A stretch of DNA of 64,000 bases from Leucothrix mucor DSM 2157 (GTDB lineage Bacteria > Pseudomonadota > Gammaproteobacteria > Thiotrichales > Thiotrichaceae), in the NCBI RefSeq assembly GCF_000419525.1, contig NZ_ATTE01000001.1, forward strand, positions 620,001-684,000. The letters are read 5' to 3'. The notes beneath the pieces are model-generated. The model did no database searches. It was not told the DNA's origin and was given only the letters and a program-made list of their open reading frames with translations. Below are positions 1 through 64,000 of the stretch, one piece after another (within the stretch, counting starts at the first letter, position 1; each line of letters begins with the position of its first letter). A program made the position numbers and the translations under genes.

Positions 1-544
1 CCGGTAAATCGGTAAGAATTAGTTGATCCCCAGAGCTGGAAGACCAAGTGTATTGTGTGATGGTTTGCGTTGAACCGCCACGTACATTGATATCGATATG
101 CGCTTCTGGCAGCAGGCTTTTAATAATTGAGCTTTTACCCGTGCTGATATTGCCAAATAACGCGACATAAATAGAGCCGGTATCTTGTCTGGCTTGTAAG
201 TTTTCTAACTCACGGCGCAGCTCAGCGGTATCCATACCATAGGTTTCTGCTTTTTCCAGCTCTTGTAATACCGTTTCTTCAGAGACGTCTTCATGGTCAC
301 TCAATGGCAGGCTGGCAGGAGAGCGCAGTAAGCGATAAATCACCCACACCGTCCCGAGCAAAAAGGCAATGATGACACCTAGGTAGCTATAAAAAGCTGC
401 TGGCGGCAGCAATAGCATACGGTCCCAGATATCCAGAACACTGCGGGTCGCAAAAAAGATAAACAGTAAAAACAGCAGCGCGGAGACGGCAACAACGACG
501 GCCATGACGCGCTTAAAGGTGGTTCCGGCTTGTTTCATTGGCAT
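1..544 (-). CDS. Membrane-anchored GTP-binding protein, N-terminal part (runs off the left edge)
   Basis: The frame opens on the minus strand at 544 (MPMKQAG; a second in-frame ATG lies at 538) and stays open to base 1, so only about 180 residues are visible. Two hydrophobic helices, roughly residues 13-31 and 44-65, are followed by a charged helical stretch and a P-loop, GNISTGKSS, near residue 130. An ILTDLP segment near the edge suits the start of the G3 region. This order resembles Era/YcjX-type membrane GTPases that often carry DUF697, but the G4/G5 motifs and the C-terminus lie outside the window. Neither ATG has a strong ribosome site. It has the same orientation as the DUF58 cluster but lies about 550 bases downstream of it, so shared transcription is uncertain. 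Confidence 0.75.
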   Translation of the reverse strand, partial: MPMKQAGTTFKRVMAVVVAVSALLFLLFIFFATRSVLDIWDRMLLLPPAAFYSYLGVIIAFLLGTVWVIYRLLRSPASLPLSDHEDVSEETVLQELEKAETYGMDTAELRRELENLQARQDTGSIYVALFGNISTGKSSIIKSLLPEAHIDINVRGGSTQTITQYTWSSSSGDQLILTDLP

Positions 545-755
545 GTTAAAAAACTTATTGTCAGTGGGCGCAGTTTATCACGAGCGATTAAATGCGGTCT
601 GTAATTCTGCTATACGCGGTGATTTTTAGTAACTTGGCCGGTTGTCGGCCTATTTGCTTGCTTTGTCGGTGGTAACGAGGATAAACGGTCGATAAGCGTT
701 AACTTGAGCTCGTTCCACAACCATTGATAAACACGCCGTAGATAAAAAGGATTTT

Positions 756-1091
756 ATGAAACGCGTTATTATTTCTAGCTTATTGTCTTTCAGCGTGCCA
801 GTTGAAACTTCCCCCAAACAACAACAGGTTTCAGCGCATCATTGATGTGGCGCAACGCTTTGTTCTGTAGCGATGATCAGGTTAACTTGCATTACATGAT
901 TAAAAACAGGATGTTAGCCGTGCCCCGAGGTTAGCAGAGCTTGGTGTTAGTTCACCATCCGCGATAAGCCCTGTTAATACACCACTCATGGATACTGGTT
1001 AACTGCTCGTTTGGCCTGATAGCACGACGCAACAATAATTTTATAATGATGTCACCGCTATTGGGCCGGACGAGATTTATCTCAAACCGGC
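756..1091 (+). pseudogene. Decayed gene remnant with intact start region
   Basis: A good ribosome site (AAAAAGG, 744-750) precedes ATG 756. The first 15 codons (MKRVIISSLLSFSV) look like a signal peptide, but the frame stops at 843-845. Downstream, one plus-strand frame reads like protein interrupted by stops: a stretch ending TPLMDTG, stop, LLVWPDSTTQQ, stop, FYNDVTAIGPDEIYL. It then runs antisense into the end of the DUF58 gene. I read this as a secreted-protein gene broken by frameshifts and stops. The family is not recognised. Bases 545-755 hold no gene that I can support. Confidence 0.4.
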
Positions 1092-2405
1092 TTACAGTCG
1101 TCCACTGCTTTTAATCGAGAGGTAGCTATTAATCAATGCCACGCCTAAGGCTTCTGGCTTCACATCTACCGCAATTACACCTTGGCTGACTAGCCCATCA
1201 AAGGCTTGCTTACGTTGTTGTAAATAATGATGGGTGGCACTAATGCGCAAGGCTTCTTTCATATCGGTCGGTGGCGTTTCCAGCACTTCATCCAACATGT
1301 TTTCACGCAAACTCGCCATTAGTACTAAATGCCGACGCTGCAATAAGCGCATTGCCGCTTGAAGCTCTGCGCTATCTTCATCGCGGACGTTGCTTAGAAT
1401 AATCACCAGCGCCCGCTTTTTATGGCGAACCAGTAAGTCACTGGCTGCCTGAACATAGTCCGGCGCTTCATTGCCCGGTTGCAGGTCGTAGGTCGTATTG
1501 AGCAAGCGCTGAATGGTGTGATAGCCTTTTTTAGGTGATACCCAGCGATTTGAACCGCCAAAGCTACTCAAGCCGACCGCATCACCTTGTCGTAATGCCA
1601 CATAAGAGAGCATCAACATGGCATTTAGCGTGTGATCGAAGTGCGATAAATCATTATCCATCGCGCGCATCCGGTGGCCGCAATCCAGTAGGAAAATAAT
1701 CTCCTGATCACGTTCATCCTGATACTCACGGGAAATCACTTTGCGAATTCTGGAAGTGGCTTTCCAATCAATCTGCCGGATGCTATCGCCATCGCGGTAT
1801 TCGCGTAGCTGATGAAAACCCTGTCCCTGTCCACGACGTGGCTTTTTGATAATACCCAGCTGACTTAAATGATTATCAGTGGCCAGCAATGCCAATTGCG
1901 GAATGGCCGCAAAGTTAGGGTAGACATGAATCTCAGAGGGTAGCAATAGGCGGTAATCCCGCTCCCAAAGCCGCCAGCGCGAGTACAAATGCAACTGTAC
2001 ACCCGGAAAGTAAAACTTGCCGCGCATCTTGGCGGTCACTTGATAGCGCACTTCAACCGAGCCATTAGGCGGCAAACTTAAATGTACAGGTAAGCCTTCG
2101 GCCTCTAACTGCAGTGGAAAATGATCGTAGATATCCAGTGTGCAAGGGTACTTCGACACATTGTTCAGATGTAGGCTCACATCGCGAGCGACCCCTAAAG
2201 GAATCGAGGTATTAATCTCTCGCTGAGCTTCCGGAATTGCACGTCGATACAGTAAAAACAGATCGAGCAGGGCAACCGCTGCCGAGGCCAGCAGGCTAAT
2301 CTGCCAAAGCACCGTGAGCGCTGGCCAGAACCCCGCCAGCAGTGCCAATACAGCATTGGCCGCTAACAGTTTAAATAAATTAGTACCGGGAATGGGTAAA
2401 CTCAT
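1092..2405 (-). CDS. DUF58 domain-containing protein
   Basis: This 437-residue protein has two N-terminal membrane helices (about residues 10-50), an Ig-like beta region, and a C-terminal DUF58 domain. The domain carries the family signature around GDSIRQIDWKATSR and continues into a von Willebrand A-like fold (IIFLLDCG). Members normally sit next to MoxR AAA+ ATPases and are thought to take part in assembly or maturation of envelope or metal-dependent complexes. The exact role is unknown. It starts 9 bases after moxR stops and is the last gene of the coupled run that begins at recG or the RDD gene. DUF58 membership is clear and the function is open. Confidence 0.9.
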   Translation of the reverse strand: MSLPIPGTNLFKLLAANAVLALLAGFWPALTVLWQISLLASAAVALLDLFLLYRRAIPEAQREINTSIPLGVARDVSLHLNNVSKYPCTLDIYDHFPLQLEAEGLPVHLSLPPNGSVEVRYQVTAKMRGKFYFPGVQLHLYSRWRLWERDYRLLLPSEIHVYPNFAAIPQLALLATDNHLSQLGIIKKPRRGQGQGFHQLREYRDGDSIRQIDWKATSRIRKVISREYQDERDQEIIFLLDCGHRMRAMDNDLSHFDHTLNAMLMLSYVALRQGDAVGLSSFGGSNRWVSPKKGYHTIQRLLNTTYDLQPGNEAPDYVQAASDLLVRHKKRALVIILSNVRDEDSAELQAAMRLLQRRHLVLMASLRENMLDEVLETPPTDMKEALRISATHHYLQQRKQAFDGLVSQGVIAVDVKPEALGVALINSYLSIKSSGRL

Positions 2406-2414
2406 CAGTTCGGC

Positions 2415-3383
2415 TTACTGTCGTGGTGCATCAATACTTTGCATAACCGCGTGCAAAATCTGATCTGTTGAGAAGCCTTCCAGTTCCATTTCCGGAGCCA
2501 GCGACACACGATGACGCAGCACCGGTAAGGCGACCGCTTTCACATCATCTGGCGTAATAAAATCACGTTGTTGAATCAGTGCTTCGGCACGTGCTGCGCG
2601 AATGAGAGAGATGCTACCGCGAGGGCCTGCGCCAATGCTTAAACCCTGCCAGTCACGTGTCGCGCGTACCAAGCTCACCGCATACTCAATGACTTGCTCA
2701 TCGGCGCGTACATTGGCGGCCATTTGCTGCAAAGCGAGAATGGTTTCAGGTGAGGCTACGGCATTCACATTGGAAAGATTAAGCTGATCACCGGTTTGTT
2801 GATTGGTCACTGAAGAGACCATGCGACTTTCTTCAGCCTGATCTGGATAGTCGATAAACACTTTTAGCAAAAAGCGATCCAGCTGTGCTTCTGGCAGTGG
2901 GTAAGTACCTTCCTGTTCTAGCGGGTTCTGAGTAGCCAACGTCATAAACGGTAAGGGCACAGGATAAGAATGCCCCTCGATGGTGACTTGGCGCTCCTGC
3001 ATGACTTCCAGTAAAGCTGACTGCGTTTTAGCCGGTGCACGGTTAATTTCATCAGCCAGCAATAAGTTGGTAAATACCGGACCACGGCGCAGATTAAATT
3101 CATTACTTTTAAGATCAACCATAGTGTGACCAGTGACATCGGCAGGCATGAGGTCCGGCGTGAACTGAATCCGTGAAAACTGTCCGTCAAAAGTCTGCGC
3201 CAAGGCACGCACCAGCAAGGTTTTACCCAAGCCCGGCACGCCTTCAATTAAGACATTGCCGCCAGCAATCAGGGCGACCAAGGTTTGATGAATGACGGTT
3301 TGCTGGCCGATGACGGCATTGCCAATCTCGGTCTGCATTGCGGTGATGAGTTCGCTAGCTTGTTCTGCGTTCATGCTGGTCAT
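2415..3383 (-). CDS. MoxR family AAA+ ATPase
   Basis: At 322 residues it has the normal MoxR length. Walker A is GVPGLGKT (about residues 48-55) and Walker B is LLADEINR (about 108-115), followed by the sensor region LATQNP and the C-terminal lid. MoxR ATPases act as chaperone-like partners of VWA/DUF58 proteins. Here the DUF58 protein follows directly and a DUF4350 protein precedes with a 4-base overlap (3380-3383), so translation is probably coupled. The physiological client cannot be told from sequence. Confidence 0.93.
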   Translation of the reverse strand: MTSMNAEQASELITAMQTEIGNAVIGQQTVIHQTLVALIAGGNVLIEGVPGLGKTLLVRALAQTFDGQFSRIQFTPDLMPADVTGHTMVDLKSNEFNLRRGPVFTNLLLADEINRAPAKTQSALLEVMQERQVTIEGHSYPVPLPFMTLATQNPLEQEGTYPLPEAQLDRFLLKVFIDYPDQAEESRMVSSVTNQQTGDQLNLSNVNAVASPETILALQQMAANVRADEQVIEYAVSLVRATRDWQGLSIGAGPRGSISLIRAARAEALIQQRDFITPDDVKAVALPVLRHRVSLAPEMELEGFSTDQILHAVMQSIDAPRQ

Positions 3384-4612
3384 ACCTTGGTCCTGATCTG
3401 TTCGAGTTGTTTGATTGTCTCAGTAAATTCGTGAGCATTGCGCGTAATATCGCCGCTGAGTAATAGCATAATATGTGACTCGCTGAGCTGAGTGCGTTTG
3501 GTCAGTAGCGTGGCTTGTGCTTTATCTGTCATCGCTTGCCAGCCCGGAATCCGTTGCTGCAAACGTTGTTGTAATGCTTGGCGACTACTATCCAATAAAA
3601 TCTGTTGCTGCTGTTGTTTCCAATAATATTCACCACTGGCATCGATATGTTCTAACAGGTTGCGGCGGTCTTCACTGGCTTTTGGAATCATTGGCCCAAA
3701 ACGGCGGGATACTCGGAGCACCCAAATTATAAACAATGCAGCCAGCATCAACATAACAGCCCAAAAGTGCCGCCAGATAATCGCTAGCAGATTGGGCATT
3801 TCATCTGAATGAATCAGCCACACGCCCGCAGGCTGGCTTAGCGCAGCGTGCTTGCCGTGGATGAGATGCCAGAACAACTCGGCGTGGTCATAATCCTGCA
3901 GATTGTAATTGTCGGCAAAGGCGAGATCAGATACCACGGTAATTAAACCGTCGCCTCGCTGCTGACGAATAATAAACAAATCATTCCCTATTTTTATCTG
4001 CTCCAAACCTTCTCTGGAATGGTCTTTATCCAGCGCGATGGCTTCGTAATAATTAGAGCCTATTTCCAGTGGGTGATCGACGCCAGCCAATTGGATTTTG
4101 ACCGACTTCTTCTCGTGAAAGGCGATAGCCTCGCCACTGTGAATGCGCAAGACTTGCTGGATCGGATCATCTGAGGTCAGTAGTTCTTGTTCATTAGAGT
4201 CTTGGCTGGCTTGCGTGTCGTTATCATCTGCGTCGACTTCTTCGGTTTGATAATAGTACGACCAATCTGGTACTAGCGTTAAAATCAGGTGTCCGCCATT
4301 GCCAACCCAATCAATCAAGCGGCTTTGCTGTTCTTCACTTAAAGTTTCGCGCTTTGACTCGATGACTAATACTGTATTGGTATCCGGCAATTCAGTCAGG
4401 CTTTGCAAGCTATCCAGCGAGGTTGAGGGTATGCCCATGCCTTTTAAAAACAGGCGACCGGCATACAGCGGGTTTTTAGCCGCTTCGCCTTGCAGTGGTT
4501 GAATAACGGGCTCTTCCACGTATTCATGGGTCTTTAGAAAGCCATAAATCATCAGTGCAATTAGGCTGAGTACGACGATAGCAATCAGTGCCTTGCGAAC
4601 GCTCTCATTCAT
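3380..4612 (-). CDS. DUF4350 domain-containing membrane protein
   Basis: This 410-residue protein has one membrane helix at residues 8-26 and another around 275-297. The periplasmic part between them looks like a DUF4350 domain (YAGRLFLKGMG, then an acidic linker, then VVSDLAFADNYN). A Gln-rich helical cytoplasmic tail carries a run of five Q near residue 335. DUF4350 proteins recur between DUF4129 and MoxR genes. The overlap is 4 bases with each neighbour. The function is unknown. The domain call rests on architecture and context. Confidence 0.8.
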   Translation of the reverse strand: MNESVRKALIAIVVLSLIALMIYGFLKTHEYVEEPVIQPLQGEAAKNPLYAGRLFLKGMGIPSTSLDSLQSLTELPDTNTVLVIESKRETLSEEQQSRLIDWVGNGGHLILTLVPDWSYYYQTEEVDADDNDTQASQDSNEQELLTSDDPIQQVLRIHSGEAIAFHEKKSVKIQLAGVDHPLEIGSNYYEAIALDKDHSREGLEQIKIGNDLFIIRQQRGDGLITVVSDLAFADNYNLQDYDHAELFWHLIHGKHAALSQPAGVWLIHSDEMPNLLAIIWRHFWAVMLMLAALFIIWVLRVSRRFGPMIPKASEDRRNLLEHIDASGEYYWKQQQQQILLDSSRQALQQRLQQRIPGWQAMTDKAQATLLTKRTQLSESHIMLLLSGDITRNAHEFTETIKQLEQIRTKV

Positions 4613-6165
4613 GGCTGCACCACCTGCGTCTCCATGTTGTCCGCAAAGTCAGTGGTCCAATGATCCAATAAATACAGCATATCCGCGTCTTGTGGCGACT
4701 GATGTGCATAGGCAATACGCACCCAGTGACGAGTGAGTTGCCCGAAAAAGTCCTGCTTGGTCTCGCTGAGTTGTAACTGGCTAAGGCTCAGAATATCGCC
4801 TTCGGTATGGCTGTGCTTTAGCTCCAACTGTTCCTGATTAATCAGATGCACTAGTGCTCCACGGTATAGCAAACTCAAGGCATCACGGGCTTTGCCACTT
4901 TCCCATAATTGGCGAGCGGCACTGATTAAATCATCCGGTAAAGAGTCACTGCGCACATCCATCCCAAATAATACTTCAGGTGCTGGCGGCGGGGTGCTTT
5001 TGGGTTGACGCGTAATCACCGGAATCCAATATTCACGGTAATAATACAGCGCCAAAATAACAGCAAAAATCAACAGCCATAAGCTGAATTCGATAATCTT
5101 GGCCAGTATTACCGCCAGCGTGGTTAGCCAAGCGGGACTATCACTGGAATTCACTTCCTCTTCTTCGGTACTGAGCGAACGCCAGCGCTTAACCAGCTTT
5201 TCGCGGACCAAATTTTCATTGGTCATGACTTGCTTAACGACTTGCGCAGATTCGCTGGCAGGCTTGCGGGTCTCGAATAGCGTTTCTTCGTAGCTCACAA
5301 CCTTTGCCGCTGTTTCATCTGCATAAGCAGCCTGCTCAGGCGTTCCAACTAAGGCTAAGGCCAGCACCAATAACACGCTTGCCAAAGGTGCCGCTTTTGC
5401 TTTTAAGGCCTCTAAGCGCTGTGCCATTTTTTTGAATTCTAATTCGATATCCCAAGCTTCCAGCTGGGTGCGTCGGTTGAGATACAGTGCAAAGCTAGCA
5501 GCCACATAATAGGGCTCTAAAAATACCATCACGACCACAAAGCCGGTGACCGCTAGAATTTCAAAAGAGAAACTGATGCCAGCAAGGTCATTGGTAAACA
5601 GATTGAGCAGCAAGTCGTCGGCGTAATAATCCGGAACAAATAGCCACAGCAGCATGAAAAATGAAAAGGTCAAAATCAGCTGAAAGAAGAATATCGCCAC
5701 GGTGAGCCAAATGGCTTGGCTATGCACATTACCCAGTAATAGCTTTTGGCGCTTGCTGCGAGGGCTTCCACGCAGCCGTTCTAATTGCCAGACTGGTAGA
5801 TTAAAACCACGGCTAAATGAAAAGCGTCGCCAAGTCAGTTCGCTGAACAATCCCGTCGTGCGCATGAGTCTGGGTAAGTCTCGTAGCGCTTGGCCCCATG
5901 TCAGCGTATCGCCAAACATTTGATGGCTGATAATGTGCAAAATCAAACGGTGATAGAGCGGCTTTAGCCACCACAAAGCAACTAAGCTCACCCAGTAATA
6001 CTCATAGGGAATAAACAGCAGCAGCGCGACAATCATACCCAGCGATAAAATGGCTAGCGGCGTGTAAATAATTAACCACCAAGCGCGCACCATGGCAAAG
6101 CCCAGATCAATTGCTTCCCAAGGGTTCCGCGAGCGCACATTAACCGCAATCGTTTCAATCTGCAT
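4609..6165 (-). CDS. DUF4129 domain-containing multi-pass membrane protein
   Basis: I place the start at ATG 6165 (MQIETIAV) because GGGAG sits five bases upstream. The longer frame from 6201 lacks such a site. The protein is about 518 residues. The N-terminal half has five or so hydrophobic segments. A periplasmic stretch and another helix (about residue 360) follow, and then a soluble C-terminal DUF4129 domain with the alpha-helical core around LISAARQLWESGKARDALS and HTEGDIL. It overlaps the SpoIIM-like gene by 11 bases and DUF4350 by 4. DUF4129 is also found as a transglutaminase partner domain elsewhere. No enzymatic motif is evident here. Confidence 0.82.
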   Translation of the reverse strand: MQIETIAVNVRSRNPWEAIDLGFAMVRAWWLIIYTPLAILSLGMIVALLLFIPYEYYWVSLVALWWLKPLYHRLILHIISHQMFGDTLTWGQALRDLPRLMRTTGLFSELTWRRFSFSRGFNLPVWQLERLRGSPRSKRQKLLLGNVHSQAIWLTVAIFFFQLILTFSFFMLLWLFVPDYYADDLLLNLFTNDLAGISFSFEILAVTGFVVVMVFLEPYYVAASFALYLNRRTQLEAWDIELEFKKMAQRLEALKAKAAPLASVLLVLALALVGTPEQAAYADETAAKVVSYEETLFETRKPASESAQVVKQVMTNENLVREKLVKRWRSLSTEEEEVNSSDSPAWLTTLAVILAKIIEFSLWLLIFAVILALYYYREYWIPVITRQPKSTPPPAPEVLFGMDVRSDSLPDDLISAARQLWESGKARDALSLLYRGALVHLINQEQLELKHSHTEGDILSLSQLQLSETKQDFFGQLTRHWVRIAYAHQSPQDADMLYLLDHWTTDFADNMETQVVQP

Positions 6166-7150
6166 GATCGCTCCCTCGGCCAGCCAGCCAAAAATACGCA
6201 ATCACTAAGGCCCAAAGCACGGCAGCCACGCTGTATTTTATGCCCACAGCCATCATAGTGGATGACCAAAAGGCCTCAACAAAGGCGGCCATAATAAACA
6301 AGGTCGCTGCGCCATACATAATGCGAATGCCAATACGGCCATTGTCGATGAGCGCACGTGTTCGGGATTTGCGCCCTGGTGCGATTAACGCCATGGCAAG
6401 CTTTAGTCCCGCAGCTCCTGAAATGGCAATCGCCGTTAACTCAAACGCACCGTGACCCAGTACAAAGCCCCAAAAGGTATCGATAAAGCCTAAGTGCGTT
6501 AAGTGGCCAGCCACCGCGCCAATCATCAAGCCATTAAACAGCAAAAAGAATAGGGTGCCGATGCCATATAGCATGCCGCCTGCAAATACCTGAAAGCCGA
6601 TGCCGGTATTATTTTTAATGTAAAAGCCAAACATATACAGATCAGAATCGGAGCTGCGTTCGCGCCCGAGTACCGTATTGGCGGGGTTATACATGGACTC
6701 CATATCGCGTACGGAGGAGGCGTCTAATACGGTATAAATCAGCTCTGGCTGCCATTGAATTAAGGCAAGCATGGTAAAAAATGGAATATAGAACAAGCCG
6801 CTGGCAATCGCGAAAACCTTCCACTCACGGCGCATTAACGCCGGAAACTCGGCGGCAAAAAAGTGCAGGATGGATTTTAAAAAATGACTGCGACTGCTGT
6901 ACAAACGCTGATGGCCGCGAATCACCATATGGTTTAAACGCTCAACCAGCACCGGACTGTACATGCGGGAATTGGCCAGCGCGTAATGCTGACAAATTTG
7001 CCGGTAAGCGGTGGGTAGGTCCAATGGCTCGGGCGCTGCCTGCTTTTTACGGGCACGACGCGATAATGCCTGATAATCCAGACATTGTTCGAAATGTTCC
7101 CAGAGGGCTTGGTGGCGCTGTGTAAATTGCTCCTGTCGACTCGAACTCAT
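6155..7150 (-). CDS. Stage II sporulation protein M (SpoIIM/DUF95)-like membrane protein
   Basis: This 331-residue protein has a soluble basic N-terminus of about 100 residues, then six or so transmembrane helices. The family signature region around NNTGIGFQVFAGGMLYGIG and GHGAFELTAI is present. Despite the name, SpoIIM/DUF95 proteins are widespread in non-sporulating proteobacteria inside MoxR/DUF58 clusters, as here. It overlaps the RDD gene upstream by 4 bases (7147-7150), which suggests translational coupling. Probable role: an integral membrane component of the cluster's complex, with no known substrate. Confidence 0.88.
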   Translation of the reverse strand: MSSSRQEQFTQRHQALWEHFEQCLDYQALSRRARKKQAAPEPLDLPTAYRQICQHYALANSRMYSPVLVERLNHMVIRGHQRLYSSRSHFLKSILHFFAAEFPALMRREWKVFAIASGLFYIPFFTMLALIQWQPELIYTVLDASSVRDMESMYNPANTVLGRERSSDSDLYMFGFYIKNNTGIGFQVFAGGMLYGIGTLFFLLFNGLMIGAVAGHLTHLGFIDTFWGFVLGHGAFELTAIAISGAAGLKLAMALIAPGRKSRTRALIDNGRIGIRIMYGAATLFIMAAFVEAFWSSTMMAVGIKYSVAAVLWALVIAYFWLAGRGSDHAD

Positions 7151-7830
7151 CGTTTCCCCATTATCCAGCTCCCAACGGCAGCCAGATAATCCGCGGCGGG
7201 GGATTTATCGGCGACTAATGGCCCGCTCAATCGGGCCAATTCTTCAGCGCGTTCCTCACTGATAAAAGGACGACGCTGGTAAAAGCGCATCACCGCTTGT
7301 TGCTCGGCTAGCTGCAGTGGGAAGTCAGGTGCAATCGGTGTAACGGTTTGTTGGTCGACCACTTGCGATCTCACATCCTGATGCAGTACCACAGTGCCTG
7401 CCACCATATCGCCAATACGTTGAAAGCGTTGATTGCTCAGCATGCACAGCAAGCCGAAGCCATAGGCAAAGGGCAGAAAGTCGACAAACCGCAATAAGTT
7501 ACGAATTAGCGAGGCCACCGGGGTCACCGGGCTGGCATTTTCCATGGCAACAAATAAGCCAAACATGGATTTACCGGGCGTTTTTCCCTGATGGAACAAT
7601 TCAAAATAAACCGGATAAAACCATTCGATAAAGAATGTCAGGATCAGATAAATCCCCATGCCGGTCTCATCCAGCGTTAGCAGCACGATGTACAGGACGA
7701 TATTGATACCCACGCGAATCAGCGTATCGGTAAACCATGCATAGAAACGCAGCACGGGGCCCGCGGGTGCTAAGCGCAGCGCAATGCCTTCGGGCGTGTT
7801 GATGGAGTATAAGGTATCGATTGTTGTCAT
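7147..7830 (-). CDS. RDD family membrane protein
   Basis: I choose ATG 7830 (MTTIDTLYSINTPEG) because the frame upstream of it lies inside the end of recG and family members begin at this point. That gives about 227 residues. The RDD fold is visible: helix one ending RLAPAGPVLR, a second helix pair, the signature KTPGKSMFGL, then a helix with RNLLRFVDFLP and the conserved IGDMVAGTVV segment. RDD proteins are small multi-pass membrane proteins, some with transport or antiport activity. The start lies 10 bases after recG ends. Confidence 0.88.
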   Translation of the reverse strand: MTTIDTLYSINTPEGIALRLAPAGPVLRFYAWFTDTLIRVGINIVLYIVLLTLDETGMGIYLILTFFIEWFYPVYFELFHQGKTPGKSMFGLFVAMENASPVTPVASLIRNLLRFVDFLPFAYGFGLLCMLSNQRFQRIGDMVAGTVVLHQDVRSQVVDQQTVTPIAPDFPLQLAEQQAVMRFYQRRPFISEERAEELARLSGPLVADKSPAADYLAAVGSWIMGKR

Positions 7831-7840
7831 ATGTCTTATA

Positions 7841-9934
7841 TCAAACCTGTACAAATACGGCTGCTTGCCTGATCCAGCGGGCAATAAGTGGGGCAATTGT
7901 TTCAGGATGTTTCGCTAATAACAAGTCAGCAATTTCCTGCACCTCTGGCAGCAGTGCCTGATCGCGTGCTAAATCAGCAATTTTAAACTGCAATTCGCCG
8001 GTTTGACGGGTGCCGAAAACTTCACCAGGGCCACGAATTTCCAAATCAATTTGGGCAATTTCAAAGCCATCACTGCTATTGCGCAGCGCATCTAAACGCT
8101 TTCGGGCTGTTTTGGATAAGGGCGCTTGATACATAAGCACGCAGCTACTGGCCGCTGCGCCACGACCAACTCGACCGCGTAACTGATGCAATTGAGCCAA
8201 GCCTAAGCGTTCGGCATTTTCAATTACCATCAAGCTAGCATTCGGTACATCAACTCCCACTTCAATCACGGTGGTGGCGACCAGAAGAGAGATTTCAGCT
8301 GCTTTAAATTGCTGCATCACTAATTGCTTATCGGCGGCGCTCATTCGGCCATGCACTAAGCCAACCGTAACGCCGGGGAGAGACTCCTGAAGTAGCTCAA
8401 AGGTTTGCTCGGCATTTTCACATTGCAGCGCTTCAGATTCTTCGATTAGCGTGCAGACCCAATACACTTGCGCACCATCCAGACAAACCGATTGAATACG
8501 GCCAATGATTTCATCACGGCGGCCATTGGCGATTACAACGGTTTTGATTGGCGTACGGCCGGGTGGTAATTCATCAATCACCGAATAATCCATATCGGCG
8601 TAAGCGGTCATTGCCAGCGTGCGGGGAATCGGGGTGGCGGTCATAATTAATTGGTGTGGATAGCCCAGTTGATCATCACCTTTTTCGCGTAAGGCCAAGC
8701 GTTGGCCCACACCGAAGCGGTGTTGTTCATCAATAATAATCAAGCTAAGGCGTGAGAAAGCGACATCATTTTGAAATAGGGCGTGAGTACCGACCACTAA
8801 ATCGCTCATGCCTAAAGCGGCACGTTCAGACTGGTCGCGACGCTCCTTCACTTTTTGCTTACCGGATAAGCTACCGACCGATAAACCTAGCGGCTCAAAC
8901 CAATCTGTAAAGCATTTCAAATGTTGTTCGGCCAGAATTTCAGTCGGTGCCATGAGTGCCACCTGATAGCCTGCTTCGATAGCATGCAAGGCAGCCGCCG
9001 CAGCAACTAAGGTTTTACCTGAGCCAACATCCCCTTGCACTAGGCGCGACATGGGGTGATTCTGGGTTAAATCCCGTTGAATTTCTTTAATCACCCGCTG
9101 CTGCGCTTTGGTTAGCGAAAAGGGTAAGGATTTGAGCAGTGCGCGTAATTGCTTGCCGGCGGGTTTTAAAGCAATACCCGGTCGTTGCAGACTTTGCTGG
9201 CGAAACTGCCGCAAACTCAGCTGATGCGCTAATAACTCTTCAAATGCCAGTCGCTTCATGGCTGGGTGATGAGTGCTTAGTATGAGTTGGCTGCTTTGCG
9301 CATCGGGCTGGTGCAGGCTGCGAATGGCTTGTGCTAGCTCCGGCATGCGGTGCGATCGTCGCAATGATTCCGGTAGAAAGTCATGCAACTCAGTGAGTCG
9401 CTTTAATCCCTCGCCCATAATGCGTCGCAATGTACGTTGCTGTAAGCCTTTAGTGCTGGGGTAAATCGCGGTTAGCGTAGATTCCAGCGGCATGCTCATG
9501 CCTGAGCTGATCACCGTATATTCAGGGTGGATCATTTCCATTTGATGGCCGGATTGCCGAATTTCCCCAAAACAACGAATGCGCGTACCGGCACTGAGTA
9601 CTTTTTGCTGAGCACCACTAAAATAAAAGAAGCGCAGTGTAAGGTAGCCGGTTTTATCGCTAATTCGTGACAACATCATGCGGCGGCCACGCATCACGAT
9701 ATCCGTGTTTTCAACGGTACCCTCGACCAATACATGGCGACCACCTTGCAAGTTACCTATTGATTGTACGCGGGTGCGATCCTGATATTGGCTGGGAAGG
9801 TGAAACAGCAAATCCTGAATACTTGAAATATCCAGTTTTTGCAGGTTTTCTGCCACCTTTGGGCCAACGCCTTTGAGGCTAGTGACCGATTCCTGAAGGG
9901 GATTTGTTAGTTGCACATTAGTCCAATTTATCAA
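7841..9934 (-). CDS. recG: ATP-dependent DNA helicase RecG
   Basis: This 697-residue protein matches the usual RecG length. It has the N-terminal wedge with an OB fold (about 55-160). Helicase motif I is GDVGSGKT, motif Ia MAPTEILAEQH, motif II DEQHRFG, motif III TATPIPRT, motif V ATTVIEVGVDVPNA and motif VI QLRGRVGRG. The TRG-type C-terminal region follows with the FGTRQTGELQF block. RecG remodels stalled forks and branch-migrates Holliday junctions. The gene is first in the minus-strand run that continues into the RDD/SpoIIM/MoxR cluster. No sign of damage. Confidence 0.97.
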   Translation of the reverse strand: MINWTNVQLTNPLQESVTSLKGVGPKVAENLQKLDISSIQDLLFHLPSQYQDRTRVQSIGNLQGGRHVLVEGTVENTDIVMRGRRMMLSRISDKTGYLTLRFFYFSGAQQKVLSAGTRIRCFGEIRQSGHQMEMIHPEYTVISSGMSMPLESTLTAIYPSTKGLQQRTLRRIMGEGLKRLTELHDFLPESLRRSHRMPELAQAIRSLHQPDAQSSQLILSTHHPAMKRLAFEELLAHQLSLRQFRQQSLQRPGIALKPAGKQLRALLKSLPFSLTKAQQRVIKEIQRDLTQNHPMSRLVQGDVGSGKTLVAAAAALHAIEAGYQVALMAPTEILAEQHLKCFTDWFEPLGLSVGSLSGKQKVKERRDQSERAALGMSDLVVGTHALFQNDVAFSRLSLIIIDEQHRFGVGQRLALREKGDDQLGYPHQLIMTATPIPRTLAMTAYADMDYSVIDELPPGRTPIKTVVIANGRRDEIIGRIQSVCLDGAQVYWVCTLIEESEALQCENAEQTFELLQESLPGVTVGLVHGRMSAADKQLVMQQFKAAEISLLVATTVIEVGVDVPNASLMVIENAERLGLAQLHQLRGRVGRGAAASSCVLMYQAPLSKTARKRLDALRNSSDGFEIAQIDLEIRGPGEVFGTRQTGELQFKIADLARDQALLPEVQEIADLLLAKHPETIAPLIARWIRQAAVFVQV

Positions 9935-10068
9935 GGTGGTGGGTTAAGCTTGGAGTATAGCCTGAACGGGGTAGGCTTGCTAATTGGGCCTAACGCAGCG
10001 GCTAAAGACTGTTGTAGACTTAGTATGAGATTCAGTCATATTTAATGCGAATTGAGGAGAGGCACCAC

Positions 10069-10599
10069 ATGAAAAATACCTATCGGGTCGTTGTGATCGG
10101 CAGCAGTTCTCTATCTATTGTCGGCAACTTGACGTCCGAATTGGCTCAGGAGCAGTGCGACTTGGTCGCAACCTCCTCATTCTGTTTGGGCGATAATTTC
10201 GTGATTATGATGATCGTCAATACGGATAATTCCGCCACAGAGCTCAGGGAATTGCTTGGGCCTGCCGCTGAACAATACAGCCTACAGCTAATCGTTGATG
10301 CGCTTGAAGGCTTCAATTACAAACATGAATCCCCCGATGTGTCGGTGCTGGTACACGGCGCGGACAGAATCGGTGTTTTCTCTTACTGCATGGCGATCTT
10401 AAATGATGCCGGTTTGGAAGTATTGAGTATGCATTCTGATTTGCTGGGAAAAGCGGCTCAGGGAGAGGAAGAAGAGTTTTTGAATATCATTAAAGGGCGT
10501 GCAAGCTTGGGTGTTGAAGAGCTCAACCGTGCCGCCGATAACCTAAGAAACAATGATATTGATGTGACGATTACTATGGTTGGGCCGGATAGCGAGTAG
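10069..10599 (+). CDS. gcvR: Glycine cleavage system transcriptional repressor-type ACT protein
   Basis: I start at ATG 10069 (MKNTYRVVVIG), since GAGAGG lies six bases upstream, rather than the earlier ATG at 10045. The roughly 176-residue product has two tandem ACT domains. The first is around VIGSSSLSIVGNLTSELAQEQCDLV and the second around VSVLVHGADRIGVFSYCMAILNDAGLEV. This is the layout of GcvR, which binds glycine and sequesters GcvA to repress the gcv operon. No gcv genes lie in the window. It stands alone between recG (divergent) and the flavoenzyme gene (convergent). Confidence 0.8.
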   Translation: MKNTYRVVVIGSSSLSIVGNLTSELAQEQCDLVATSSFCLGDNFVIMMIVNTDNSATELRELLGPAAEQYSLQLIVDALEGFNYKHESPDVSVLVHGADRIGVFSYCMAILNDAGLEVLSMHSDLLGKAAQGEEEEFLNIIKGRASLGVEELNRAADNLRNNDIDVTITMVGPDSE

Positions 10600-10605
10600 C
10601 AATCG

Positions 10606-10642
10606 CTTCTGCCCTTATTGAGCATGTCAATAACGGCAGAAG
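10606..10642. terminator. Long hairpin between convergent genes
   Basis: CTTCTGCC-C-TTATTG (10606-10620) pairs with CAATAA-C-GGCAGAAG (10628-10642): fourteen base pairs with one C-C mismatch and a seven-base loop. It lies between the ends of gcvR and the flavoenzyme gene. Neither side has a clean T-run, so it may terminate weakly, protect 3' ends, or work with Rho. Confidence 0.45.
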
Positions 10643-10659
10643 GAATGTTTGGTGCGGGT

Positions 10660-12696
10660 TTAAATATCTTTCACTAGGCGCAATGCATCATAAATCGCCG
10701 CATGGGTATTGCGGCCAGATACCGCGTCGCCAATCCGGAATAGTTGATATTGTCCTTCAGGGTTACGGATTACCGTTTGTTTTTCACCCGCAATCAGTTG
10801 CTCATGCGACATTTCACCATGGTTAGAGGAGGCTGCTTTTAAATCAAAATACAGTTCTTCGATTGGCAGAATACCGTGGTTAATCACTACCTGATCAACC
10901 AGTCGCTGTTGTGATACGCCGCCGTAATCGCTACCGACTTGTGCCGATAAACCTGTCTCGGTTTTCTCAAGCGACTCTAGTCGATAGGTTACTGTAAAAG
11001 TAGTATCCAACTGCTGCAAAGAGCGCATATAGGGCACTAGATTCATCGCCATGACTTCCGGCGCGAACGAGCGGTCGGGCGTCATAATTTCAACTTTAGC
11101 ACCAGCTTTGGCGATCACTTCAGCGGCTTGCAGGCCAGCATGATCACCAGCATCATCAAACACCAATACGTTTTTACCGGGCTTCACATCGCCGGAAATA
11201 ATATCCCAGGCAGATACTACCAGCTCGTTACCTTGCGTTAGTACATCGGTATGCGGCAAGCCACCGGTAGCAATAATCACCACATCTGGATTTTCGGCAT
11301 TGACCTCTTCAGCTTCAGCCCACGTATCAAAGTGGAATTTAATGCCTAAGCGCTCACACTGTGCCATGCGCCATTCGATGATAGAAATCATCTCTTTGCG
11401 ACGCTCATTTTGTGAGGTTAGGCGTACCTGACCACCTGGTTGGCTAGCGGCTTCAAAGACCACGACTTCATGACCGCGCTCACCCGCCAAGCGTGCCGCT
11501 TCCAAACCTCCGGGGCCTGCGCCAACAATCACTACCTTTTTACGTGCTTCAGCTTTAGGAATCTGATGTGGCATGGTTTCTTCACGGCCAGTGGCGGCAT
11601 TGTGAATGCAGTAGGCTGAGCCACCTTGATAAATGCGGTCCAAACAATAGTTGGCACCCACGCAAGGACGAATCTCATCTTCGCGCTTTTCAATAATCTT
11701 GCGCACAATGTGTGGGTCAGCGATATGCGCGCGGGTCATGCCGATCAAGTCCACTTTACCGGAAGCAATGGCATAACGGGCCGTGGCAACATCCGGAATT
11801 TTAGCCGCATGGAATACCGGGAAATTAGTCGCCGCGCGAATTTCTCCGGCGAAATCCAAGTGCGGGCTGTTAGCCATACCTTGAATCGGGATGAGATCGG
11901 TGAGTCCGGCATCGGTATCGATATGGCCGCGCACTACGTTTAAGAAATCAATCATGCCGCTGTCTTTCAGGCGCTGTGAGATGGTTAAGCCATCTGCTGG
12001 GCTAAGTCCTCGGTCCAGCATCTCATCGCCGGTATAGCGAATGCCGACAATAAACTCTGATCCAACGCGCTTGCGAATTTCAGTTAATACATCAAAGGTG
12101 AATTTCAGGCGGTTATCCAGCGAGCCGCCATAGGGGTCATCCAATTCATTAGTCAGTGGCGACCAGAATTGATCCATTAAATGGCCATAGGCTTGCAGCT
12201 CAATACCATCCATGCCTCCCGCTTTCATGCGCTCAGCCGCATCGGCATAGTCTTTGATAATGCGATCAATATCCCAGTCTTCCATCATCTTTGGAAAGGC
12301 GCGATGTGAGGCTTCGCGGTTATGAGATGGGGAGACGACGGGTAGCCAGTTAGATTTATCCCAACGTGTGCGACGGCCCAAATGAGTCAGCTGGATCATG
12401 ATGGCTGCACCTTGCTCATGAACTGAGTCGGTCAGATCTTTCATCCAAGGCACAACTTCATCTTTGTAGACCAGCAGGTTGTTGAATACTGGCGGGCTAT
12501 CTTTGGAAACTGCTGCAGAGCCTGCCGTCATGGTCATCGCTATGCCACCTTTGGCGCGCTCAGTGTGATAGGCGCGGTAACGGCTTTTGGGCATGCCATC
12601 TTCAGGGTAGGCCGGCTCATGCGAGGTCATGATAATACGATTGCGCAGCGTTAAATGCTTAAGTTGGTAAGGCTGGAGTAGAGGATCGTTGGACAT
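10660..12696 (-). CDS. dgcA: DgcA-like NADH:flavin oxidoreductase (dimethylglycine demethylase type)
   Basis: This 678-residue protein has the trimethylamine dehydrogenase/2,4-dienoyl-CoA reductase layout. An N-terminal old-yellow-enzyme FMN barrel (1-340; QLTHLGRR, AYGHLMDQFWSP, DPYGGSLDNR) is followed by an iron-sulfur loop (CVGANYCLDR then CIHN) and two Rossmann dinucleotide-binding domains (VVIVGAGPGGLEAAR at about 388-402). The opening (SHEPAYPEDGMPKSRYRAYH) matches what I recall of the DgcA subfamily of dimethylglycine catabolism. Assignment beyond the family is inference. One usual cluster cysteine is alanine (see findings). AAAGGAG lies 7 bases before the ATG. It is divergent from a TetR gene, its likely regulator. 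The partner dgcB is not in the window. Confidence 0.7.
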   Translation of the reverse strand: MSNDPLLQPYQLKHLTLRNRIIMTSHEPAYPEDGMPKSRYRAYHTERAKGGIAMTMTAGSAAVSKDSPPVFNNLLVYKDEVVPWMKDLTDSVHEQGAAIMIQLTHLGRRTRWDKSNWLPVVSPSHNREASHRAFPKMMEDWDIDRIIKDYADAAERMKAGGMDGIELQAYGHLMDQFWSPLTNELDDPYGGSLDNRLKFTFDVLTEIRKRVGSEFIVGIRYTGDEMLDRGLSPADGLTISQRLKDSGMIDFLNVVRGHIDTDAGLTDLIPIQGMANSPHLDFAGEIRAATNFPVFHAAKIPDVATARYAIASGKVDLIGMTRAHIADPHIVRKIIEKREDEIRPCVGANYCLDRIYQGGSAYCIHNAATGREETMPHQIPKAEARKKVVIVGAGPGGLEAARLAGERGHEVVVFEAASQPGGQVRLTSQNERRKEMISIIEWRMAQCERLGIKFHFDTWAEAEEVNAENPDVVIIATGGLPHTDVLTQGNELVVSAWDIISGDVKPGKNVLVFDDAGDHAGLQAAEVIAKAGAKVEIMTPDRSFAPEVMAMNLVPYMRSLQQLDTTFTVTYRLESLEKTETGLSAQVGSDYGGVSQQRLVDQVVINHGILPIEELYFDLKAASSNHGEMSHEQLIAGEKQTVIRNPEGQYQLFRIGDAVSGRNTHAAIYDALRLVKDI

Positions 12697-12759
12697 GGGT
12701 GATCTCCTTTAAGGGTCAGTATAAGTGTTGGCAATCGCGGTTAGCCGCGGGTGAAACTG

Positions 12760-12789
12760 ATCGTATTTCAAAATGTACAGTAGTGTCAA
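12760..12789 (-). promoter_or_regulatory. Sigma-70 promoter for the DgcA-like gene with embedded palindrome
   Basis: On the minus strand a perfect TTGACA (-35, bases 12784-12789) is followed 18 bases later by TACGAT (-10, bases 12760-12765). The palindrome TGTACA (12774-12779) sits in the spacer, a natural place for a repressor operator. The divergent tetR gene has a TATAAT at 12827-12832, 29 bases before its ATG. The two promoters lie about 40 bases apart, so one bound repressor could affect both. Confidence 0.5.
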
Positions 12790-12861
12790 TTAAATTTACT
12801 AGGGTGTTTGAGCTAATTGTTATGTGTATAATCCAGCTATTAATTTAGTCATAAGGTTTTT

Positions 12862-13497
12862 ATGAAACAGCAGATTGCCAGTGAGAGTGGCTGGCGTGGT
12901 TCGCCGGAAGTATGGCTGGATGCCGCATTTGAGTTATTGATTGAGTCAGGTGTGGAGTCGGTAAAAATAGCGACGCTGGCAAAGCGCCTAAGCTTGTCAC
13001 GGACTAGTTTTTACTGGTTTTTTAGTGACCGTGAAGCCTTGTTGGATGCTTTAGTGGCGCGCTGGCGTGATAAAAACACGGGCAATTTAGTGAAGCAATG
13101 CGAGGCCTATGCTGACTCCGCCGCTGAAGCCGTGTTGAATGTATTTGATTGCTGGATAGATAAAGCCATCTTTGATCATAAGCTTGAATTTGCAATGCGT
13201 AGCTGGTCATTACAGTCGGCAGAAATATTGGCGGAAGTGCAGCTGGCAGATCAACAGCGTTTGATTGCGATTACGGAGATGTTTGAGCGATTTGATTATC
13301 CGGCAGTGTCAGCCGATGTGCATGCGCGGACCATTTATTTGGTGCAGATTGGTTATGTGTCGATGCAGGCTGAAGAAAGCCTTGAAGTACGCATGAAGCG
13401 CATTGCGGAGTATGTGAAAATCTTTACTGGTGCCGTACCGGAACAGAAAGAGCTCGCTCGTTTCTTTTCACGGCACGGTTATCAGCCAGAAGTTTAG
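12862..13497 (+). CDS. TetR family transcriptional regulator
   Basis: In this 211-residue protein, residues about 12-60 form a TetR DNA-binding domain: helix AAFELLIESGVESVKIATLAKRL, then the recognition helix LSRTSFYWFFSDREALLDAL. The rest is an all-helical ligand/dimer domain with no close family I can name. It is divergently transcribed from the DgcA-like flavoenzyme gene with 165 bases between them, which suggests it controls that gene and possibly itself. The ligand is unknown. Confidence 0.88.
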   Translation: MKQQIASESGWRGSPEVWLDAAFELLIESGVESVKIATLAKRLSLSRTSFYWFFSDREALLDALVARWRDKNTGNLVKQCEAYADSAAEAVLNVFDCWIDKAIFDHKLEFAMRSWSLQSAEILAEVQLADQQRLIAITEMFERFDYPAVSADVHARTIYLVQIGYVSMQAEESLEVRMKRIAEYVKIFTGAVPEQKELARFFSRHGYQPEV

Positions 13498-13529
13498 CTT
13501 ATCAATATCTTTTAAGCAGAGGTAGTGTG

Positions 13530-14324
13530 TTAAACCGCCACTGCACCCTTGATATGGGGATGGCATTGATAATCCACGATCTCAATATCCTCATAAGTGA
13601 AATCAAACAAATCCTTAATCTCAGGATTCAGTTTTAATGTCGGCAGTGGGTACGGCTCACGTGATAGCTGTAATTCCACCTGTTCCAGATGATTGCTATA
13701 CAAATGCGCATCGCCCAATGTATGAATAAATTCACCGGGTTCAAGGTCGCAGACTTGCGCCATCATCATCGTCAGAAGGGCATAAGAGGCGATATTAAAT
13801 GGCACACCTAAGAAGATATCCGCACTACGCTGATAAAGCTGGCAGGAGAGCTTGCCATCCGCTACATAGAACTGGAATAGGGCATGACAAGGTGGCAATG
13901 CCATCTGATTCACAAAGCTCACATTCCAGGCACTGACGATAATGCGTCGAGAGTCTGGTGTGTTTTTGATTTGATCAATGACTTGCTGAATTTGGTCAAT
14001 TGAGCCGCCATCAGGCGTTGGCCATGAGCGCCATTGCACGCCATAAACAGGACCCAGTTCGCCATTTTCATCAGCCCACTCATCCCAGATCGATACCCCG
14101 TTTTCTTTCAGGTATTCGATATTGCTGTCACCACGTAAAAACCACAGTAGCTCATGAATAATCGAGCGCAAGTGCAGTTTTTTGGTGGTGACCATTGGGA
14201 AGCCATCCGCCAAGTCATAGCGAGATTGGTGGCCAAATACTGAAACGGTACCCGTGCCAGTGCGGTCGGTACGTACATTGCCGTTATCGCGCACATGGCG
14301 CATCAAATCTAAATACTGCTTCAT
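13530..14324 (-). CDS. thyA: Thymidylate synthase
   Basis: At 264 residues it has the same length as the E. coli enzyme, with the catalytic cysteine at residue 146 in [10 protein letters not shown]. Folate and dUMP motifs are present: [50 protein letters not shown]. It methylates dUMP to dTMP using methylenetetrahydrofolate in the cytoplasm. It begins 2 bases after lgt ends, the common lgt-thyA pairing. Confidence 0.98.
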
Positions 14325-14326
14325 GC

Positions 14327-15130
14327 TTAGTGGCTCGTTGCGCTGACAGGGTGCTTACGGTAGCCCCACCACATCAGGGCGACGCCAAGTAAGAACATAG
14401 GAACGGATAGAATCTGACCTTGAGTCAACCAGCCAAAGGCGATGTAGCCGAGGTGTGCATCTGGCAGCCGGTAAAACTCAACCACAATTCGTGCAATTGA
14501 ATAACCAATCAGGAATAAGCCGGAGATAGCACCCATTGGGCGTGGTTTACTCGAAAATAGCCACAGAACAACGAATAGCGCTACACCTTCCAGTGCAGCT
14601 TGATACAGCTGTGAGGCATGGCGCGGAATGTCATCAACCGTTGGGAATACCATTGCCCAAGGCACATCCGTAGGACGCCCCCATAGCTCGACATTGATGA
14701 AGTTACCAATGCGGCCAGCACCTAAACCCAGTGGCACTAATGGCGCTACAAAGTCAGAGACTTTCAGTAGCGGCAAGCCAAATTTTCGGGCCAGTAAAAT
14801 CGATGCAACAACGACACCAATTAAGCCGCCGTGGAAGCTCATCCCACCTTCCCAGATACGCAATACCATGGCTGGGTTCGCCAGAAAGTCAGCGAATTTG
14901 TAGAAGAAGATGTAGCCAAGTCGACCACCGAGCACGACCCCTAAGGCGCCGTAAAACAGAATATCATCTACCTGATCTGGCGTGATGACGCTACCGGGCT
15001 TGCGCGCGCGGTATTTGCCAAGCAATAAGAAGGCAACAAAGCCCACGACATACATAAGCCCGTACCAATGCACGCCAAATGTTTCGGTCACATGGATCGC
15101 GACCGGATCAAAACCAGGATGAGTTAACAT
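14327..15130 (-). CDS. lgt: Prolipoprotein diacylglyceryl transferase
   Basis: This 267-residue polytopic membrane protein has the family blocks [48 protein letters not shown] and the C-terminal [19 protein letters not shown]. It transfers diacylglycerol from phosphatidylglycerol to the lipobox cysteine of prolipoproteins. The window encodes at least two such substrates (17085-17702 and 54722-57427). It lies between trpC (14-base gap) and thyA (2-base gap), so all are probably on one transcript. Confidence 0.97.
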
Positions 15131-15144
15131 GAATAATTAGTGCC

Positions 15145-15963
15145 TTAGAAAAACAATTTTTGTAGCTGTGTGCCGGGCTCTTCAGCGCGCATAAATGCCT
15201 CGCCAACCAGGAATGCGTTGACGTTGTTATCACGCATTAGCTTCACGTCTTCGACAGTGTGAATACCACTTTCGGTGATCACAATACGATCTTCCGGAAT
15301 GCTGCTTAACAAATCCAGCGTGGTTTGCAGGGAGGTGTCAAAGGTGCGTAAATCGCGGTTATTAATACCGATCAACTCAGCTGTTAAGCCCAGTGCCGTT
15401 TCAAGCTCATCTGCATCGTGTACTTCAACCAATACATCCATGCCTAAGCTAGTGGCGGTATCGTAAAGTGAATGCAGCAGTTCAGTACCCAATGCCGCAA
15501 CGATTAACAGGATGCAATCAGCTCCCATCGCGCGCGCTTCATACACTTGGTATGGGTCAATAATGAAATCTTTACGAATCACTGGCAGGGAGCAGGCATC
15601 ACGAGCTTCGATTAGGTAGTCAATGTTGCCCTGAAAAAAGTGCTCATCGGTTAGTACCGATAAACACGCAGCGCCGCCGGCTTCATAGCTCTTGGCAATA
15701 TCCGCGGGTCTGAAGTCTTCACGAATCAAGCCTTTGCTTGGTGACGCTTTTTTCACTTCAGCGATAACGGCCGGTTGATTGTTTGCCAGTTTTTGGCGTA
15801 GTGCCGCTGCAAATGGGCGTACCGCTGGTGCCGTTTCAATCGCTGTCGTCAGCGCTTCTAATGGCACCGCTTGGCGGGCGTTATAAACTTCCTGAACTTT
15901 ATGAGTAATAATTTTTTTCAGGACATCCGACGTATGTAATAGCTCGTCTTCTAATTGGCTCAT
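15145..15963 (-). CDS. trpC: Indole-3-glycerol phosphate synthase
   Basis: This 272-residue monofunctional TrpC has the barrel motifs [64 protein letters not shown] and ITESGIHT. It closes the indole ring in tryptophan synthesis from carboxyphenylamino-deoxyribulose phosphate. It overlaps trpD by 4 bases (15960-15963). The trpF domain fused in E. coli is absent, as is usual in many other gammaproteobacteria. Confidence 0.97.
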
Positions 15964-16973
15964 GAGTTGGTCTTCTCGCTCAATGCGGTTAATTTCTCAA
16001 GGGCTGCGCCAGAAGCAATCACTTCCTGTGCGCGTGTAATTCCAGCTTCTAGGGTATCGCTTAGGCCTGCGGCATAAATTGCAGCACCGGCATTCATTGC
16101 AACGATATCGCGGGCAGCACCGGCTTCATTGCTTAGCACGCCACGTAACATTGTCAGGCTTTGCTCGGCATTTTCTACTTTAATGCTATCCAAAGGTTGG
16201 CGGCTAAAGCCAAAGTCTTCTGGGGTAATGGTGTATTCGCGAACTTCGCCATCTTTTAGCTCAGCCACATGGGTTGGGCAAGCAATGCTGATTTCATCCA
16301 AGCCATCTTCGGCGCTAACCACTAATACATGGTTACTGCCGAGCTGCTTCAGTACTTCCGCCATCGGTCGTACCAGTTTTGGGGTAAATACGCCCAGTAA
16401 CTGGTTTGGCGCGCCAGCCGGATTAGTCAGCGGGCCAAGAATATTAAAGATCGTGCGCACAGCCATTTCTTTACGTGGGCCAATCGCATGTTTCATCGCG
16501 CTGTGGTGCATTGGGGCAAACATAAAGCCAACACCTAGCTCTTCCACACAGGCTTTGACTTGCTCTGGTGAAATACCCAAATTAACCCCTGCCGCTTCCA
16601 AGACATCGGCCGCGCCAGACTTACTGGAAACCGAGCGATTACCGTGCTTGGCCACATGGCCACCCGCTGCAGCAACCACAAAGCAGCTCGCGGTAGAGAT
16701 ATTAAAGGTGCTGCTGCCATCGCCACCGGTACCAACAATATCAACCAGATTATCGGCTTGAATATCAACCGGCGTTGCCAGATCACGCATCACCTGAGCG
16801 GCGGCAGTGATCTCATCCACACTTTCGCTTTTTAGGCGTAATGCCACCAGAAAACCACCAATCTGAGCATCGGTTGCTTTGCCCGTCATGATTTCCTGCA
16901 TGACCTGTGTCATTTCTTCAGAAGATAGATCTTTTTGCTCAATTACTTGGGCAATAGCTTGTTGAATATTCAT
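15960..16973 (-). CDS. trpD: Anthranilate phosphoribosyltransferase
   Basis: I start at ATG 16973 ([13 protein letters not shown]), the conserved N-terminus. The frame upstream of it is not family-like. That gives 337 residues. Motifs: [18 protein letters not shown] for phosphoribosyl-pyrophosphate binding, [31 protein letters not shown], and DGLDEIS. It is TrpD alone without the TrpG glutamine amidotransferase, and trpG is not adjacent upstream. The next gene upstream is an unrelated lipoprotein 111 bases away, so a trpDC-lgt-thyA transcript probably starts here. Confidence 0.96.
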
Positions 16974-17084
16974 AGGCTTATTGGTGATTATCGGTAAACA
17001 GGGAGGTATCTTAGCATGCAATATAGGCGGGAACGAACCCCAACCCTGTGATGAAAGCATTACAAGGTTGGAAGGTTCAGGGTA

Positions 17085-17702
17085 TTAGTCGGCGGGCTTT
17101 AAAGTGCGGAAGATTAGCTCAAATGAAGGCTCAGTTTGAGTCAGAGAGTCATTGCTGACCTGATTCACTAAAAACGCCGCAAAGCGCGCAGAATCTTTAC
17201 GGAAATACTCACGATAGTCGCTGGTTTGAATGCCAGCCACGCTACCGGGAACGGTTTCTACCACCCAATCATAGGTTTTGCCATTTAGATCACGGCTAAT
17301 GGTCATGAACTCAATTGGCTCAATCACGGCAGGGCTATCTTCTGCCTGCGTATTATCGGTCGCCAGTGGCACGACTCGAGTTTGCTCAGAGTAGCTGTTT
17401 ACAAACTGCTCTAGCGTTGGGGTGTCATCAATCGGGAAAATCTGAATAGATGACAGAGCATTTTCATCTGGGGACTCAATAAACACGTAACGCACCGCAT
17501 CCTGAACCACATCTTCAACCACGTTCCAATCTTTTGGATATTCAAACGTTAAGCCGTCTTGTTCGTACTGTTTAGACTCAACGGCAGGCACAGCAATCGC
17601 GGCGACTTCAGCTGTTTTCTCTTCTGTTGGCTCCTCGACTCGCTCACAGGCGGTCAGAGTAAACGCTATCAGGCAGCTAAAAAGTAAAGGGCGCATGTTC
17701 AT
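17085..17702 (-). CDS. Putative lipoprotein with a PsbP/DUF1795-like domain
   Basis: This 205-residue protein has an N-terminal signal LLFSCLIAFTLTAC whose lipobox cysteine is residue 19, then an acidic Glu-rich linker. The soluble domain begins YEQDGLTFEYPKDWNVVED, a pattern seen in PsbP-like and DUF1795 proteins, and continues with an alternating strand pattern. Residue 2 of the mature protein is Glu rather than Asp, so Lol sorting to the outer membrane is expected. It starts 12 bases after the GST-like gene stops. No specific function is recognised. Confidence 0.75.
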   Translation of the reverse strand: MNMRPLLFSCLIAFTLTACERVEEPTEEKTAEVAAIAVPAVESKQYEQDGLTFEYPKDWNVVEDVVQDAVRYVFIESPDENALSSIQIFPIDDTPTLEQFVNSYSEQTRVVPLATDNTQAEDSPAVIEPIEFMTISRDLNGKTYDWVVETVPGSVAGIQTSDYREYFRKDSARFAAFLVNQVSNDSLTQTEPSFELIFRTLKPAD

Positions 17703-17714
17703 ACAGTTACCGAT

Positions 17715-18389
17715 TTATCCTTGTCCAGACATAATGGGATAGCAGCGATCATACCAAGCTGCAAATTCAGAGTTATGAGCTTTTGCCATCGCAATAATGC
17801 CAAGCTGATCACCGGAGCGTAAAACACCAAACACGCTGCAGTCTACAAAATCAGCCGACTCACCACCGAAGAATGACTTGCCTTGCAGGCCTTCAGTCAC
17901 CCAATGGTCAATTGCACTTAAAAACTCTGCCTTTGGATCATTAATTTCGTGCTTTAGTTGCAGGCGTTTTGCCACTTTTGGCATTACCACCGAACCGCCT
18001 AAGCGCACAATGATCGCTTTGTACCACGGGTATTGTTCGGCATCGATAATCTTGCCGAAATTACGCCATGAGGTCATAAAGTTCGGGTGGATTAGTGGTG
18101 TCAGATAATGCACTAAAGTATCGTCAATCCAATCAGTCCACACTTTGCTATCAGCTTGCTGTGGGGCATGCGCGTAGTTGGCATTGATATGCTCAACAAT
18201 CGCGGCAGATTCCACAATCACCTGATCGCCATCTTTTAACACCGGCACTTTTTTGTGGTCGGTAAAATCAAGCTCTTTCATGCCCATCGGGGTGACTTCA
18301 ACAATCTCGTAAGGCTGTTTGGCATAGTTGAGCAGGGAGCGCACTTTCCAGCAGAAAGGGCAGGAGTTAAATTGATAGAGAGTTAGCAT
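17715..18389 (-). CDS. Glutathione S-transferase family protein of the prostaglandin E synthase 2 type
   Basis: This 224-residue protein has an N-terminal thioredoxin fold with redox motif CPFC (Cys10, Cys13) followed by WKVRSLLNYAKQPYEIVEV. The cis-proline motif KVPVL and the glutathione-binding VESAAIVEHI follow, then an all-helical C-terminal domain ending ADFVDCSVFGVLRS. This arrangement is that of membrane-associated prostaglandin E synthase 2-like and glutaredoxin-2-like proteins. In bacteria these are presumed glutathione-dependent oxidoreductases of unknown substrate. It lies 40 bases downstream of rlmB, probably on the same transcript. Confidence 0.82.
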   Translation of the reverse strand: MLTLYQFNSCPFCWKVRSLLNYAKQPYEIVEVTPMGMKELDFTDHKKVPVLKDGDQVIVESAAIVEHINANYAHAPQQADSKVWTDWIDDTLVHYLTPLIHPNFMTSWRNFGKIIDAEQYPWYKAIIVRLGGSVVMPKVAKRLQLKHEINDPKAEFLSAIDHWVTEGLQGKSFFGGESADFVDCSVFGVLRSGDQLGIIAMAKAHNSEFAAWYDRCYPIMSGQG

Positions 18390-18429
18390 AAGGGGGAAAT
18401 CGCTATTCAGTTGACGAAATTAGGGGCGC

Positions 18430-19167
18430 TCAGAGCTGACGCTGGCGCACCGCCTCGTATAGTACCACACCGGTAGCGACGGAGACATTTAAGCTGGAGA
18501 CTGAGCCAGCCATTGGAATCGAAATCAGAAAATCGCAAGCTTCCTCGGTCAGGCGGCGTACACCAGCCCCTTCCGCGCCCATCACAATGGCCGATGAGCC
18601 TTTAAAATCAATGTCATAAAGGGTTTGGGTGGCTTTGTCGCTGGTACCGGTAATCCACACGCCAGCATCTTTTAACATCTGCAAGGTGCGCGAGAGATTA
18701 GTGACCTGAACGAATGGCAATGTTTCAGCCGCGCCCGAAGCCACTTTGCGAGCGGTTGGGGTGAGGCTGGCTGACTTGTCACGCGGTGCGATAACGGCAT
18801 GCACACCAGCACCTTCTGCAGTACGTAAACACGCGCCCAGATTGTGAGGGTCGGTGACGCCATCCAGCACTAGCAACAGCAATGGGCCTTCGGTATTGGT
18901 GATCATATCGAACAGATCATTCTCCGAGGCCGCTTCCTGCGCTTCGTATTCGGCGGCAATGCCTTGATGCTTGCGGCTACCGGTCATGCGGTCCAGTGCT
19001 GAGGGCGTTGCGCTAGTCACAACTAACCCCAGTGCTTTGGCCTTTTCGACCAGCTTATCAATACGCGGGTTGCGTTTGTTTTCCGCAACCCACAGCTGTG
19101 TCACATTCTCGGCATCATTTTCTAGTGCGCTCTGGATCGGGTGAACGCCGCTTAAAAAAGTTTTCAT
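18430..19167 (-). CDS. rlmB: 23S rRNA (guanosine-2251-2'-O)-methyltransferase
   Basis: This 245-residue SpoU-family methyltransferase has an L30e-like N-terminal substrate domain (1-75) and the trefoil-knot SPOUT domain. Motifs are LVLDGVTDPHNLGACLRTAEGAG, IVMGAEGAGVRRL and ISIPMAGSVSSLNVSVATGV. It methylates G2251 in the peptidyl-transferase P-loop. It overlaps rnr by 4 bases (19164-19167), the common rnr-rlmB operon. Confidence 0.96.
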   Translation of the reverse strand: MKTFLSGVHPIQSALENDAENVTQLWVAENKRNPRIDKLVEKAKALGLVVTSATPSALDRMTGSRKHQGIAAEYEAQEAASENDLFDMITNTEGPLLLLVLDGVTDPHNLGACLRTAEGAGVHAVIAPRDKSASLTPTARKVASGAAETLPFVQVTNLSRTLQMLKDAGVWITGTSDKATQTLYDIDFKGSSAIVMGAEGAGVRRLTEEACDFLISIPMAGSVSSLNVSVATGVVLYEAVRQRQL

Positions 19168-21494
19168 GATTTGCGTTTCTTACGTTTTGGAGCCTTTTTA
19201 TCCGCTTTACCAGCAGTTTTGGCTTTGGCATTTTTCGGTTTCTTTGGCTTACGCTCGCCATCATCAGCAGAGACGCCAGCCGCACCCGGCAACATAAAGT
19301 CAATCTTACGATCATCCAGATCCACACGCGCAACTTGCACAGTAATCTGATCGCCTAAGCGGAAACTACGGCCTGAGCTTTCACCGGTTAAACGATGTAG
19401 TGCTGGGTCAAAACGGTAGTAATCACTTTTCAGTGACGTTACGTGGACCAGACCTTCTACATAGATATCTGTCAGCTCTACAAACAAACCAAAACCAGTC
19501 ACTGCTGTGATGTAGCCTTTGAACACTTCGCCGACTTTATCTAGCATGTATTCTGCTTTTAGCCACGCCAGTACGTCGCGGGTTGCATCATCAGCACGGC
19601 GCTCGGCCATGGAGCAATGCTCGCCCAGCTCTTTCATATCTGCAGGAGAGTAGGTGTAAGTATCTGCCTTATTGCCCTGAATCAAATGACGAATCGCACG
19701 GTGTACCAGTAAGTCAGGGTAGCGACGAATTGGAGAGGTAAAGTGCGCGTAATCCTTTTGAGCCAAGCCGAAGTGTCTTGCCGCTTCTGGCTTCTCAGGA
19801 TTGACAGGCGTGTACATAGCGCGTGACAAGCTGCGCAGCAGTACCGTCTGAATCAGATCGGTATCAGCACGTTGCTGTACGCTGGCCAGCAATCTTGCAT
19901 AGTCGATTGGCTCTGGCTTTAAACCGCCGCCTAAACTTAAGCCGACGCCGTTTAAGAACTCACGCAGCTTCTCTAAGCTTTCCATGTCTGGCTCGGGATG
20001 TACCCGGTGCAGTGCTGGCATTTTGTGCTTTTTCAGATAGCGAGCGGCACAGACATTGGCTGCAATCATGCACTCTTCAATGACCTTATGCGCATCGTTA
20101 CGCGTCGTTGGTTTGATTGACTGAATCTTACGATCCGCACCGAACTCAATTTTGGTTTCAGTGGTTTCAAAGTCTATCGAACCGCGCTCATCACGTGCAT
20201 GGCGTAAAGCTTTGTACAAAGAGTACAAGTCTTTTAGATGTGGCAGTAGTTCCGCATACTCTTCGCAAAGCGTCGGATCTTTATCCACCAGCATAGCGGC
20301 CACTTTAGTATAAGTCAGGCGCGCAGCAGAGTGCATTACCCCTTCTTTAAACTCGTAGCTTAAGATCTCGCCTTCATCATCAATGATGGCTTCACAAACC
20401 ATACACAAACGATCTACGTGAGGGTTTAGCGAACACAGGCCATTAGAAATTTCTTCCGGCAGCATTGGAATGACTTGAGCAGGGAAGTAAACCGAGGTTC
20501 CGCGATTCCAGGCTTCTTGGTCCAATGCGCTGCCAACGGGTACGTAATGCGAGACATCTGCAATCGCAACAACCAGTTTCCAGTTATTACCTTTGCGTTC
20601 GCAATATACCGCGTCATCAAAGTCGCGGGAGTCTTCACCGTCGATGGTGACTAAAGGCATTTGGCGGTAATCAACACGGCCGACTTTATCTTCTTCGGCA
20701 GCTTCAGTACCGAGGCGGGCAGTCTCTGCCAGAATGTCGTCATTCCACTCGTGTGGTAGGTCATGAGAGCGCAGTGCGATGTCAATTTCCATGCCTGGCG
20801 CCATGTGCTCACCCAGAATCTCAACCACTTTACCAATCGCCAATTGGCGGGTACTTGGCTGCTCAACCAGTGCTGCACTGACGATTTGGCCATGCTTGGC
20901 TTTACCGTTGAACTCAGGTGGGATAAGCACATCAGCGGCGATGCGCTTGTTATCTGGTTCAACAAAGCCAATGCCACCGCGTACAAAATAGCGCCCGACA
21001 ACTTGTTCGGTATTACGCTCGAGTACTTCGATGACTGCGCCTTCGCGGCGTCCTTTTTTATCGGTACCGGTGACGCTACACAGCGCCCGGTCTCCATGCA
21101 TGAGCTTGCGCATTTGCTTGCCATGCAGGAATAAATCATCACTGCCATCATCCGGGATTAAAAAGCCGAAGCCGTCCGGGTGGCCTGATACACGTCCGGC
21201 AATCAGATCAGCTTTGCTGACTGGTAAGTATTGCTTGCGACGATTAAACAAAATCTGGCCGTCACGCTCCATAGCGCGCAGGCGGTATTTTAACGCATCC
21301 TTATCATCGGACTCAGTGAGCTCCAGATGGTCGATGAGTTCAGCAAAACCAAGAGGTGCGTTACTGTCTGCTAAAACGCTCAGAATCAGTTCACGGCTGG
21401 CGATAGGTCGCTCGTATTTTTGTGCTTCTCGGGCTTTGTGTGGGTCTTTGTATTTCAATGTAGGTATCTTTTCCTTGTTGTTAATGAGTGGCAT
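19164..21494 (-). CDS. rnr: Ribonuclease R
   Basis: This 776-residue protein has a winged-helix N-terminus (SRELILSVLADSNAPLGF), two cold-shock domains, and a catalytic RNB domain with VTIDGEDSRDFDDAVYCE carrying the metal-binding Asp residues. The HFTSPIRRYPDLLVHRAI block, an S1 domain (GYITAVTGFGLFVELTDIYVEG) and a Lys-rich tail (KPKKPKNAKAKTAGK) follow. It is a processive 3'-5' exoribonuclease that degrades structured RNA. It is first gene of the rnr-rlmB-GST-lipoprotein run. Confidence 0.98.
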   Translation of the reverse strand: MPLINNKEKIPTLKYKDPHKAREAQKYERPIASRELILSVLADSNAPLGFAELIDHLELTESDDKDALKYRLRAMERDGQILFNRRKQYLPVSKADLIAGRVSGHPDGFGFLIPDDGSDDLFLHGKQMRKLMHGDRALCSVTGTDKKGRREGAVIEVLERNTEQVVGRYFVRGGIGFVEPDNKRIAADVLIPPEFNGKAKHGQIVSAALVEQPSTRQLAIGKVVEILGEHMAPGMEIDIALRSHDLPHEWNDDILAETARLGTEAAEEDKVGRVDYRQMPLVTIDGEDSRDFDDAVYCERKGNNWKLVVAIADVSHYVPVGSALDQEAWNRGTSVYFPAQVIPMLPEEISNGLCSLNPHVDRLCMVCEAIIDDEGEILSYEFKEGVMHSAARLTYTKVAAMLVDKDPTLCEEYAELLPHLKDLYSLYKALRHARDERGSIDFETTETKIEFGADRKIQSIKPTTRNDAHKVIEECMIAANVCAARYLKKHKMPALHRVHPEPDMESLEKLREFLNGVGLSLGGGLKPEPIDYARLLASVQQRADTDLIQTVLLRSLSRAMYTPVNPEKPEAARHFGLAQKDYAHFTSPIRRYPDLLVHRAIRHLIQGNKADTYTYSPADMKELGEHCSMAERRADDATRDVLAWLKAEYMLDKVGEVFKGYITAVTGFGLFVELTDIYVEGLVHVTSLKSDYYRFDPALHRLTGESSGRSFRLGDQITVQVARVDLDDRKIDFMLPGAAGVSADDGERKPKKPKNAKAKTAGKADKKAPKRKKRKS

Positions 21495-21531
21495 TCTACT
21501 GCATATTATTGATCAGAGTATGAATTATCCT

Positions 21532-22614
21532 TTACTTCAGGTAATTCGCCAACAGTTTAGCAGCAACTTCAGCGCCATTACTGGCGGGGGGAGGTTTTTT
21601 CCAGCGGGTAGCCAGTGCTTTTTCAGCAGCTTTGGCAAAGTCGCCAGCGTTGAATTCGCTAAGTTGGATAATCTGTAGATAGCCTTGTGCTTGGACCCAT
21701 TTAAACAGCGCAGGTTCCTCAGGCCAACCATTACGGGTAATACAAATTACCGGAACCTGATTCACGGTCGCTTCAACGAGCATGCCGTAACCGGTTTTGG
21801 TGAGTACTGCATGGCAGCTACTTAACAGGTCAATGAATGCCATATCAAATATATCCTGCGAGACGATATCGGTTCGGGCAGATTGAATGCCGCTGCCGAC
21901 AATCCAGTAGACATTGTCCAGTACTGGCCAGTTGCTGGTATCCAAAGTATTCGGAATGCCGCCTAAGTTGACCAATACAAAGCGTGCTTGGGGATTGTTT
22001 ACAACGTTACGCAAGAGCTCTGATTGGCATTGGCCACGATGTGCAATCGGCGGGATGGCCTGAGTATTGTTTAAACCAGGCATCGGCATAGAGGGTGTCA
22101 CGGTTAGGAACTGCTCGGCGCTGGCATAGGCTTCACGGATTTGCCGGGTAATTGATTGAGCCTCAGGGTAGTCGCCGCAATAGTGGGAGAATATTTCAGC
22201 CCAGTTAAGCGAGCACATGGCTATGGATGGGATGTTGAGTTTGGCTGCGGCAGAGAGTGATAAATAGGGCACATTCGCCAGAATAAAATCGGGTTGTAAT
22301 TTTTCCAGTTCCTCCATTTCTTGTTCTATAGCCTGTTCATAGTGTTGATGCAGTGCTTGGTAATATTGGTAAGAGGCTTCACGGTCAATTTCAACGGGGT
22401 TGTGCATTGTTAGCCCAATATCCAAGGCGTATGAAATACTATTGACAGGCAGGTTTAACCGCTCCTTGATTATCGACTCGGGAAGCTTACTTCGAATGGT
22501 AATTCGTAGCGGTAAATCGAGCCGGTGTAATGCATTTAGCACCATAGAGGTTTGTGCAAAATGGCCAAAGCCGTGAGTGGAAAGGTCCACTAATAAATGT
22601 TTGGTCTTTTTCAT
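21532..22614 (-). CDS. Glycosyltransferase-like (GT-B/MurG-type) protein
   Basis: This 360-residue protein has an N-terminal HGFGHFAQTSMVLNAL segment, the kind of Gly-rich acceptor loop seen in MurG and in the GT-B domain of arabinokinase-type proteins. The C-terminal half has NLGGIPNT, VYWIVGSG and a donor-site-like region TKTGYGMLVEATVNQVPVICI, as in UDP-sugar-binding GT-B folds. The substrate is unknown. It is divergent from tRNA-Leu and ends 37 bases before rnr. No strong ribosome site is visible at the ATG. Confidence 0.65.
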   Translation of the reverse strand: MKKTKHLLVDLSTHGFGHFAQTSMVLNALHRLDLPLRITIRSKLPESIIKERLNLPVNSISYALDIGLTMHNPVEIDREASYQYYQALHQHYEQAIEQEMEELEKLQPDFILANVPYLSLSAAAKLNIPSIAMCSLNWAEIFSHYCGDYPEAQSITRQIREAYASAEQFLTVTPSMPMPGLNNTQAIPPIAHRGQCQSELLRNVVNNPQARFVLVNLGGIPNTLDTSNWPVLDNVYWIVGSGIQSARTDIVSQDIFDMAFIDLLSSCHAVLTKTGYGMLVEATVNQVPVICITRNGWPEEPALFKWVQAQGYLQIIQLSEFNAGDFAKAAEKALATRWKKPPPASNGAEVAAKLLANYLK

Positions 22615-22633
22615 GGCTTTTAATAAATACTCG

Positions 22634-22661
22634 TTGACAAAAAAAATGGTAAATGTAGAAT
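22634..22661 (+). promoter_or_regulatory. Sigma-70 promoter of tRNA-Leu
   Basis: TTGACA (22634-22639), a 16-base A-rich spacer, and TAGAAT (22656-22661) are followed by a GC-rich discriminator (GCGCG), as in stringently controlled stable-RNA promoters. A six-base-pair hairpin, CTCCGA/TCGGAG (22668-22685), lies in the leader before the mature tRNA. Confidence 0.75.
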
Positions 22662-22698
22662 GCGCGTCTCCGAGATTGATCGGAGTTCTACACCACTT

Positions 22699-22785
22699 GC
22701 CGAAGTGGCGGAATTGGTAGACGCGCTAGCTTCAGGTGCTAGTGAGCTTATGCTCGTGGAGGTTCAAGTCCTCTCTTCGGCACCA
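22699..22785 (+). tRNA. tRNA-Leu(CAG)
   Basis: The acceptor stem GCCGAAG (22699-22705) pairs with CTTCGGC (22775-22781), and CCA is encoded. The anticodon arm CTAGC-TTCAGGT-GCTAG places CAG at positions 34-36, reading CUG codons. The long variable arm (GAGCTTATGCTC) is the class II feature expected for leucine. The T-arm GGTTCAAGTCC is intact. Confidence 0.97.
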
Positions 22786-22816
22786 TGTTTTGAACATGAT
22801 GTAGATATGAAATTTC

Positions 22817-22845
22817 AAAACCAGCTTTCGTAGCTGGTTTTTTTT
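22817..22845 (+). terminator. Rho-independent terminator after tRNA-Leu
   Basis: AAACCAGCT (22818-22826) and AGCTGGTTT (22832-22840) form a nine-base-pair stem with a five-base loop, followed directly by a T-run to 22845. It ends the single-tRNA transcript. Confidence 0.88.
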
Positions 22846-22951
22846 CGCCTGCAATTTATCCATCACTATACCCCCGTATTTTTTGCGAAGCGCTCACGTT
22901 TAACCGATTATGGTTTACAATAAACGTCTGTATTTTCTATCGGACTATTGT

Positions 22952-23233
22952 ATGAGCTTTCTATCCTCACTTAAATCCATGTTTGCCGGCTCTGGCGAAT
23001 CAGCTTCTGCCTCTAAAGCCATGCCTTCAGAAGAATACGAAGGTTTCGAAATCATTCCAGCGCCTATGAAAGAGGGTGGTCAATATCGCCTTAATGGTGT
23101 GATCCGTAAAGGTGAGCGTGAGCATCAGATGATTCGTGCCGACGTGTTTACCTCCGCAGATACCTGTGCAGCCGAAATGGTCCGCAAATCCAAAGTACTG
23201 ATTGATCAGATGGGCGACCGTTTATTTAATTGA
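22952..23233 (+). CDS. HlyU family protein
   Basis: I prefer the start MSFLSSLKSMF at 22952 to the upstream frame from 22910, giving 93 residues. The HlyU domain is clear: EEYEGFEIIPAPMKEGGQYRLNGVI, then HQMIRADVFTSADTCAAEMVRKSKVLIDQMGDRLF. Despite the name, which comes from a hemolysin activator, these small proteins form their own family and are not ArsR-type repressors. Their biochemical role is unclear. It is followed 33 bases later by the thioesterase gene, probably co-transcribed. Confidence 0.85.
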   Translation: MSFLSSLKSMFAGSGESASASKAMPSEEYEGFEIIPAPMKEGGQYRLNGVIRKGEREHQMIRADVFTSADTCAAEMVRKSKVLIDQMGDRLFN

Positions 23234-23266
23234 TCATTTGATAATCCCGACCAGTAGGTGGATACG

Positions 23267-23710
23267 ATGGCTTTAGATAAGGATGCATTAACGCAACATA
23301 TTCGACAACAGATCCCCTTGGCTGATGGAATGGATTTTTCAATTAGTCAGCTTGATGAGCAGGGGGTCACCGTGCACGCGCCACTGAGCCCGAATATCAA
23401 TGTGCATGGCACGGGTTTTGCCGGGAGTTTGTATTCACTATCCGCCTTGGCGGCATGGGCTTACACGACACATTTGGTTGAGCAAAACGGAATTGATGCC
23501 GACATCGTAATGGCTCAGGCGGAGATTCGCTACCGCCGGCCGGTGGTGACTGATATCGAATGTGTCTGTCATTGTGATGCTGAAGTTGGTACCGCATTTC
23601 TTCAGCATTTAAAGCAAAAAGGGCGTGCTCGTTTGTCCTTGGTGGTTGAAATTGGCGCGGACGATGATGTGGTGTTTAGCGCCACGATGGTCGCGATTCA
23701 GCGGGCTTAG
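23267..23710 (+). CDS. YiiD-type hotdog thioesterase
   Basis: The start is ATG 23267, since AGGTGG lies five bases upstream. A GTG at 23258 is possible but less suited. The roughly 147-residue product is a single hotdog domain with the YiiD C-terminal family signature HGTGFAGSLYSLSALAAWAYTTHLV and AEIRYRRPVVTDIEC. It is expected to hydrolyse acyl-CoA or acyl-ACP thioesters; the substrate is unknown. E. coli YiiD fuses this domain to a GNAT acetyltransferase, which is absent here. Confidence 0.8.
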   Translation: MALDKDALTQHIRQQIPLADGMDFSISQLDEQGVTVHAPLSPNINVHGTGFAGSLYSLSALAAWAYTTHLVEQNGIDADIVMAQAEIRYRRPVVTDIECVCHCDAEVGTAFLQHLKQKGRARLSLVVEIGADDDVVFSATMVAIQRA

Positions 23711-23818
23711 CCACTAGAATTACTACAGTTAATCTTTCTGGATTAGCCTATGATTAGGCAGTATAGTCGATTAAGCGTTCGACTTTTCTCCATGACCGAT
23801 AGCCGACTGAGGTAATTT

Positions 23819-25117
23819 ATGACTGCTGAAGTAATAATCTTAAACTCGTCAGGAGTTGCGCTGGCCGCCGATAGCGCGGTGACCATTGGCGGGACTAAAA
23901 TCTACAACACGGCCATCAAATTGCTGGCCCTCTCCAAGACTGAGCCAGTCGGCATTATGATCTATGGGAATGCCGGTTTGATGGGTGTTCCGTGGGAAAT
24001 TTTGATCAAGGTTTACCGCACCCAGCTAAAAGATAAAAAGATGGATAAGCTGGAAGACTACGGGGAAGACTTCCTCGATTTTCTGCGAAACCGTTCTGAC
24101 TTATTCCCCAGCGAGGTAGAGCGCCAGTGGGTCGGTAGCAATGTCTATCGTTACTATAATTTCCTACGCGAAACGCTGGTTAAAAAAGTACAACCAATTA
24201 TCGAAGCGGGAACGGCCATTGGCGAGCCAGAGGTGGCTAAAGCCTTTGAGGAGTTGATCGACGAAAAGCACAAGATGCTCAGCGAGCAGCCCTATATCAG
24301 CGATATGGATAAAGCATTTGAGGCCAAAGCGCGTGAGCACTATGACGAGCTATTTCGCGAGCTGTTGGAATCGACCTTCCAGAACCTCAAACCCAAACGA
24401 GGCTATGTCACCAAGCTTTATGATATTGCCATTTACTTGCACACCCGCGTTGCGTTTTCACGCGGTAGCTCGGGATTGGTAATTGCAGGTTATGGCGATA
24501 CTGAAATTTACCCATCAGTACTGAGTTACGAGCTGGAAGGGATTCTTCGCGGCAAGCTCAAGTATCAGGTGCTGAAGGACAAGTCTAAAAAAATCACCAA
24601 ATCCAGCGATGCAGCTATCTACCCTTATGCGCAGGAAGATATGGTGAATTTATTCATGAATGGGGTGAATTCACAGATTTTGATGTACCTGCAAACGGCC
24701 CTTGGCGGCATGGTAGAGCGTGTGCCTGATTTGATTAAGGATGAGGATTTAAATACAGAATCGCGTTCCGCCGAAGAAATAAAAGATGAGATTGGCTTAA
24801 GTTATCGGGCATTGCTGGGTACGTTTTATCAGGACTTTGGTAAGCATATTCGCGACTCGCATATTTCACCGGTCATGAGCATGGTGCGAGTATTGCCTAA
24901 AGATGAGCTGGCTGCGATGGCTGAGGCTTTGGTTAATCTAACGGCATTTAAGCGTAAAATGACCAATACGCTGGAGACGGTAGGTGGACCGATTGATGTA
25001 GCGGTAATTTCTAAAGGTGATGGTTTGGTTTGGGTGAAGCGCAAGCATTACTTCCCCAGTGAATTGAACGCTAATTTCTATCAGAATTATTTTAGAGGTA
25101 TCGATGATGACAAATAA
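23819..25117 (+). CDS. Proteasome-fold Ntn-hydrolase-like protein
   Basis: This 432-residue protein starts M-Thr-Ala with GAGG six bases upstream of the ATG. Removal of Met would expose Thr1. Counting from that Thr, Asp falls at 17 (in LAADSAVTIGG) and Lys at 33 (in NTAIKLLAL), the catalytic triad spacing of proteasome beta subunits and HslV. GIMIYGNAG near 45-53 matches the family's core glycine region. About 150 mostly helical, charged residues are inserted before a second strand block, SSGLVIAGYGDTEIYPSVLSYELEG, which resembles the central strands of beta subunits. It is longer than HslV (about 175) and Anbu (about 240). It is first in a four-gene operon with a small protein, NfeD and stomatin. 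Peptidase activity is inferred. Confidence 0.7.
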   Translation: MTAEVIILNSSGVALAADSAVTIGGTKIYNTAIKLLALSKTEPVGIMIYGNAGLMGVPWEILIKVYRTQLKDKKMDKLEDYGEDFLDFLRNRSDLFPSEVERQWVGSNVYRYYNFLRETLVKKVQPIIEAGTAIGEPEVAKAFEELIDEKHKMLSEQPYISDMDKAFEAKAREHYDELFRELLESTFQNLKPKRGYVTKLYDIAIYLHTRVAFSRGSSGLVIAGYGDTEIYPSVLSYELEGILRGKLKYQVLKDKSKKITKSSDAAIYPYAQEDMVNLFMNGVNSQILMYLQTALGGMVERVPDLIKDEDLNTESRSAEEIKDEIGLSYRALLGTFYQDFGKHIRDSHISPVMSMVRVLPKDELAAMAEALVNLTAFKRKMTNTLETVGGPIDVAVISKGDGLVWVKRKHYFPSELNANFYQNYFRGIDDDK

Positions 25118-25286
25118 ATCGACAAAAAAATTCCATTCTGTGGAGCAGCTAAGAGCGGAGCTATTTCCCAATAAGACGGAGTCTCCGGATAAAGCCCATT
25201 CAAATCAAAAGCCAGCGGAAGAGGCTGAGATTTTGGCCAATAAGCTGATTGAAGATCTGATGCGCCCATTAAAGAAAAGGGCTTAA
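25104..25286 (+). CDS. Small charged protein coupled to the Ntn-hydrolase-like gene
   Basis: This is a 60-residue product (59 if the second ATG at 25107 is used). GAGG at 25095-25098 gives a ribosome site, and the start lies inside the last codons of the preceding gene (14-base overlap), so translation is probably coupled. It is very hydrophilic: a Lys/Ser-rich start, the segment FHSVEQLRAELFPNK, a Pro/Asn linker, then a predicted helix EEAEILANKLIEDLMRPLKKRA. There is no signal, membrane segment or known family. The size and coupling suggest a subunit or adaptor of the Ntn protein. It ends 2 bases before nfeD. Confidence 0.7.
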   Translation: MMTNKSTKKFHSVEQLRAELFPNKTESPDKAHSNQKPAEEAEILANKLIEDLMRPLKKRA

Positions 25287-25288
25287 GT

Positions 25289-25741
25289 ATGGAAATGCAA
25301 ATCCTGTATTGGCATTGGATTGTGCTGGGTATTGGCTTGATGGCGATTGAGATTGTTTTGCCATCATTTGTTGCTTTGTGGTTTGGTGCAGCAGCTGTGT
25401 TGGTTGGTATTTTAGTGCTGATTATGCCAAGTCTGCCACTGGCCTTGCAAGTGTTGTTCTGGGTACTGTTTGCAGTATTGTTCACTTGGCTCTGGTTTAA
25501 ATATATGCAGCCACTAGCTAAAGATAGAACCAAGGCGGGCTTGTCGCGCGAAGCGATTGTTGGTGAAACCGGACAAGTATTAAGTGCTCCAACTAGTGAT
25601 CGTCGTGGCGTATTACGTTTTTCAGCGCCGATTTTAGGTGCAGATGAGTGGCAGTTTATCTGTGATGATGCTGTAAGCCCTGGTGACCGCGTCAGAGTCA
25701 TTGATATCTCAGGTAACAGTTTGATCGTTAACAAGGTTTGA
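25289..25741 (+). CDS. Short-form NfeD family membrane protein
   Basis: This 150-residue protein has three closely packed transmembrane helices (about residues 8-75: IVLGIGLMAIEIVLPSFVALWFGAAAVLVG and following). A cytoplasmic OB fold follows (about 90-148, EAIVGETGQVLSAP to ISGNSLIVNKV). It is the short NfeD class without the N-terminal ClpP-like serine protease domain of long NfeD proteins. Short NfeDs pair with stomatin/SPFH proteins, and here the SPFH gene follows after 11 bases. AAGGG seven bases before the ATG serves as the ribosome site. Confidence 0.9.
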   Translation: MEMQILYWHWIVLGIGLMAIEIVLPSFVALWFGAAAVLVGILVLIMPSLPLALQVLFWVLFAVLFTWLWFKYMQPLAKDRTKAGLSREAIVGETGQVLSAPTSDRRGVLRFSAPILGADEWQFICDDAVSPGDRVRVIDISGNSLIVNKV

Positions 25742-25752
25742 GGAGTTAGAAA

Positions 25753-26604
25753 ATGTTAGATGCAGGTTTAATTATGGCCTTGGCATTATTGTTTATTGTT
25801 GCAATGACGATCGCCAAAGGTGTGAGACTAGTGCCGCAAGGTTATAAATGGGTTGTGCAGCGTTTGGGTAAATACCATTCCACGCTCCAGCCGGGTTTGA
25901 ATATTGTGATTCCGTTTGTGGATACGGTATCTCATAAGGTAACAACTAAAGATATCGTATTGGATATCCCATCGCAGGAAGTTATCACTCGTGATAATGC
26001 TGTGATCGTGGCTAATGCAGTGGCGTATATCAATATCGTCGCGCCTGAAAAAGCAGTATACGGCGTTGAGAACTACGTCGTGGCGATTCAAACGCTAGTG
26101 CAAACCTCACTGCGTTCGATTATCGGTGAAATGGATTTAGACTCGGCCTTGTCATCACGTGATCTGATTAAGTCTAAGCTGAAGGGTATGATTTCAGATG
26201 ATATCTCCGACTGGGGTATTGTGCTGAAAACGGTTGAGATTCAGGATATTAATCCGTCCGGAACCATGCAGCATGCGATGGAAGAACAAGCCGCTGCCGA
26301 ACGTGCCAGACGTGCCACGGTAACGCGTGCAGAAGGTGAGAAGGCTGCGCAAATATTGGAAGCTGATGGGCGATTAGAGGCATCTCGTCGTGATGCTCAG
26401 GCGCAGGTTATCTTGGCTGAGGCGAGCAAGCGGTCGATTGAGATGGTGGCCTCTGCAATTGGTGAAGAGCAATTGCCCGTTATGTACTTGCTGGGTGAAA
26501 AATATGTAGGCACCTTGGAAAGGCTAGCCTCATCACCTAATAGCAAGTCGATTGTATTCCCGGCGGATATCCCGTCAGCCATAAAGGGTATGATGGGTAA
26601 GTAG
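25753..26604 (+). CDS. qmcA: SPFH/stomatin family membrane protein (QmcA-like)
   Basis: This 283-residue protein has an N-terminal membrane helix (about 4-20) and an SPFH domain starting VPQGYKWVVQRLGKYHSTLQPGLN with the characteristic VLDIPSQEVITRDNA. A long Ala/Glu/Arg-rich coiled coil (about 175-235) and a C-terminal oligomerisation segment follow. It probably forms ring assemblies in the inner membrane that corral proteins and restrict proteases. GAGGAG lies 7 bases before the ATG. It is last of the four-gene operon and is closed by a strong terminator. Confidence 0.9.
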   Translation: MLDAGLIMALALLFIVAMTIAKGVRLVPQGYKWVVQRLGKYHSTLQPGLNIVIPFVDTVSHKVTTKDIVLDIPSQEVITRDNAVIVANAVAYINIVAPEKAVYGVENYVVAIQTLVQTSLRSIIGEMDLDSALSSRDLIKSKLKGMISDDISDWGIVLKTVEIQDINPSGTMQHAMEEQAAAERARRATVTRAEGEKAAQILEADGRLEASRRDAQAQVILAEASKRSIEMVASAIGEEQLPVMYLLGEKYVGTLERLASSPNSKSIVFPADIPSAIKGMMGK

Positions 26605-26634
26605 GACATTACAGTTTAAGTAAGCTTTAAATAG

Positions 26635-26674
26635 AAACGGCGGGCAGTCCTGAAATGGATTGCCCGCCGTTTTT
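26635..26674 (+). terminator. Rho-independent terminator after the SPFH gene
   Basis: AAACGGCGGGCA (26635-26646) pairs with TGCCCGCCGTTT (26661-26672), followed by further T residues. The twelve-base-pair stem lies between convergent genes and probably also ends darP transcription in the other direction, where the T-tract is interrupted. Confidence 0.88.
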
Positions 26675-26697
26675 GTATTCTAAATGAATGCTAGCGC

Positions 26698-27237
26698 TTA
26701 GCTATCATCGGATTCCTTGGCTTCTTTTTCATCTACCAGTTCATCCAGATATTTGAAGATAAGCCGTGAGGATTTAGGTGGCTTATTGTCTTTAACTTCT
26801 TTGTTGGCATTACGAATCAGTTGGCGCAGATACTGCACATCACAATTCTCAAATTCTCCAACTAGCTCGGTGAGCAGGGCGTTGTCACCGCCAATTAGCT
26901 TGTCGCGCCATTGCTCTATGCGGTGCAAACGCTCAACCGCTCGTCGCTGTGGCATCGCTAAGCGATCCATCATATCCGTCATTTCATCCGCTTCATCCTG
27001 AGTGATTTTCCCAGACATATAACGGATATGACGTTGCAGTGCGCCACGCTCAATGCGCCTGGCCAACTCAAAATCGACCCGCATGGTCTCTGACATCGGA
27101 ACCAGTGGAAACTGACTTTTTGGCAGATCAATCACGCGCTTGATCACTTCCTGCAGTTTCTTAAGTTCGATTTTGATCAGTGTTTTATTCGGACGTTCAG
27201 CGTAAGTGAACTCCTGTGTTTCTTCATCCCAAGGCAT
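26698..27237 (-). CDS. darP: Ribosome-associated protein DarP (YjgA/DUF615)
   Basis: This 179-residue, almost entirely helical, highly charged protein has the DUF615 hallmarks KTLIKIELKKLQEVIKRVIDLPKSQ, RRIERGALQRHIRYMSGKI and DVQYLRQLIRNANKE. DarP (YjgA) aids late maturation of the 50S subunit. It is single-gene, facing the SPFH gene. The N-terminus MPWDEETQEF is shorter than in E. coli but in line with other members. Confidence 0.9.
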   Translation of the reverse strand: MPWDEETQEFTYAERPNKTLIKIELKKLQEVIKRVIDLPKSQFPLVPMSETMRVDFELARRIERGALQRHIRYMSGKITQDEADEMTDMMDRLAMPQRRAVERLHRIEQWRDKLIGGDNALLTELVGEFENCDVQYLRQLIRNANKEVKDNKPPKSSRLIFKYLDELVDEKEAKESDDS

Positions 27238-27314
27238 TATTCACGTTCATGTTGTTAATACTAGCCCTCAAGTCTAGCACTTTTGGGCGGCGATACCAGC
27301 TTAGCGCAGATATA

Positions 27315-27346
27315 AAAAAGGCGGAGCCATCAGACTCCGCCTTTTT
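27315..27346 (-). terminator. Rho-independent terminator after the secreted hydrolase-like gene
   Basis: AAAAAGGCGGAG (27315-27326) pairs with CTCCGCCTTTTT (27335-27346). Both strands show a T-run, so it can work either way. It is placed 18 bases after the stop of the minus-strand gene at 27364. Confidence 0.85.
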
Positions 27347-27363
27347 CAATCATTTGCTTAAGA

Positions 27364-29040
27364 TTAACGAGCCCGTAGGTAGTTCATCATTGCGCGGTAT
27401 TTCGCTGAGTTTGGATTCTCAGGACGTTCCAGCATCGCAAAGTAATTGCGGTTATCAATGTTAGAGATACCGTTGAAGTGCATCATCATGCCAGCACCGC
27501 TACGCTTCCAGGCTTGCAGGTACTGCTGGTATGCCTGAATCATGCGAGGGTCACGGTTTGCTTTAGAGAACAGCTCAAAGATCTTCTCGTCGCGGATAAC
27601 GTGTGCGCCATCAACGCGTAGCAAATGTTGACCACCTTCATACGCCAGCAATTTAACGCCGTATTTTTTGGTCACTGCTACGTTAGGGTCGATACGGTTC
27701 TTGACTGCACGAGGAATCGCGCCACCAGGAATGCCATCATTGATCAAGTTACCTTGCAGTATTTCTCTGAACAGATTGTTCATGCCCGCTTGGCCAGAAT
27801 GCGCCCACTGTGTTAACAGAGCACGGTTTTCAATGCGCGCAATGTAGTCACCAAAGTAAGGTGCGATACCGTAAGCATCGATGCGGCTGGCACAATTACC
27901 ACCGGCTAATGGGCAGCTTAACGCTTCTTCAGCCATGGCAGGTGCGCCGGCATAAGCAGACAGTACGCAAACAACGCGGTGCTTTTGATTGCCGAATACT
28001 TGCTTCCAGATGTCACACATTTCAGCGGTGCGTATGGCGTTCCAGTTCAGTGCTAAGCGAAGGTTACGAGAACCTTGGTTTAGCTTTGAATAAGCCGTTG
28101 GCCAGCGCTTTAAACCTTCACGCGTTGCATAATGGGTCGCTGGGTACATGTAGTTCCAGATTTCATTGGAGTTTTCTACATACACTTTCAGACCTGGATT
28201 CAGGCGTTGCTTAACCACTTGTGCAAAGCGGTAATAGAATGTGTTGTCAGCCATATGTGGCATGGAGAACCAAGGTGCCGAACGAACAGTGTTCGACAGG
28301 TCAACCATTGTCTCAACCGGCATGCCGGCATTGCCACTGTAGAACGCATGGTTTGGTGTAGTGCGTTGTTCCCAACGGCTTACCAGCGTGTCTTTAGTGT
28401 TCTGCCAAGGCATGAAGCGAATCGAGTGGAATGGCTTCATGGTGTTGATGTAGTCAGGATTGAACGGCTGACGAGCAACAGTGTTCACAAAGCGCTTAGG
28501 AACGACCTTGATGTTGCGAATGTAGTTGCCCGGATTAATGCGGGTAATGTGCAGACGCAGGTTGCGCTTGGTCGATTTAAGGTTGAACTCAATTCGGCCA
28601 GGCTGTTGCAGTGTGATATCTATATCACCGTGCGGCTTGATATCGGCATCACCGGTATAAGTAACTACGTATTCGCCTAGCGTGAAGAACTCACCTAAAT
28701 CCCAGATCGCATTGATCGAGGTATAAATTGGTGCTTCGCCAGCCGTTGGTAAGCGCATTGGCCAACCAAAGCGGTCAACTTTCACTTTCTCCGATTCACC
28801 GGTATTAAATGATTGTTTCTTGCTGCAACCAGGGTCTAATGGGCGATCATTCTGCCAGTCGTAGTTACAAGAGGTTATCCAGCCACGGGCCAGCTTAAAT
28901 TTATCATTTAGTGGGTTAGAGACTGAAATCTGAGCCAGTCCACTCGTGTTGTAACCCAGACGATCGCCAGGATTGGCATTCGCGATCCCTGCGAGGGCCA
29001 GTAGTGCCACGCCGAGTCCTAGGTTGCGGAAACTTTTCAT
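27364..29040 (-). CDS. Secreted glycoside hydrolase-like (clan A) protein
   Basis: I start at ATG 29040 because AAGGAG lies six bases upstream, giving 558 residues. The earlier ATG at 29058 is less suitable. A signal peptide (MKSFRNLGLGVALLALAGIANA) is followed by a beta-rich N-terminal domain (to about residue 180) and a TIM-barrel-like domain. Two acidic motifs, ENSNEIWN (Glu293) and LAYEGGQH (Glu468), fit the acid/base and nucleophile of clan GH-A retaining enzymes. It shares this core with the lipoprotein at 54722-57427. The substrate is unknown. A cellulose- or polysaccharide-related role is likely from the fold only. Confidence 0.65.
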   Translation of the reverse strand: MKSFRNLGLGVALLALAGIANANPGDRLGYNTSGLAQISVSNPLNDKFKLARGWITSCNYDWQNDRPLDPGCSKKQSFNTGESEKVKVDRFGWPMRLPTAGEAPIYTSINAIWDLGEFFTLGEYVVTYTGDADIKPHGDIDITLQQPGRIEFNLKSTKRNLRLHITRINPGNYIRNIKVVPKRFVNTVARQPFNPDYINTMKPFHSIRFMPWQNTKDTLVSRWEQRTTPNHAFYSGNAGMPVETMVDLSNTVRSAPWFSMPHMADNTFYYRFAQVVKQRLNPGLKVYVENSNEIWNYMYPATHYATREGLKRWPTAYSKLNQGSRNLRLALNWNAIRTAEMCDIWKQVFGNQKHRVVCVLSAYAGAPAMAEEALSCPLAGGNCASRIDAYGIAPYFGDYIARIENRALLTQWAHSGQAGMNNLFREILQGNLINDGIPGGAIPRAVKNRIDPNVAVTKKYGVKLLAYEGGQHLLRVDGAHVIRDEKIFELFSKANRDPRMIQAYQQYLQAWKRSGAGMMMHFNGISNIDNRNYFAMLERPENPNSAKYRAMMNYLRAR

Positions 29041-29311
29041 CACAAACTCCTTGTTCATCTGTCGCTGATTTCCTTGTTTTTGTATACAGACCTTATCCGT
29101 TGTCGTGATGTGGGCACGAGCGTCAAGGTTTGACTTGCGTTAATCGGAATTATTTTCATATGGCCAAGCTTGTCAGCTTGTTGGGGGAGCAAGTTAACAG
29201 AGTCGGCCATTCTAAGGTCACTCAACCATTGGTCAATCCCCGAGGATTTAAGTTCACCAATCATCGGTCGGTCACCGGACGCTGCCGAGTATGACATATT
29301 TACACACATCA

Positions 29312-31198
29312 TCAAATAATTGCTAAATTACCCTTGCTCTCAAGCCATGCCTTACGGTCGCCCGAACGCTTTTTAGCCAAAAGCATATCCATCGTGGCAT
29401 CGGCTTGTTCAGGATTATCCAAGGTTAGCTGGATTAAACGACGCGTATCCGGAGCCATTGTGGTCTCTCTAAGCTGGCCCGGATTCATCTCACCCAGACC
29501 CTTAAAGCGAGTCACAGAAATTTTGCCTTTGGTTTTCTGTGATTCGATGCGAGCCATGATGGCTTGACGCTCTTCTTCGTCCAATGCGTATTCAATTTGC
29601 TTACCGATATCAACGCGGTACAGCGGTGGCATAGCAATATAAATGTGCCCGGCGCTCACTAATGGTCGGAAATGCTTCACAAACAAAGCGCAAATTAGAG
29701 TAGCGATGTGCGCACCATCTGAGTCAGCATCAGCCAGAATGCAAATTTTACCGTAGCGCAGGCTTTCCAAGTTATCAGAGCCAGGCTCCACACCGACTGC
29801 GACTGAAATATCATGAATTTCCTGAGAGCCCAGTACCTGATCGGAGTCTACTTCCCACGTATTCAGTATTTTACCACGCAGTGGCATAATCGCCTGAAAC
29901 TCACGGTCGCGCGCTTGCTTGGCAGAGCCTCCCGCTGAGTCTCCCTCTACCAGAAATAGCTCGGTCATGCTCAAATCCTGAGACGAGCAATCCGCTAATT
30001 TTCCGGGGAGTGCAGGGCCAGAAGCGACCTTTTTACGAATCACTTTTTTGCTGGCTTTCTGGCGAACCTGTGCGTTGTTGATAATGTGTTCAGCAATCTG
30101 ATCACCAATATCCGGATGTTGGTTCAGATACAAACTAAAGGCATCTTTGAGCGCAGAGGAAACAAAGCTGGCGGCATTGCGTGAAGACAAGCGCTCTTTG
30201 GTTTGACCGGCAAACTGTGGCTCACTCATCTTGTAAGAAAGGATGAAACTAATACGGTCCCAAACATCATCCGGGGCAATTTTGATGCCGCGTGGTAACA
30301 AATTCCGGAATTCGCAATACTCACGCAACGCATCCGTTAAGCCGCTACGCAAACCATTAACATGCGTACCATCTTGCGTCGTTGGGATCAGGTTGACGTA
30401 ACTTTCTTGTGTCAGGTCGCCACCTTCAGGTAGCCAAGCAATTGCCCATTCAGCGGCTTCTTGTTCGGTATTTAACACGCCGGTAAAAGGGTCTTCCGGA
30501 ATGCTGATAAATTCTTTAATCGAGTCGATCAGGTAGTCTTTCAGACCATCTTCATAAAACCATTCAGTGGTTTCACTTTTGGCTTCTTCGACAAAGGTAA
30601 TGTGTAGCCCTGGACATAGCACGGCTTTGGCGCGCAAGTTATGCTTAAGGCGAGTTACTGAGAATTTAACGCTGTCGAAATACTGGGCATTGGGCCAGAA
30701 GTGTAGGGTAGTGCCAGTATTTTTCTTGCCGACCTTACCGATCACTTCAAGGTCAGTCGCCTTGTTACCGTTTTCAAAGGTCATTTGATATTCAAGACCA
30801 TCGCGGCGGATACGCACATCCAGTAGTAGCGACAGTGCATTAACGACCGAGACACCTACACCATGCAAACCACCTGAGAACTGGTAGTTTTTATCAGAGA
30901 ATTTACCACCGGCGTGCAAAGTACACAGGATAACTTCGATACCCGGCAGCTTTTTGTCCGGATGAATATCCACGGGCATGCCACGACCGTTATCCGCAAC
31001 TGAAAGCGAGCCATCACTATGCAAGGTCACATGGATTTTGTTGGCGTAACCGGAAACCGCTTCATCAACACTGTTATCTATAACTTCCTGAGCAAGGTGG
31101 TTGGGGCGTGAGGTGTCAGTATACATTCCAGGCCGCTTTCGCACCGGATCAAGGCCACTTAATACTTCAATTGCTGAGGCGTTATATTCGCTCGTCAT
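29312..31198 (-). CDS. parE: DNA topoisomerase IV subunit B
   Basis: This 628-residue protein has a GHKL ATPase domain (EVIDNSVDEAVSGYA, DNGRGMPV, GGLHGVGVSVVNALS), a transducer domain, and a TOPRIM domain with TELFLVEGDSAGGSAKQARDR and ILADADSDGAHI. The C-terminal RFKGLGEMNPGQL follows. The length and the GMYTDT start point to ParE rather than GyrB (about 800 residues). parC is not adjacent. Downstream is the unrelated secreted protein after about 270 bases. Confidence 0.96.
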   Translation of the reverse strand: MTSEYNASAIEVLSGLDPVRKRPGMYTDTSRPNHLAQEVIDNSVDEAVSGYANKIHVTLHSDGSLSVADNGRGMPVDIHPDKKLPGIEVILCTLHAGGKFSDKNYQFSGGLHGVGVSVVNALSLLLDVRIRRDGLEYQMTFENGNKATDLEVIGKVGKKNTGTTLHFWPNAQYFDSVKFSVTRLKHNLRAKAVLCPGLHITFVEEAKSETTEWFYEDGLKDYLIDSIKEFISIPEDPFTGVLNTEQEAAEWAIAWLPEGGDLTQESYVNLIPTTQDGTHVNGLRSGLTDALREYCEFRNLLPRGIKIAPDDVWDRISFILSYKMSEPQFAGQTKERLSSRNAASFVSSALKDAFSLYLNQHPDIGDQIAEHIINNAQVRQKASKKVIRKKVASGPALPGKLADCSSQDLSMTELFLVEGDSAGGSAKQARDREFQAIMPLRGKILNTWEVDSDQVLGSQEIHDISVAVGVEPGSDNLESLRYGKICILADADSDGAHIATLICALFVKHFRPLVSAGHIYIAMPPLYRVDIGKQIEYALDEEERQAIMARIESQKTKGKISVTRFKGLGEMNPGQLRETTMAPDTRRLIQLTLDNPEQADATMDMLLAKKRSGDRKAWLESKGNLAII

Positions 31199-31277
31199 AG
31201 ACTTCCAGAACTGCTTGAAAAACGAAGAAAATAGCGTTTCTGTGAGGTTAGGTAAAGGCTTATCTTGACGGAATCAC

Positions 31278-31309
31278 AAAAAAGGCCCGCAACATAAGCT
31301 GCGGGCCTT
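31278..31309 (-). terminator. Rho-independent terminator of the giant OmpA/Ig-like gene
   Basis: On the minus strand AAGGCCCGCA (31300-31309) pairs with TGCGGGCCTT (31282-31291), followed by a T-run (31278-31283). It lies 35 bases after the stop codon at 31344 and upstream of parE. Confidence 0.88.
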
Positions 31310-31343
31310 AGGTCATAAGGTATTTCTACCCTATGGATTGGGG

Positions 31344-34300
31344 TTAGTTAATGTTGACAGTGATGATGCTGTCTGCGGTGCCGCCGTTACCATCAGAAAC
31401 CGTAATGTATATGGTATCTGAGATGGTCGCTTCTCTCGGCGTGTATTGCAGTGTTGTTCCGCTAAAGGTGATGACTCCACCGAGAGCATCAGCCACTGCT
31501 ACATAGACACTGTCCCCATCTGCATCAGATAGGTAGCTTGCAATATCCATCGTTGTTGTTCCGGATGGGCTGGCGGTGAGTGTCGGAATGGCCCCAACTA
31601 CAGGAGAGCTGTTGTCATTCTTAACATCAATGTCCACCCGCTCAGTTGCTACGTTGCCGTTGCCGTCTGATGCTTCGTAATAAAAAACGTCTGAGCCAAT
31701 ATAGCCGGCGTTTGCTGTGTAGATAACAGTGTCACCACTTATAACCGCTGTACCGTTACTTGGTGGAGTTGTGATTCCAGTAAGCGTCAGAGTATCTCCG
31801 TCAGGGTCACTATCATCTGCGAGCACGCGGATAGTCACAGGGAAGTATCCTTGAATTGCCGCGTAGTTCGGGCTCAGCGTCGGCGCTTGGTTAGTGTTTG
31901 CTGCGACAGTTACAGTTACCGTTGCTGTTGCAGTTCCACCGTCAGCATCGCACGCAGTGTAAACAAATGAATCAGTACCTGAGAAGCCGTCATATGGTGT
32001 ATAGCTGATCTGTGTTCCTGAGGTCAAAATATTGACATAACCACCCGTTGGGTTAGAGGCAATACCTGTTACACAGGTAAGCGTTCCATCTGGATCAGAG
32101 TCATTGGCTGCAACATTAATCGTAACCGGTGTTTCAAAAGCAGTTTCTGCAGTATCGTCTACAGCGATTGGTGGTACATTCACGGCTGCATTTACATTAA
32201 CCGTTGCATTGGCTGTCGCGGTATTACCCTCGCCATCACTAACTGTGTAAGTGTAGGTGTCAACGCCAGTGAATCCGGTGGCAGGGGTATATGTAATACT
32301 GCCACTTGTGTTTGTAGTTACCGAGCCGCCCTGTGTGGGTGAAGATACTGTTGTGATAGTTAATTTATCGTTCTCAGGGTCACTATCGTTTAGCAATACA
32401 TCCATTGTGATGGCGGTGTTGAGCGGTGTTGTCACTTCATCATCGATCAGTGTCGGTGCCTTGTTCGTCGCCTCTACAGTGACCATCACGGTTGCAGTTT
32501 GAGTGCCGCCGTTACCGTCTGTAATGGTGTAGTCAAAAATGTCTGAGCCAAAGAATCCAGGCTTTGGCGTGTAAACGATGCTGTCGCCACTAATAACTGC
32601 CGTACCATTAATTGGACTATTGGTGCTCTCGATACTAATAGAGTCACCGTCTGGGTCACTGTCATTGCTCATCACATCGATTGTGATTGGCGTGTCTTGT
32701 GGTGTTGTACGAGAGTCGTTTGTTGCGATCGGTGCGGTATTGACGCTAGTAACATCCACAGTAACTGTTGCTGCGCTAGTTAGGCCATCAGGATCAGTGA
32801 TTGTGTAAGTAAATGTGTCAGTGCCAACAAAGCCACTATTCGGGGTGTAGACAATGTTAGTGCCACTAATTACCGCAGTTCCACTTTTCGGAGCATCATT
32901 GCTTTCGATGCTAATGGTATCGCTATCTGGGTCGCTATCATTGCTCATTACGTCAATAGTGATAGCGGTATCTTCTGGCGTTGAGCGGCTGTCGTCTGCT
33001 GCCAGTGGAGCAGTATTAACGTTAGTAACATTGACGGTTACCAGAGCCGTTGCAGTGCTGCCATCGGGGTCGGTAATAGTATAGTTAAAACTATCAGTGC
33101 CGGTGTAGCCACTGTTTGGCGTATAGATGATGTTACTACCACTAATTACAGCGGTACCGAACTTCGGTGTATCGTTGCTTTCGATTGTAACGGCATCGCC
33201 ATCTGGATCGCTATCATTACTCAATACATCAATGGTGACATCCGTATCTTCTGGGGTAGAGCGAGTGTCGCCAGTTGCCACTGGAGCAGAGTTAACGTTG
33301 CTCACCGTCACTGTTACCGTGGCAGTTGCTGTGTTGTTGCTTGAGTCTCTAACCGTGTAATCAAACGTTTCAGTACCAACAAAATCGGCTTCAGGTGTAT
33401 AGATGATATTGTTACCAGAAATTATCGCCGTACCGTGTGCCGGAACGTCAACATCGGCTAGGGTCAGTGTGTCGCCATCCGGATCAGTATCATTGTTTAA
33501 TGCTGTGATAGTGACGGGTGTGACTTCTGGAGTACTGGCCGTATCATTAACCGGTGTCGGAGCCAAATTCACATCGGTTACAGTAATCGTTACCGTTTCG
33601 GTAATCACTTCGCCATTACCATCGCTTACCGTGTAAGTGAAGCTATCGGTGCCAAAGTAATCTTTGGTTGGTGTGTACTGCACTTGAGTGCCAACAATCT
33701 GCACAGTTCCGTGCATGGCGCTGCCAACTTCCTGAAGCGTTAAAGTATCGCCGTCCGGGTCGGTGTCATTGGCTAATACATCAACCAATACTGCGGTATT
33801 TTCCAGTGTTGTCGCACTGTCTGGCATTGTTGTTGGGGCGTAATTTACTGTATCAGGCACAGTCACATTTACGGTCGAGGTAATCTCATTACCGTTGCGA
33901 TCTGTAACCGTATAAGTGAATGAGTCTGGTCCGGAGTAACCAGGCGTTGGAATATAACGAACTTTATCGCCAACGACGGTTGCCGTTCCGTGTGCCGGTT
34001 GAGATACGCGAACTAGCATTACGCCTTCGCTATCATTTTCCAGCACGCTAATCATATTGTCGCGACTGTTAATGGTAACTTGATCGTCTTTAGTCTGCTG
34101 TGCAGAACGAGTACTGTACGTGCTGATCGTTTTGTTGTGCTTAATGGTGTTGTGCAGCGCTCGCTTAATCCAGATTGGTGCAGACGGCACAGACTCTGTT
34201 TTCCATACGAAGCGCGACGGAGTGCCCGGAGATGCAGGAATCGCCGGAATAGCAGCGCGGCCAGCTTGTCCCGCACGACCTGGTCTGGCTGGTTGCGCCG

Positions 34301-35729
34301 GAGTCGCTGGACGTCCTTCTTGTACTAATACATTCTTGTACTCAACTTTGCGGCCATTGGCTTGGCGAATAGAGCGCTCAGTAACATATTCCAAATCGAC
34401 ACGACGGTTCTTAAAGTCTTGGTCGTTGCGATCATATTTTGGACTGCCTTTACCTAAGCCACGTGCGATCAAGTGCTCAGGATTGAAGCCTTGCTCAATC
34501 AGGTAAGCGCGAACTGCATTAGCACGTTTCTCCGATAAGCGTTGATCGTATACTGGGTCGCCCATACCACAAGTATTACCGGTGATACGTACAGCGCCTA
34601 AGTAACCGTGGCCACGAATCTGCGACACAATTTTATCCAGATTGCGGGTGGCTGATTGGGTTAGAACGGCTGAGTTCAACTTAAAGAATGTTTCATTCTC
34701 CAGTTTCATGGTTGTTTTAACGAATTCGTGACCAGCTGTTTTTACTGCACGGCGCTCATATTTTGCAGGGATTGCTGCTTGTGCTGGTCTGGCTGGTTGA
34801 GCGGCGATTGCTTGGATAGCCGGAATTGCGGCAACACCAGCGCGGCCAGCACGTGGCGGAGTACCTGGGATTTCAACACGTTGACGACGAACTGATGACG
34901 CTGATTGGAAGGCACCATTGCCGCCAAACTCATAGCGATAACCTAAGCGGGCGTTGTAGTCAGTATCACTACTTGCGTTGCCACCACTGTTGTGACTGCC
35001 AGAAACATCGACCGTGATGCTGTGAGGGGAATCTTGGAAGAACTGCTCAATACCGGCAGAGATAGTGGCCTGCGCAGGACGATCTTCATCATCAGCGTAA
35101 TCAGTACCAAACTCATAATCCAAGCCACCACGTACACGGGTGAGGGTGCTATCAAAGAAAGTACCTACTTCAGCGCCAACGCCATAGTCATAGGCACGAG
35201 TCGTCACATCGCCATTGACGATATCATCGCCTAAACCTTTGCTGACTTGTGCGGACCAGAACAGGTCCTCGTATTCCTGACCGTAACCGACGCTTACTTT
35301 TGCCTGATCATCATCATTGCGGTCATAAGCTCCAAAGACCTTATGTACAGTGTCTGCAGTCTGAGGATTACCATTAGTCCACTGGTGGTTGAGCTTGGCA
35401 CCGCCACCTTTGAAGCCTTTATCGCCGTTATCATCATCTTTGACTTTATAGCCAAACCACGCTTCCGCGCTGGTGGCACTGCTATCATCTTCATGAACGA
35501 TTTGATTGATATCGACCTGGCCCTGTAGGTGGCGGTCAACGCTCACGCCAATGCGGGTGTTAGCACCAACATAACCAAGACTTCCGGAGTCCGCCATATT
35601 GTCACGGGATTCATCTCCATTTAGCTGTACAGTGGGGCCAGCTTGAAGTTGAGTTGATAAAACAGCGATGGAGCAGAAAACCGGGGCCACCCGGCGTAAT
35701 CCACGTAACGGTCGATTATTTCTCTTCAT
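31344..35729 (-). CDS. Giant outer-membrane protein: beta-barrel, OmpA-like domain and tandem Ig/cadherin-like repeats
   Basis: I start at ATG 35729 (MKRNNRPLRGLRR, a good signal peptide ending LQA), giving 1461 residues. ATG 35744 and GTG 35777 are alternatives, and none has a clear ribosome site. Rough order: signal 1-30; a strand-rich region like an outer-membrane barrel, 31-275; Ala/Pro/Arg/Ile-rich linker, 286-322; OmpA_C-like domain, 348-449, with LSEKRANAVRAYL and NRRVDLEY; a second similar linker, 472-506; then about ten 90-residue Ig/cadherin-like units to the C-terminus. These units carry the NDSDPDGD and TDSFTYTVTD-type motifs of Big_9/VCBS-like adhesin repeats. Probable role: surface or envelope adhesion and anchoring. 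No secretion partner genes lie nearby. Confidence 0.8.
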   Translation of the reverse strand: MKRNNRPLRGLRRVAPVFCSIAVLSTQLQAGPTVQLNGDESRDNMADSGSLGYVGANTRIGVSVDRHLQGQVDINQIVHEDDSSATSAEAWFGYKVKDDDNGDKGFKGGGAKLNHQWTNGNPQTADTVHKVFGAYDRNDDDQAKVSVGYGQEYEDLFWSAQVSKGLGDDIVNGDVTTRAYDYGVGAEVGTFFDSTLTRVRGGLDYEFGTDYADDEDRPAQATISAGIEQFFQDSPHSITVDVSGSHNSGGNASSDTDYNARLGYRYEFGGNGAFQSASSVRRQRVEIPGTPPRAGRAGVAAIPAIQAIAAQPARPAQAAIPAKYERRAVKTAGHEFVKTTMKLENETFFKLNSAVLTQSATRNLDKIVSQIRGHGYLGAVRITGNTCGMGDPVYDQRLSEKRANAVRAYLIEQGFNPEHLIARGLGKGSPKYDRNDQDFKNRRVDLEYVTERSIRQANGRKVEYKNVLVQEGRPATPAQPARPGRAGQAGRAAIPAIPASPGTPSRFVWKTESVPSAPIWIKRALHNTIKHNKTISTYSTRSAQQTKDDQVTINSRDNMISVLENDSEGVMLVRVSQPAHGTATVVGDKVRYIPTPGYSGPDSFTYTVTDRNGNEITSTVNVTVPDTVNYAPTTMPDSATTLENTAVLVDVLANDTDPDGDTLTLQEVGSAMHGTVQIVGTQVQYTPTKDYFGTDSFTYTVSDGNGEVITETVTITVTDVNLAPTPVNDTASTPEVTPVTITALNNDTDPDGDTLTLADVDVPAHGTAIISGNNIIYTPEADFVGTETFDYTVRDSSNNTATATVTVTVSNVNSAPVATGDTRSTPEDTDVTIDVLSNDSDPDGDAVTIESNDTPKFGTAVISGSNIIYTPNSGYTGTDSFNYTITDPDGSTATALVTVNVTNVNTAPLAADDSRSTPEDTAITIDVMSNDSDPDSDTISIESNDAPKSGTAVISGTNIVYTPNSGFVGTDTFTYTITDPDGLTSAATVTVDVTSVNTAPIATNDSRTTPQDTPITIDVMSNDSDPDGDSISIESTNSPINGTAVISGDSIVYTPKPGFFGSDIFDYTITDGNGGTQTATVMVTVEATNKAPTLIDDEVTTPLNTAITMDVLLNDSDPENDKLTITTVSSPTQGGSVTTNTSGSITYTPATGFTGVDTYTYTVSDGEGNTATANATVNVNAAVNVPPIAVDDTAETAFETPVTINVAANDSDPDGTLTCVTGIASNPTGGYVNILTSGTQISYTPYDGFSGTDSFVYTACDADGGTATATVTVTVAANTNQAPTLSPNYAAIQGYFPVTIRVLADDSDPDGDTLTLTGITTPPSNGTAVISGDTVIYTANAGYIGSDVFYYEASDGNGNVATERVDIDVKNDNSSPVVGAIPTLTASPSGTTTMDIASYLSDADGDSVYVAVADALGGVITFSGTTLQYTPREATISDTIYITVSDGNGGTADSIITVNIN
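31347..34055 (-). repeat. About ten tandem Ig/cadherin-like coding repeats, period about 276 bases
   Basis: Units of roughly 92 codons recur. Each runs from a VxVLxNDxDPDGD calcium-like motif through GTAVISG and YTPxxGF to FTYTxxDxxG and a TVTVxNxAP linker. The third to sixth units are closest to each other and keep an exact 276-base spacing in DNA. The first and last units are divergent. This is typical of repeats that expand by recombination. Confidence 0.85.
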
Positions 35730-36033
35730 TATGTCAATGCTCATTTTTTTTATTATTAATTCGGGGGTATTTATCACTTGGGTGCCATTTAAGGGGAGTG
35801 ATAAAGAAGGGGCAAGAAAAAAGAGCGTAACAGCGTTAACTTTTTGATAAGTGGAAATATCAAGGTCTGCCAGAAAGGTATAGTGTGCAGTTATTTTACG
35901 TTTATTAAGCCTGGCAGTGCCTAGTTAAATTCTCGCTGAATTAGCCAGGCAGCGGCTATTGTTGGCTAACTTTTTTCGCTGGCTTGTGTAGAATGCGCTA
36001 TCTCTTTGTTTACTAACATCCGGACCTCCGTTT
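35730..36033. promoter_or_regulatory. Divergent intergenic region between the OmpA/Ig gene and murJ
   Basis: There is no gene here. A TAGAAT hexamer followed by GCGC (35989-35994), 39 bases before the murJ ATG, is the best -10 candidate. No convincing -35 pairs with it. An imperfect hairpin is formed by GCCTGGC (35909-35915) and GCCAGGC (35944-35950), with an inner AATTC/GAATT pairing. I see no other structure. Confidence 0.35.
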
Positions 36034-37590
36034 ATGAGTCGATTATTCCGTTCAGGAATTGCCATTAGTATTATGACCTTGCTGTCACGGGTGTTAGGCT
36101 TGGTACGCGATGCGGTATACGCCAACTACTTTGTAATGGGTAGTGCGATGGATGCCTTTTTGGTCGCCTTCCGCATTCCGAATTTAATGCGTCGCTTGTC
36201 TGCTGAAGGTGCTTTCTCGCTGGCTTTTATACCGGTCCTTTCAGAGTATAAAGAGCAACGTAGCCAAGAAGAGCTTAAAGACCTGATTAATCATGTTGCG
36301 GGTATGATGGGCTTAATCCTGTTCGTGGTCTCTCTGATTGCCGTGGTAGCCGCACCATTATTAATGATGGTATTCGCGCCGGGCTTTGAAACCAAGCCCG
36401 ATGCGGAACCTGAACTTGCTGCTTACTTACTTAGAATCACCGCGCCCTACATGCTGTTTATTTCACTAGCGGCATTTTTCAGTAGCATTCTAAATACCTT
36501 CGGCAATTTTGCAGTACCGGCCTTTACACCAGTATTACTCAATGTGGTGATGATCGCTGCTGCCATTTGGTGGGCACCACGTTTTGAGCAGCCTGTTGAA
36601 GCATTGGCATGGGGCGTTTTTATCGGTGGTCTTGCACAGGCAGCCTTTCAGTTGCCTTATTTGCAAAAGCTTGGCTTGGTGCCACGTTTTAGTTTTAAGC
36701 GTGGCCATGAGGGTGTTAAGCGCATTCTGAAGCTGATGGCACCGGCCTTAGTTGGCTCATCTGCCGCTCAGCTTAATATCACCATTAATACCATGATTGC
36801 CTCATTGCTAGCTGCCGGAAGTATTAGCTGGCTGTACTTCTCTGATCGCTTTGTGGAGTTCCCGCTTGCATTGATTGGGGTGGCGATTGGTACGGTGATT
36901 TTGCCCAAGTTATCGGGTGATCATGCCAATGCACAAGGCGCGGCTTTTTCCAAAACATTAGATTGGGCAATGCGCTTATCGCTGTTGGTGTCGATTCCGG
37001 CCACATTGGGCTTGATGGTATTGGCTGTGCCGATTTTAGCGACAGTAATTGATAATGGCGTTAACGGTTGGCACGATGTAGAAATGGCAAGCTTAAGCTT
37101 GATGACCTACGCACTCGGTTTGCCCGCCTTTATTATGGTGAAAGTGTTAGCGCCCGGTTTTTATTCCAGACAAGATACCCGAACTCCAGTACGTATCGGA
37201 TTGATCTCCATTGGCGCAAATATTGTCTGCAATCTGGTGATCGTATTGCCTTGGTATAAGTTGGGATACATTGGCCCACATGCGGGTTTAGCCCTCTCCA
37301 CCGCAATTTCTGGCTTTGTGAATGCCGGTCTATTATTTAAAGGTTTATACAGTCAGAAAATTGTAGGGCAAACAGAAGGCTGGCCAGTGTTCTTAATTAA
37401 GATCGTAGTGGCTTCGGTATTGATGGCTTTGGTCGTGCTCTACATAAATCCGAGTGATAGTTGGTGGCAAGCCTCTGGCGTATTCTTGAAGATTGGGGCG
37501 CTGGGTGGCTTAGTATTGAGTGCAATGATTGCGTATTTACTGGCGATTCTGGCCATGGGTATTCGCCCAAAACAGTTACTGAGACTATGA
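36034..37590 (+). CDS. murJ: Lipid II flippase MurJ
   Basis: This 518-residue protein has 14 hydrophobic segments and the family start SGIAISIMTLLSRVLGLVRDAVYANYFVMG, then AFRIPNLMRRLSAEGAFSLAFIPVLSEY. It belongs to the MOP exporter superfamily and moves lipid-linked peptidoglycan precursor across the inner membrane. Charged residues lining the first helices (the Arg in RLFRSG and LVRDA) are conserved. It overlaps the next gene by four bases (ATGA at 37587-37590). Confidence 0.97.
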   Translation: MSRLFRSGIAISIMTLLSRVLGLVRDAVYANYFVMGSAMDAFLVAFRIPNLMRRLSAEGAFSLAFIPVLSEYKEQRSQEELKDLINHVAGMMGLILFVVSLIAVVAAPLLMMVFAPGFETKPDAEPELAAYLLRITAPYMLFISLAAFFSSILNTFGNFAVPAFTPVLLNVVMIAAAIWWAPRFEQPVEALAWGVFIGGLAQAAFQLPYLQKLGLVPRFSFKRGHEGVKRILKLMAPALVGSSAAQLNITINTMIASLLAAGSISWLYFSDRFVEFPLALIGVAIGTVILPKLSGDHANAQGAAFSKTLDWAMRLSLLVSIPATLGLMVLAVPILATVIDNGVNGWHDVEMASLSLMTYALGLPAFIMVKVLAPGFYSRQDTRTPVRIGLISIGANIVCNLVIVLPWYKLGYIGPHAGLALSTAISGFVNAGLLFKGLYSQKIVGQTEGWPVFLIKIVVASVLMALVVLYINPSDSWWQASGVFLKIGALGGLVLSAMIAYLLAILAMGIRPKQLLRL

Positions 37591-38951
37591 ATCGACTACT
37601 GGCTTTTGTATTAATTATCTTCCTCACACTGGTCATGCTGTGGGGAAGTAGCAGTTGGTATTTTGCCAAGGTCACGCGTGAGGCTTTTGATGCCTACTTG
37701 CAGCAAGCCGAAGCTGTTCCTCAGTTGCTTGATATTGAATTGCTTGATTACAAAGAAACGTTAACTGGCGCTCAAGTACGCTTAACGGTGAATACTCCCG
37801 TTGCAGCAATGGCAGGGCAGGTTGGGGAGGTTCATTTAGTGGCGCGCTCGTTAAATGGGCCGGTACTAATCACTGATTCTGGCATTCGCTTTGGGACATC
37901 GCGGTGGCAAATTACCGTGGATGAAGCTGAAGATGCGGTAGTGGCTAACACGCTGCGCTCAGTATTTGACGGCGAGTTGCCACAAATTTCTGCCTATTTC
38001 GACTTTTTTGATCAGCTACATTTGGATTTCAGTGCACGGCAATTTATCGGTGCAGAATGGCAAGCCAAGGCTATTCACCTGCAAACACAGCTTGGATTAT
38101 TAAGCGGCGGATATCAGGCCGAGGCCACTGCCAAAAGTGTCAATTGGCGACGGGGTGAGGTGTCGATTAGCGCACCCGACATTCGCTTTGACGTGAATCG
38201 TGTCGCACCTCAGCAGGGTCTGGGTGCAGAAGCGAATGCGGCCGTGATCGATTTTCTGTCTGAGAGCCTGAGGTTAAAACTAGCAGGTGCCTCTTCAGGA
38301 GTGCCACTAAATCTCCGCAGTCGTAGTTCATTGTGGCTTAATAATGATACATTAAGCGGGGATCTAGATTTAACGGTTAAAAATCCTACACTGAACGACG
38401 ACCAAGATGGTCTGCTAAGTGTTCAATTCCGCGATTGGCGTACAGAGGGTTTGCTGGCCTATTGGCGATTACAGTCGCAGCGTGCCAGCTTATTGCAGCA
38501 GGCTGAATGGGCGCTGGAAGAAGTTGATACTCCCGAGCAACAAGACTTTTTATGGCGTCTGCTTGATAAAGCTGATCGTATTGAACAAAAGCTGGGGCAA
38601 CATCTTTGGCAGTCGCTACTGGTCGCTGAGCGCAGTAGCTTGGATCTCAATGTTGGATTAAGGCAGGCAGGTTTGGCGATTGCTCAGCTCAATGTGAAAG
38701 GGGCCGCTAGAACATTTAATCAACACGCCGGCTTGCAGCTTGAAGGGGATTTTAGGGTAGATCGGCAAACACTTAGCCCTCGTTGGCAGTCGTTAATGAT
38801 GCGCTGGCAGCGGCGTTTGTGGCTGCGACAATATGAGAATGAATACGAAGCGGATATCAAGTTGCGAGATCAGCAGCTACTAATCAATGCCTTTCGGGTG
38901 TCAGCCAGTCAACTAGCGGCTGAACTAAAGCGCATAGTGGCTGACCAATAA
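37587..38951 (+). CDS. Single-pass membrane-anchored DUF945/YdgA-like protein
   Basis: The start at 37587 (MNRLLAFVLIIFLTLVMLWG) overlaps the murJ stop, giving 454 residues. One N-terminal membrane helix is followed by a long periplasmic region of repeating strands, such as VRLTVNTPV, WQITVDEAED and RSSLWLNNDTLSGDLDLTVKNP. This style is seen in DUF945/YdgA and AsmA-like proteins. Family assignment is tentative because no decisive motif is visible. Coupling to murJ suggests an envelope role. Confidence 0.55.
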   Translation: MNRLLAFVLIIFLTLVMLWGSSSWYFAKVTREAFDAYLQQAEAVPQLLDIELLDYKETLTGAQVRLTVNTPVAAMAGQVGEVHLVARSLNGPVLITDSGIRFGTSRWQITVDEAEDAVVANTLRSVFDGELPQISAYFDFFDQLHLDFSARQFIGAEWQAKAIHLQTQLGLLSGGYQAEATAKSVNWRRGEVSISAPDIRFDVNRVAPQQGLGAEANAAVIDFLSESLRLKLAGASSGVPLNLRSRSSLWLNNDTLSGDLDLTVKNPTLNDDQDGLLSVQFRDWRTEGLLAYWRLQSQRASLLQQAEWALEEVDTPEQQDFLWRLLDKADRIEQKLGQHLWQSLLVAERSSLDLNVGLRQAGLAIAQLNVKGAARTFNQHAGLQLEGDFRVDRQTLSPRWQSLMMRWQRRLWLRQYENEYEADIKLRDQQLLINAFRVSASQLAAELKRIVADQ

Positions 38952-38984
38952 AAAATACTTTGGACAATAAAACAGATAAATAAT

Positions 38985-40241
38985 ATGGCAAATCAAAGAC
39001 GAGTGAAAAATTGGCTGGCAGGATTAGTATTTCTGCTGTCAGCGACCGGCATGTCAAATGCAGTTGCAGGCGTTTGGACCGCACAAAACCAGTGGTCGCA
39101 AGCGTGGGAAGTTAAGTATCAACAATGGGTCGCACAGAATTTTAAAACGGATTTCTTTATGGATCCGAAGAAGCCGGCTTACTACCAGTTGTCTCACGAT
39201 TGTGCTGATGCGATTTACTTTATGCGTCTGGCGTTTGCCTATGAGAATAAACTGCCGTTTGCCATTAACAATATTATGCGCAAAGGCGAGTTTCTAGATA
39301 ACAATATGCGCACTTGGGATGGCCAATCAGAAGTTCAGCGCGTGCGCAGCTTTATGAAATATGTGGCAGATCGCGTGGGGACTCGTTCTTTGCATTTGGA
39401 TACTTATCCGGTTGCCTTGGCAGACCTGAAAGCAGGGGATGTGTATGTTGAGCCGGGCTCACACTCTTATATTCTGACTGGAATTACGGAGACCGGTGTT
39501 ACCTCTATTTTGAGTTCAACCACACCCGCATCACCTAAGCACATGGTTCACCTTTACGCTTTTCCATTCTTCATTCCTCAGGACAAAGCTAATATGCGGG
39601 ATGGTTACCGTCGTTTTAAGTGGCCACAAATGGTGGCTAAGCCGATGCAGCAGCAGCCAGGCTTTAGCGCTGAGCAATACCAGATTGCAGAAAACGTGCA
39701 ATATAACTATGTCGCATTCACCGATATTGTTGCCCAAAAATTGCGCCGTCGTCCGGAGCCACTCCAAGAAAAAGCAACGCGTGTGCTTTATGGTTTATGC
39801 GCTTTTGCTAAAGAGCGAGTGAACTATGTCAACGATGGTTTGAATCACTTGCGTAAGATCCGTTCACAAGGTCGCCAGTGTATGAATCGCACCGAGTATG
39901 ATTATTACTCCACGCCATCACGTGATAAGCGCCTGAAGATGTATTTTAATGAAGTGGAAAAGATTGCTTATGCCGGTGGTGCATTGAAGCGTAATGAGAT
40001 TTCTATCGAGTTATTAGCGCGTGCGATTTTCCATCCGGAAATTCCGGGCCACCTGAATGCTGAGCTGAATAAGTTCTGTGGGTTGGCGGCCTATCCAACT
40101 AATCAGAATCGTTCCATCAACTTGCGTCAATTATGGGGCAATCTGAAAGCGGGTAGGGTATCATCCGACCCCCACGCAAGTATTGAAAACCGTTGGGGTC
40201 TCAGTAGCACTCCATATCGGGCAACCTGCCCGACGTATTAG
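38985..40241 (+). CDS. Secreted CHAP/NlpC-P60-like putative cysteine hydrolase
   Basis: This 418-residue protein has a signal peptide (to about residue 29, SNAVAG). The segment YYQLSHDCADAIYFMRLAFAYENKLPF places Cys73 at the start of a helix. Later, LKAGDVYVEPGSHSYILTGI places His160 at the start of a strand. The order Cys-helix, GD strand, His strand is the NlpC/P60-CHAP pattern of peptidoglycan amidases. The C-terminal 200 residues are unfamiliar and contain several more Cys (such as YGLCAFAKER and KFCGLAAYP). It lies 33 bases downstream of the DUF945-like gene, in the murJ unit. Function is inferred. Confidence 0.55.
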   Translation: MANQRRVKNWLAGLVFLLSATGMSNAVAGVWTAQNQWSQAWEVKYQQWVAQNFKTDFFMDPKKPAYYQLSHDCADAIYFMRLAFAYENKLPFAINNIMRKGEFLDNNMRTWDGQSEVQRVRSFMKYVADRVGTRSLHLDTYPVALADLKAGDVYVEPGSHSYILTGITETGVTSILSSTTPASPKHMVHLYAFPFFIPQDKANMRDGYRRFKWPQMVAKPMQQQPGFSAEQYQIAENVQYNYVAFTDIVAQKLRRRPEPLQEKATRVLYGLCAFAKERVNYVNDGLNHLRKIRSQGRQCMNRTEYDYYSTPSRDKRLKMYFNEVEKIAYAGGALKRNEISIELLARAIFHPEIPGHLNAELNKFCGLAAYPTNQNRSINLRQLWGNLKAGRVSSDPHASIENRWGLSSTPYRATCPTY

Positions 40242-40252
40242 TAGGAAGTAGT

Positions 40253-41581
40253 ATGGCAAAACGTAGGCCACCGCGCCCACCTCAGACTCCGGTTGAGGCA
40301 GTAATTGAATCCCTGAGTCTTGAAGGCAAAGGTATCACACACATTGATGGTAAAGCTGTTTTTGTAGGTGGTGCGCTGCCCGGTGAAAAGGTAGTTTTTA
40401 CCTATACCGCGATTAACCGTAAGTTCGACGAAGGCTACGTATCTGAGGTGCTTGAGGCATCGCCAGAGCGCGTTGAGCCGGGGTGTCCGCATTTTCAGAT
40501 CTGTGGTGGCTGTAGTATGCAGCACTTGGACGTTGAAAAGCAGATTCACCATAAGCAGCAGGCGATGCTGGATGCGCTGAAGCATATCGGTAAAGTCATT
40601 CCGGAAACGGTGTTTGACCCGATGGTGGGAGATCTGTGGGGATATCGCCGTAAAGCCCGTTTGGGTGTGCGTTATGTGCGCAAAAAAGAAAAGGTACTGG
40701 TTGGCTTCCGTGAGCGTGCTGGTCGTTTTCTGGCAGATATTGATGCTTGCCGCGTGTTGCATCCATCCGTTGGTGAAAAGCTGCCGGAGCTGCAGGCTCT
40801 GATTGTTCAGATGGATGCTAGAGAGACGATTCCACAAATTGAAGTGGCAGTTGGGGATAATGCTACGGCGCTAGTATTCCGTCATCTGGAGCCATTATCG
40901 GACAAAGATCAGCAATTGCTGTTGGAGTTTGCCAAAGTGCACGACTTCCAGATGTACTTGCAGCCTAAAGGTCCTACGACTGTTCACTGCATTTGGCCTG
41001 AAAACCCCGAGCTGTTTTACGAGCATCCGGAGTTTGAGACTAAAGTTAAGTTTGGTCCGCAGGATTTCTTCCAAGTTAATAGCAGTATTAATCGCCAGAT
41101 GGTGCCACGCGCTGTGGAATTGTTGGAGCTGGATGGTACTCAGAAGGTTATGGACTTGTTCTGTGGTCTGGGTAACTTCACATTGCCGATTGCCCGTAAT
41201 GCAGCCGAAGTGGTTGGGGTTGAGGGTGACTCTGTGATGGTGCAACGTGCTAAGCAAACCGCATTGGATAATGGCATTAGCAATACCAATTACTTTACCT
41301 TCGATCTTACGGCGGATGTTAAGCACGAGCCTTGGATGAAGCAGAAGTATGATCGCATTCTGCTAGATCCGCCACGTTCGGGTGCTAAAGAAGTGATTGA
41401 GCATTTTGGTAAGCTGGGTGCCAAGCGCATCGTGTATGTCTCCTGTCACCCGGGGACGCTGGCACGTGATGCCGGTGAGTTAGTGCACACACACGGTTAT
41501 CGCTTGGAAGGCGCTGGTGTAATGGATATGTTCCCGCACACGGCGCATGTTGAGTCGATTGCTGTGTTTGTTCGTGACTAA
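40253..41581 (+). CDS. rlmD: 23S rRNA (uracil-1939-C5)-methyltransferase
   Basis: This 442-residue protein has a TRAM domain at the N-terminus (VEAVIESLSLEGKGITHIDGKAVFVGGALPGE). Iron-sulfur cysteines are in GCPHFQICGGCSMQH with a fourth in DIDACRVLHP. The Rossmann methyltransferase core has MDLFCGLGNFTLPIA, and the catalytic motif is YVSCHPGTLARD. These are the RlmD/RumA features; RlmD modifies U1939 of 23S rRNA. It lies 11 bases after the CHAP-like gene. The His in the catalytic block, where Asn is common, is a minor variation. Confidence 0.94.
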   Translation: MAKRRPPRPPQTPVEAVIESLSLEGKGITHIDGKAVFVGGALPGEKVVFTYTAINRKFDEGYVSEVLEASPERVEPGCPHFQICGGCSMQHLDVEKQIHHKQQAMLDALKHIGKVIPETVFDPMVGDLWGYRRKARLGVRYVRKKEKVLVGFRERAGRFLADIDACRVLHPSVGEKLPELQALIVQMDARETIPQIEVAVGDNATALVFRHLEPLSDKDQQLLLEFAKVHDFQMYLQPKGPTTVHCIWPENPELFYEHPEFETKVKFGPQDFFQVNSSINRQMVPRAVELLELDGTQKVMDLFCGLGNFTLPIARNAAEVVGVEGDSVMVQRAKQTALDNGISNTNYFTFDLTADVKHEPWMKQKYDRILLDPPRSGAKEVIEHFGKLGAKRIVYVSCHPGTLARDAGELVHTHGYRLEGAGVMDMFPHTAHVESIAVFVRD

Positions 41582-41606
41582 TATTCAGCGTGGGTTTTGA
41601 TTTTAT

Positions 41607-41754
41607 AGCCTTTAATAGGCTCGGGGCGTTATTGTATAATAACGTAGGTCACAGCAAGCGGGATGCGTTGCTGTGACAGGGGACGCCGATTTGCCATGAA
41701 GGACTAAGGCATCGGGTTTGAGCGAGCTTATTATAAAAAAATTAAAGGCCAGAT
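41607..41754 (+). promoter_or_regulatory. Promoter and hairpin-rich leader of the exbB-msbA-kdsB cluster
   Basis: TATAAT at 41635-41640 is a consensus -10, with a weak TTAATA (41612-41617) as -35. The predicted start near 41647 coincides with a perfect ten-base-pair hairpin, GTCACAGCAA/TTGCTGTGAC (41648-41677, ten-base loop). A second structure, CCGAT-TT-GCC/GGC-ATCGG, lies around 41686-41714. The palindrome CGTTATT/AATAACG (41627-41644) overlaps the -10 itself. No known riboswitch consensus fits. Confidence 0.5.
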
Positions 41755-42465
41755 ATGTTTGAATATATTACTGCGGGTGGATTCTTAATGATCCCGATCG
41801 TGCTGTGCTCTGTAGCGGCAACAGCAATTGTTATTGCGTTATTTCTGAAATTAAGTAAGAAAAAAGTTATGCCAGAAGGCGTAGCGGATATGGCAGGCAA
41901 GTTAGCCCTGTCAGGCAAAATGACATCGGCACACATTAATCAGATCCGCGAAGGCTCTTTGATGGGTAGAGTGTTGGCCGCCGGTTTGGACAGTGCGGAT
42001 CAACCTCGCCACATCATGAAAACCAATATCGAAGAAACCGGTCGCCATGTGATCCATGAAATGGATAAGTACATGACGACACTCGGCACCATTGCGGCAA
42101 TTGCGCCGTTACTGGGTTTGCTAGGTACGGTTGTTGGTATGATTAGCGTGTTTAGTGTGATCACTAGCCAAGGTGTAGGTAATCCTACAGAATTGGCTGG
42201 CGGTATTTCACAGGCACTGATTACAACGGCTGCAGGTATTTCCGTGGCGGTTCCTGCATTGATTTTCCACCGTTTTTTCCGCGCTAAGATCACAGATCTG
42301 GCGGTTGAGATGGAAAAATCAGCGATGAAGCTGGTTGAGACTGTCGGTACTGTTGGCGCTAAGCGTCCTGCAGCGGCGGCACAGGCTGCGGCTCATAGCT
42401 CTCAAAAAGCGATGGCTGCAGTCAGAGCGGCGCAGCAAAATAAAGCGGCAGGTGGGGTAGCATGA
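41755..42465 (+). CDS. exbB: ExbB/TolQ-type proton channel protein
   Basis: This 236-residue protein has three transmembrane helices (about 8-30, 105-135, 150-175) and the family block TLGTIAAIAPLLGLLGTVVGMI followed by LAGGISQALITTAAGISVAVPAL. The tail is Ala-rich (about 200-236). With ExbD it forms a proton-motive-force-driven motor. In this location (upstream of msbA-lpxK-kdsB) such pairs are common in gammaproteobacteria and their energised partner is not always TonB. It overlaps exbD by 4 bases. Confidence 0.92.
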   Translation: MFEYITAGGFLMIPIVLCSVAATAIVIALFLKLSKKKVMPEGVADMAGKLALSGKMTSAHINQIREGSLMGRVLAAGLDSADQPRHIMKTNIEETGRHVIHEMDKYMTTLGTIAAIAPLLGLLGTVVGMISVFSVITSQGVGNPTELAGGISQALITTAAGISVAVPALIFHRFFRAKITDLAVEMEKSAMKLVETVGTVGAKRPAAAAQAAAHSSQKAMAAVRAAQQNKAAGGVA

Positions 42466-42884
42466 ACTTTACCCAACATGTTCCCGATGAGGTGGAGGTT
42501 AATCTAACCCCGCTTATCGACGTGGTCTTTTTGTTGCTGATCTTTTTTATGATCACAACCACCTTTGACCGTAATGCTAAGATTAAAATCGAACTGCCGA
42601 CCACTCAAAGCGCTGCTGTTGAAGTGCAAAATGAGACCATGGAGCTGTTAATTGATGGCCGTGGCACTTATTATCTGGATGGACAGGAAGTGTTGAACAA
42701 CAAGCCGGAGACATTATTCCAAGCTTTAAGTCAGGCACTTGATAGCCGTGGTTCTAATCCACCGTTGGTGATTAGTGCTGATGCAAATGCTAATTATCAG
42801 TCTGTCGTTACTGCAATGGATATTGCCGGACGCTTGGGGATTACTAACTTCTCAATGGCAACCGCTCAGGCAGCCAGAAAGTAG
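42462..42884 (+). CDS. exbD: ExbD/TolR-type biopolymer transport protein
   Basis: This 140-residue protein has a short cytoplasmic N-terminus, then one transmembrane helix containing the essential Asp in NLTPLIDVVFLLLIFFM (Asp20). The periplasmic domain ends in the NYQSVVTAMDIAGRLGITNFSMAT signature. It pairs with ExbB as the proton-carrying subunit. It ends 23 bases before msbA. Confidence 0.93.
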   Translation: MNFTQHVPDEVEVNLTPLIDVVFLLLIFFMITTTFDRNAKIKIELPTTQSAAVEVQNETMELLIDGRGTYYLDGQEVLNNKPETLFQALSQALDSRGSNPPLVISADANANYQSVVTAMDIAGRLGITNFSMATAQAARK

Positions 42885-42907
42885 ACTGAACAGAACAGGA
42901 CTTCTCA

Positions 42908-44668
42908 TTGAGTAATACAAATACAGCCCCGACCAAGCCGGGCGGGGTTGAAATTTATAAGCGCCTTGCCGGTTACTCACTGAAGCACTGGCGATATTTG
43001 TTACTGGCCCTAGTCGGCCTGATCATCAATGCGCTGACTCAGCCCATGTTTGCTGCTTACCTCCAGCCCTTGCTGGATGGCACTTTCATGGAGAAAGATC
43101 CTGAAATTATCGAATGGGCGCCTTATGCGCTACTCCTGATTTTCTTATTACGAGGCGTCTCCGGCTTCCTGTCAGGCTATTTTATGGCTTGGGTAGGGCG
43201 CAAAGTGGTGACAGAGCTTCGTGAGCAATTATTCTCCCGACTGATTCATTTGCCCGTTAGCTATTATGACCGGACAAACTCTGGTCAGATGGTGACGCGC
43301 TTAATCTATCATGTAGAGCAAGTTGCCTCTGCAGCCACTGGCGGTTTGACGGTGTTGGTGCAAGATACGGCTAGTATTATTGGTTTGTTGGCACTGATGT
43401 TTTATTACAGCTGGGAACTCACGCTGGTTGTATTGCTCACAGGCCCTTTAATTGCTCTTATCATTCGTTTTGTTTCTAAGCGCTTCCGCCGTTTCAGTCA
43501 TCAGATTCAGGAATCTACTGGCGAAGTCACACAGATCAGTAGTGAAGTGATCCAAGCTACTCGCGAAGTGCGTATCTTTGGTGCGACCGACTTTGAAAAA
43601 GATCGCTTTGCTGAAGTGAATGAGCGTAATCGCCGTTCCTTTATGAAACGTATTTTAACCGAGCGTCTGAGTATGCCGCTGGTTCACTTTATTGTGGCCG
43701 TTGCATTGTCTATCGTTATTATTATCGCAACTCGCGGCGACTTGCTAGAGCGTTTTACGCCCGGTGCTTTCATGTCGTTTATGGCAGCGATGATGCTGCT
43801 ATTCGATCCACTCAAGCGTTTAACCAGTGTTAGCTCAGTACTGCAAGCTGGTATTGCCGCTGGTGAGAGCATTTTTGAAGTGATTGATGCGGAGGTTGAA
43901 AAAGACACTGGTACTCATCAGGCCTCAAGAGTCCGCGGCGAGATGACTTTTGATCGTGTGTCTTTCAGTTATGAAGGTACGGAGTCGATCTTAAGAGATA
44001 TTAGTTTTAACGTAAAAGCCGGTGAGAAAGTGGCACTGGTTGGAAAGTCCGGAAGTGGTAAAACGACGTTAGTTAATCTGCTGCCACGTTTCTACGACCT
44101 TCAAGGCGGTAAAATCCTGTTAGATGACGTATCGCTGCAAGACTATCAGTTAGCGAATTTACGTCAGCAGTTTGCCTATGTAGGCCAAAACATCACACTG
44201 TTTAATGATTCGGTTCGTAATAATATTGCTTATGGCGTACTGCGCAATGCAAGTGATGAGCGCATTCTTGCGGCTGCCAAAGCGGCACATGCGCTGGAGT
44301 TTATCGAGAAACTACCACAGGGTTTAGATACTGAAATCGGTGAAAACGGCACCTTATTATCTGGTGGTCAAAAACAGCGTTTAGCTATTGCGCGAGCAAT
44401 TTTGGCGGATACACCTGTGCTGATTTTGGATGAAGCCACTTCGGCTTTGGATACGCAATCTGAGCGCTATATTCAGGATGCACTGAATACCTTGTTAAGT
44501 GGTCGCACGACATTCATGATCGCGCATCGCTTAAGCACCATTGAGCAAGCCGATAAAATCTTGGTCATGGATCAGGGACGAATTGTCGAAGCCGGTACTC
44601 ATAAAGCGTTGCTAGAAAAGAATGGAGTGTATGCCGCACTTCAGCATTTACAGACTGATGGCCAATAA
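42908..44668 (+). CDS. msbA: Lipid A export ABC transporter MsbA
   Basis: This 586-residue half-transporter has six transmembrane helices in the first 320 residues and a nucleotide-binding domain with Walker A GKSGSGKT, signature LSGGQKQR and Walker B PVLILDEATSALD. It flips lipid A core across the inner membrane. The start is TTG at 42908: AGGA lies seven bases upstream and no ATG exists before residue 49, so a TTG start is well supported. This may keep expression modest. lpxK overlaps its end. Confidence 0.95.
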   Translation: MSNTNTAPTKPGGVEIYKRLAGYSLKHWRYLLLALVGLIINALTQPMFAAYLQPLLDGTFMEKDPEIIEWAPYALLLIFLLRGVSGFLSGYFMAWVGRKVVTELREQLFSRLIHLPVSYYDRTNSGQMVTRLIYHVEQVASAATGGLTVLVQDTASIIGLLALMFYYSWELTLVVLLTGPLIALIIRFVSKRFRRFSHQIQESTGEVTQISSEVIQATREVRIFGATDFEKDRFAEVNERNRRSFMKRILTERLSMPLVHFIVAVALSIVIIIATRGDLLERFTPGAFMSFMAAMMLLFDPLKRLTSVSSVLQAGIAAGESIFEVIDAEVEKDTGTHQASRVRGEMTFDRVSFSYEGTESILRDISFNVKAGEKVALVGKSGSGKTTLVNLLPRFYDLQGGKILLDDVSLQDYQLANLRQQFAYVGQNITLFNDSVRNNIAYGVLRNASDERILAAAKAAHALEFIEKLPQGLDTEIGENGTLLSGGQKQRLAIARAILADTPVLILDEATSALDTQSERYIQDALNTLLSGRTTFMIAHRLSTIEQADKILVMDQGRIVEAGTHKALLEKNGVYAALQHLQTDGQ

Positions 44669-45683
44669 CACGCACCCTTCAACTTCCACTAAACCAAGCA
44701 ATACCAGCCGCTTACAACGTATCTTAGAAAGTATTTGGTACGAGGGCGCGGCGGGCGCTTGGCTGCTCTGGCCGCTAGAAGCTTTATTCCGATTGGCTGC
44801 TAAGTGGAACCGCTCTAAGCAATTATCCAAGCAAATTCCCCATCCAGTTCCTATAATTATCGTAGGTAATATCAGTGTTGGTGGGACTGGCAAAACACCG
44901 ATGGTGATTTATCTGGTTGAGCTGCTGAAATCAGCAGGCTATTCGCCGGGTATTATTACGCGTGGTTACGGTGGCAAAGCGACGCAGTGGCCAGCCGAAG
45001 TGACACCTAGCGCCAATCCTGCTTTATATGGCGATGAGCCCGTGCTTATGGCGCGTCGTGCAGATGTTCCGGTTATTGCCGGCCCAGAGCGAAATGAAAG
45101 TGTTGATTTAATGCTCCAGACACATTCCGTGGATATTATTATCAGCGATGATGGCTTGCAGCATTATCGACTCAAGCGCGATATTGAAATTGTATTAATT
45201 GATGCGGTACGTGGCTTAGGTAATAAGCATTGCTTACCCGCAGGGCCATTGCGTGAACCGGCTTCCCGGCTTGATGAATGTGATTTTGTGGTGATGCATG
45301 AAGCAGAGCCACGCGCTGAATTGAGTATGCAATTGGCAACGGGTGATTTATACAACTTGAAAACTGGCGCTCAGCAACCATTATCGATTTACAAGGGAAT
45401 GACGGTGCATGCGGTGACTGGCATTGGAAATCCACCACGCTTTTTCCGTATGTTGCGAGTTTTTGGTTTGACGGTTATTGAACATGCTTTTCCCGATCAT
45501 CACCGGTTCAGCTTGGCTGATATAGAATTCGCCGACGAAATTCCAGTGCTGATGACCGAGAAAGATGCGGTTAAATGCAAAGCGTTTGCTACCGAAGCCC
45601 ATTGGGTGGTTCCAGTGACAGCGACAGTGAGCTCTGTTTTTGGTGAACGGCTGTTGGCCAAACTTAAAGTATTGGAGTCGTAA
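44658..45683 (+). CDS. lpxK: Tetraacyldisaccharide 4'-kinase
   Basis: I take ATG 44658 ([10 protein letters not shown]) as start, overlapping msbA by 11 bases, for 342 residues. Upstream ATGs at 44622 and 44631 are possible, the latter with GGAG close by. Motifs: [23 protein letters not shown] (P-loop), [43 protein letters not shown] and LPAGPLREP. It phosphorylates lipid IVA precursor at 4'. The N-terminus is about 20 residues longer than usual. Confidence 0.94.
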
Positions 45684-45874
45684 TGTTAATGAATAGCAAG
45701 CTATTAGATATACTAGTTTGCCCGGTTACTAAGGGTAAATTAAAATACGATAAAAAGAACCAAGAGCTTATTTCCCGCTCGGCACGGCTTGCCTACCCCA
45801 TTATTGAGGGTAAGCCGATCATGTTGGAAAGCGAAGCTCGTGTGTTGACTCAGGATGAAATCGACAATAAATGA
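45683..45874 (+). CDS. ycaR: Trm112/YcaR family protein
   Basis: This is a 63-residue protein. GGAG lies five bases before the ATG, and the ATG shares one base with the lpxK stop. The family core [19 protein letters not shown], then [20 protein letters not shown], is clear. Only one cysteine of the zinc-ribbon set is present. The family is small, usually placed between lpxK and kdsB, and its role is not settled. Confidence 0.92.
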
Positions 45875-46623
45875 AAACAATACTCGTAATACCCGCACGC
45901 TATAATTCAACCCGTTTACCGGGCAAGCCATTACTCAGTATCGCCGGCAAGCCGATGATCCAGCGCGTGCATGAATGTGCGCAGCAGGCAGGCTTTGATA
46001 ACATCATTATCGCGACTGATGACGAGCGCATCGCTGAAGTTTGTGCGTCGTTCTCCGCTGATGTGTGCATGACCAATGAAGCCCATGAGACGGGCAGTGA
46101 TCGCTTGTCTGAAGTGGTGGCTTTACGTGGTTTTGATGATGACGACATTCTGGTGAATTTGCAGGGCGATGAGCCATTGACACCATCGGTCAATTTACAT
46201 CAGGTTGCGCAGAATCTTGTAGATCACCCTGAAGCAATGATTGCCACCTTGTGTACGCCTATCGTGGATGTGGAAGACTTTACCAACCCTAACGTCGTGA
46301 AAGTGGTCACTGATAATGCGGGTATGGCGATGTATTTCTCGCGTGCCTCAATCCCTTACCAGCGTGATCCAAGCCTGGATGTCACCGATTTTGCATTCCG
46401 TCATATTGGGATTTACGCGTATCGCGCCAAATACTTACGTGATTTTGTGAAAATGGAAAGTTGTCAGCTAGAGCAGCTTGAAAAATTAGAGCAGCTGCGC
46501 GCGATGTGGTACGGCACACGTATTCACGTTGATGTGGCTAAAGAAATTCCGGGCGCGGGTGTTGATACAGCCGAAGATTTGGCTGCTGTAGAGAATGTAT
46601 TCCTAAAGCGGTTAGCTTCTTAA
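45871..46623 (+). CDS. kdsB: CMP-Kdo synthetase (3-deoxy-manno-octulosonate cytidylyltransferase)
   Basis: This 250-residue protein has the nucleotidyltransferase motif [16 protein letters not shown], then [31 protein letters not shown] and RHIGIYAYR. It activates Kdo with CTP for lipopolysaccharide inner-core synthesis. The 4-base overlap with ycaR (ATGA, 45871-45874) shows coupling. It is the last gene of the exbB-kdsB unit. Confidence 0.97.
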
Positions 46624-46637
46624 TAAGCCAACCGCTT
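46606..46637. terminator. Hairpin overlapping the end of kdsB, between convergent genes
   Basis: AAGCGGTT-A-GCTT (46606-46618) pairs with AAGC-C-AACCGCTT (46625-46637): twelve base pairs with one mismatch and a six-base loop containing the kdsB stop codon. Only a weak T-tract follows. It may act as a two-way terminator for kdsB and purN. Confidence 0.5.
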
Positions 46638-46643
46638 CAGTAT

Positions 46644-47288
46644 TTAGTCTTGTTGGTCGATAATCACTGGTTGGTCTAATACTTCACCATCCAAAAGCGC
46701 CTGATTGTTTTGATACGTCAGGCGTTTTTGTGCAAACCATGTCACTACTTCCGGATAAATCACGTGTTCGATTTTATGAACGCGCTGCTGCAACGCTTCT
46801 TCAGTATCATCCGCCAATACCGGCACACGGCCTTGTAAAATCACTGCGCCAGAATCCAACTGAGCCGTTACATAATGCACACTTGCACCGTGATGACTAA
46901 CACCATCTTCTAGCGCTCGCTGGTGTGTATGCAGGCCTTTGTAGGCTGGCAGTAGAGCAGGGTGGATGTTGATCATGCGGCCAGTGTAGTGCGTGACAAA
47001 CGCCGTACTCAGAATGCGCATAAAACCTGCCAGCACAATCAGATCAGGCTGATAGGGATCAATCTCCTTAATCATCGCCTGATCAAATTGCTCTCGGGAA
47101 TCAAACTGCTTGTGATCAATCACCCGCGTTTCAATTCCCGCATCCGCTGCTCGCGTTAAGCCATAAGCATCAGCGCGATTACTGAGTACTAGCTCAATCT
47201 TCGCGTCCAATTTATCTTTGGTAATGCGATCCATAATCGCCTGCAGGTTACTACCGCTACCGGAGATTAATACAACAATTGACAGCAT
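46644..47288 (-). CDS. purN: Phosphoribosylglycinamide formyltransferase
   Basis: This 214-residue protein has the start VVLISGSGSNLQAIMD (phosphate-binding loop). The catalytic block MINIHPALLPAYKGLHTHQRALEDGVSHHGASVHYV contains the Asn and His residues, and the closing Asp lies in LDSGAVILQ. It transfers formyl from formyl-tetrahydrofolate in purine synthesis step 3. It starts 3 bases after purM stops. Confidence 0.96.
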   Translation of the reverse strand: MLSIVVLISGSGSNLQAIMDRITKDKLDAKIELVLSNRADAYGLTRAADAGIETRVIDHKQFDSREQFDQAMIKEIDPYQPDLIVLAGFMRILSTAFVTHYTGRMINIHPALLPAYKGLHTHQRALEDGVSHHGASVHYVTAQLDSGAVILQGRVPVLADDTEEALQQRVHKIEHVIYPEVVTWFAQKRLTYQNNQALLDGEVLDQPVIIDQQD

Positions 47289-47291
47289 TGC

Positions 47292-48338
47292 TTAGACGTA
47301 CTCTACATATGGCGTTTCAGTCTCAGCAGAAGCGATACGACCAATCTTCCAGCTAGTGATTTGCTGCAGTTTGAAGCTATTAATCACTTCATCTGCTTGC
47401 TCTTCACTGACGACCAATACCATGCCGATACCGCAGTTAAAGGTACGCAGCATTTCCATGTCTTCGATATTGCCGTTTTCCTGCAACCAGTTGAAGATTT
47501 CAGGACGTTCCCAGCTGCTTAGGTCGATTTCGGCTTTGCAGTTGCCCGGCAATACGCGAGGTAGGTTTTCAGTTAAACCACCACCGGTAATGTGAGCCAG
47601 TGCACGAATATCAAACTGCTTTAATGCTTGTAGCAATGGCTTCACGTAAATAGTGGTCGGAGCCAGTAATACGTCGCCTAAAGTCTCACCTGCTTCACCA
47701 AATGGCTGATCCAAGGATGCGCCACTGACTTCAATCACTTTGCGAATTAGCGAGTAGCCATTGGAGTGTGGTCCGCTAGACGCCATTCCAATCAGCACAT
47801 TGCCATGAGCCACTGAGCTTTGATCAATGATCAATTCACGCTCAACGACGCCAACACTGAAGCCCGCCAGATCAAAATCACCTTCGCGATAGATGCCCGG
47901 CATTTCAGCAGTCTCGCCACCAATTAAGGCTGCACCTGCTTGCTCACAACCATCCGCGATGCCTTTGATAACATTTTCCGCATCATCATTATCCAACTTA
48001 CCGGTGGCATAATAATCAAGGAAGAATAGTGGCTCGGCACCTGTCACGATAATGTCATTCACACACATCGCCACCAGATCAACACCAATGGTGTCGAAGC
48101 GCTTCATATCAATGGCCAGCTTCAGCTTAGTGCCGACGCCATCAGTACCAGAGACCAGTACGGGGTCTTTGTAGCGGTTCGGAATCGACATCAAAGCACC
48201 GAATCCACCGATATTACCGAGGACTTCAGGACGCTTTGTGCGCTTTGCATGGGGTTTAATGCGATCAATTAATGCATTGCCGGTTTCAATACTAACGCCG
48301 GCGTCCTGATACGTCAGGGAAGGTTTTTTGTCGTCCAT
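47292..48338 (-). CDS. purM: Phosphoribosylformylglycinamidine cyclo-ligase (AIR synthetase)
   Basis: This 348-residue protein has the expected motifs [77 protein letters not shown] and [13 protein letters not shown]. It forms the imidazole ring of the purine. It is divergent from recQ and forms a two-gene unit with purN. Confidence 0.97.
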
Positions 48339-48453
48339 TGGAGCGAAGATCCTTGCGAACCGTTAAAAACGTGAATTCTATCATGTTTTAATTCAATTAC
48401 GATGTGCGATGTGCTTTTATTGGCAGCCTCATGGATTGGCTATAGGTTTGAAT

Positions 48454-50568
48454 ATGTCGCGCGCACTGGAAATTCTTAACACCACATTTGGTTATCCGCA
48501 GTTTCGGCATAATCAGGCGGCGATTATTGATTCAGTGATTGCGGGAGAGGATGCCTTTGTTCTAATGCCAACCGGTGGTGGTAAGTCACTGTGCTATCAG
48601 ATTCCCGCATTGGTACGTGATGGCGTTGGCATTGTGGTGTCACCATTGATTGCCTTGATGCAAGATCAGGTCGATGCACTCACTCAGTTAGGTGTGCGAG
48701 CCGCATTTTTAAACTCGACATTGAGCGCAGAAGAACGCCAGCAAGTGGAATCTGCATTGCGCCGCCAAGAGCTCGATTTTCTGTATGTTGCTCCCGAGCG
48801 CTTGTGTAATGACTACACCTTGCAGATGCTTAGCCAATGCACAATTTCCTTATTTGCGGTCGATGAGGCGCATTGTGTCTCGCAATGGGGGCATGATTTC
48901 CGGCCGGAGTATCAGCAACTCTCGATGCTTGCCGAGCGCTTTCCGGATATTCCCCGCATTGCATTAACCGCCACAGCAGATCAACGAACCCGTCAGGAAA
49001 TTATTGCTCAGCTGCAGTTAGAGCAAGCGGGCGTGTTTGTTAATAGTTTTGATCGACCCAATATCCGCTATGAGCTGTCCGATGCACAAAACTCACGTGA
49101 CCGTTTGTGGCGCTTCATCCAGCAAAATCACCCGAAAGATGCGGGTATTGTTTACTGCCTATCCCGCAAAAAAGTGGAATCCACCGCCGAATGGCTCAGT
49201 AATAAAGGCTGTATTGCGCTGCCATATCATGCGGGACTAAGCCCTGAATTACGCCAGCACACCCAAGCGCGCTTTCTGCGTGAAGAAGGTGTGATTATTG
49301 TCGCGACCATTGCCTTTGGAATGGGCATTGATAAACCAGATGTGCGCTTTGTCGCACACTTAAGTTTGCCCAAAAACATCGAAGCCTATTATCAGGAAAC
49401 CGGACGTGCCGGACGCGATGGCACACCCGCCAATGCTTGGATGAGTTATGGCTTGCAGGATGTGATTACCCTGCGCCAAATGATGGAAGAAAGTACCGGC
49501 AGTGAAGATCATAAACGCGTTACCCAGCACAAGCTCGAAGCAATGTTGGCCTTGTGTGAGACGGTCAGCTGTCGGCGTCAGGCAATTCTTGGTTACTTTG
49601 GCGAGACCATGGATCAGCCTTGTGGTAACTGTGATAACTGCCTGAATCCGCCGGAAACTTGGGATGCGACTGTTGATGCGCAAAAAGCCTTATCAGCGGT
49701 TTATCGCTCCGGCCAAAGTTTTGGCGTGGCCTATGTCACGGATATTTTGCTGGGTAAAGAGGATGACCGTATTCAACGCAATGGCCATGACAAGTTAGCT
49801 GTATTTGGCTTAGGCAAGGACCACAGTATTCCGTATTGGCGTAGCCTGTTCCGTCAGATGATTGCGCAAGGTCATTTGCACATTAATATGGAACGTTATG
49901 GCGCATTACAGCTGACAGAAAAAGCGCGGCCTTTATTGCGTGGCGAAGTCAAACTACAGGCCCGCAAACTGGCGACGCCGGTACTGGCTAAATCGGGTAG
50001 TCGCTTAAAAGATCGTGCGATTTTAAGTCCGGAAGCCGAAACCTTATTGAGCGCGCTTAAAGTCTTGCGCATGACATTAGCCAAAGAGCAGGGTGTGCCG
50101 CCATACGTTATTTTCCATGACAAGACTTTGGAGGAGATGGCTGAGCGCCGGCCGCAAACCGAAACCGAATTCCGTTATATCAGTGGTGTAGGGGAGTCCA
50201 AGCTCGATCGTTACGGGCATGATTTCATCGAGCTGATTTGCAAGCACGCAGACGATAGTCCATCCGTTGCGCCTGACTCGCCGGATGCTACCTTGGCGAT
50301 GTTAAAGCAGGGAATGAATGTTGAGCAAATTGCCAAACAACGCCAAATGGTTGCCGCAACGATTTATGAAGATTTAGCCGGTGCTATTCGTGCTGGTAAA
50401 ATCTCAATTGAGCAGGCAACGGATTTAGATGAAGAAGATATTGAAGAAATTCGTGAAGCGGCCAGCAAGTTACCGAACCGTTCTGAGGGTGCTGTCAAAG
50501 AGCTTTACAACAATTTAGGCGGCACTTGGAGCTTTGGTATTTTGCGATGTGTACTGGCTGGCATCTAA
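48454..50568 (+). CDS. recQ: ATP-dependent DNA helicase RecQ
   Basis: I start at ATG 48454 ([18 protein letters not shown]), the family N-terminus, with TAGG seven bases upstream, giving 704 residues. Motifs: [40 protein letters not shown] and [10 protein letters not shown]. The RQC zinc cysteines include CGNCDNC. An HRDC domain lies at about 525-595. A further C-terminal helix-turn-helix-like tail ([26 protein letters not shown]) makes it about 95 residues longer than E. coli RecQ. This tail occurs in a subset of RecQ proteins. Confidence 0.96.
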
Positions 50569-50592
50569 GCGTAAATAGCGAGCGGCCAAAAT

Positions 50593-50626
50593 AAAAAAAA
50601 GGCCACGTTCTATCAAAAACGTGGCC
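50593..50626 (-). terminator. Rho-independent terminator after yceI
   Basis: On the minus strand GGCCACGTT (50618-50626) pairs with AACGTGGCC (50601-50609), followed by an eight-base T-run (50593-50600). It lies 24 bases after the yceI stop and may also end recQ weakly in the other direction. Confidence 0.88.
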
Positions 50627-50649
50627 TCTTCACTGCAGGGAACTTGTAA

Positions 50650-51228
50650 TTACTTCACTTTAACCGCTTCGATATATAACGTCAGATCAACGTTCTTAGA
50701 GGCAGGGCCTAAGTTGAAGTCAATGCCATAGTCAGCCATTGCGATGCTTGTCGTACCTTTAAAACCAATACGCTCGCCGCCCCATGGATCTTTTCCAGAA
50801 CCGCTTAGGGTCACATCGATAGTTACTGGCTTAGTCACGCCGTTTACTGTCAAATCACCTTCAAGCACCGCTTTACCTTCAGACGGGTCAAACTTGGTGC
50901 TTTTGAAAGTGGCTTCCGGAAACTTGTCAGCATTCAGGAAGTCGCCACCACGTAAGTGCTTATCGCGCTCTGCGTGGTTAGAATCAACGCTTTGCGTTTT
51001 AATGATTACGTTAGCGCTAGACTCTTCTGGCTTGTCCGCGTCATAGCTGATGGTGCCTTCAAATTCATTGAAGCGGCCAACAACCCAGCCGTACCCTAAA
51101 TGACTCACACTGAAGTTGATAGCCGCATGAGCGCCTTCATTATCAATAGTGTAATCGGCAGCAGAAACATTTGCAGCAAATGGAAGCGCAGTGGCTAAAA
51201 GAGCCGTCGAAAGTAATTTTTTCATCAT
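50650..51228 (-). CDS. YceI family periplasmic protein
   Basis: This 192-residue protein has a signal peptide (LLSTALLATALPFAANVSA) then a single YceI lipocalin-like barrel, opening YTIDNEGAHAAINFSVSHLGYGWVVGRFNEFEGTI and ending IAMADYGIDFNLGPASKNVDLTLYIEA. Family members bind isoprenoid chains such as polyprenyl or ubiquinone-like lipids. It follows a cytochrome b561 gene by 5 bases, the usual pairing, suggesting a joint role in periplasmic quinone or redox handling. Confidence 0.94.
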   Translation of the reverse strand: MMKKLLSTALLATALPFAANVSAADYTIDNEGAHAAINFSVSHLGYGWVVGRFNEFEGTISYDADKPEESSANVIIKTQSVDSNHAERDKHLRGGDFLNADKFPEATFKSTKFDPSEGKAVLEGDLTVNGVTKPVTIDVTLSGSGKDPWGGERIGFKGTTSIAMADYGIDFNLGPASKNVDLTLYIEAVKVK

Positions 51229-51233
51229 TTTTG

Positions 51234-51776
51234 TTACCAGGGTTTCATCTTAATTAAAGTAGAATCTTTATCAATAACGTGGTGTTTGATCGCCGCGCCA
51301 GCATGAGCCGCCGCCAATACAATCAAACCCCAAGCCAAGTAAAAATGTGCAGCACCCGCCAAGTCCGCTGTATCAGTCGACAAGGTTAGTAGTGCAGGTA
51401 CCTCAAACCAGCCAAAGAACTCAATGCCTTTGCCCTCTGAGGTGGAAATTAAATAACCACTACTCGCAATCAGTAGTATAAGTAAATACAGTAAAACATG
51501 CATTTTGGATGCAATTTTTATTTCCCATGCCTTGTGGCTGGCTAATGGCGCGGGTCTTGTATTGCTCAGTCTCCAAATAACACGCAACACTAGTAGCATG
51601 ATAACAACCAGGCCGATGCTCTTATGCCACCACGGTAGGATATGATATAAGCTGTCGTAATAGCCCAAATCAGTCATGTATAGGCCAACGCCAAACAGTC
51701 CAATCAGGAGCGCGGCCATAATCCAGTGCAACGATTTACTCATTACACCATAGGCTGTCTGAGTGTCCTTAATCAA
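51234..51776 (-). CDS. Cytochrome b561 family protein
   Basis: This 180-residue protein has four transmembrane helices. Heme-ligand His residues are in SLHWIMAALL, PWWHKSIGLV, KMHVLLYLLIL and AHAGAAIKHH. It is a diheme membrane cytochrome thought to move electrons between quinol and periplasmic acceptors. Operon partner: yceI. It is divergent from a LysR gene 103 bases away, the probable regulator. Confidence 0.93.
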   Translation of the reverse strand: MIKDTQTAYGVMSKSLHWIMAALLIGLFGVGLYMTDLGYYDSLYHILPWWHKSIGLVVIMLLVLRVIWRLSNTRPAPLASHKAWEIKIASKMHVLLYLLILLIASSGYLISTSEGKGIEFFGWFEVPALLTLSTDTADLAGAAHFYLAWGLIVLAAAHAGAAIKHHVIDKDSTLIKMKPW

Positions 51777-51879
51777 TGCGATTGTCCTTTGAGTTTAAAG
51801 AGAAATACTATGCGTACATCAGGCTATGATAACCGGATCGTAGAGATAGACAATTAGAAAATATTGCTGGTGAGGTTCG

Positions 51880-52806
51880 ATGAATTCGAATTATAAAATT
51901 GATCTGGATAGTTTAAGAGTCATCGAAGCCATTGTTGATCAGGGTAGCTTCAGCGGGGCTGCTTTGGCATTGCACCGCGTACCCTCGACTATATCCTACA
52001 CGGTTTCCAAACTTGAAAATTCATTTAATGTTAAATTTTTTGAACGCGAAAAACATGGCGTTAAACTAACTGAAGCTGGCCGTGAACTGGTGCGTCACAG
52101 TAAGCATATTTTGCAGATTGCGGCGGATGCTGAAAAGTCCATTGAGCGGATTGCAACCGGCTGGGAGTCGGAACTGAGTATTGCCTTGGGCGACCTGATC
52201 AACCCCAATGCACTGATGCCGTTATTAGATAATTTATTTAAGCTATCGCCCCAGATGCAAGTACGAGTGAGTACCGAAGTACTCAATGGCATGTGGGATA
52301 GTTTGGCGGCTAATCGGGCCGATTTAATTATCGGCGTGGATGACACCATTCCCTCCACCATGTCCGGAATTTCTACCGCAGAGCTTGGGTATTATGAGTT
52401 TGTTTTTGCGGTGGCAGCGAACCATCCCTTGGCTACCGCGACTGAACCATTGTCCCATGATGACATCAAACCTTATCGGGTGATTGCGGTATCCGATACC
52501 TCACGCAGTATTCCCCATCGTTCCATTGGCTTGCTGGAGGGGCAGTCAGTGCTGAGTGTGCCGACGCATCAGATGAAGCTGGAAGCGCAACGTTTGGGCT
52601 TAGGGGTTGGGACGGTGTCCCGAAAAATGGTCCAACCTTATTTGGACGATGGGCAAATGGTTGTGAAAGCCACCGAGCTTTCCGGTGACCGGCCTTATGG
52701 CGTTATTTACGCTTGGAAAAATCATCATAAAGGGGAGGGATTGAAGTGGTTGTTGCAACAACTGGCTTCTCCCGAAATTCAACAACAATTATTGGATGTA
52801 GGTTAA
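51880..52806 (+). CDS. LysR family transcriptional regulator
   Basis: This 308-residue protein has a winged-helix DNA-binding domain (9-68; DSLRVIEAIVDQGSFSGAALALHRVPSTISYTVSKLE). A periplasmic-binding-protein-like effector domain follows (residues about 93-300; SELSIALGDLINP, DLIIGVDD). It is divergent from cytochrome b561-yceI, so it probably regulates that pair. The stop codon TAA shares its last A with the start of the RNase T2 gene. The ligand is unknown. Confidence 0.92.
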   Translation: MNSNYKIDLDSLRVIEAIVDQGSFSGAALALHRVPSTISYTVSKLENSFNVKFFEREKHGVKLTEAGRELVRHSKHILQIAADAEKSIERIATGWESELSIALGDLINPNALMPLLDNLFKLSPQMQVRVSTEVLNGMWDSLAANRADLIIGVDDTIPSTMSGISTAELGYYEFVFAVAANHPLATATEPLSHDDIKPYRVIAVSDTSRSIPHRSIGLLEGQSVLSVPTHQMKLEAQRLGLGVGTVSRKMVQPYLDDGQMVVKATELSGDRPYGVIYAWKNHHKGEGLKWLLQQLASPEIQQQLLDVG

Positions 52807-53765
52807 TGAAAAAAACTCTGATTAAACTTCTATCGGGCTTGGTGATTATCGGGCTGAATTCCTTACCCGCCAGTGCTAGTGAGCCATTATCAGGCGTGTT
52901 TGTAGCAAAACAGGCTTGCCCTGCGTTTCGCTCGATCCGTAAGCAAACCAATCCGGATCAGGTCATGCTTCGTGTGGGGGAAAGTTACACGGTACGGGCT
53001 AAGAACAAAGTCGCAGCGACTCACTATTTAATTGAGATTCCCGGTGTTACGTCACCACAGCGTTGGGTTGAGGTGAGTTGCGGAAGTGTTAATGGCCAGC
53101 AAGTTGCTGTACCGGCTGCCCGTAAGCAATCCAATGATTATTTATTAGCACTTAGCTGGCAGCCCGGCTTTTGTGCCACGCATAGTGCGAAAACGGAATG
53201 TGCGCGTGCCTCAAATAATGAGTTCTCAGCATCGCACTTGGCACTACATGGCTTATGGCCTCAGCCGCGTAATAATAGTTATTGCGGGGTGAGTGAGACG
53301 CATAAAAGTATTGATCGTCGCGGCCGTTGGGACTTATTGCCAGCCTTGCCATTAACGACTGAGACCAAAAAAGAACTAAGCAAAGTAATGCCGGGTTATG
53401 CCTCGTATTTACAGCGTCATGAGTGGATTAAACACGGTACTTGCTATCACAATGATGCCAATGTCTATTATATGGACTCATTGCGGGTGACTCGCGAGTT
53501 GAATCAAAGTCCGGTATCCAAACTGTTTGCTTCTAAAGTGGGCAGCACAGTTTCCTTAAAAGAAATCCGTTCGGTATTTGCGAAAACTTATGGGGATAAA
53601 GCCGCTGCCAGAGTGGGTTTACGTTGTGGTCGTAAAAATCAAGTCACGGAAATTTGGGTAGCCTTGCGAGGTGATATCCGTGGTGGCGCAGCCGTTTCTG
53701 AGCTATTGCAAACCGGTGATTCCCCCCAATCAAACTGCCAATCCGGATCGGTGGTTGCCTATTAA
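52806..53765 (+). CDS. Ribonuclease T2 family secreted nuclease
   Basis: The start ATG 52806 overlaps the lysR stop by one base. The product has 319 residues and a signal peptide (KLLSGLVIIGLNSLPASAS). After an N-terminal region of about 80 residues, both RNase T2 active-site blocks are present: CAS-1 LALHGLWPQ (His148) and CAS-2 HEWIKHGTCY (Glu206, Lys209, His210). Paired cysteines fit disulfides. It is a periplasmic or secreted endoribonuclease with low base specificity. Downstream are about 170 non-coding bases before bpt. Confidence 0.93.
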   Translation: MKKTLIKLLSGLVIIGLNSLPASASEPLSGVFVAKQACPAFRSIRKQTNPDQVMLRVGESYTVRAKNKVAATHYLIEIPGVTSPQRWVEVSCGSVNGQQVAVPAARKQSNDYLLALSWQPGFCATHSAKTECARASNNEFSASHLALHGLWPQPRNNSYCGVSETHKSIDRRGRWDLLPALPLTTETKKELSKVMPGYASYLQRHEWIKHGTCYHNDANVYYMDSLRVTRELNQSPVSKLFASKVGSTVSLKEIRSVFAKTYGDKAAARVGLRCGRKNQVTEIWVALRGDIRGGAAVSELLQTGDSPQSNCQSGSVVAY

Positions 53766-53932
53766 AGGCCGTTTATGACTCTGGTCGGGTGGTGGTATTT
53801 TTGCACTGCCATCGATCAGGGTTTATATTGATAGAAGCTGAGCGCCCGATTAACCTACGAATCCGGATAAGGCTCCCCCTAGCGCCCAGTCTAGGTTATC
53901 GATTGTGTCCAATATTAAGGTAAAGCGTTTTT

Positions 53933-54634
53933 ATGGATTTTTCAAAGCCCTTGAAAATTTACCCCACTGCTATGCATGCTTGCTCATATTTGCCGGGAGA
54001 AATTGCGCGTAATGCTGTGATTGACCCTGATTTCGCAATGAATATGAGCGTGTATGATTACATGATTAAATCGGGCTTTCGACGCAGTGGTAATCAGGTT
54101 TACCGACCGTATTGTCAGGACTGCAAAGCGTGTGTGACCACGCGTATCGAAGTAGAAAAGTTTACCCCAGACCGTAGCCAGCGCCGTAACTTTAAGCATA
54201 ATCAGGATTTACGGGTAGGGGTCAATAATGAAGGTTTTAAACCAGAATATGCTGAGCTCTATGAGCGTTATTTAAAGTCCCGCCACGAAGATACCGAAAC
54301 CGATGGCGTGCAAGATTTCCTCACAGCGACTTGGTGCGATACCTTATTTATTGAGTTTTATGACCAAGCAGAGCTGATTGGCGTTGCCGCTGTTGATAAA
54401 TTGGCATCCGGCCTGTCAGCGGTGTATACCTTCTTTGATCCTGAGCAGGGTAGTCGGCGCGGTATCGGTGTATTCGCGTTAATTTGGCAAATTCACTACG
54501 CTCGTGAGATTGGCTTGCAGTATGTGTATCCGGGGTATTGGATTAAAGACTGTAATAAAATGAATTACAAAACCCGTTACCAGCCGCTAGAAGGCTTGGT
54601 GAATGGGACTTGGCAAGCACTGCCAAAAGCATAA
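53933..54634 (+). CDS. bpt: Aspartate/glutamate leucyltransferase
   Basis: This 233-residue Bpt/Ate family protein has the motifs CSYLPGEIARNAVIDPD, YDYMIKSGFRRSGNQVYRPYCQDCKACVTTRIEV and the GNAT-like core GVAAVDKLASGLSAVYTFFDPE, ending GYWIKDCNKMNYKTRYQPLE. It adds leucine from Leu-tRNA to N-terminal Asp or Glu, marking proteins for ClpAP by the N-degron path. No clpS or clpA lies nearby. Confidence 0.96.
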   Translation: MDFSKPLKIYPTAMHACSYLPGEIARNAVIDPDFAMNMSVYDYMIKSGFRRSGNQVYRPYCQDCKACVTTRIEVEKFTPDRSQRRNFKHNQDLRVGVNNEGFKPEYAELYERYLKSRHEDTETDGVQDFLTATWCDTLFIEFYDQAELIGVAAVDKLASGLSAVYTFFDPEQGSRRGIGVFALIWQIHYAREIGLQYVYPGYWIKDCNKMNYKTRYQPLEGLVNGTWQALPKA

Positions 54635-54637
54635 AAT

Positions 54638-54672
54638 AAAGCGGGCTTGCCAATTGCTGACAAGCCCGCTTT
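54638..54672. terminator. Two-way terminator hairpin between bpt and the lipoprotein gene
   Basis: AAAGCGGGCTTG (54638-54649) pairs with CAAGCCCGCTTT (54661-54672), a perfect twelve-base-pair stem with an eleven-base loop. It is T-rich on both sides (TTTGCGTTT on plus, TTTATTTTA on minus). Confidence 0.85.
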
Positions 54673-54721
54673 GCGTTTCAAGGCTAAGGGTATTCGCACC
54701 GCTAGTCTGTCGTTTCAGGTT

Positions 54722-57427
54722 TTAACAGCCCTCCTCAACCCAGCCACTCCAGCAATTATTCAGTGTTTCCTGAAAAGTGAGTGCCGCATCGTATTTGGGG
54801 GATTCTTCACGGCTGGCATTCAGCGCTTCCTTAATCCCGAAATAACCCGCACGGTTAAACGATTGTGGTGAGGTGAACAGAATAAACTGCTTGCCGCCAG
54901 CGTCCTTCCAGCCTTCGAGCAGTCGTTTATAGCGCTCACCCATCTCTGGGTTGCGGTTCACGTCGACAAATAAGCTATCTAGGTTATAGAGAATGTCATC
55001 GGTTAGCAGGCCGCTGCCACCGCCATCCGTGGTGTCGCTGTAATCGACAGTCAGGTGTTGGCCACCTTCATAGGCATACAAATCAATCGCTGGAAATGCA
55101 TCGTGCAATGAGTCAGCTTGTGCTTTAACCAGTTTAATCGTTGCATCCAAGGAATTGGTGTCGCCACGCGCTTCATTGCTGCTTGCGCCGATATTGTAAA
55201 TGCCGTCGATGACTTCAAACACATCCTCCTCAGTGGTGGCATCGGCTAGTACTTTAGGCACAACATCAGGATCAGAACAGCTGGCAATATCCACGATAAT
55301 GTCATTGCCGTCATCATCAACACCAGTTTTGCGCTCTCTATTCCAGCAGCCATGGAAGTAAGGGCCAATAGCGACCGCATCCACTACGCTGGCAGTTCCG
55401 TCATGCTTCAGGGCATCTAAAGCAAACGATGGGAATTTATGCTGGCCACCTAAAATACGTTTAATGCGATCTGCACCACCAAACTCATCGGCAAATACGG
55501 TGAATATGGCTTTAGCACGTTTACCGATATAGCGAACGCGGTTGGAATAGTCAGCACCGCGTGTGCCGATTTCATCCATCGCGCTAATGACCGGATCATC
55601 TGCACCCATGTAGCTGGCGTAATTATGTGCCCAGAAGCCAGAGTTCCAGATTTCATTGCTGTATTCGATATGCGCTTGCAGCGAGTCATCCAACTCATTG
55701 GCCAGTTGCTTGGCATATTCTTCGACATAGTTATCATCCGCATTGTGAGGGATGTTTAGCCAAGGGTGAGCTTGCAGCAAATTACTCAGGGCAATGGTGA
55801 CTTCAAGCGGAACACCAAAGCGCTCGGTAACGATGGTGCGATGTGAACCGCCCCAGCTCGCATCATCCAGAGTGGCGCGTTGGTCCCAGCTACGAGACTG
55901 AGTCACACAGCTACGGTATTCACTATCGGTCATGCCAAGGCAGGGATTGATCGAATGGTTTTCCGGCCGACGGGGTGTGGTCTCCATAAAGTTCATCATG
56001 CGCAATACCCGAAAATCTTTGTAGAAATTCAGGAAGTCAGGATTGAACAAAATGGCATTACGGTTACTCTCTAAAATATCAGCAAATGCAATGTATGGCG
56101 TATCGCAAGCAGCAGCATCAGTTTGGTAAGTAAAGGGATTTCCCTTACAAATACCACCCGTTGGAACGATGCGGATATTACGAACAGGATCAGTCGCATC
56201 GGTTTCGGTGATGCTAAGAATTAAGCCTTTTGTCCACTGAATCAGCTCAAGATCACCATCAACGGGGTTAACCACGGTGATATCGATTTGATCGTGACCC
56301 GCTTTAATTGTTTCTGTATTGCTGGCCAAGCCACTATAGCTCAGCTTTCCTTTGCCCTCATAAAAGACATGATAGCGGCCTTCTCGTAGGCTGTCGGCAT
56401 TTGCAAATTGCAAAATTCTTGTGGTGGCGTATTCGCTTAATTTAGTGGTGAGGCCAGGGTAAGTTCCGGGGTCAGTTGTACAGCTCTCTGGAATTTTGAT
56501 AGGCCACTTGTGCTCATTGTATTCGATGTCTTGGCAGGAGTTTTCTGCAAACGGACGCGCTAAGCGGAACAGGTCAACTGGAGCAGTGGGTTGGATAATG
56601 CCATCAGCTTCGGCTTGTGGTGTTTCAAGGTTCATACCTAATAAACGACTGGCTGGCAGGCTGTCGGGTTTGAATAATTCCTGCTCCAGATCATGCAGGC
56701 GTAAGCCGCCACTCACGGCGTAGTTGGTGCTGCCCACTGCATTTAATCCCACAATCAAGTCAGCAAGGTTTTGAATAATGGGGTTGGTATTGCCACTGAC
56801 TAAGGCTTCGATACTAGTTGGCAAATCGGTATTAGCCGCTGTGCCAATATCTAAACCAGCCACGCTAAAGCTGACGGCCTTAGCGCCATCCTGCTCAAAA
56901 AAGCCATTTAGATCGGTATTGCCAGACAGTGAGCCAGAGCTATAAGCGACGCCAGAAACCGGACGGCCATTTACCGTCAACAAGGTTTTGGTCAATGGCT
57001 CAAGGTCCGCAAGGGTCACTGGCAGCTGCGTATAACTGGAGGTCGGGTCAGCCGAGGCTGCCAGTAACTCAGGTAAGAATTTTAGCTGCGGGTCGGTACT
57101 ACCACTGACGAGCGACTCAATACTCACTGTGCCATCAGGCGTGAGACTTGCCGCCGTTAAAGTACCAATGGTTTTGGTGCCAATTTTAATCACGATCACA
57201 CTGCCATTGGTGTATTCGAAGATACCATCCGTGTCCGTGGTGCCGGATGTGTCCTCCACGCCGCCAGTCGCGCTATAGTCTGCACCTGCCGCTGGCTTGC
57301 TATTAGCAGTGAGTGTGACCTTGTGATAAGTAATTGCTGGTGTCGATTTCCCACCACCGCCACAGCCTGCGATAAACAGTGCCAGTAGTATGGTAATCAG
57401 ATGGCGCCCATAATCTCTGTATAACAT
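54722..57427 (-). CDS. Large lipoprotein with a glycoside hydrolase-like (clan A) domain
   Basis: This 901-residue protein has the lipobox LFIAGC (Cys22) followed by GGGG, typical of surface-bound lipoproteins. Residues about 35-125 and 145-230 are two related beta domains, each ending IESLVSG- or IEALVSG-type segments. After a linker, a beta domain (about 300-430) and a TIM-barrel-like domain follow, with HIEYSNEIWN (Glu592) and YAYEGGQH (Glu787), placed like clan GH-A catalytic acids. The same two motifs occur in the secreted protein at 27364-29040, so the two are paralogues. The substrate is unknown. It is monocistronic, facing bpt. Confidence 0.65.
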   Translation of the reverse strand: MLYRDYGRHLITILLALFIAGCGGGGKSTPAITYHKVTLTANSKPAAGADYSATGGVEDTSGTTDTDGIFEYTNGSVIVIKIGTKTIGTLTAASLTPDGTVSIESLVSGSTDPQLKFLPELLAASADPTSSYTQLPVTLADLEPLTKTLLTVNGRPVSGVAYSSGSLSGNTDLNGFFEQDGAKAVSFSVAGLDIGTAANTDLPTSIEALVSGNTNPIIQNLADLIVGLNAVGSTNYAVSGGLRLHDLEQELFKPDSLPASRLLGMNLETPQAEADGIIQPTAPVDLFRLARPFAENSCQDIEYNEHKWPIKIPESCTTDPGTYPGLTTKLSEYATTRILQFANADSLREGRYHVFYEGKGKLSYSGLASNTETIKAGHDQIDITVVNPVDGDLELIQWTKGLILSITETDATDPVRNIRIVPTGGICKGNPFTYQTDAAACDTPYIAFADILESNRNAILFNPDFLNFYKDFRVLRMMNFMETTPRRPENHSINPCLGMTDSEYRSCVTQSRSWDQRATLDDASWGGSHRTIVTERFGVPLEVTIALSNLLQAHPWLNIPHNADDNYVEEYAKQLANELDDSLQAHIEYSNEIWNSGFWAHNYASYMGADDPVISAMDEIGTRGADYSNRVRYIGKRAKAIFTVFADEFGGADRIKRILGGQHKFPSFALDALKHDGTASVVDAVAIGPYFHGCWNRERKTGVDDDGNDIIVDIASCSDPDVVPKVLADATTEEDVFEVIDGIYNIGASSNEARGDTNSLDATIKLVKAQADSLHDAFPAIDLYAYEGGQHLTVDYSDTTDGGGSGLLTDDILYNLDSLFVDVNRNPEMGERYKRLLEGWKDAGGKQFILFTSPQSFNRAGYFGIKEALNASREESPKYDAALTFQETLNNCWSGWVEEGC

Positions 57428-57730
57428 GAGATTTTCCCCTGAAAGTTATTGTTGTCGTTAATTTAGTTATTTTAATTACACGTATTAGTCGAATGAATAA
57501 ATATCGCGACTGCCAAAAATAGTGCATTTTGCTGTAATAATACACTGATTTCGAATAAGTCAGACTAAATGATTGATTTTGAGACGGCTTATTCAGCACT
57601 GTACTGAATTCAGTCAAGTCAGCGGTAAGTATCAGGGCCGGATTCTGGCTGGCATATGAATCGCAGGGTGTTATTCGCAGGTAATTTCGTTATGATTCGC
57701 ATTTGTTTTTTATCGCAGGAAACGGGCTAA
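57428..57730. other. Divergent intergenic region upstream of murA
   Basis: There is no gene here. It holds an inverted repeat GAATAAG/CTTATTC (57553-57559 and 57588-57594) and, just after it, a perfect twelve-base palindrome ACTGAATTCAGT (57603-57614). TATGAT at 57691-57696 is a possible murA -10 without a good -35. The palindromes could be regulator sites for the lipoprotein gene or for murA. Confidence 0.35.
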
Positions 57731-58984
<1,254 letters not shown>

Positions 58985-59001
58985 GCGGATAGGACTACAG
59001 C

Positions 59002-59637
59002 ATGACAGATACAATTACTATTGCGCTGTCCAAAGGGCGTATTTTTAAAGAGACCGTGCCGCTGTTAAAAGCGGCTGGCATCGTGCCACTGGATGATCCG
59101 GAAACCAGCCGTAAGCTGATTCTGGATACCACTCGTGACGATATCAAGCTGGTCATTATCCGTGCTACCGATGTGCCAACCTATGTTGAGTATGGCGCAG
59201 CGGACTTAGGCGTTGTGGGTAAAGACGTGCTGATGGAGCACGGCGGCGAAGGCCTGTATGAGATGCTGGATCTGAAGATTGCCTGCTGCAAGCTGATGAC
59301 TGCCGGTATTGAAGGCCGCGAGTTGCCAAAGGGTGAGCTTAAAGTTGCAACAAAATTTGTGAACTGTGCACGGCGTTATTTTGCCGAGCAAGGGCGTCAA
59401 ATTGAGGTGATTAAGCTATACGGTTCAATGGAGCTGGCACCGATTGTGGGTCTGGCTGATTGCATCGTGGATCTGGTGGATACCGGAAATACCTTGATCG
59501 CTAATGGCCTGATTCCGCAGGAGCATATCGCTGATATCAGCTCGCGGATGGTAGTCAATAAAGCATCAATGAAAATGAAGCATGCATCGCTTAAGCACAT
59601 ACTGGATAAAGTATCGGAAGCGGTCAATAGAAGCTAA
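59002..59637 (+). CDS. hisG: ATP phosphoribosyltransferase, short form (HisG-S)
   Basis: This 211-residue protein has the motifs [42 protein letters not shown] and the phosphoribosyl-binding [15 protein letters not shown]. It lacks the C-terminal regulatory ACT-like domain of long HisG, so it should need the HisZ subunit for activity and feedback by histidine. hisZ is not in the window. It is followed 12 bases later by a DAHP synthase gene. Confidence 0.96.
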
Positions 59638-59649
59638 GAGGCTCAATTT

Positions 59650-60711
59650 ATGAAACACAATACAGACGATTTGCGGATTACAGGCGTGGAAGAAGTTTTA
59701 TCACCGGCGACACTACTGACTGAATTTCCGCTAACGGAAACAGCTTCTAACACCGTTTTTCAGGCACGCGAAGAAGCGCACAAGATTATCAAAGGCGAAG
59801 ATGATCGCTTGCTCGTGGTGGTTGGCCCTTGCTCAATTCATGACACCAAAGCGGCATTGGAATATGCGGATCGTCTGGCGGTACTGCGTGACGAGCTGAA
59901 AGCAGACCTGCAAATCGTTATGCGTGTTTACTTTGAAAAGCCTCGCACCAGCACTGGTTGGAAAGGTCTGATCAATGACCCGGATATTTCTGGTGAGTTC
60001 AATATCAATAAAGGCCTGCGCGTGGCGCGTCAATTGTTGTTGGAGCTGTCTGAAAAAGGCATTCCGGCCGCGACTGAGTTTTTGGATCTGATCTCACCTC
60101 AGTATCTGGCTGATCTGATCAGCTGGGGTGCGATTGGTGCGCGGACCACTGAAAGTCAGGGTCATCGTGAATTGTCTTCAGGGCTTTCTTGCCCGATCGG
60201 TTTCAAGAACGGTACTTACGGAAATGTGGACATTGCGATCAATGCGATTAAAGCAGCCTCTAAGCCACATCATTTCTTGTCGGTGACCAAAGAAGGTCGT
60301 TCAGCGATCTTTACGACGGCTGGAAATGAAGATTGCCACGTGATTTTACGTGGTGGTATTCGCCCGAACTATGATTCGGTGAGCATTGAAGATGCGGCAG
60401 ACGAGTTGCGTAAAAACAATCTGTCGCCATCATTGATGGTTGATTTCAGTCATGCGAACAGCCGTAAGAAGCATCAAAATCAAATTAAAGTAGCGAAGAA
60501 CATTGCTAACCAAATCGCTAGCGGTAGTTATGATATCAGCGGTGTGATGATTGAGAGTCACTTGGTAGAAGGCAATCAGAAAGGTGAGGGAGTGGACAAG
60601 AGTACACTCACTTATGGTCAAAGTATTACCGATGCGTGCATCAATTGGGGAGACACTGAAACAGTGTTACGCCAACTGGCAGCAGCGGTGGAGACACGGC
60701 GGAATCAGTAA
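59650..60711 (+). CDS. aroG: 3-deoxy-7-phosphoheptulonate (DAHP) synthase, class I AroG type
   Basis: This 353-residue protein has the motifs [59 protein letters not shown] and [18 protein letters not shown]. The N-terminus [14 protein letters not shown] keeps the Asp-Asp-Leu-Arg element involved in aromatic amino-acid feedback in AroG. It starts the shikimate pathway from phosphoenolpyruvate and erythrose-4-phosphate. Placement between hisG and hisD is unusual; its stop TAA overlaps the hisD ATG by one base, so it is fully built into the operon. Confidence 0.94.
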
Positions 60712-62009
60712 TGGATATAAGACGCTTATCAACTCGTGATGCAGATTTTCAGAGCACGCTAAAGCAACTGCTGGAATGGGATACCGTTTCAGATCAACAA
60801 GTCTTTGATACGGTGAACGGCATTCTGCATGACGTTCGTCAGCGTGGTGATGAAGCACTGATCGAATACACCAATCGATTTGATCGCATGCAAGCCACCT
60901 CAATGGCTGAGCTGGAAGTTCCGAAGGCGCGTTTATTGCAAGCGCTGGAAAACATTGAACCTACACAGCGTGAAGCGCTGGAGTTAGCGGCTAGCCGTGT
61001 GCGTGCTTATGCTGAGCATCAAAAACTGGAATCTTGGCAGTATACCGAGTCAGATGGCACGATTTTAGGCCAGCAGGTGACACCATTAGACCGTGTTGGG
61101 TTGTATGTGCCAGGCGGTAAAGCGGCGTACCCATCTTCTGTATTAATGAATGCGATGCCAGCCAAAGTGGCCGGTGTCGCAGAGTTAATCATGGTGGTGC
61201 CGACTCCGGATGGCGAGCTGAATGAGCTGGTACTAGCGGCCGCAGCGGTTGCTGGCGTAGATCGTGTGTTTACAGTAGGTGGCGCGCAAGCGGTTGCGGC
61301 ACTGGCTTATGGCACGGAAACGGTTCCTCCGGTCGATAAGATTGTTGGCCCCGGTAATATCTTTGTAGCGACCGCTAAACGCATGGTATTTGGTACGGTT
61401 GGCATTGATATGATCGCTGGCCCATCTGAGATTCTAGTGCTGTGTGATGGCAAAACCGATCCTGATTGGATTGCGATGGATTTGTTCTCACAAGCTGAGC
61501 ACGATGAAGATGCGCAAGCGATTCTAGTGACTACAGATGCGGCATTTGCCGATAAAGTGGTTGCTAGTATCGAGCGTCAGGTGCTGGAAATGCCACGCGA
61601 AGCGATTATTCGTGAGTCATTAAAAAGCCGTGGCATGATTATTGTGGCAGAAGACATGGAAGACGCTCTAAGTGTTGCCAACTATGTTGCACCAGAGCAT
61701 TTAGAGCTGTCGGTTGATGATGCGATGGAAGTGGCTAAGAAAGTTCGTCATGCCGGCGCTATTTTCTTGGGTCGTTATACGTCTGAGGCACTGGGTGATT
61801 ATTGCGCAGGTCCAAACCACGTATTGCCTACCTCTCGTACGGCGCGTTTCTCCTCGCCATTGGGTGTGTATGACTTCCAAAAGCGTTCTTCGCTGATCTC
61901 CTGCTCGGCAGATGCCGCGTCCCGTTTGGGTAAGACGGCTTCAGTCTTAGCGCGTGGAGAAGGTTTGGTCGCACACGCTCGCTCTGCTGAGTATCGTATA
62001 AAGGACTAA
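60711..62009 (+). CDS. hisD: Histidinol dehydrogenase
   Basis: This 432-residue protein has the motifs [51 protein letters not shown] and [12 protein letters not shown]. Zinc and catalytic residues lie in [15 protein letters not shown] and YVAPEHLEL, with the closing [23 protein letters not shown]. It performs the last two oxidations of histidine synthesis. The start overlaps the aroG stop by one base. Confidence 0.97.
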
Positions 62010-62762
62010 ATGATGGTTGCACTGAAAACGCTGGTTCAAGCGGCTGATGAGTTATTGGACGTGGGTCGTTTTAAAGACTACGCACCCAATGGATTACAGC
62101 TTGAGGGCAAGTCGGAGGTGCAACGCATTGTGTCTGGTGTGACAGCCAGTCAGGCTTTGATCGATGCGGCCATTGCGGCCAATGCAGATGTGTTGTTGGT
62201 TCACCACGGCTGGTTTTGGCGTGGTGAAGATCAGCGTATTGTCGGCATGAAAAAGCGTCGGATTAAAGCCTTATTGGATAACGATATTAGCTTATTAGGC
62301 TATCATCTACCGCTTGATGCACACCCTGAGCTAGGCAATAACGCACAGCTGGCAAAGCGCCTAGGCTTTATTCGCGATGGTGCGATGAATGCGGAAGGGG
62401 TTGGTGATTATGGCCACCTTGAGCAAGCGCTTAGCGTGAATGAACTCGCAGAGCGTATGCAGCAGCAATTGCAGCGTACGCCGACCGTCGTTTCTGGCGG
62501 TGATCATCCGATCAAAACGATTGCTTGGTGTACCGGTGGCGCACAGTCTTATATCCAACAGGCGATTGCGTTAGGCGTCGATGCTTTTGTAAGTGGTGAG
62601 ATTTCTGAGCAAACTACCCATGAAGCACGTGAAAATGGCGTGCATTATTTTGCAGCCGGTCATCACGCTACAGAACGCTATGGCGCACCGGCTTTGGGTG
62701 AGTATCTCGCCCAGCAGTTTGGGATTGAACATCAGTTTATTGATATTGATAATCCCGCTTAA
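62010..62762 (+). CDS. Nif3-like dinuclear metal center hexameric protein
   Basis: This 250-residue protein has AAGGA just upstream of two adjacent ATGs (62010 and 62013). Metal-binding motifs: YAPNGLQLEGKSEVQRIVSGV, ADVLLVHHGWFW, YHLPLDAHPELGNNAQLA, and the late GHHATERYGAPALGEYL. Nif3/YbgI proteins form toroids with a two-metal site. The cellular role is unsettled, although some databases label them GTP cyclohydrolase type 2-like. It follows hisD with no gap. Confidence 0.93.
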   Translation: MMVALKTLVQAADELLDVGRFKDYAPNGLQLEGKSEVQRIVSGVTASQALIDAAIAANADVLLVHHGWFWRGEDQRIVGMKKRRIKALLDNDISLLGYHLPLDAHPELGNNAQLAKRLGFIRDGAMNAEGVGDYGHLEQALSVNELAERMQQQLQRTPTVVSGGDHPIKTIAWCTGGAQSYIQQAIALGVDAFVSGEISEQTTHEARENGVHYFAAGHHATERYGAPALGEYLAQQFGIEHQFIDIDNPA

Positions 62763-62775
62763 GTAGGAGCTTAGT

Positions 62776-63606
62776 ATGTCGCACGAACAGTCGCTATCAG
62801 AACACTACCGGCATGGCAGTTTACTGAGTGCTATTGAAGCGGCACTTCCTCAGCTTGGCAAAACTCGCGATACCGTTACCCTCGAAGACCTTGCGCCCGT
62901 TGATGAATTTCATATCGGTGGCCGCCTTGCAACGGATCATCTACTAAAGCAACTTCATTTCTCTGACCAAGACCAGTTGCTAGATATCGGCTGTGGCTTA
63001 GGTGGGGCTGCTCGTTATGTCGCTTCCCAATATCATACGCAGGTTACTGGCATTGATCTCACGCCCGAATACATTGAAACGGGTAATGTACTTTCCGAGT
63101 GGCTAAAGCTTGAAAGTTCGGTGACTCTCAAACAGGGAAGCGCACTGGATATGCCATTTCAGGATAATGCCTTTGATGGGGCTTACCTGCTGCATGTTGG
63201 CATGAATATCGAAGATAAAGCAGCTTTGTTCACTGAAATATTTCGTGTATTAAAATCCGGCGCGCGTTTGGGACTCTATGATGTGATGCAGCAAGTAGAG
63301 GGTGACTTGCTTTACCCGCTGCCTTGGGCGACAGAGTCTGCTAGTAGTAATCTGGCGACTGCAGAGGCTTACCGGCAAGCGCTTATTGCAGCTGGGTTTA
63401 CGATTGAGATTGAAAATAATCGCCGTGAATTTGCTTTGTCACTCTTTGAAAAAATGCGGGAGAAAGCAAAGACTGGTAATGGTCCTTCGGCTTTAGGTCT
63501 GCACACCTTAATGCCCGATACTAGCGCCCAAAAAGTAAAAAATATGGTTCGCAATATCAGCAATGGCCTGATTAGTCCTGTTGAAATAATTGCTTTGAAA
63601 CCCTGA
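62776..63606 (+). CDS. Class I SAM-dependent methyltransferase
   Basis: This 276-residue protein has motif I LLDIGCGLGGAARYVA, motif II VTGIDLTPEYIETG, post-motif SALDMPFQDNAFDGAYLLHVGMN, and motif III VLKSGARLGLYDVM. It resembles UbiE-like and sarcosine/dimethylglycine-type methyltransferases, but the substrate cannot be assigned. It starts 13 bases after the Nif3 gene and is probably last in the murA-his transcript. Confidence 0.85.
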   Translation: MSHEQSLSEHYRHGSLLSAIEAALPQLGKTRDTVTLEDLAPVDEFHIGGRLATDHLLKQLHFSDQDQLLDIGCGLGGAARYVASQYHTQVTGIDLTPEYIETGNVLSEWLKLESSVTLKQGSALDMPFQDNAFDGAYLLHVGMNIEDKAALFTEIFRVLKSGARLGLYDVMQQVEGDLLYPLPWATESASSNLATAEAYRQALIAAGFTIEIENNRREFALSLFEKMREKAKTGNGPSALGLHTLMPDTSAQKVKNMVRNISNGLISPVEIIALKP

Positions 63607-63684
63607 GTCTATTTCCGTTTCTAGTGATAGCATGGTTTTTAGTTGAAACGAAAACCTAAAAACTCCTAATCAAGAGGTACTATC

Positions 63685-63939
63685 ATGGATGAAATTCAAT
63701 TCAGCCAAGCTGAAAAAGAGCAGATGGCACATAAGGTGAAGCGCTACTTTAGCGAAGAACTTGGTCAGGATATTGGTGGCTTTGAAGCGGAATTTCTAAT
63801 CGATTTTTTTGCTAAAGAAATGGGTAGCTACTTTTACAATCGCGGTGTTTATGATGCTGAAACGGTTGTGACAGAGAAAGTGAGCGAAATCTCAGATCTG
63901 TTACTGCAGCTGGAAAAACCAACCTCAAACCCCTCTTAA
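63685..63939 (+). CDS. DUF2164 family protein
   Basis: This 84-residue protein has the family pattern FSQAEKEQMAHKVKRYFSEELGQDIGGFEAEFLIDFFAKEMGSYFYNRGVYDA, a compact helical domain of unknown function. AAGAGG serves as ribosome site. The leader has a small stem GTTTTTAG/CTAAAAAC (63635-63642 and 63656-63663). Confidence 0.9.
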   Translation: MDEIQFSQAEKEQMAHKVKRYFSEELGQDIGGFEAEFLIDFFAKEMGSYFYNRGVYDAETVVTEKVSEISDLLLQLEKPTSNPS

Positions 63940-63968
63940 TTTCTAATAATATAAAAGAGACGCAATAA

Positions 63969-64000
63969 ATGAAAATCCGCACGTTTTCGATCGCATTGGC
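63969..64000 (+). CDS. Start of a further gene, cut by the right edge
   Basis: ATG at 63969 with AGAG upstream opens MKIRTFSIAL, which looks like the beginning of a signal peptide. Only ten codons are visible, so no function can be given. Confidence 0.4.
   Translation, partial: MKIRTFSIAL

Follow-up and report, generated by a model that had tools for sequence, protein, structure and literature searches.

What does a proteasome-like protein do at the head of an operon that continues with nfeD and stomatin, and can its task be read from these neighbours? This is the question raised by a locus in Leucothrix mucor DSM 2157, which we analysed within a stretch of 64,000 nucleotides (the window). 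The initial annotation proposed a membrane-microdomain protease system in which the leading Ntn protein supplied the proteolysis missing from NfeD. We lean towards another reading, and hold it to be rather probable, namely that the locus carries a mobile two-gene threonine-protease module, consisting of a PMI-4 type enzyme and a partner of ~60 aa, which was captured ahead of nfeD-SPFH. The features, with positions in the window, are as follows.

23819..25117, + strand: ORF1, proteasome-like Ntn protein of 432 aa that appears to fit PMI-4; propeptide absent, putative nucleophile Thr2 directly after the start Met
23822..23824, + strand: codon of Thr2 (proteasome Thr1 after Met removal), placed by sequence conservation and structure alignment
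23870..23872, + strand: codon of Asp18 (Asp17), placed by sequence conservation
23918..23920, + strand: codon of Lys34 (Lys33), placed by sequence conservation
24110..24445, + strand: helical insertion 1, about residues 98-209, predicted as four helices that follow the first helix pair (AlphaFold model)
24770..24892, + strand: helical insertion 2, about residues 318-358, predicted between helices 3 and 4 (AlphaFold model)
25104..25286, + strand: ORF2, small partner protein of 60 aa with the motif aromatic-x-S-x3-Q/E ... (F/L)FP, then a C-terminal helix
25289..25741, + strand: ORF3, short NfeD of 150 aa without a protease domain, beside the Ntn-small pair in Leucothrix only
25753..26604, + strand: ORF4, SPFH/stomatin-like protein of 283 aa, beside the Ntn-small pair in Leucothrix only
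26631..26676, + strand: intrinsic terminator hairpin of the operon, from folding energy against shuffles

The layout described earlier was confirmed. The coordinates of the four genes and their junctions of -14, +2 and +11 bases could be read off the sequence, and the single strong terminator at the operon end is a hairpin of 20 pairs with a T-rich stretch closing the 3' arm (-37.9 kcal/mol, z = -10.7, equalled by 0/200 shuffles), which was found by folding after a simple terminator scan had overlooked it. A consensus scan of the DNA, as opposed to RNA, listed no promoter-like or terminator-like site on the + strand between 25117 and 25289. ORF1-ORF2 and nfeD-SPFH probably share one transcript in Leucothrix. 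ORF3 is indeed the short, protease-free form of NfeD: PF01957 (1.9e-8) is its only match above cut-off, it holds the NfeD C-terminal domain with no ClpP/serine-protease domain, and none of the other matches listed, all sub-cut-off, is a protease. ORF4 is an SPFH/Band_7 protein (PF01145, 5.1e-38).

Neither ORF1 nor ORF2 matches Pfam or NCBIfam at cut-off, curated proteasome profiles gave ORF1 no match at E <= 1 (0 Pfam, 0 NCBIfam families), and a PDB sequence search with ORF1 alone as query returned nothing credible. ORF1 belongs to PHROG 5990 (9.8e-132), annotated as 'unknown function'. A PDB profile search with the ORF1 family reached proteasome beta at E 0.014, ranked below Cullin-3; the likeness to Cullin-3 is confined to the helical insertion and was taken as chance. 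That ORF1 is a proteasome-like Ntn protein, as had been claimed, was confirmed by computation. Its AlphaFold monomer model (pLDDT 93) aligns with yeast 20S beta5 (4qv8_K) at a VIA Z of 18.6 over 185 residues with 3.2 A rmsd, the first aligned residues being residue 2 of the model and residue 1 of beta5, and 997/1000 Foldseek-ranked chains score Z >= 8 against the model. Among matched frames reaching the N-terminus (own and duplicate records included), Thr occupies codon 2 in 174/174 and Asp occupies codon 18 in 173/174, the exception being L004 with Glu. Thr2, Asp18 and Lys34 are invariant in 107/107 rows of an alignment that excludes the divergent L004 and the long relative L013, the latter having both Asp18 and Lys34. 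The residues YGNA occur close to the position expected for the oxyanion-hole Gly47 and may correspond to it. With this pattern ORF1 would act as a single-chain N-terminal-threonine hydrolase, Met aminopeptidase exposing Thr2, and Thr2, Asp18 and Lys34 together forming the catalytic centre.

ORF1 shares the fold and catalytic residues of the 20S proteasome beta subunit, HslV and Anbu (HslV being absent from the rows shown), but at 432 aa with two helical insertions it is far longer than the matched proteasome-type chains (~200-235 aa). Assembly into a proteasome-like double ring may be hampered by these insertions, which may also shield the active site or guide substrates to it. A further difference from HslV/20S-type systems lies in the neighbourhood. 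In a blastp clustering of 2121 neighbour ORFs (greedy ORF calls, >=80 aa), drawn from the genome, viral and annotated loci alike, no third gene recurred in more than three genome loci, and therefore no unfoldase gene is recurrent beside ORF1 relatives at that level.

Fuchs, Alva and Lupas (2021) described 22 new proteasome-like subfamilies and reported no gene context hinting at their function (PMC8665760). PMI-4, a proteasome homolog with multiple insertions, is the most numerous of these, with 501 sequences at nr90, and ranges across most bacterial phyla, Euryarchaeota and phages (PMC8665760). ORF1 appears to fit PMI-4 in its Thr1/Asp17/Lys33 pattern, in the absence of a propeptide and in its insertion sites after H1/H2 and between H3/H4, which were matched by element order, while its relatives likewise occur in bacteria, Euryarchaeota and phages; the comparison was with the published description of the subfamily (PMC8665760; representative HDY66466.1). 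To that description the present analysis adds the small partner, the cargo sites in prophages and satellites and the operon of Leucothrix, and the partner gene together with the repeated cargo sites offers a first testable context for the most numerous of the 22 subfamilies.

The pairing of the Ntn gene with a small protein holds beyond the source genome. A short ORF lies directly downstream of the Ntn gene at 79/79 evaluable genome loci against 237/527 control genes, and at 75/77 viral loci against 146/318 control genes, leaving aside L060 and the viral L115, L116 and L130, where the DNA ends too early. A short ORF by itself says little, since it also follows close to half of the controls. 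The strict small-protein motif is more discriminating, being found at 50/79 genome loci and in 1/527 controls, and a small-protein HMM matches 76 of 30,689 ORFs, every one just downstream of an Ntn gene, having been trained on part of those 76 matches. The pN/pS of the small ORF is 0.18-0.48 in the nine pairs listed, with Leucothrix pairs at 0.44-0.48. At viral loci the strict motif was found in 0/77 and the HMM matched 9/77, so phage partners may be non-homologous. The genome set leans towards the query since it comprises the best 80 of 491 relatives. An independent Pseudomonadota draw of 10 loci, made to offset this lean, gave weaker pairing: the HMM finds a partner at 2/10, and 4/10 have no short ORF in the searched stretch, among them L214 with an HMM match slightly further off. 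Firm pairing is thus a trait of the nearer clade rather than of every relative. In most close relatives a small partner with its own motif stands directly downstream, which is gene context for the PMI-4-like family. The small partner gene has no annotation in both E. coli stretches viewed.

Carriers of the Ntn-small unit include bacteria, archaea, prophages, satellites and plasmids. Relatives of ORF1 were found in 13 phage/satellite records, 10 plasmid records, no fewer than 154 viral contigs and at least 491 genome stretches; those on viral contigs came from an alignment-based search, a single-sequence scan of the contigs having found none. A prophage version of the pair was seen in E. coli strain H3. 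Occurrence is patchy, with relatives in 4/369 class genomes and 10/398 phylum genomes (own included in both) and in 22/5426 E. coli genomes, where a near search with L151 as query gave no match. Among the matches listed (25/163 Pfam families), metabolic or housekeeping families prevail in the chromosomal neighbours, each family in 1-2/128 proteins, and the loci therefore do not have the look of defence islands. These neighbours, the wide range across bacteria and archaea and the unfoldase-independent roles proposed for such homologues (PMC8665760) would suit a general protease for protein quality or stress, in which a proteasome-like enzyme without a cap clears damaged proteins and whose benefit to a prophage would be lysogen stress survival and not phage blocking. 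We regard this as possible but doubtful: the patchy distribution and the carriage by satellites and prophages are unlike a core quality-control protease.

Defence models were also compared with the loci. ORF1 has no full match among PADLOC models, only a partial one to PDC-S05 (E 0.0014, residues 66-172). The bulk PADLOC scan covered 128 neighbours of 76 genome loci (25/207 families listed), and a hand-picked subset of 10, scanned one by one, gave restriction, methylase or Avs1a-model matches at L023, L025, L028, L054 and L056 and a kinase at L057 that may be generic. No enrichment is claimed from these matches. In E. coli L196 the Ntn gene follows an HTH protein and is divergent from a small regulator, which we read as CI- and Cro-like. 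Prophage exclusion genes, for example lambda rexAB, sit behind the CI repressor; the position at L196, behind a putative repressor-type gene, would be alike, whereas the proteins are different.

In the two-gene module that we favour, the small protein, co-translated and predicted to be helical, would most likely bind the enzyme as regulator, adaptor or gate and so restrict cleavage, or a connectase-like transfer, to chosen substrates. The module behaves as accessory cargo that prophages, satellites, plasmids and chromosomes acquire and lose, and its likely benefit would be protection of the carrier. Both the binding and any protective role are put forward as proposals. The leading candidate for protection is phage exclusion, and it is plausible that the unit may act against phages or exclude them. 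A more specific version, which we advance only tentatively, is that PMI-4 and its partner form an undescribed antiviral system in which the partner holds the protease inactive or aims it, blocking competing phages. If true, this would place a proteasome relative in prokaryotic immunity without unfoldase or ubiquitin. Listings of openly licensed papers in PubMed Central yielded none joining proteasome-like or Ntn proteins with phage defence, the one paper returned being on bile salt hydrolase. In passages of PMC13022661, one of the papers listed on proteasome homologs, the word 'phage' does not occur.

It is also conceivable, though we think it unlikely, that the small protein is a dedicated substrate, cut or ligated by the Ntn enzyme as in a toxin/antitoxin-like or peptide-processing pair. 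The pairing is close, the two genes overlapping or abutting in nearer relatives, and connectase, related to these proteasome homologues, is a specific ligase (PMC8665760). Against this, visual inspection of the small-protein alignment showed neither a leader nor a core peptide, and the protein is predicted, with modest confidence (pLDDT 77), to be a helical chain. A natural Ntn-small fusion was sought and not seen at the C-termini of the longest proteins, nor in the DNA of L117 and L126; in L117 a by-eye translation places the small ORF in a frame that overlaps the Ntn gene, and L126 has a hydrophobic protein in its place.

The assignment of the Ntn gene to nfeD and stomatin did not survive comparison. 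By phmmer (E < 1e-3), NfeD or SPFH lies beside the Ntn gene at 2/80 genome loci, both Leucothrix, and at 0/78 non-Leucothrix genome loci, 0/80 viral loci and 0/10 independently drawn loci; none is found at 13 annotated phage/plasmid loci (0/13). Homologues of the Ntn gene are thus mostly away from nfeD/stomatin. The premise of a missing NfeD protease is also weak: as given in passages of PMC2636767, it is nothing unusual for an NfeD1a without ClpP domain to stand beside SPFH1a, and the E. coli YbbJ/YbbK pair is reported to interact with FtsH. ORF3-ORF4 is such an ordinary pair of short NfeD and SPFH (compare the PH1510/PH1511 type and, in the same passages, the NfeD1a-SPFH1a type), differing from the NfeD1b-SPFH1b protease pair in that ORF3 has no protease domain and that the preceding Ntn pair is found in Leucothrix only. 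Because nfeD/SPFH are so rare beside Ntn homologues, and because one Leucothrix genome (G002) keeps nfeD-SPFH without the Ntn-small pair, the idea of a microdomain protease whose Ntn component stands in for the NfeD activity and acts on or through stomatin fails as a general rule, and we consider it very improbable despite the single terminator and the gene order kept within the genus.

NfeD and stomatin are outside the core of the module, and their linkage to it is specific to the genus Leucothrix, which cautions against taking them as its function. With this vicinity local to one genus, the real question is the Ntn-small unit's own job. What stands of the earlier proposal is the linkage itself: the four-gene order and tight small-nfeD junctions are kept in three Leucothrix genomes, the order recurring in Leucothrix pacifica and, with the gene interrupted by a contig break, in a Leucothrix MAG, and within-genus linkage is therefore beyond chance. 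A Leucothrix-specific coupling of the Ntn pair with NfeD/SPFH is possible. On the capture reading, the module would have been placed ahead of an nfeD-SPFH operon that was already there. The genome G002 carries the order nfeD-SPFH-darP-parE without the pair.

The lasting finding of this analysis is a mobile two-gene module, made up of a proteasome-like Ntn protein (ORF1) and a small partner (ORF2), which in the Leucothrix mucor window leads a four-gene operon. ORF calls, junctions and the hairpin fold bore out the four genes, their spacings and the terminator described in the initial annotation:

23819-25117, + strand: ORF1, Ntn protein, 432 aa
25104-25286, + strand: ORF2, small partner, 60 aa
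25289-25741, + strand: ORF3, NfeD
25753-26604, + strand: ORF4, SPFH/stomatin
26631-26676: terminator hairpin

A Pfam search identified ORF3 as an ordinary short NfeD and ORF4 as an SPFH/stomatin-like protein; for ORF1 and ORF2 no Pfam or NCBIfam family reached cut-off. The host genome is 5.19 Mb, and its congeners include Leucothrix pacifica.

Relatives of ORF1 at 29-38% identity were found by tblastn in plasmids (10 records) and in phages or satellites (13 records), and the alignment built from these, used against genome and viral contigs, recovered at least 491 relatives in bacterial and archaeal genome contigs and 154 in viral contigs, the best 80 of each being retained. We surveyed the N-terminus in 180 matched frames from 178 loci, own and duplicate records included. 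The N-terminus was reached by 174, all with a start codon followed by Thr and 173 with Asp at residue 18, while the remaining six, fragmentary or with a broken frame, begin to match at profile position 7 or later. Met1-Thr2, Asp18 and Lys34 are invariant across 107 aligned rows (the divergent locus L004 and the long-tailed L013 left out), matching the Thr1-Asp17-Lys33 pattern that Fuchs et al. (PMC8665760) give for the proteasome-like family. The AlphaFold model (mean pLDDT 93) aligns best with yeast 20S beta5 chains (VIA-align Z 18.6, 185 residues, 3.2 A), beginning at residue 2 of ORF1 and residue 1 of beta5. ORF1 is thus a proteasome-like Ntn protein. The rest of the model falls outside the aligned core, with predicted helices at 98-209, after the first helix pair, and at 318-358, between helices 3 and 4. 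PMI-4, a proteasome homolog subfamily, is described in that paper as having insertions at these two sites and occurring in most bacterial phyla, Euryarchaeota and phages, and by this description of insertion sites and spread ORF1 fits PMI-4. Cullin-3 chains also match the ORF1 profile (E about 0.001-0.005; window 24068-24304, residues about 84-162, in the helical insertion), probably a chance likeness between helical proteins. The annotation of one E. coli relative (WP_231531568.1, L196:8777-10180) begins 33 codons before the conserved MTAE start and so hides the nucleophile Thr.

Removal of Met would leave Thr2 as the N-terminus, so no propeptide would be needed. Such insertions could block ring assembly or else point outwards as a cap, according to PMC8665760; a monomer or small oligomer is therefore our guess.

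A short ORF lies directly 3' of the Ntn gene at every one of the 79 genome loci that could be evaluated and at 75 of 77 viral ones. However, control genes (at least 200 aa, same loci) are also followed by one in 237/527 genome and 146/318 viral cases, so mere presence is weak evidence for pairing. Strong evidence comes from the small-protein motif, present at 50/79 genome loci against 1/527 controls and in 0.28% of shuffled sequences, although derived from the same sequences in which it was counted; it occurs at 0/77 viral loci. The small-protein HMM gave 76 matches among 30,689 ORFs, all immediately 3' of the Ntn gene (70 placed by script, six by hand from coordinates), a count that is partly circular owing to training on these sequences. 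Counted by locus, it matches 59/79 genome and 9/77 viral loci, a count leaving out the genome loci L022, L043, L062 and L089, all matched in the search of 30,689 ORFs. In the nine pairs listed the small ORF has a pN/pS of 0.18-0.48, and the ORF2 model, of modest confidence, has helices at 13-20, 28-31 and 37-59. The ORF is unannotated in both E. coli stretches viewed, a hypothetical protein in several phage and plasmid records, and we found no description of it among the papers returned by searches on proteasome-like and Ntn proteins, PMC8665760 included. At viral contig L126 (7322 onward) its place is taken by an ORF starting at the Ntn gene end, whose product, judged by eye, looks membrane-bound.

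Among 398 Pseudomonadota genomes drawn independently, nine besides the window's own carried relatives. Thr was kept at all 10 loci read and the HMM matched at just two; six had some short ORF at the usual place and four had none, one of these four with an HMM match slightly further away. The pairing is firm in the nearer clade and uncertain among distant relatives. The small protein would probably be a specificity or control element; that it is instead a substrate of the Ntn enzyme is a live rival.

The family is scattered, in 4/369 class genomes (some matches fragmented or divergent) and 10/398 phylum genomes, own counted in both. On a quick 97-row tree, in which support is poor for 46 of the 94 inner branches, bacterial, archaeal and viral labels need 22 changes against a shuffled mean of 37; labels are clustered, yet with repeated crossings. 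The Ntn gene is the final or penultimate one in the four streptococcal records viewed, which are phages or satellites, and a Providencia phage carries it between antiterminator Q and holin, with further genes in between. The families listed (25 of 187) for 116 neighbours around 30 viral representatives include repressor family phrog_4 and regulator family phrog_8, each matched by 11 proteins, possibly the same ones, as well as integrase, endolysin, holin and Q-like proteins. A relative was matched in 22/5426 E. coli genomes, nine at 99% identity or above (one viewed being a prophage, opposite strand, beside antiterminator Q) and 13 spanning 14% of the length at 73%. At the one locus of these 13 that was viewed, the gene is full-length; it comes immediately after that of an HTH protein and diverges from a small regulator, the position that rexAB has in lambda. 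For the 128 chromosomal neighbours, most of the Pfam families listed (25 of 163) belong to metabolism or housekeeping, which counts against an island view. An exclusion role, suggested solely by carrier and position, is possible and rather doubtful; a stress-protease role is a live rival.

At a Pseudoalteromonas caenipelagi locus (L023:7242-8417) the gene upstream lies on the opposite strand and matches PADLOC model Avs1a (E 1.7e-217), likely a defence locus beside the module. Three rhizobial plasmids carry ThiF and multiubiquitin-domain genes within 5 kb of the Ntn relative, one with DUF6527 as well, which places an operon for ubiquitin-like conjugation close to a proteasome-like gene. One plasmid is from Mesorhizobium and two are from Rhizobium:

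L013:1733-6437, ThiF/multiubiquitin plasmid locus
L014:5001-10512, ThiF/multiubiquitin plasmid locus
L018:5001-10524, ThiF/multiubiquitin plasmid locus

The four genes had been proposed to form a membrane-microdomain protease system, the Ntn protein supplying the proteolysis absent from short NfeD. As a general rule this does not hold, because NfeD/SPFH adjoin the pair in Leucothrix alone (2/80 genome, 0/80 viral, 0/13 annotated and 0/10 independently drawn loci). The window's NfeD and SPFH were run by phmmer across all 178 loci, a search that very divergent homologs could escape and in which the DNA of some loci stops after a few kilobases. It gave matches at five loci, which come from three Leucothrix genomes (the window's own, L. 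pacifica twice, one MAG twice). Leucothrix genome G002 has the order nfeD-SPFH-darP-parE without the pair, behind a different upstream gene, and the other three congeners, G006, G001 and G004 (99%, 56% and 69% complete), gave no match at E <= 0.001 to the Ntn gene or to this NfeD; the pair was therefore gained by, or lost from, a pre-existing operon. Tight junctions are retained in all three Leucothrix genomes with the pair, so a link to NfeD/SPFH confined to this genus is conceivable.
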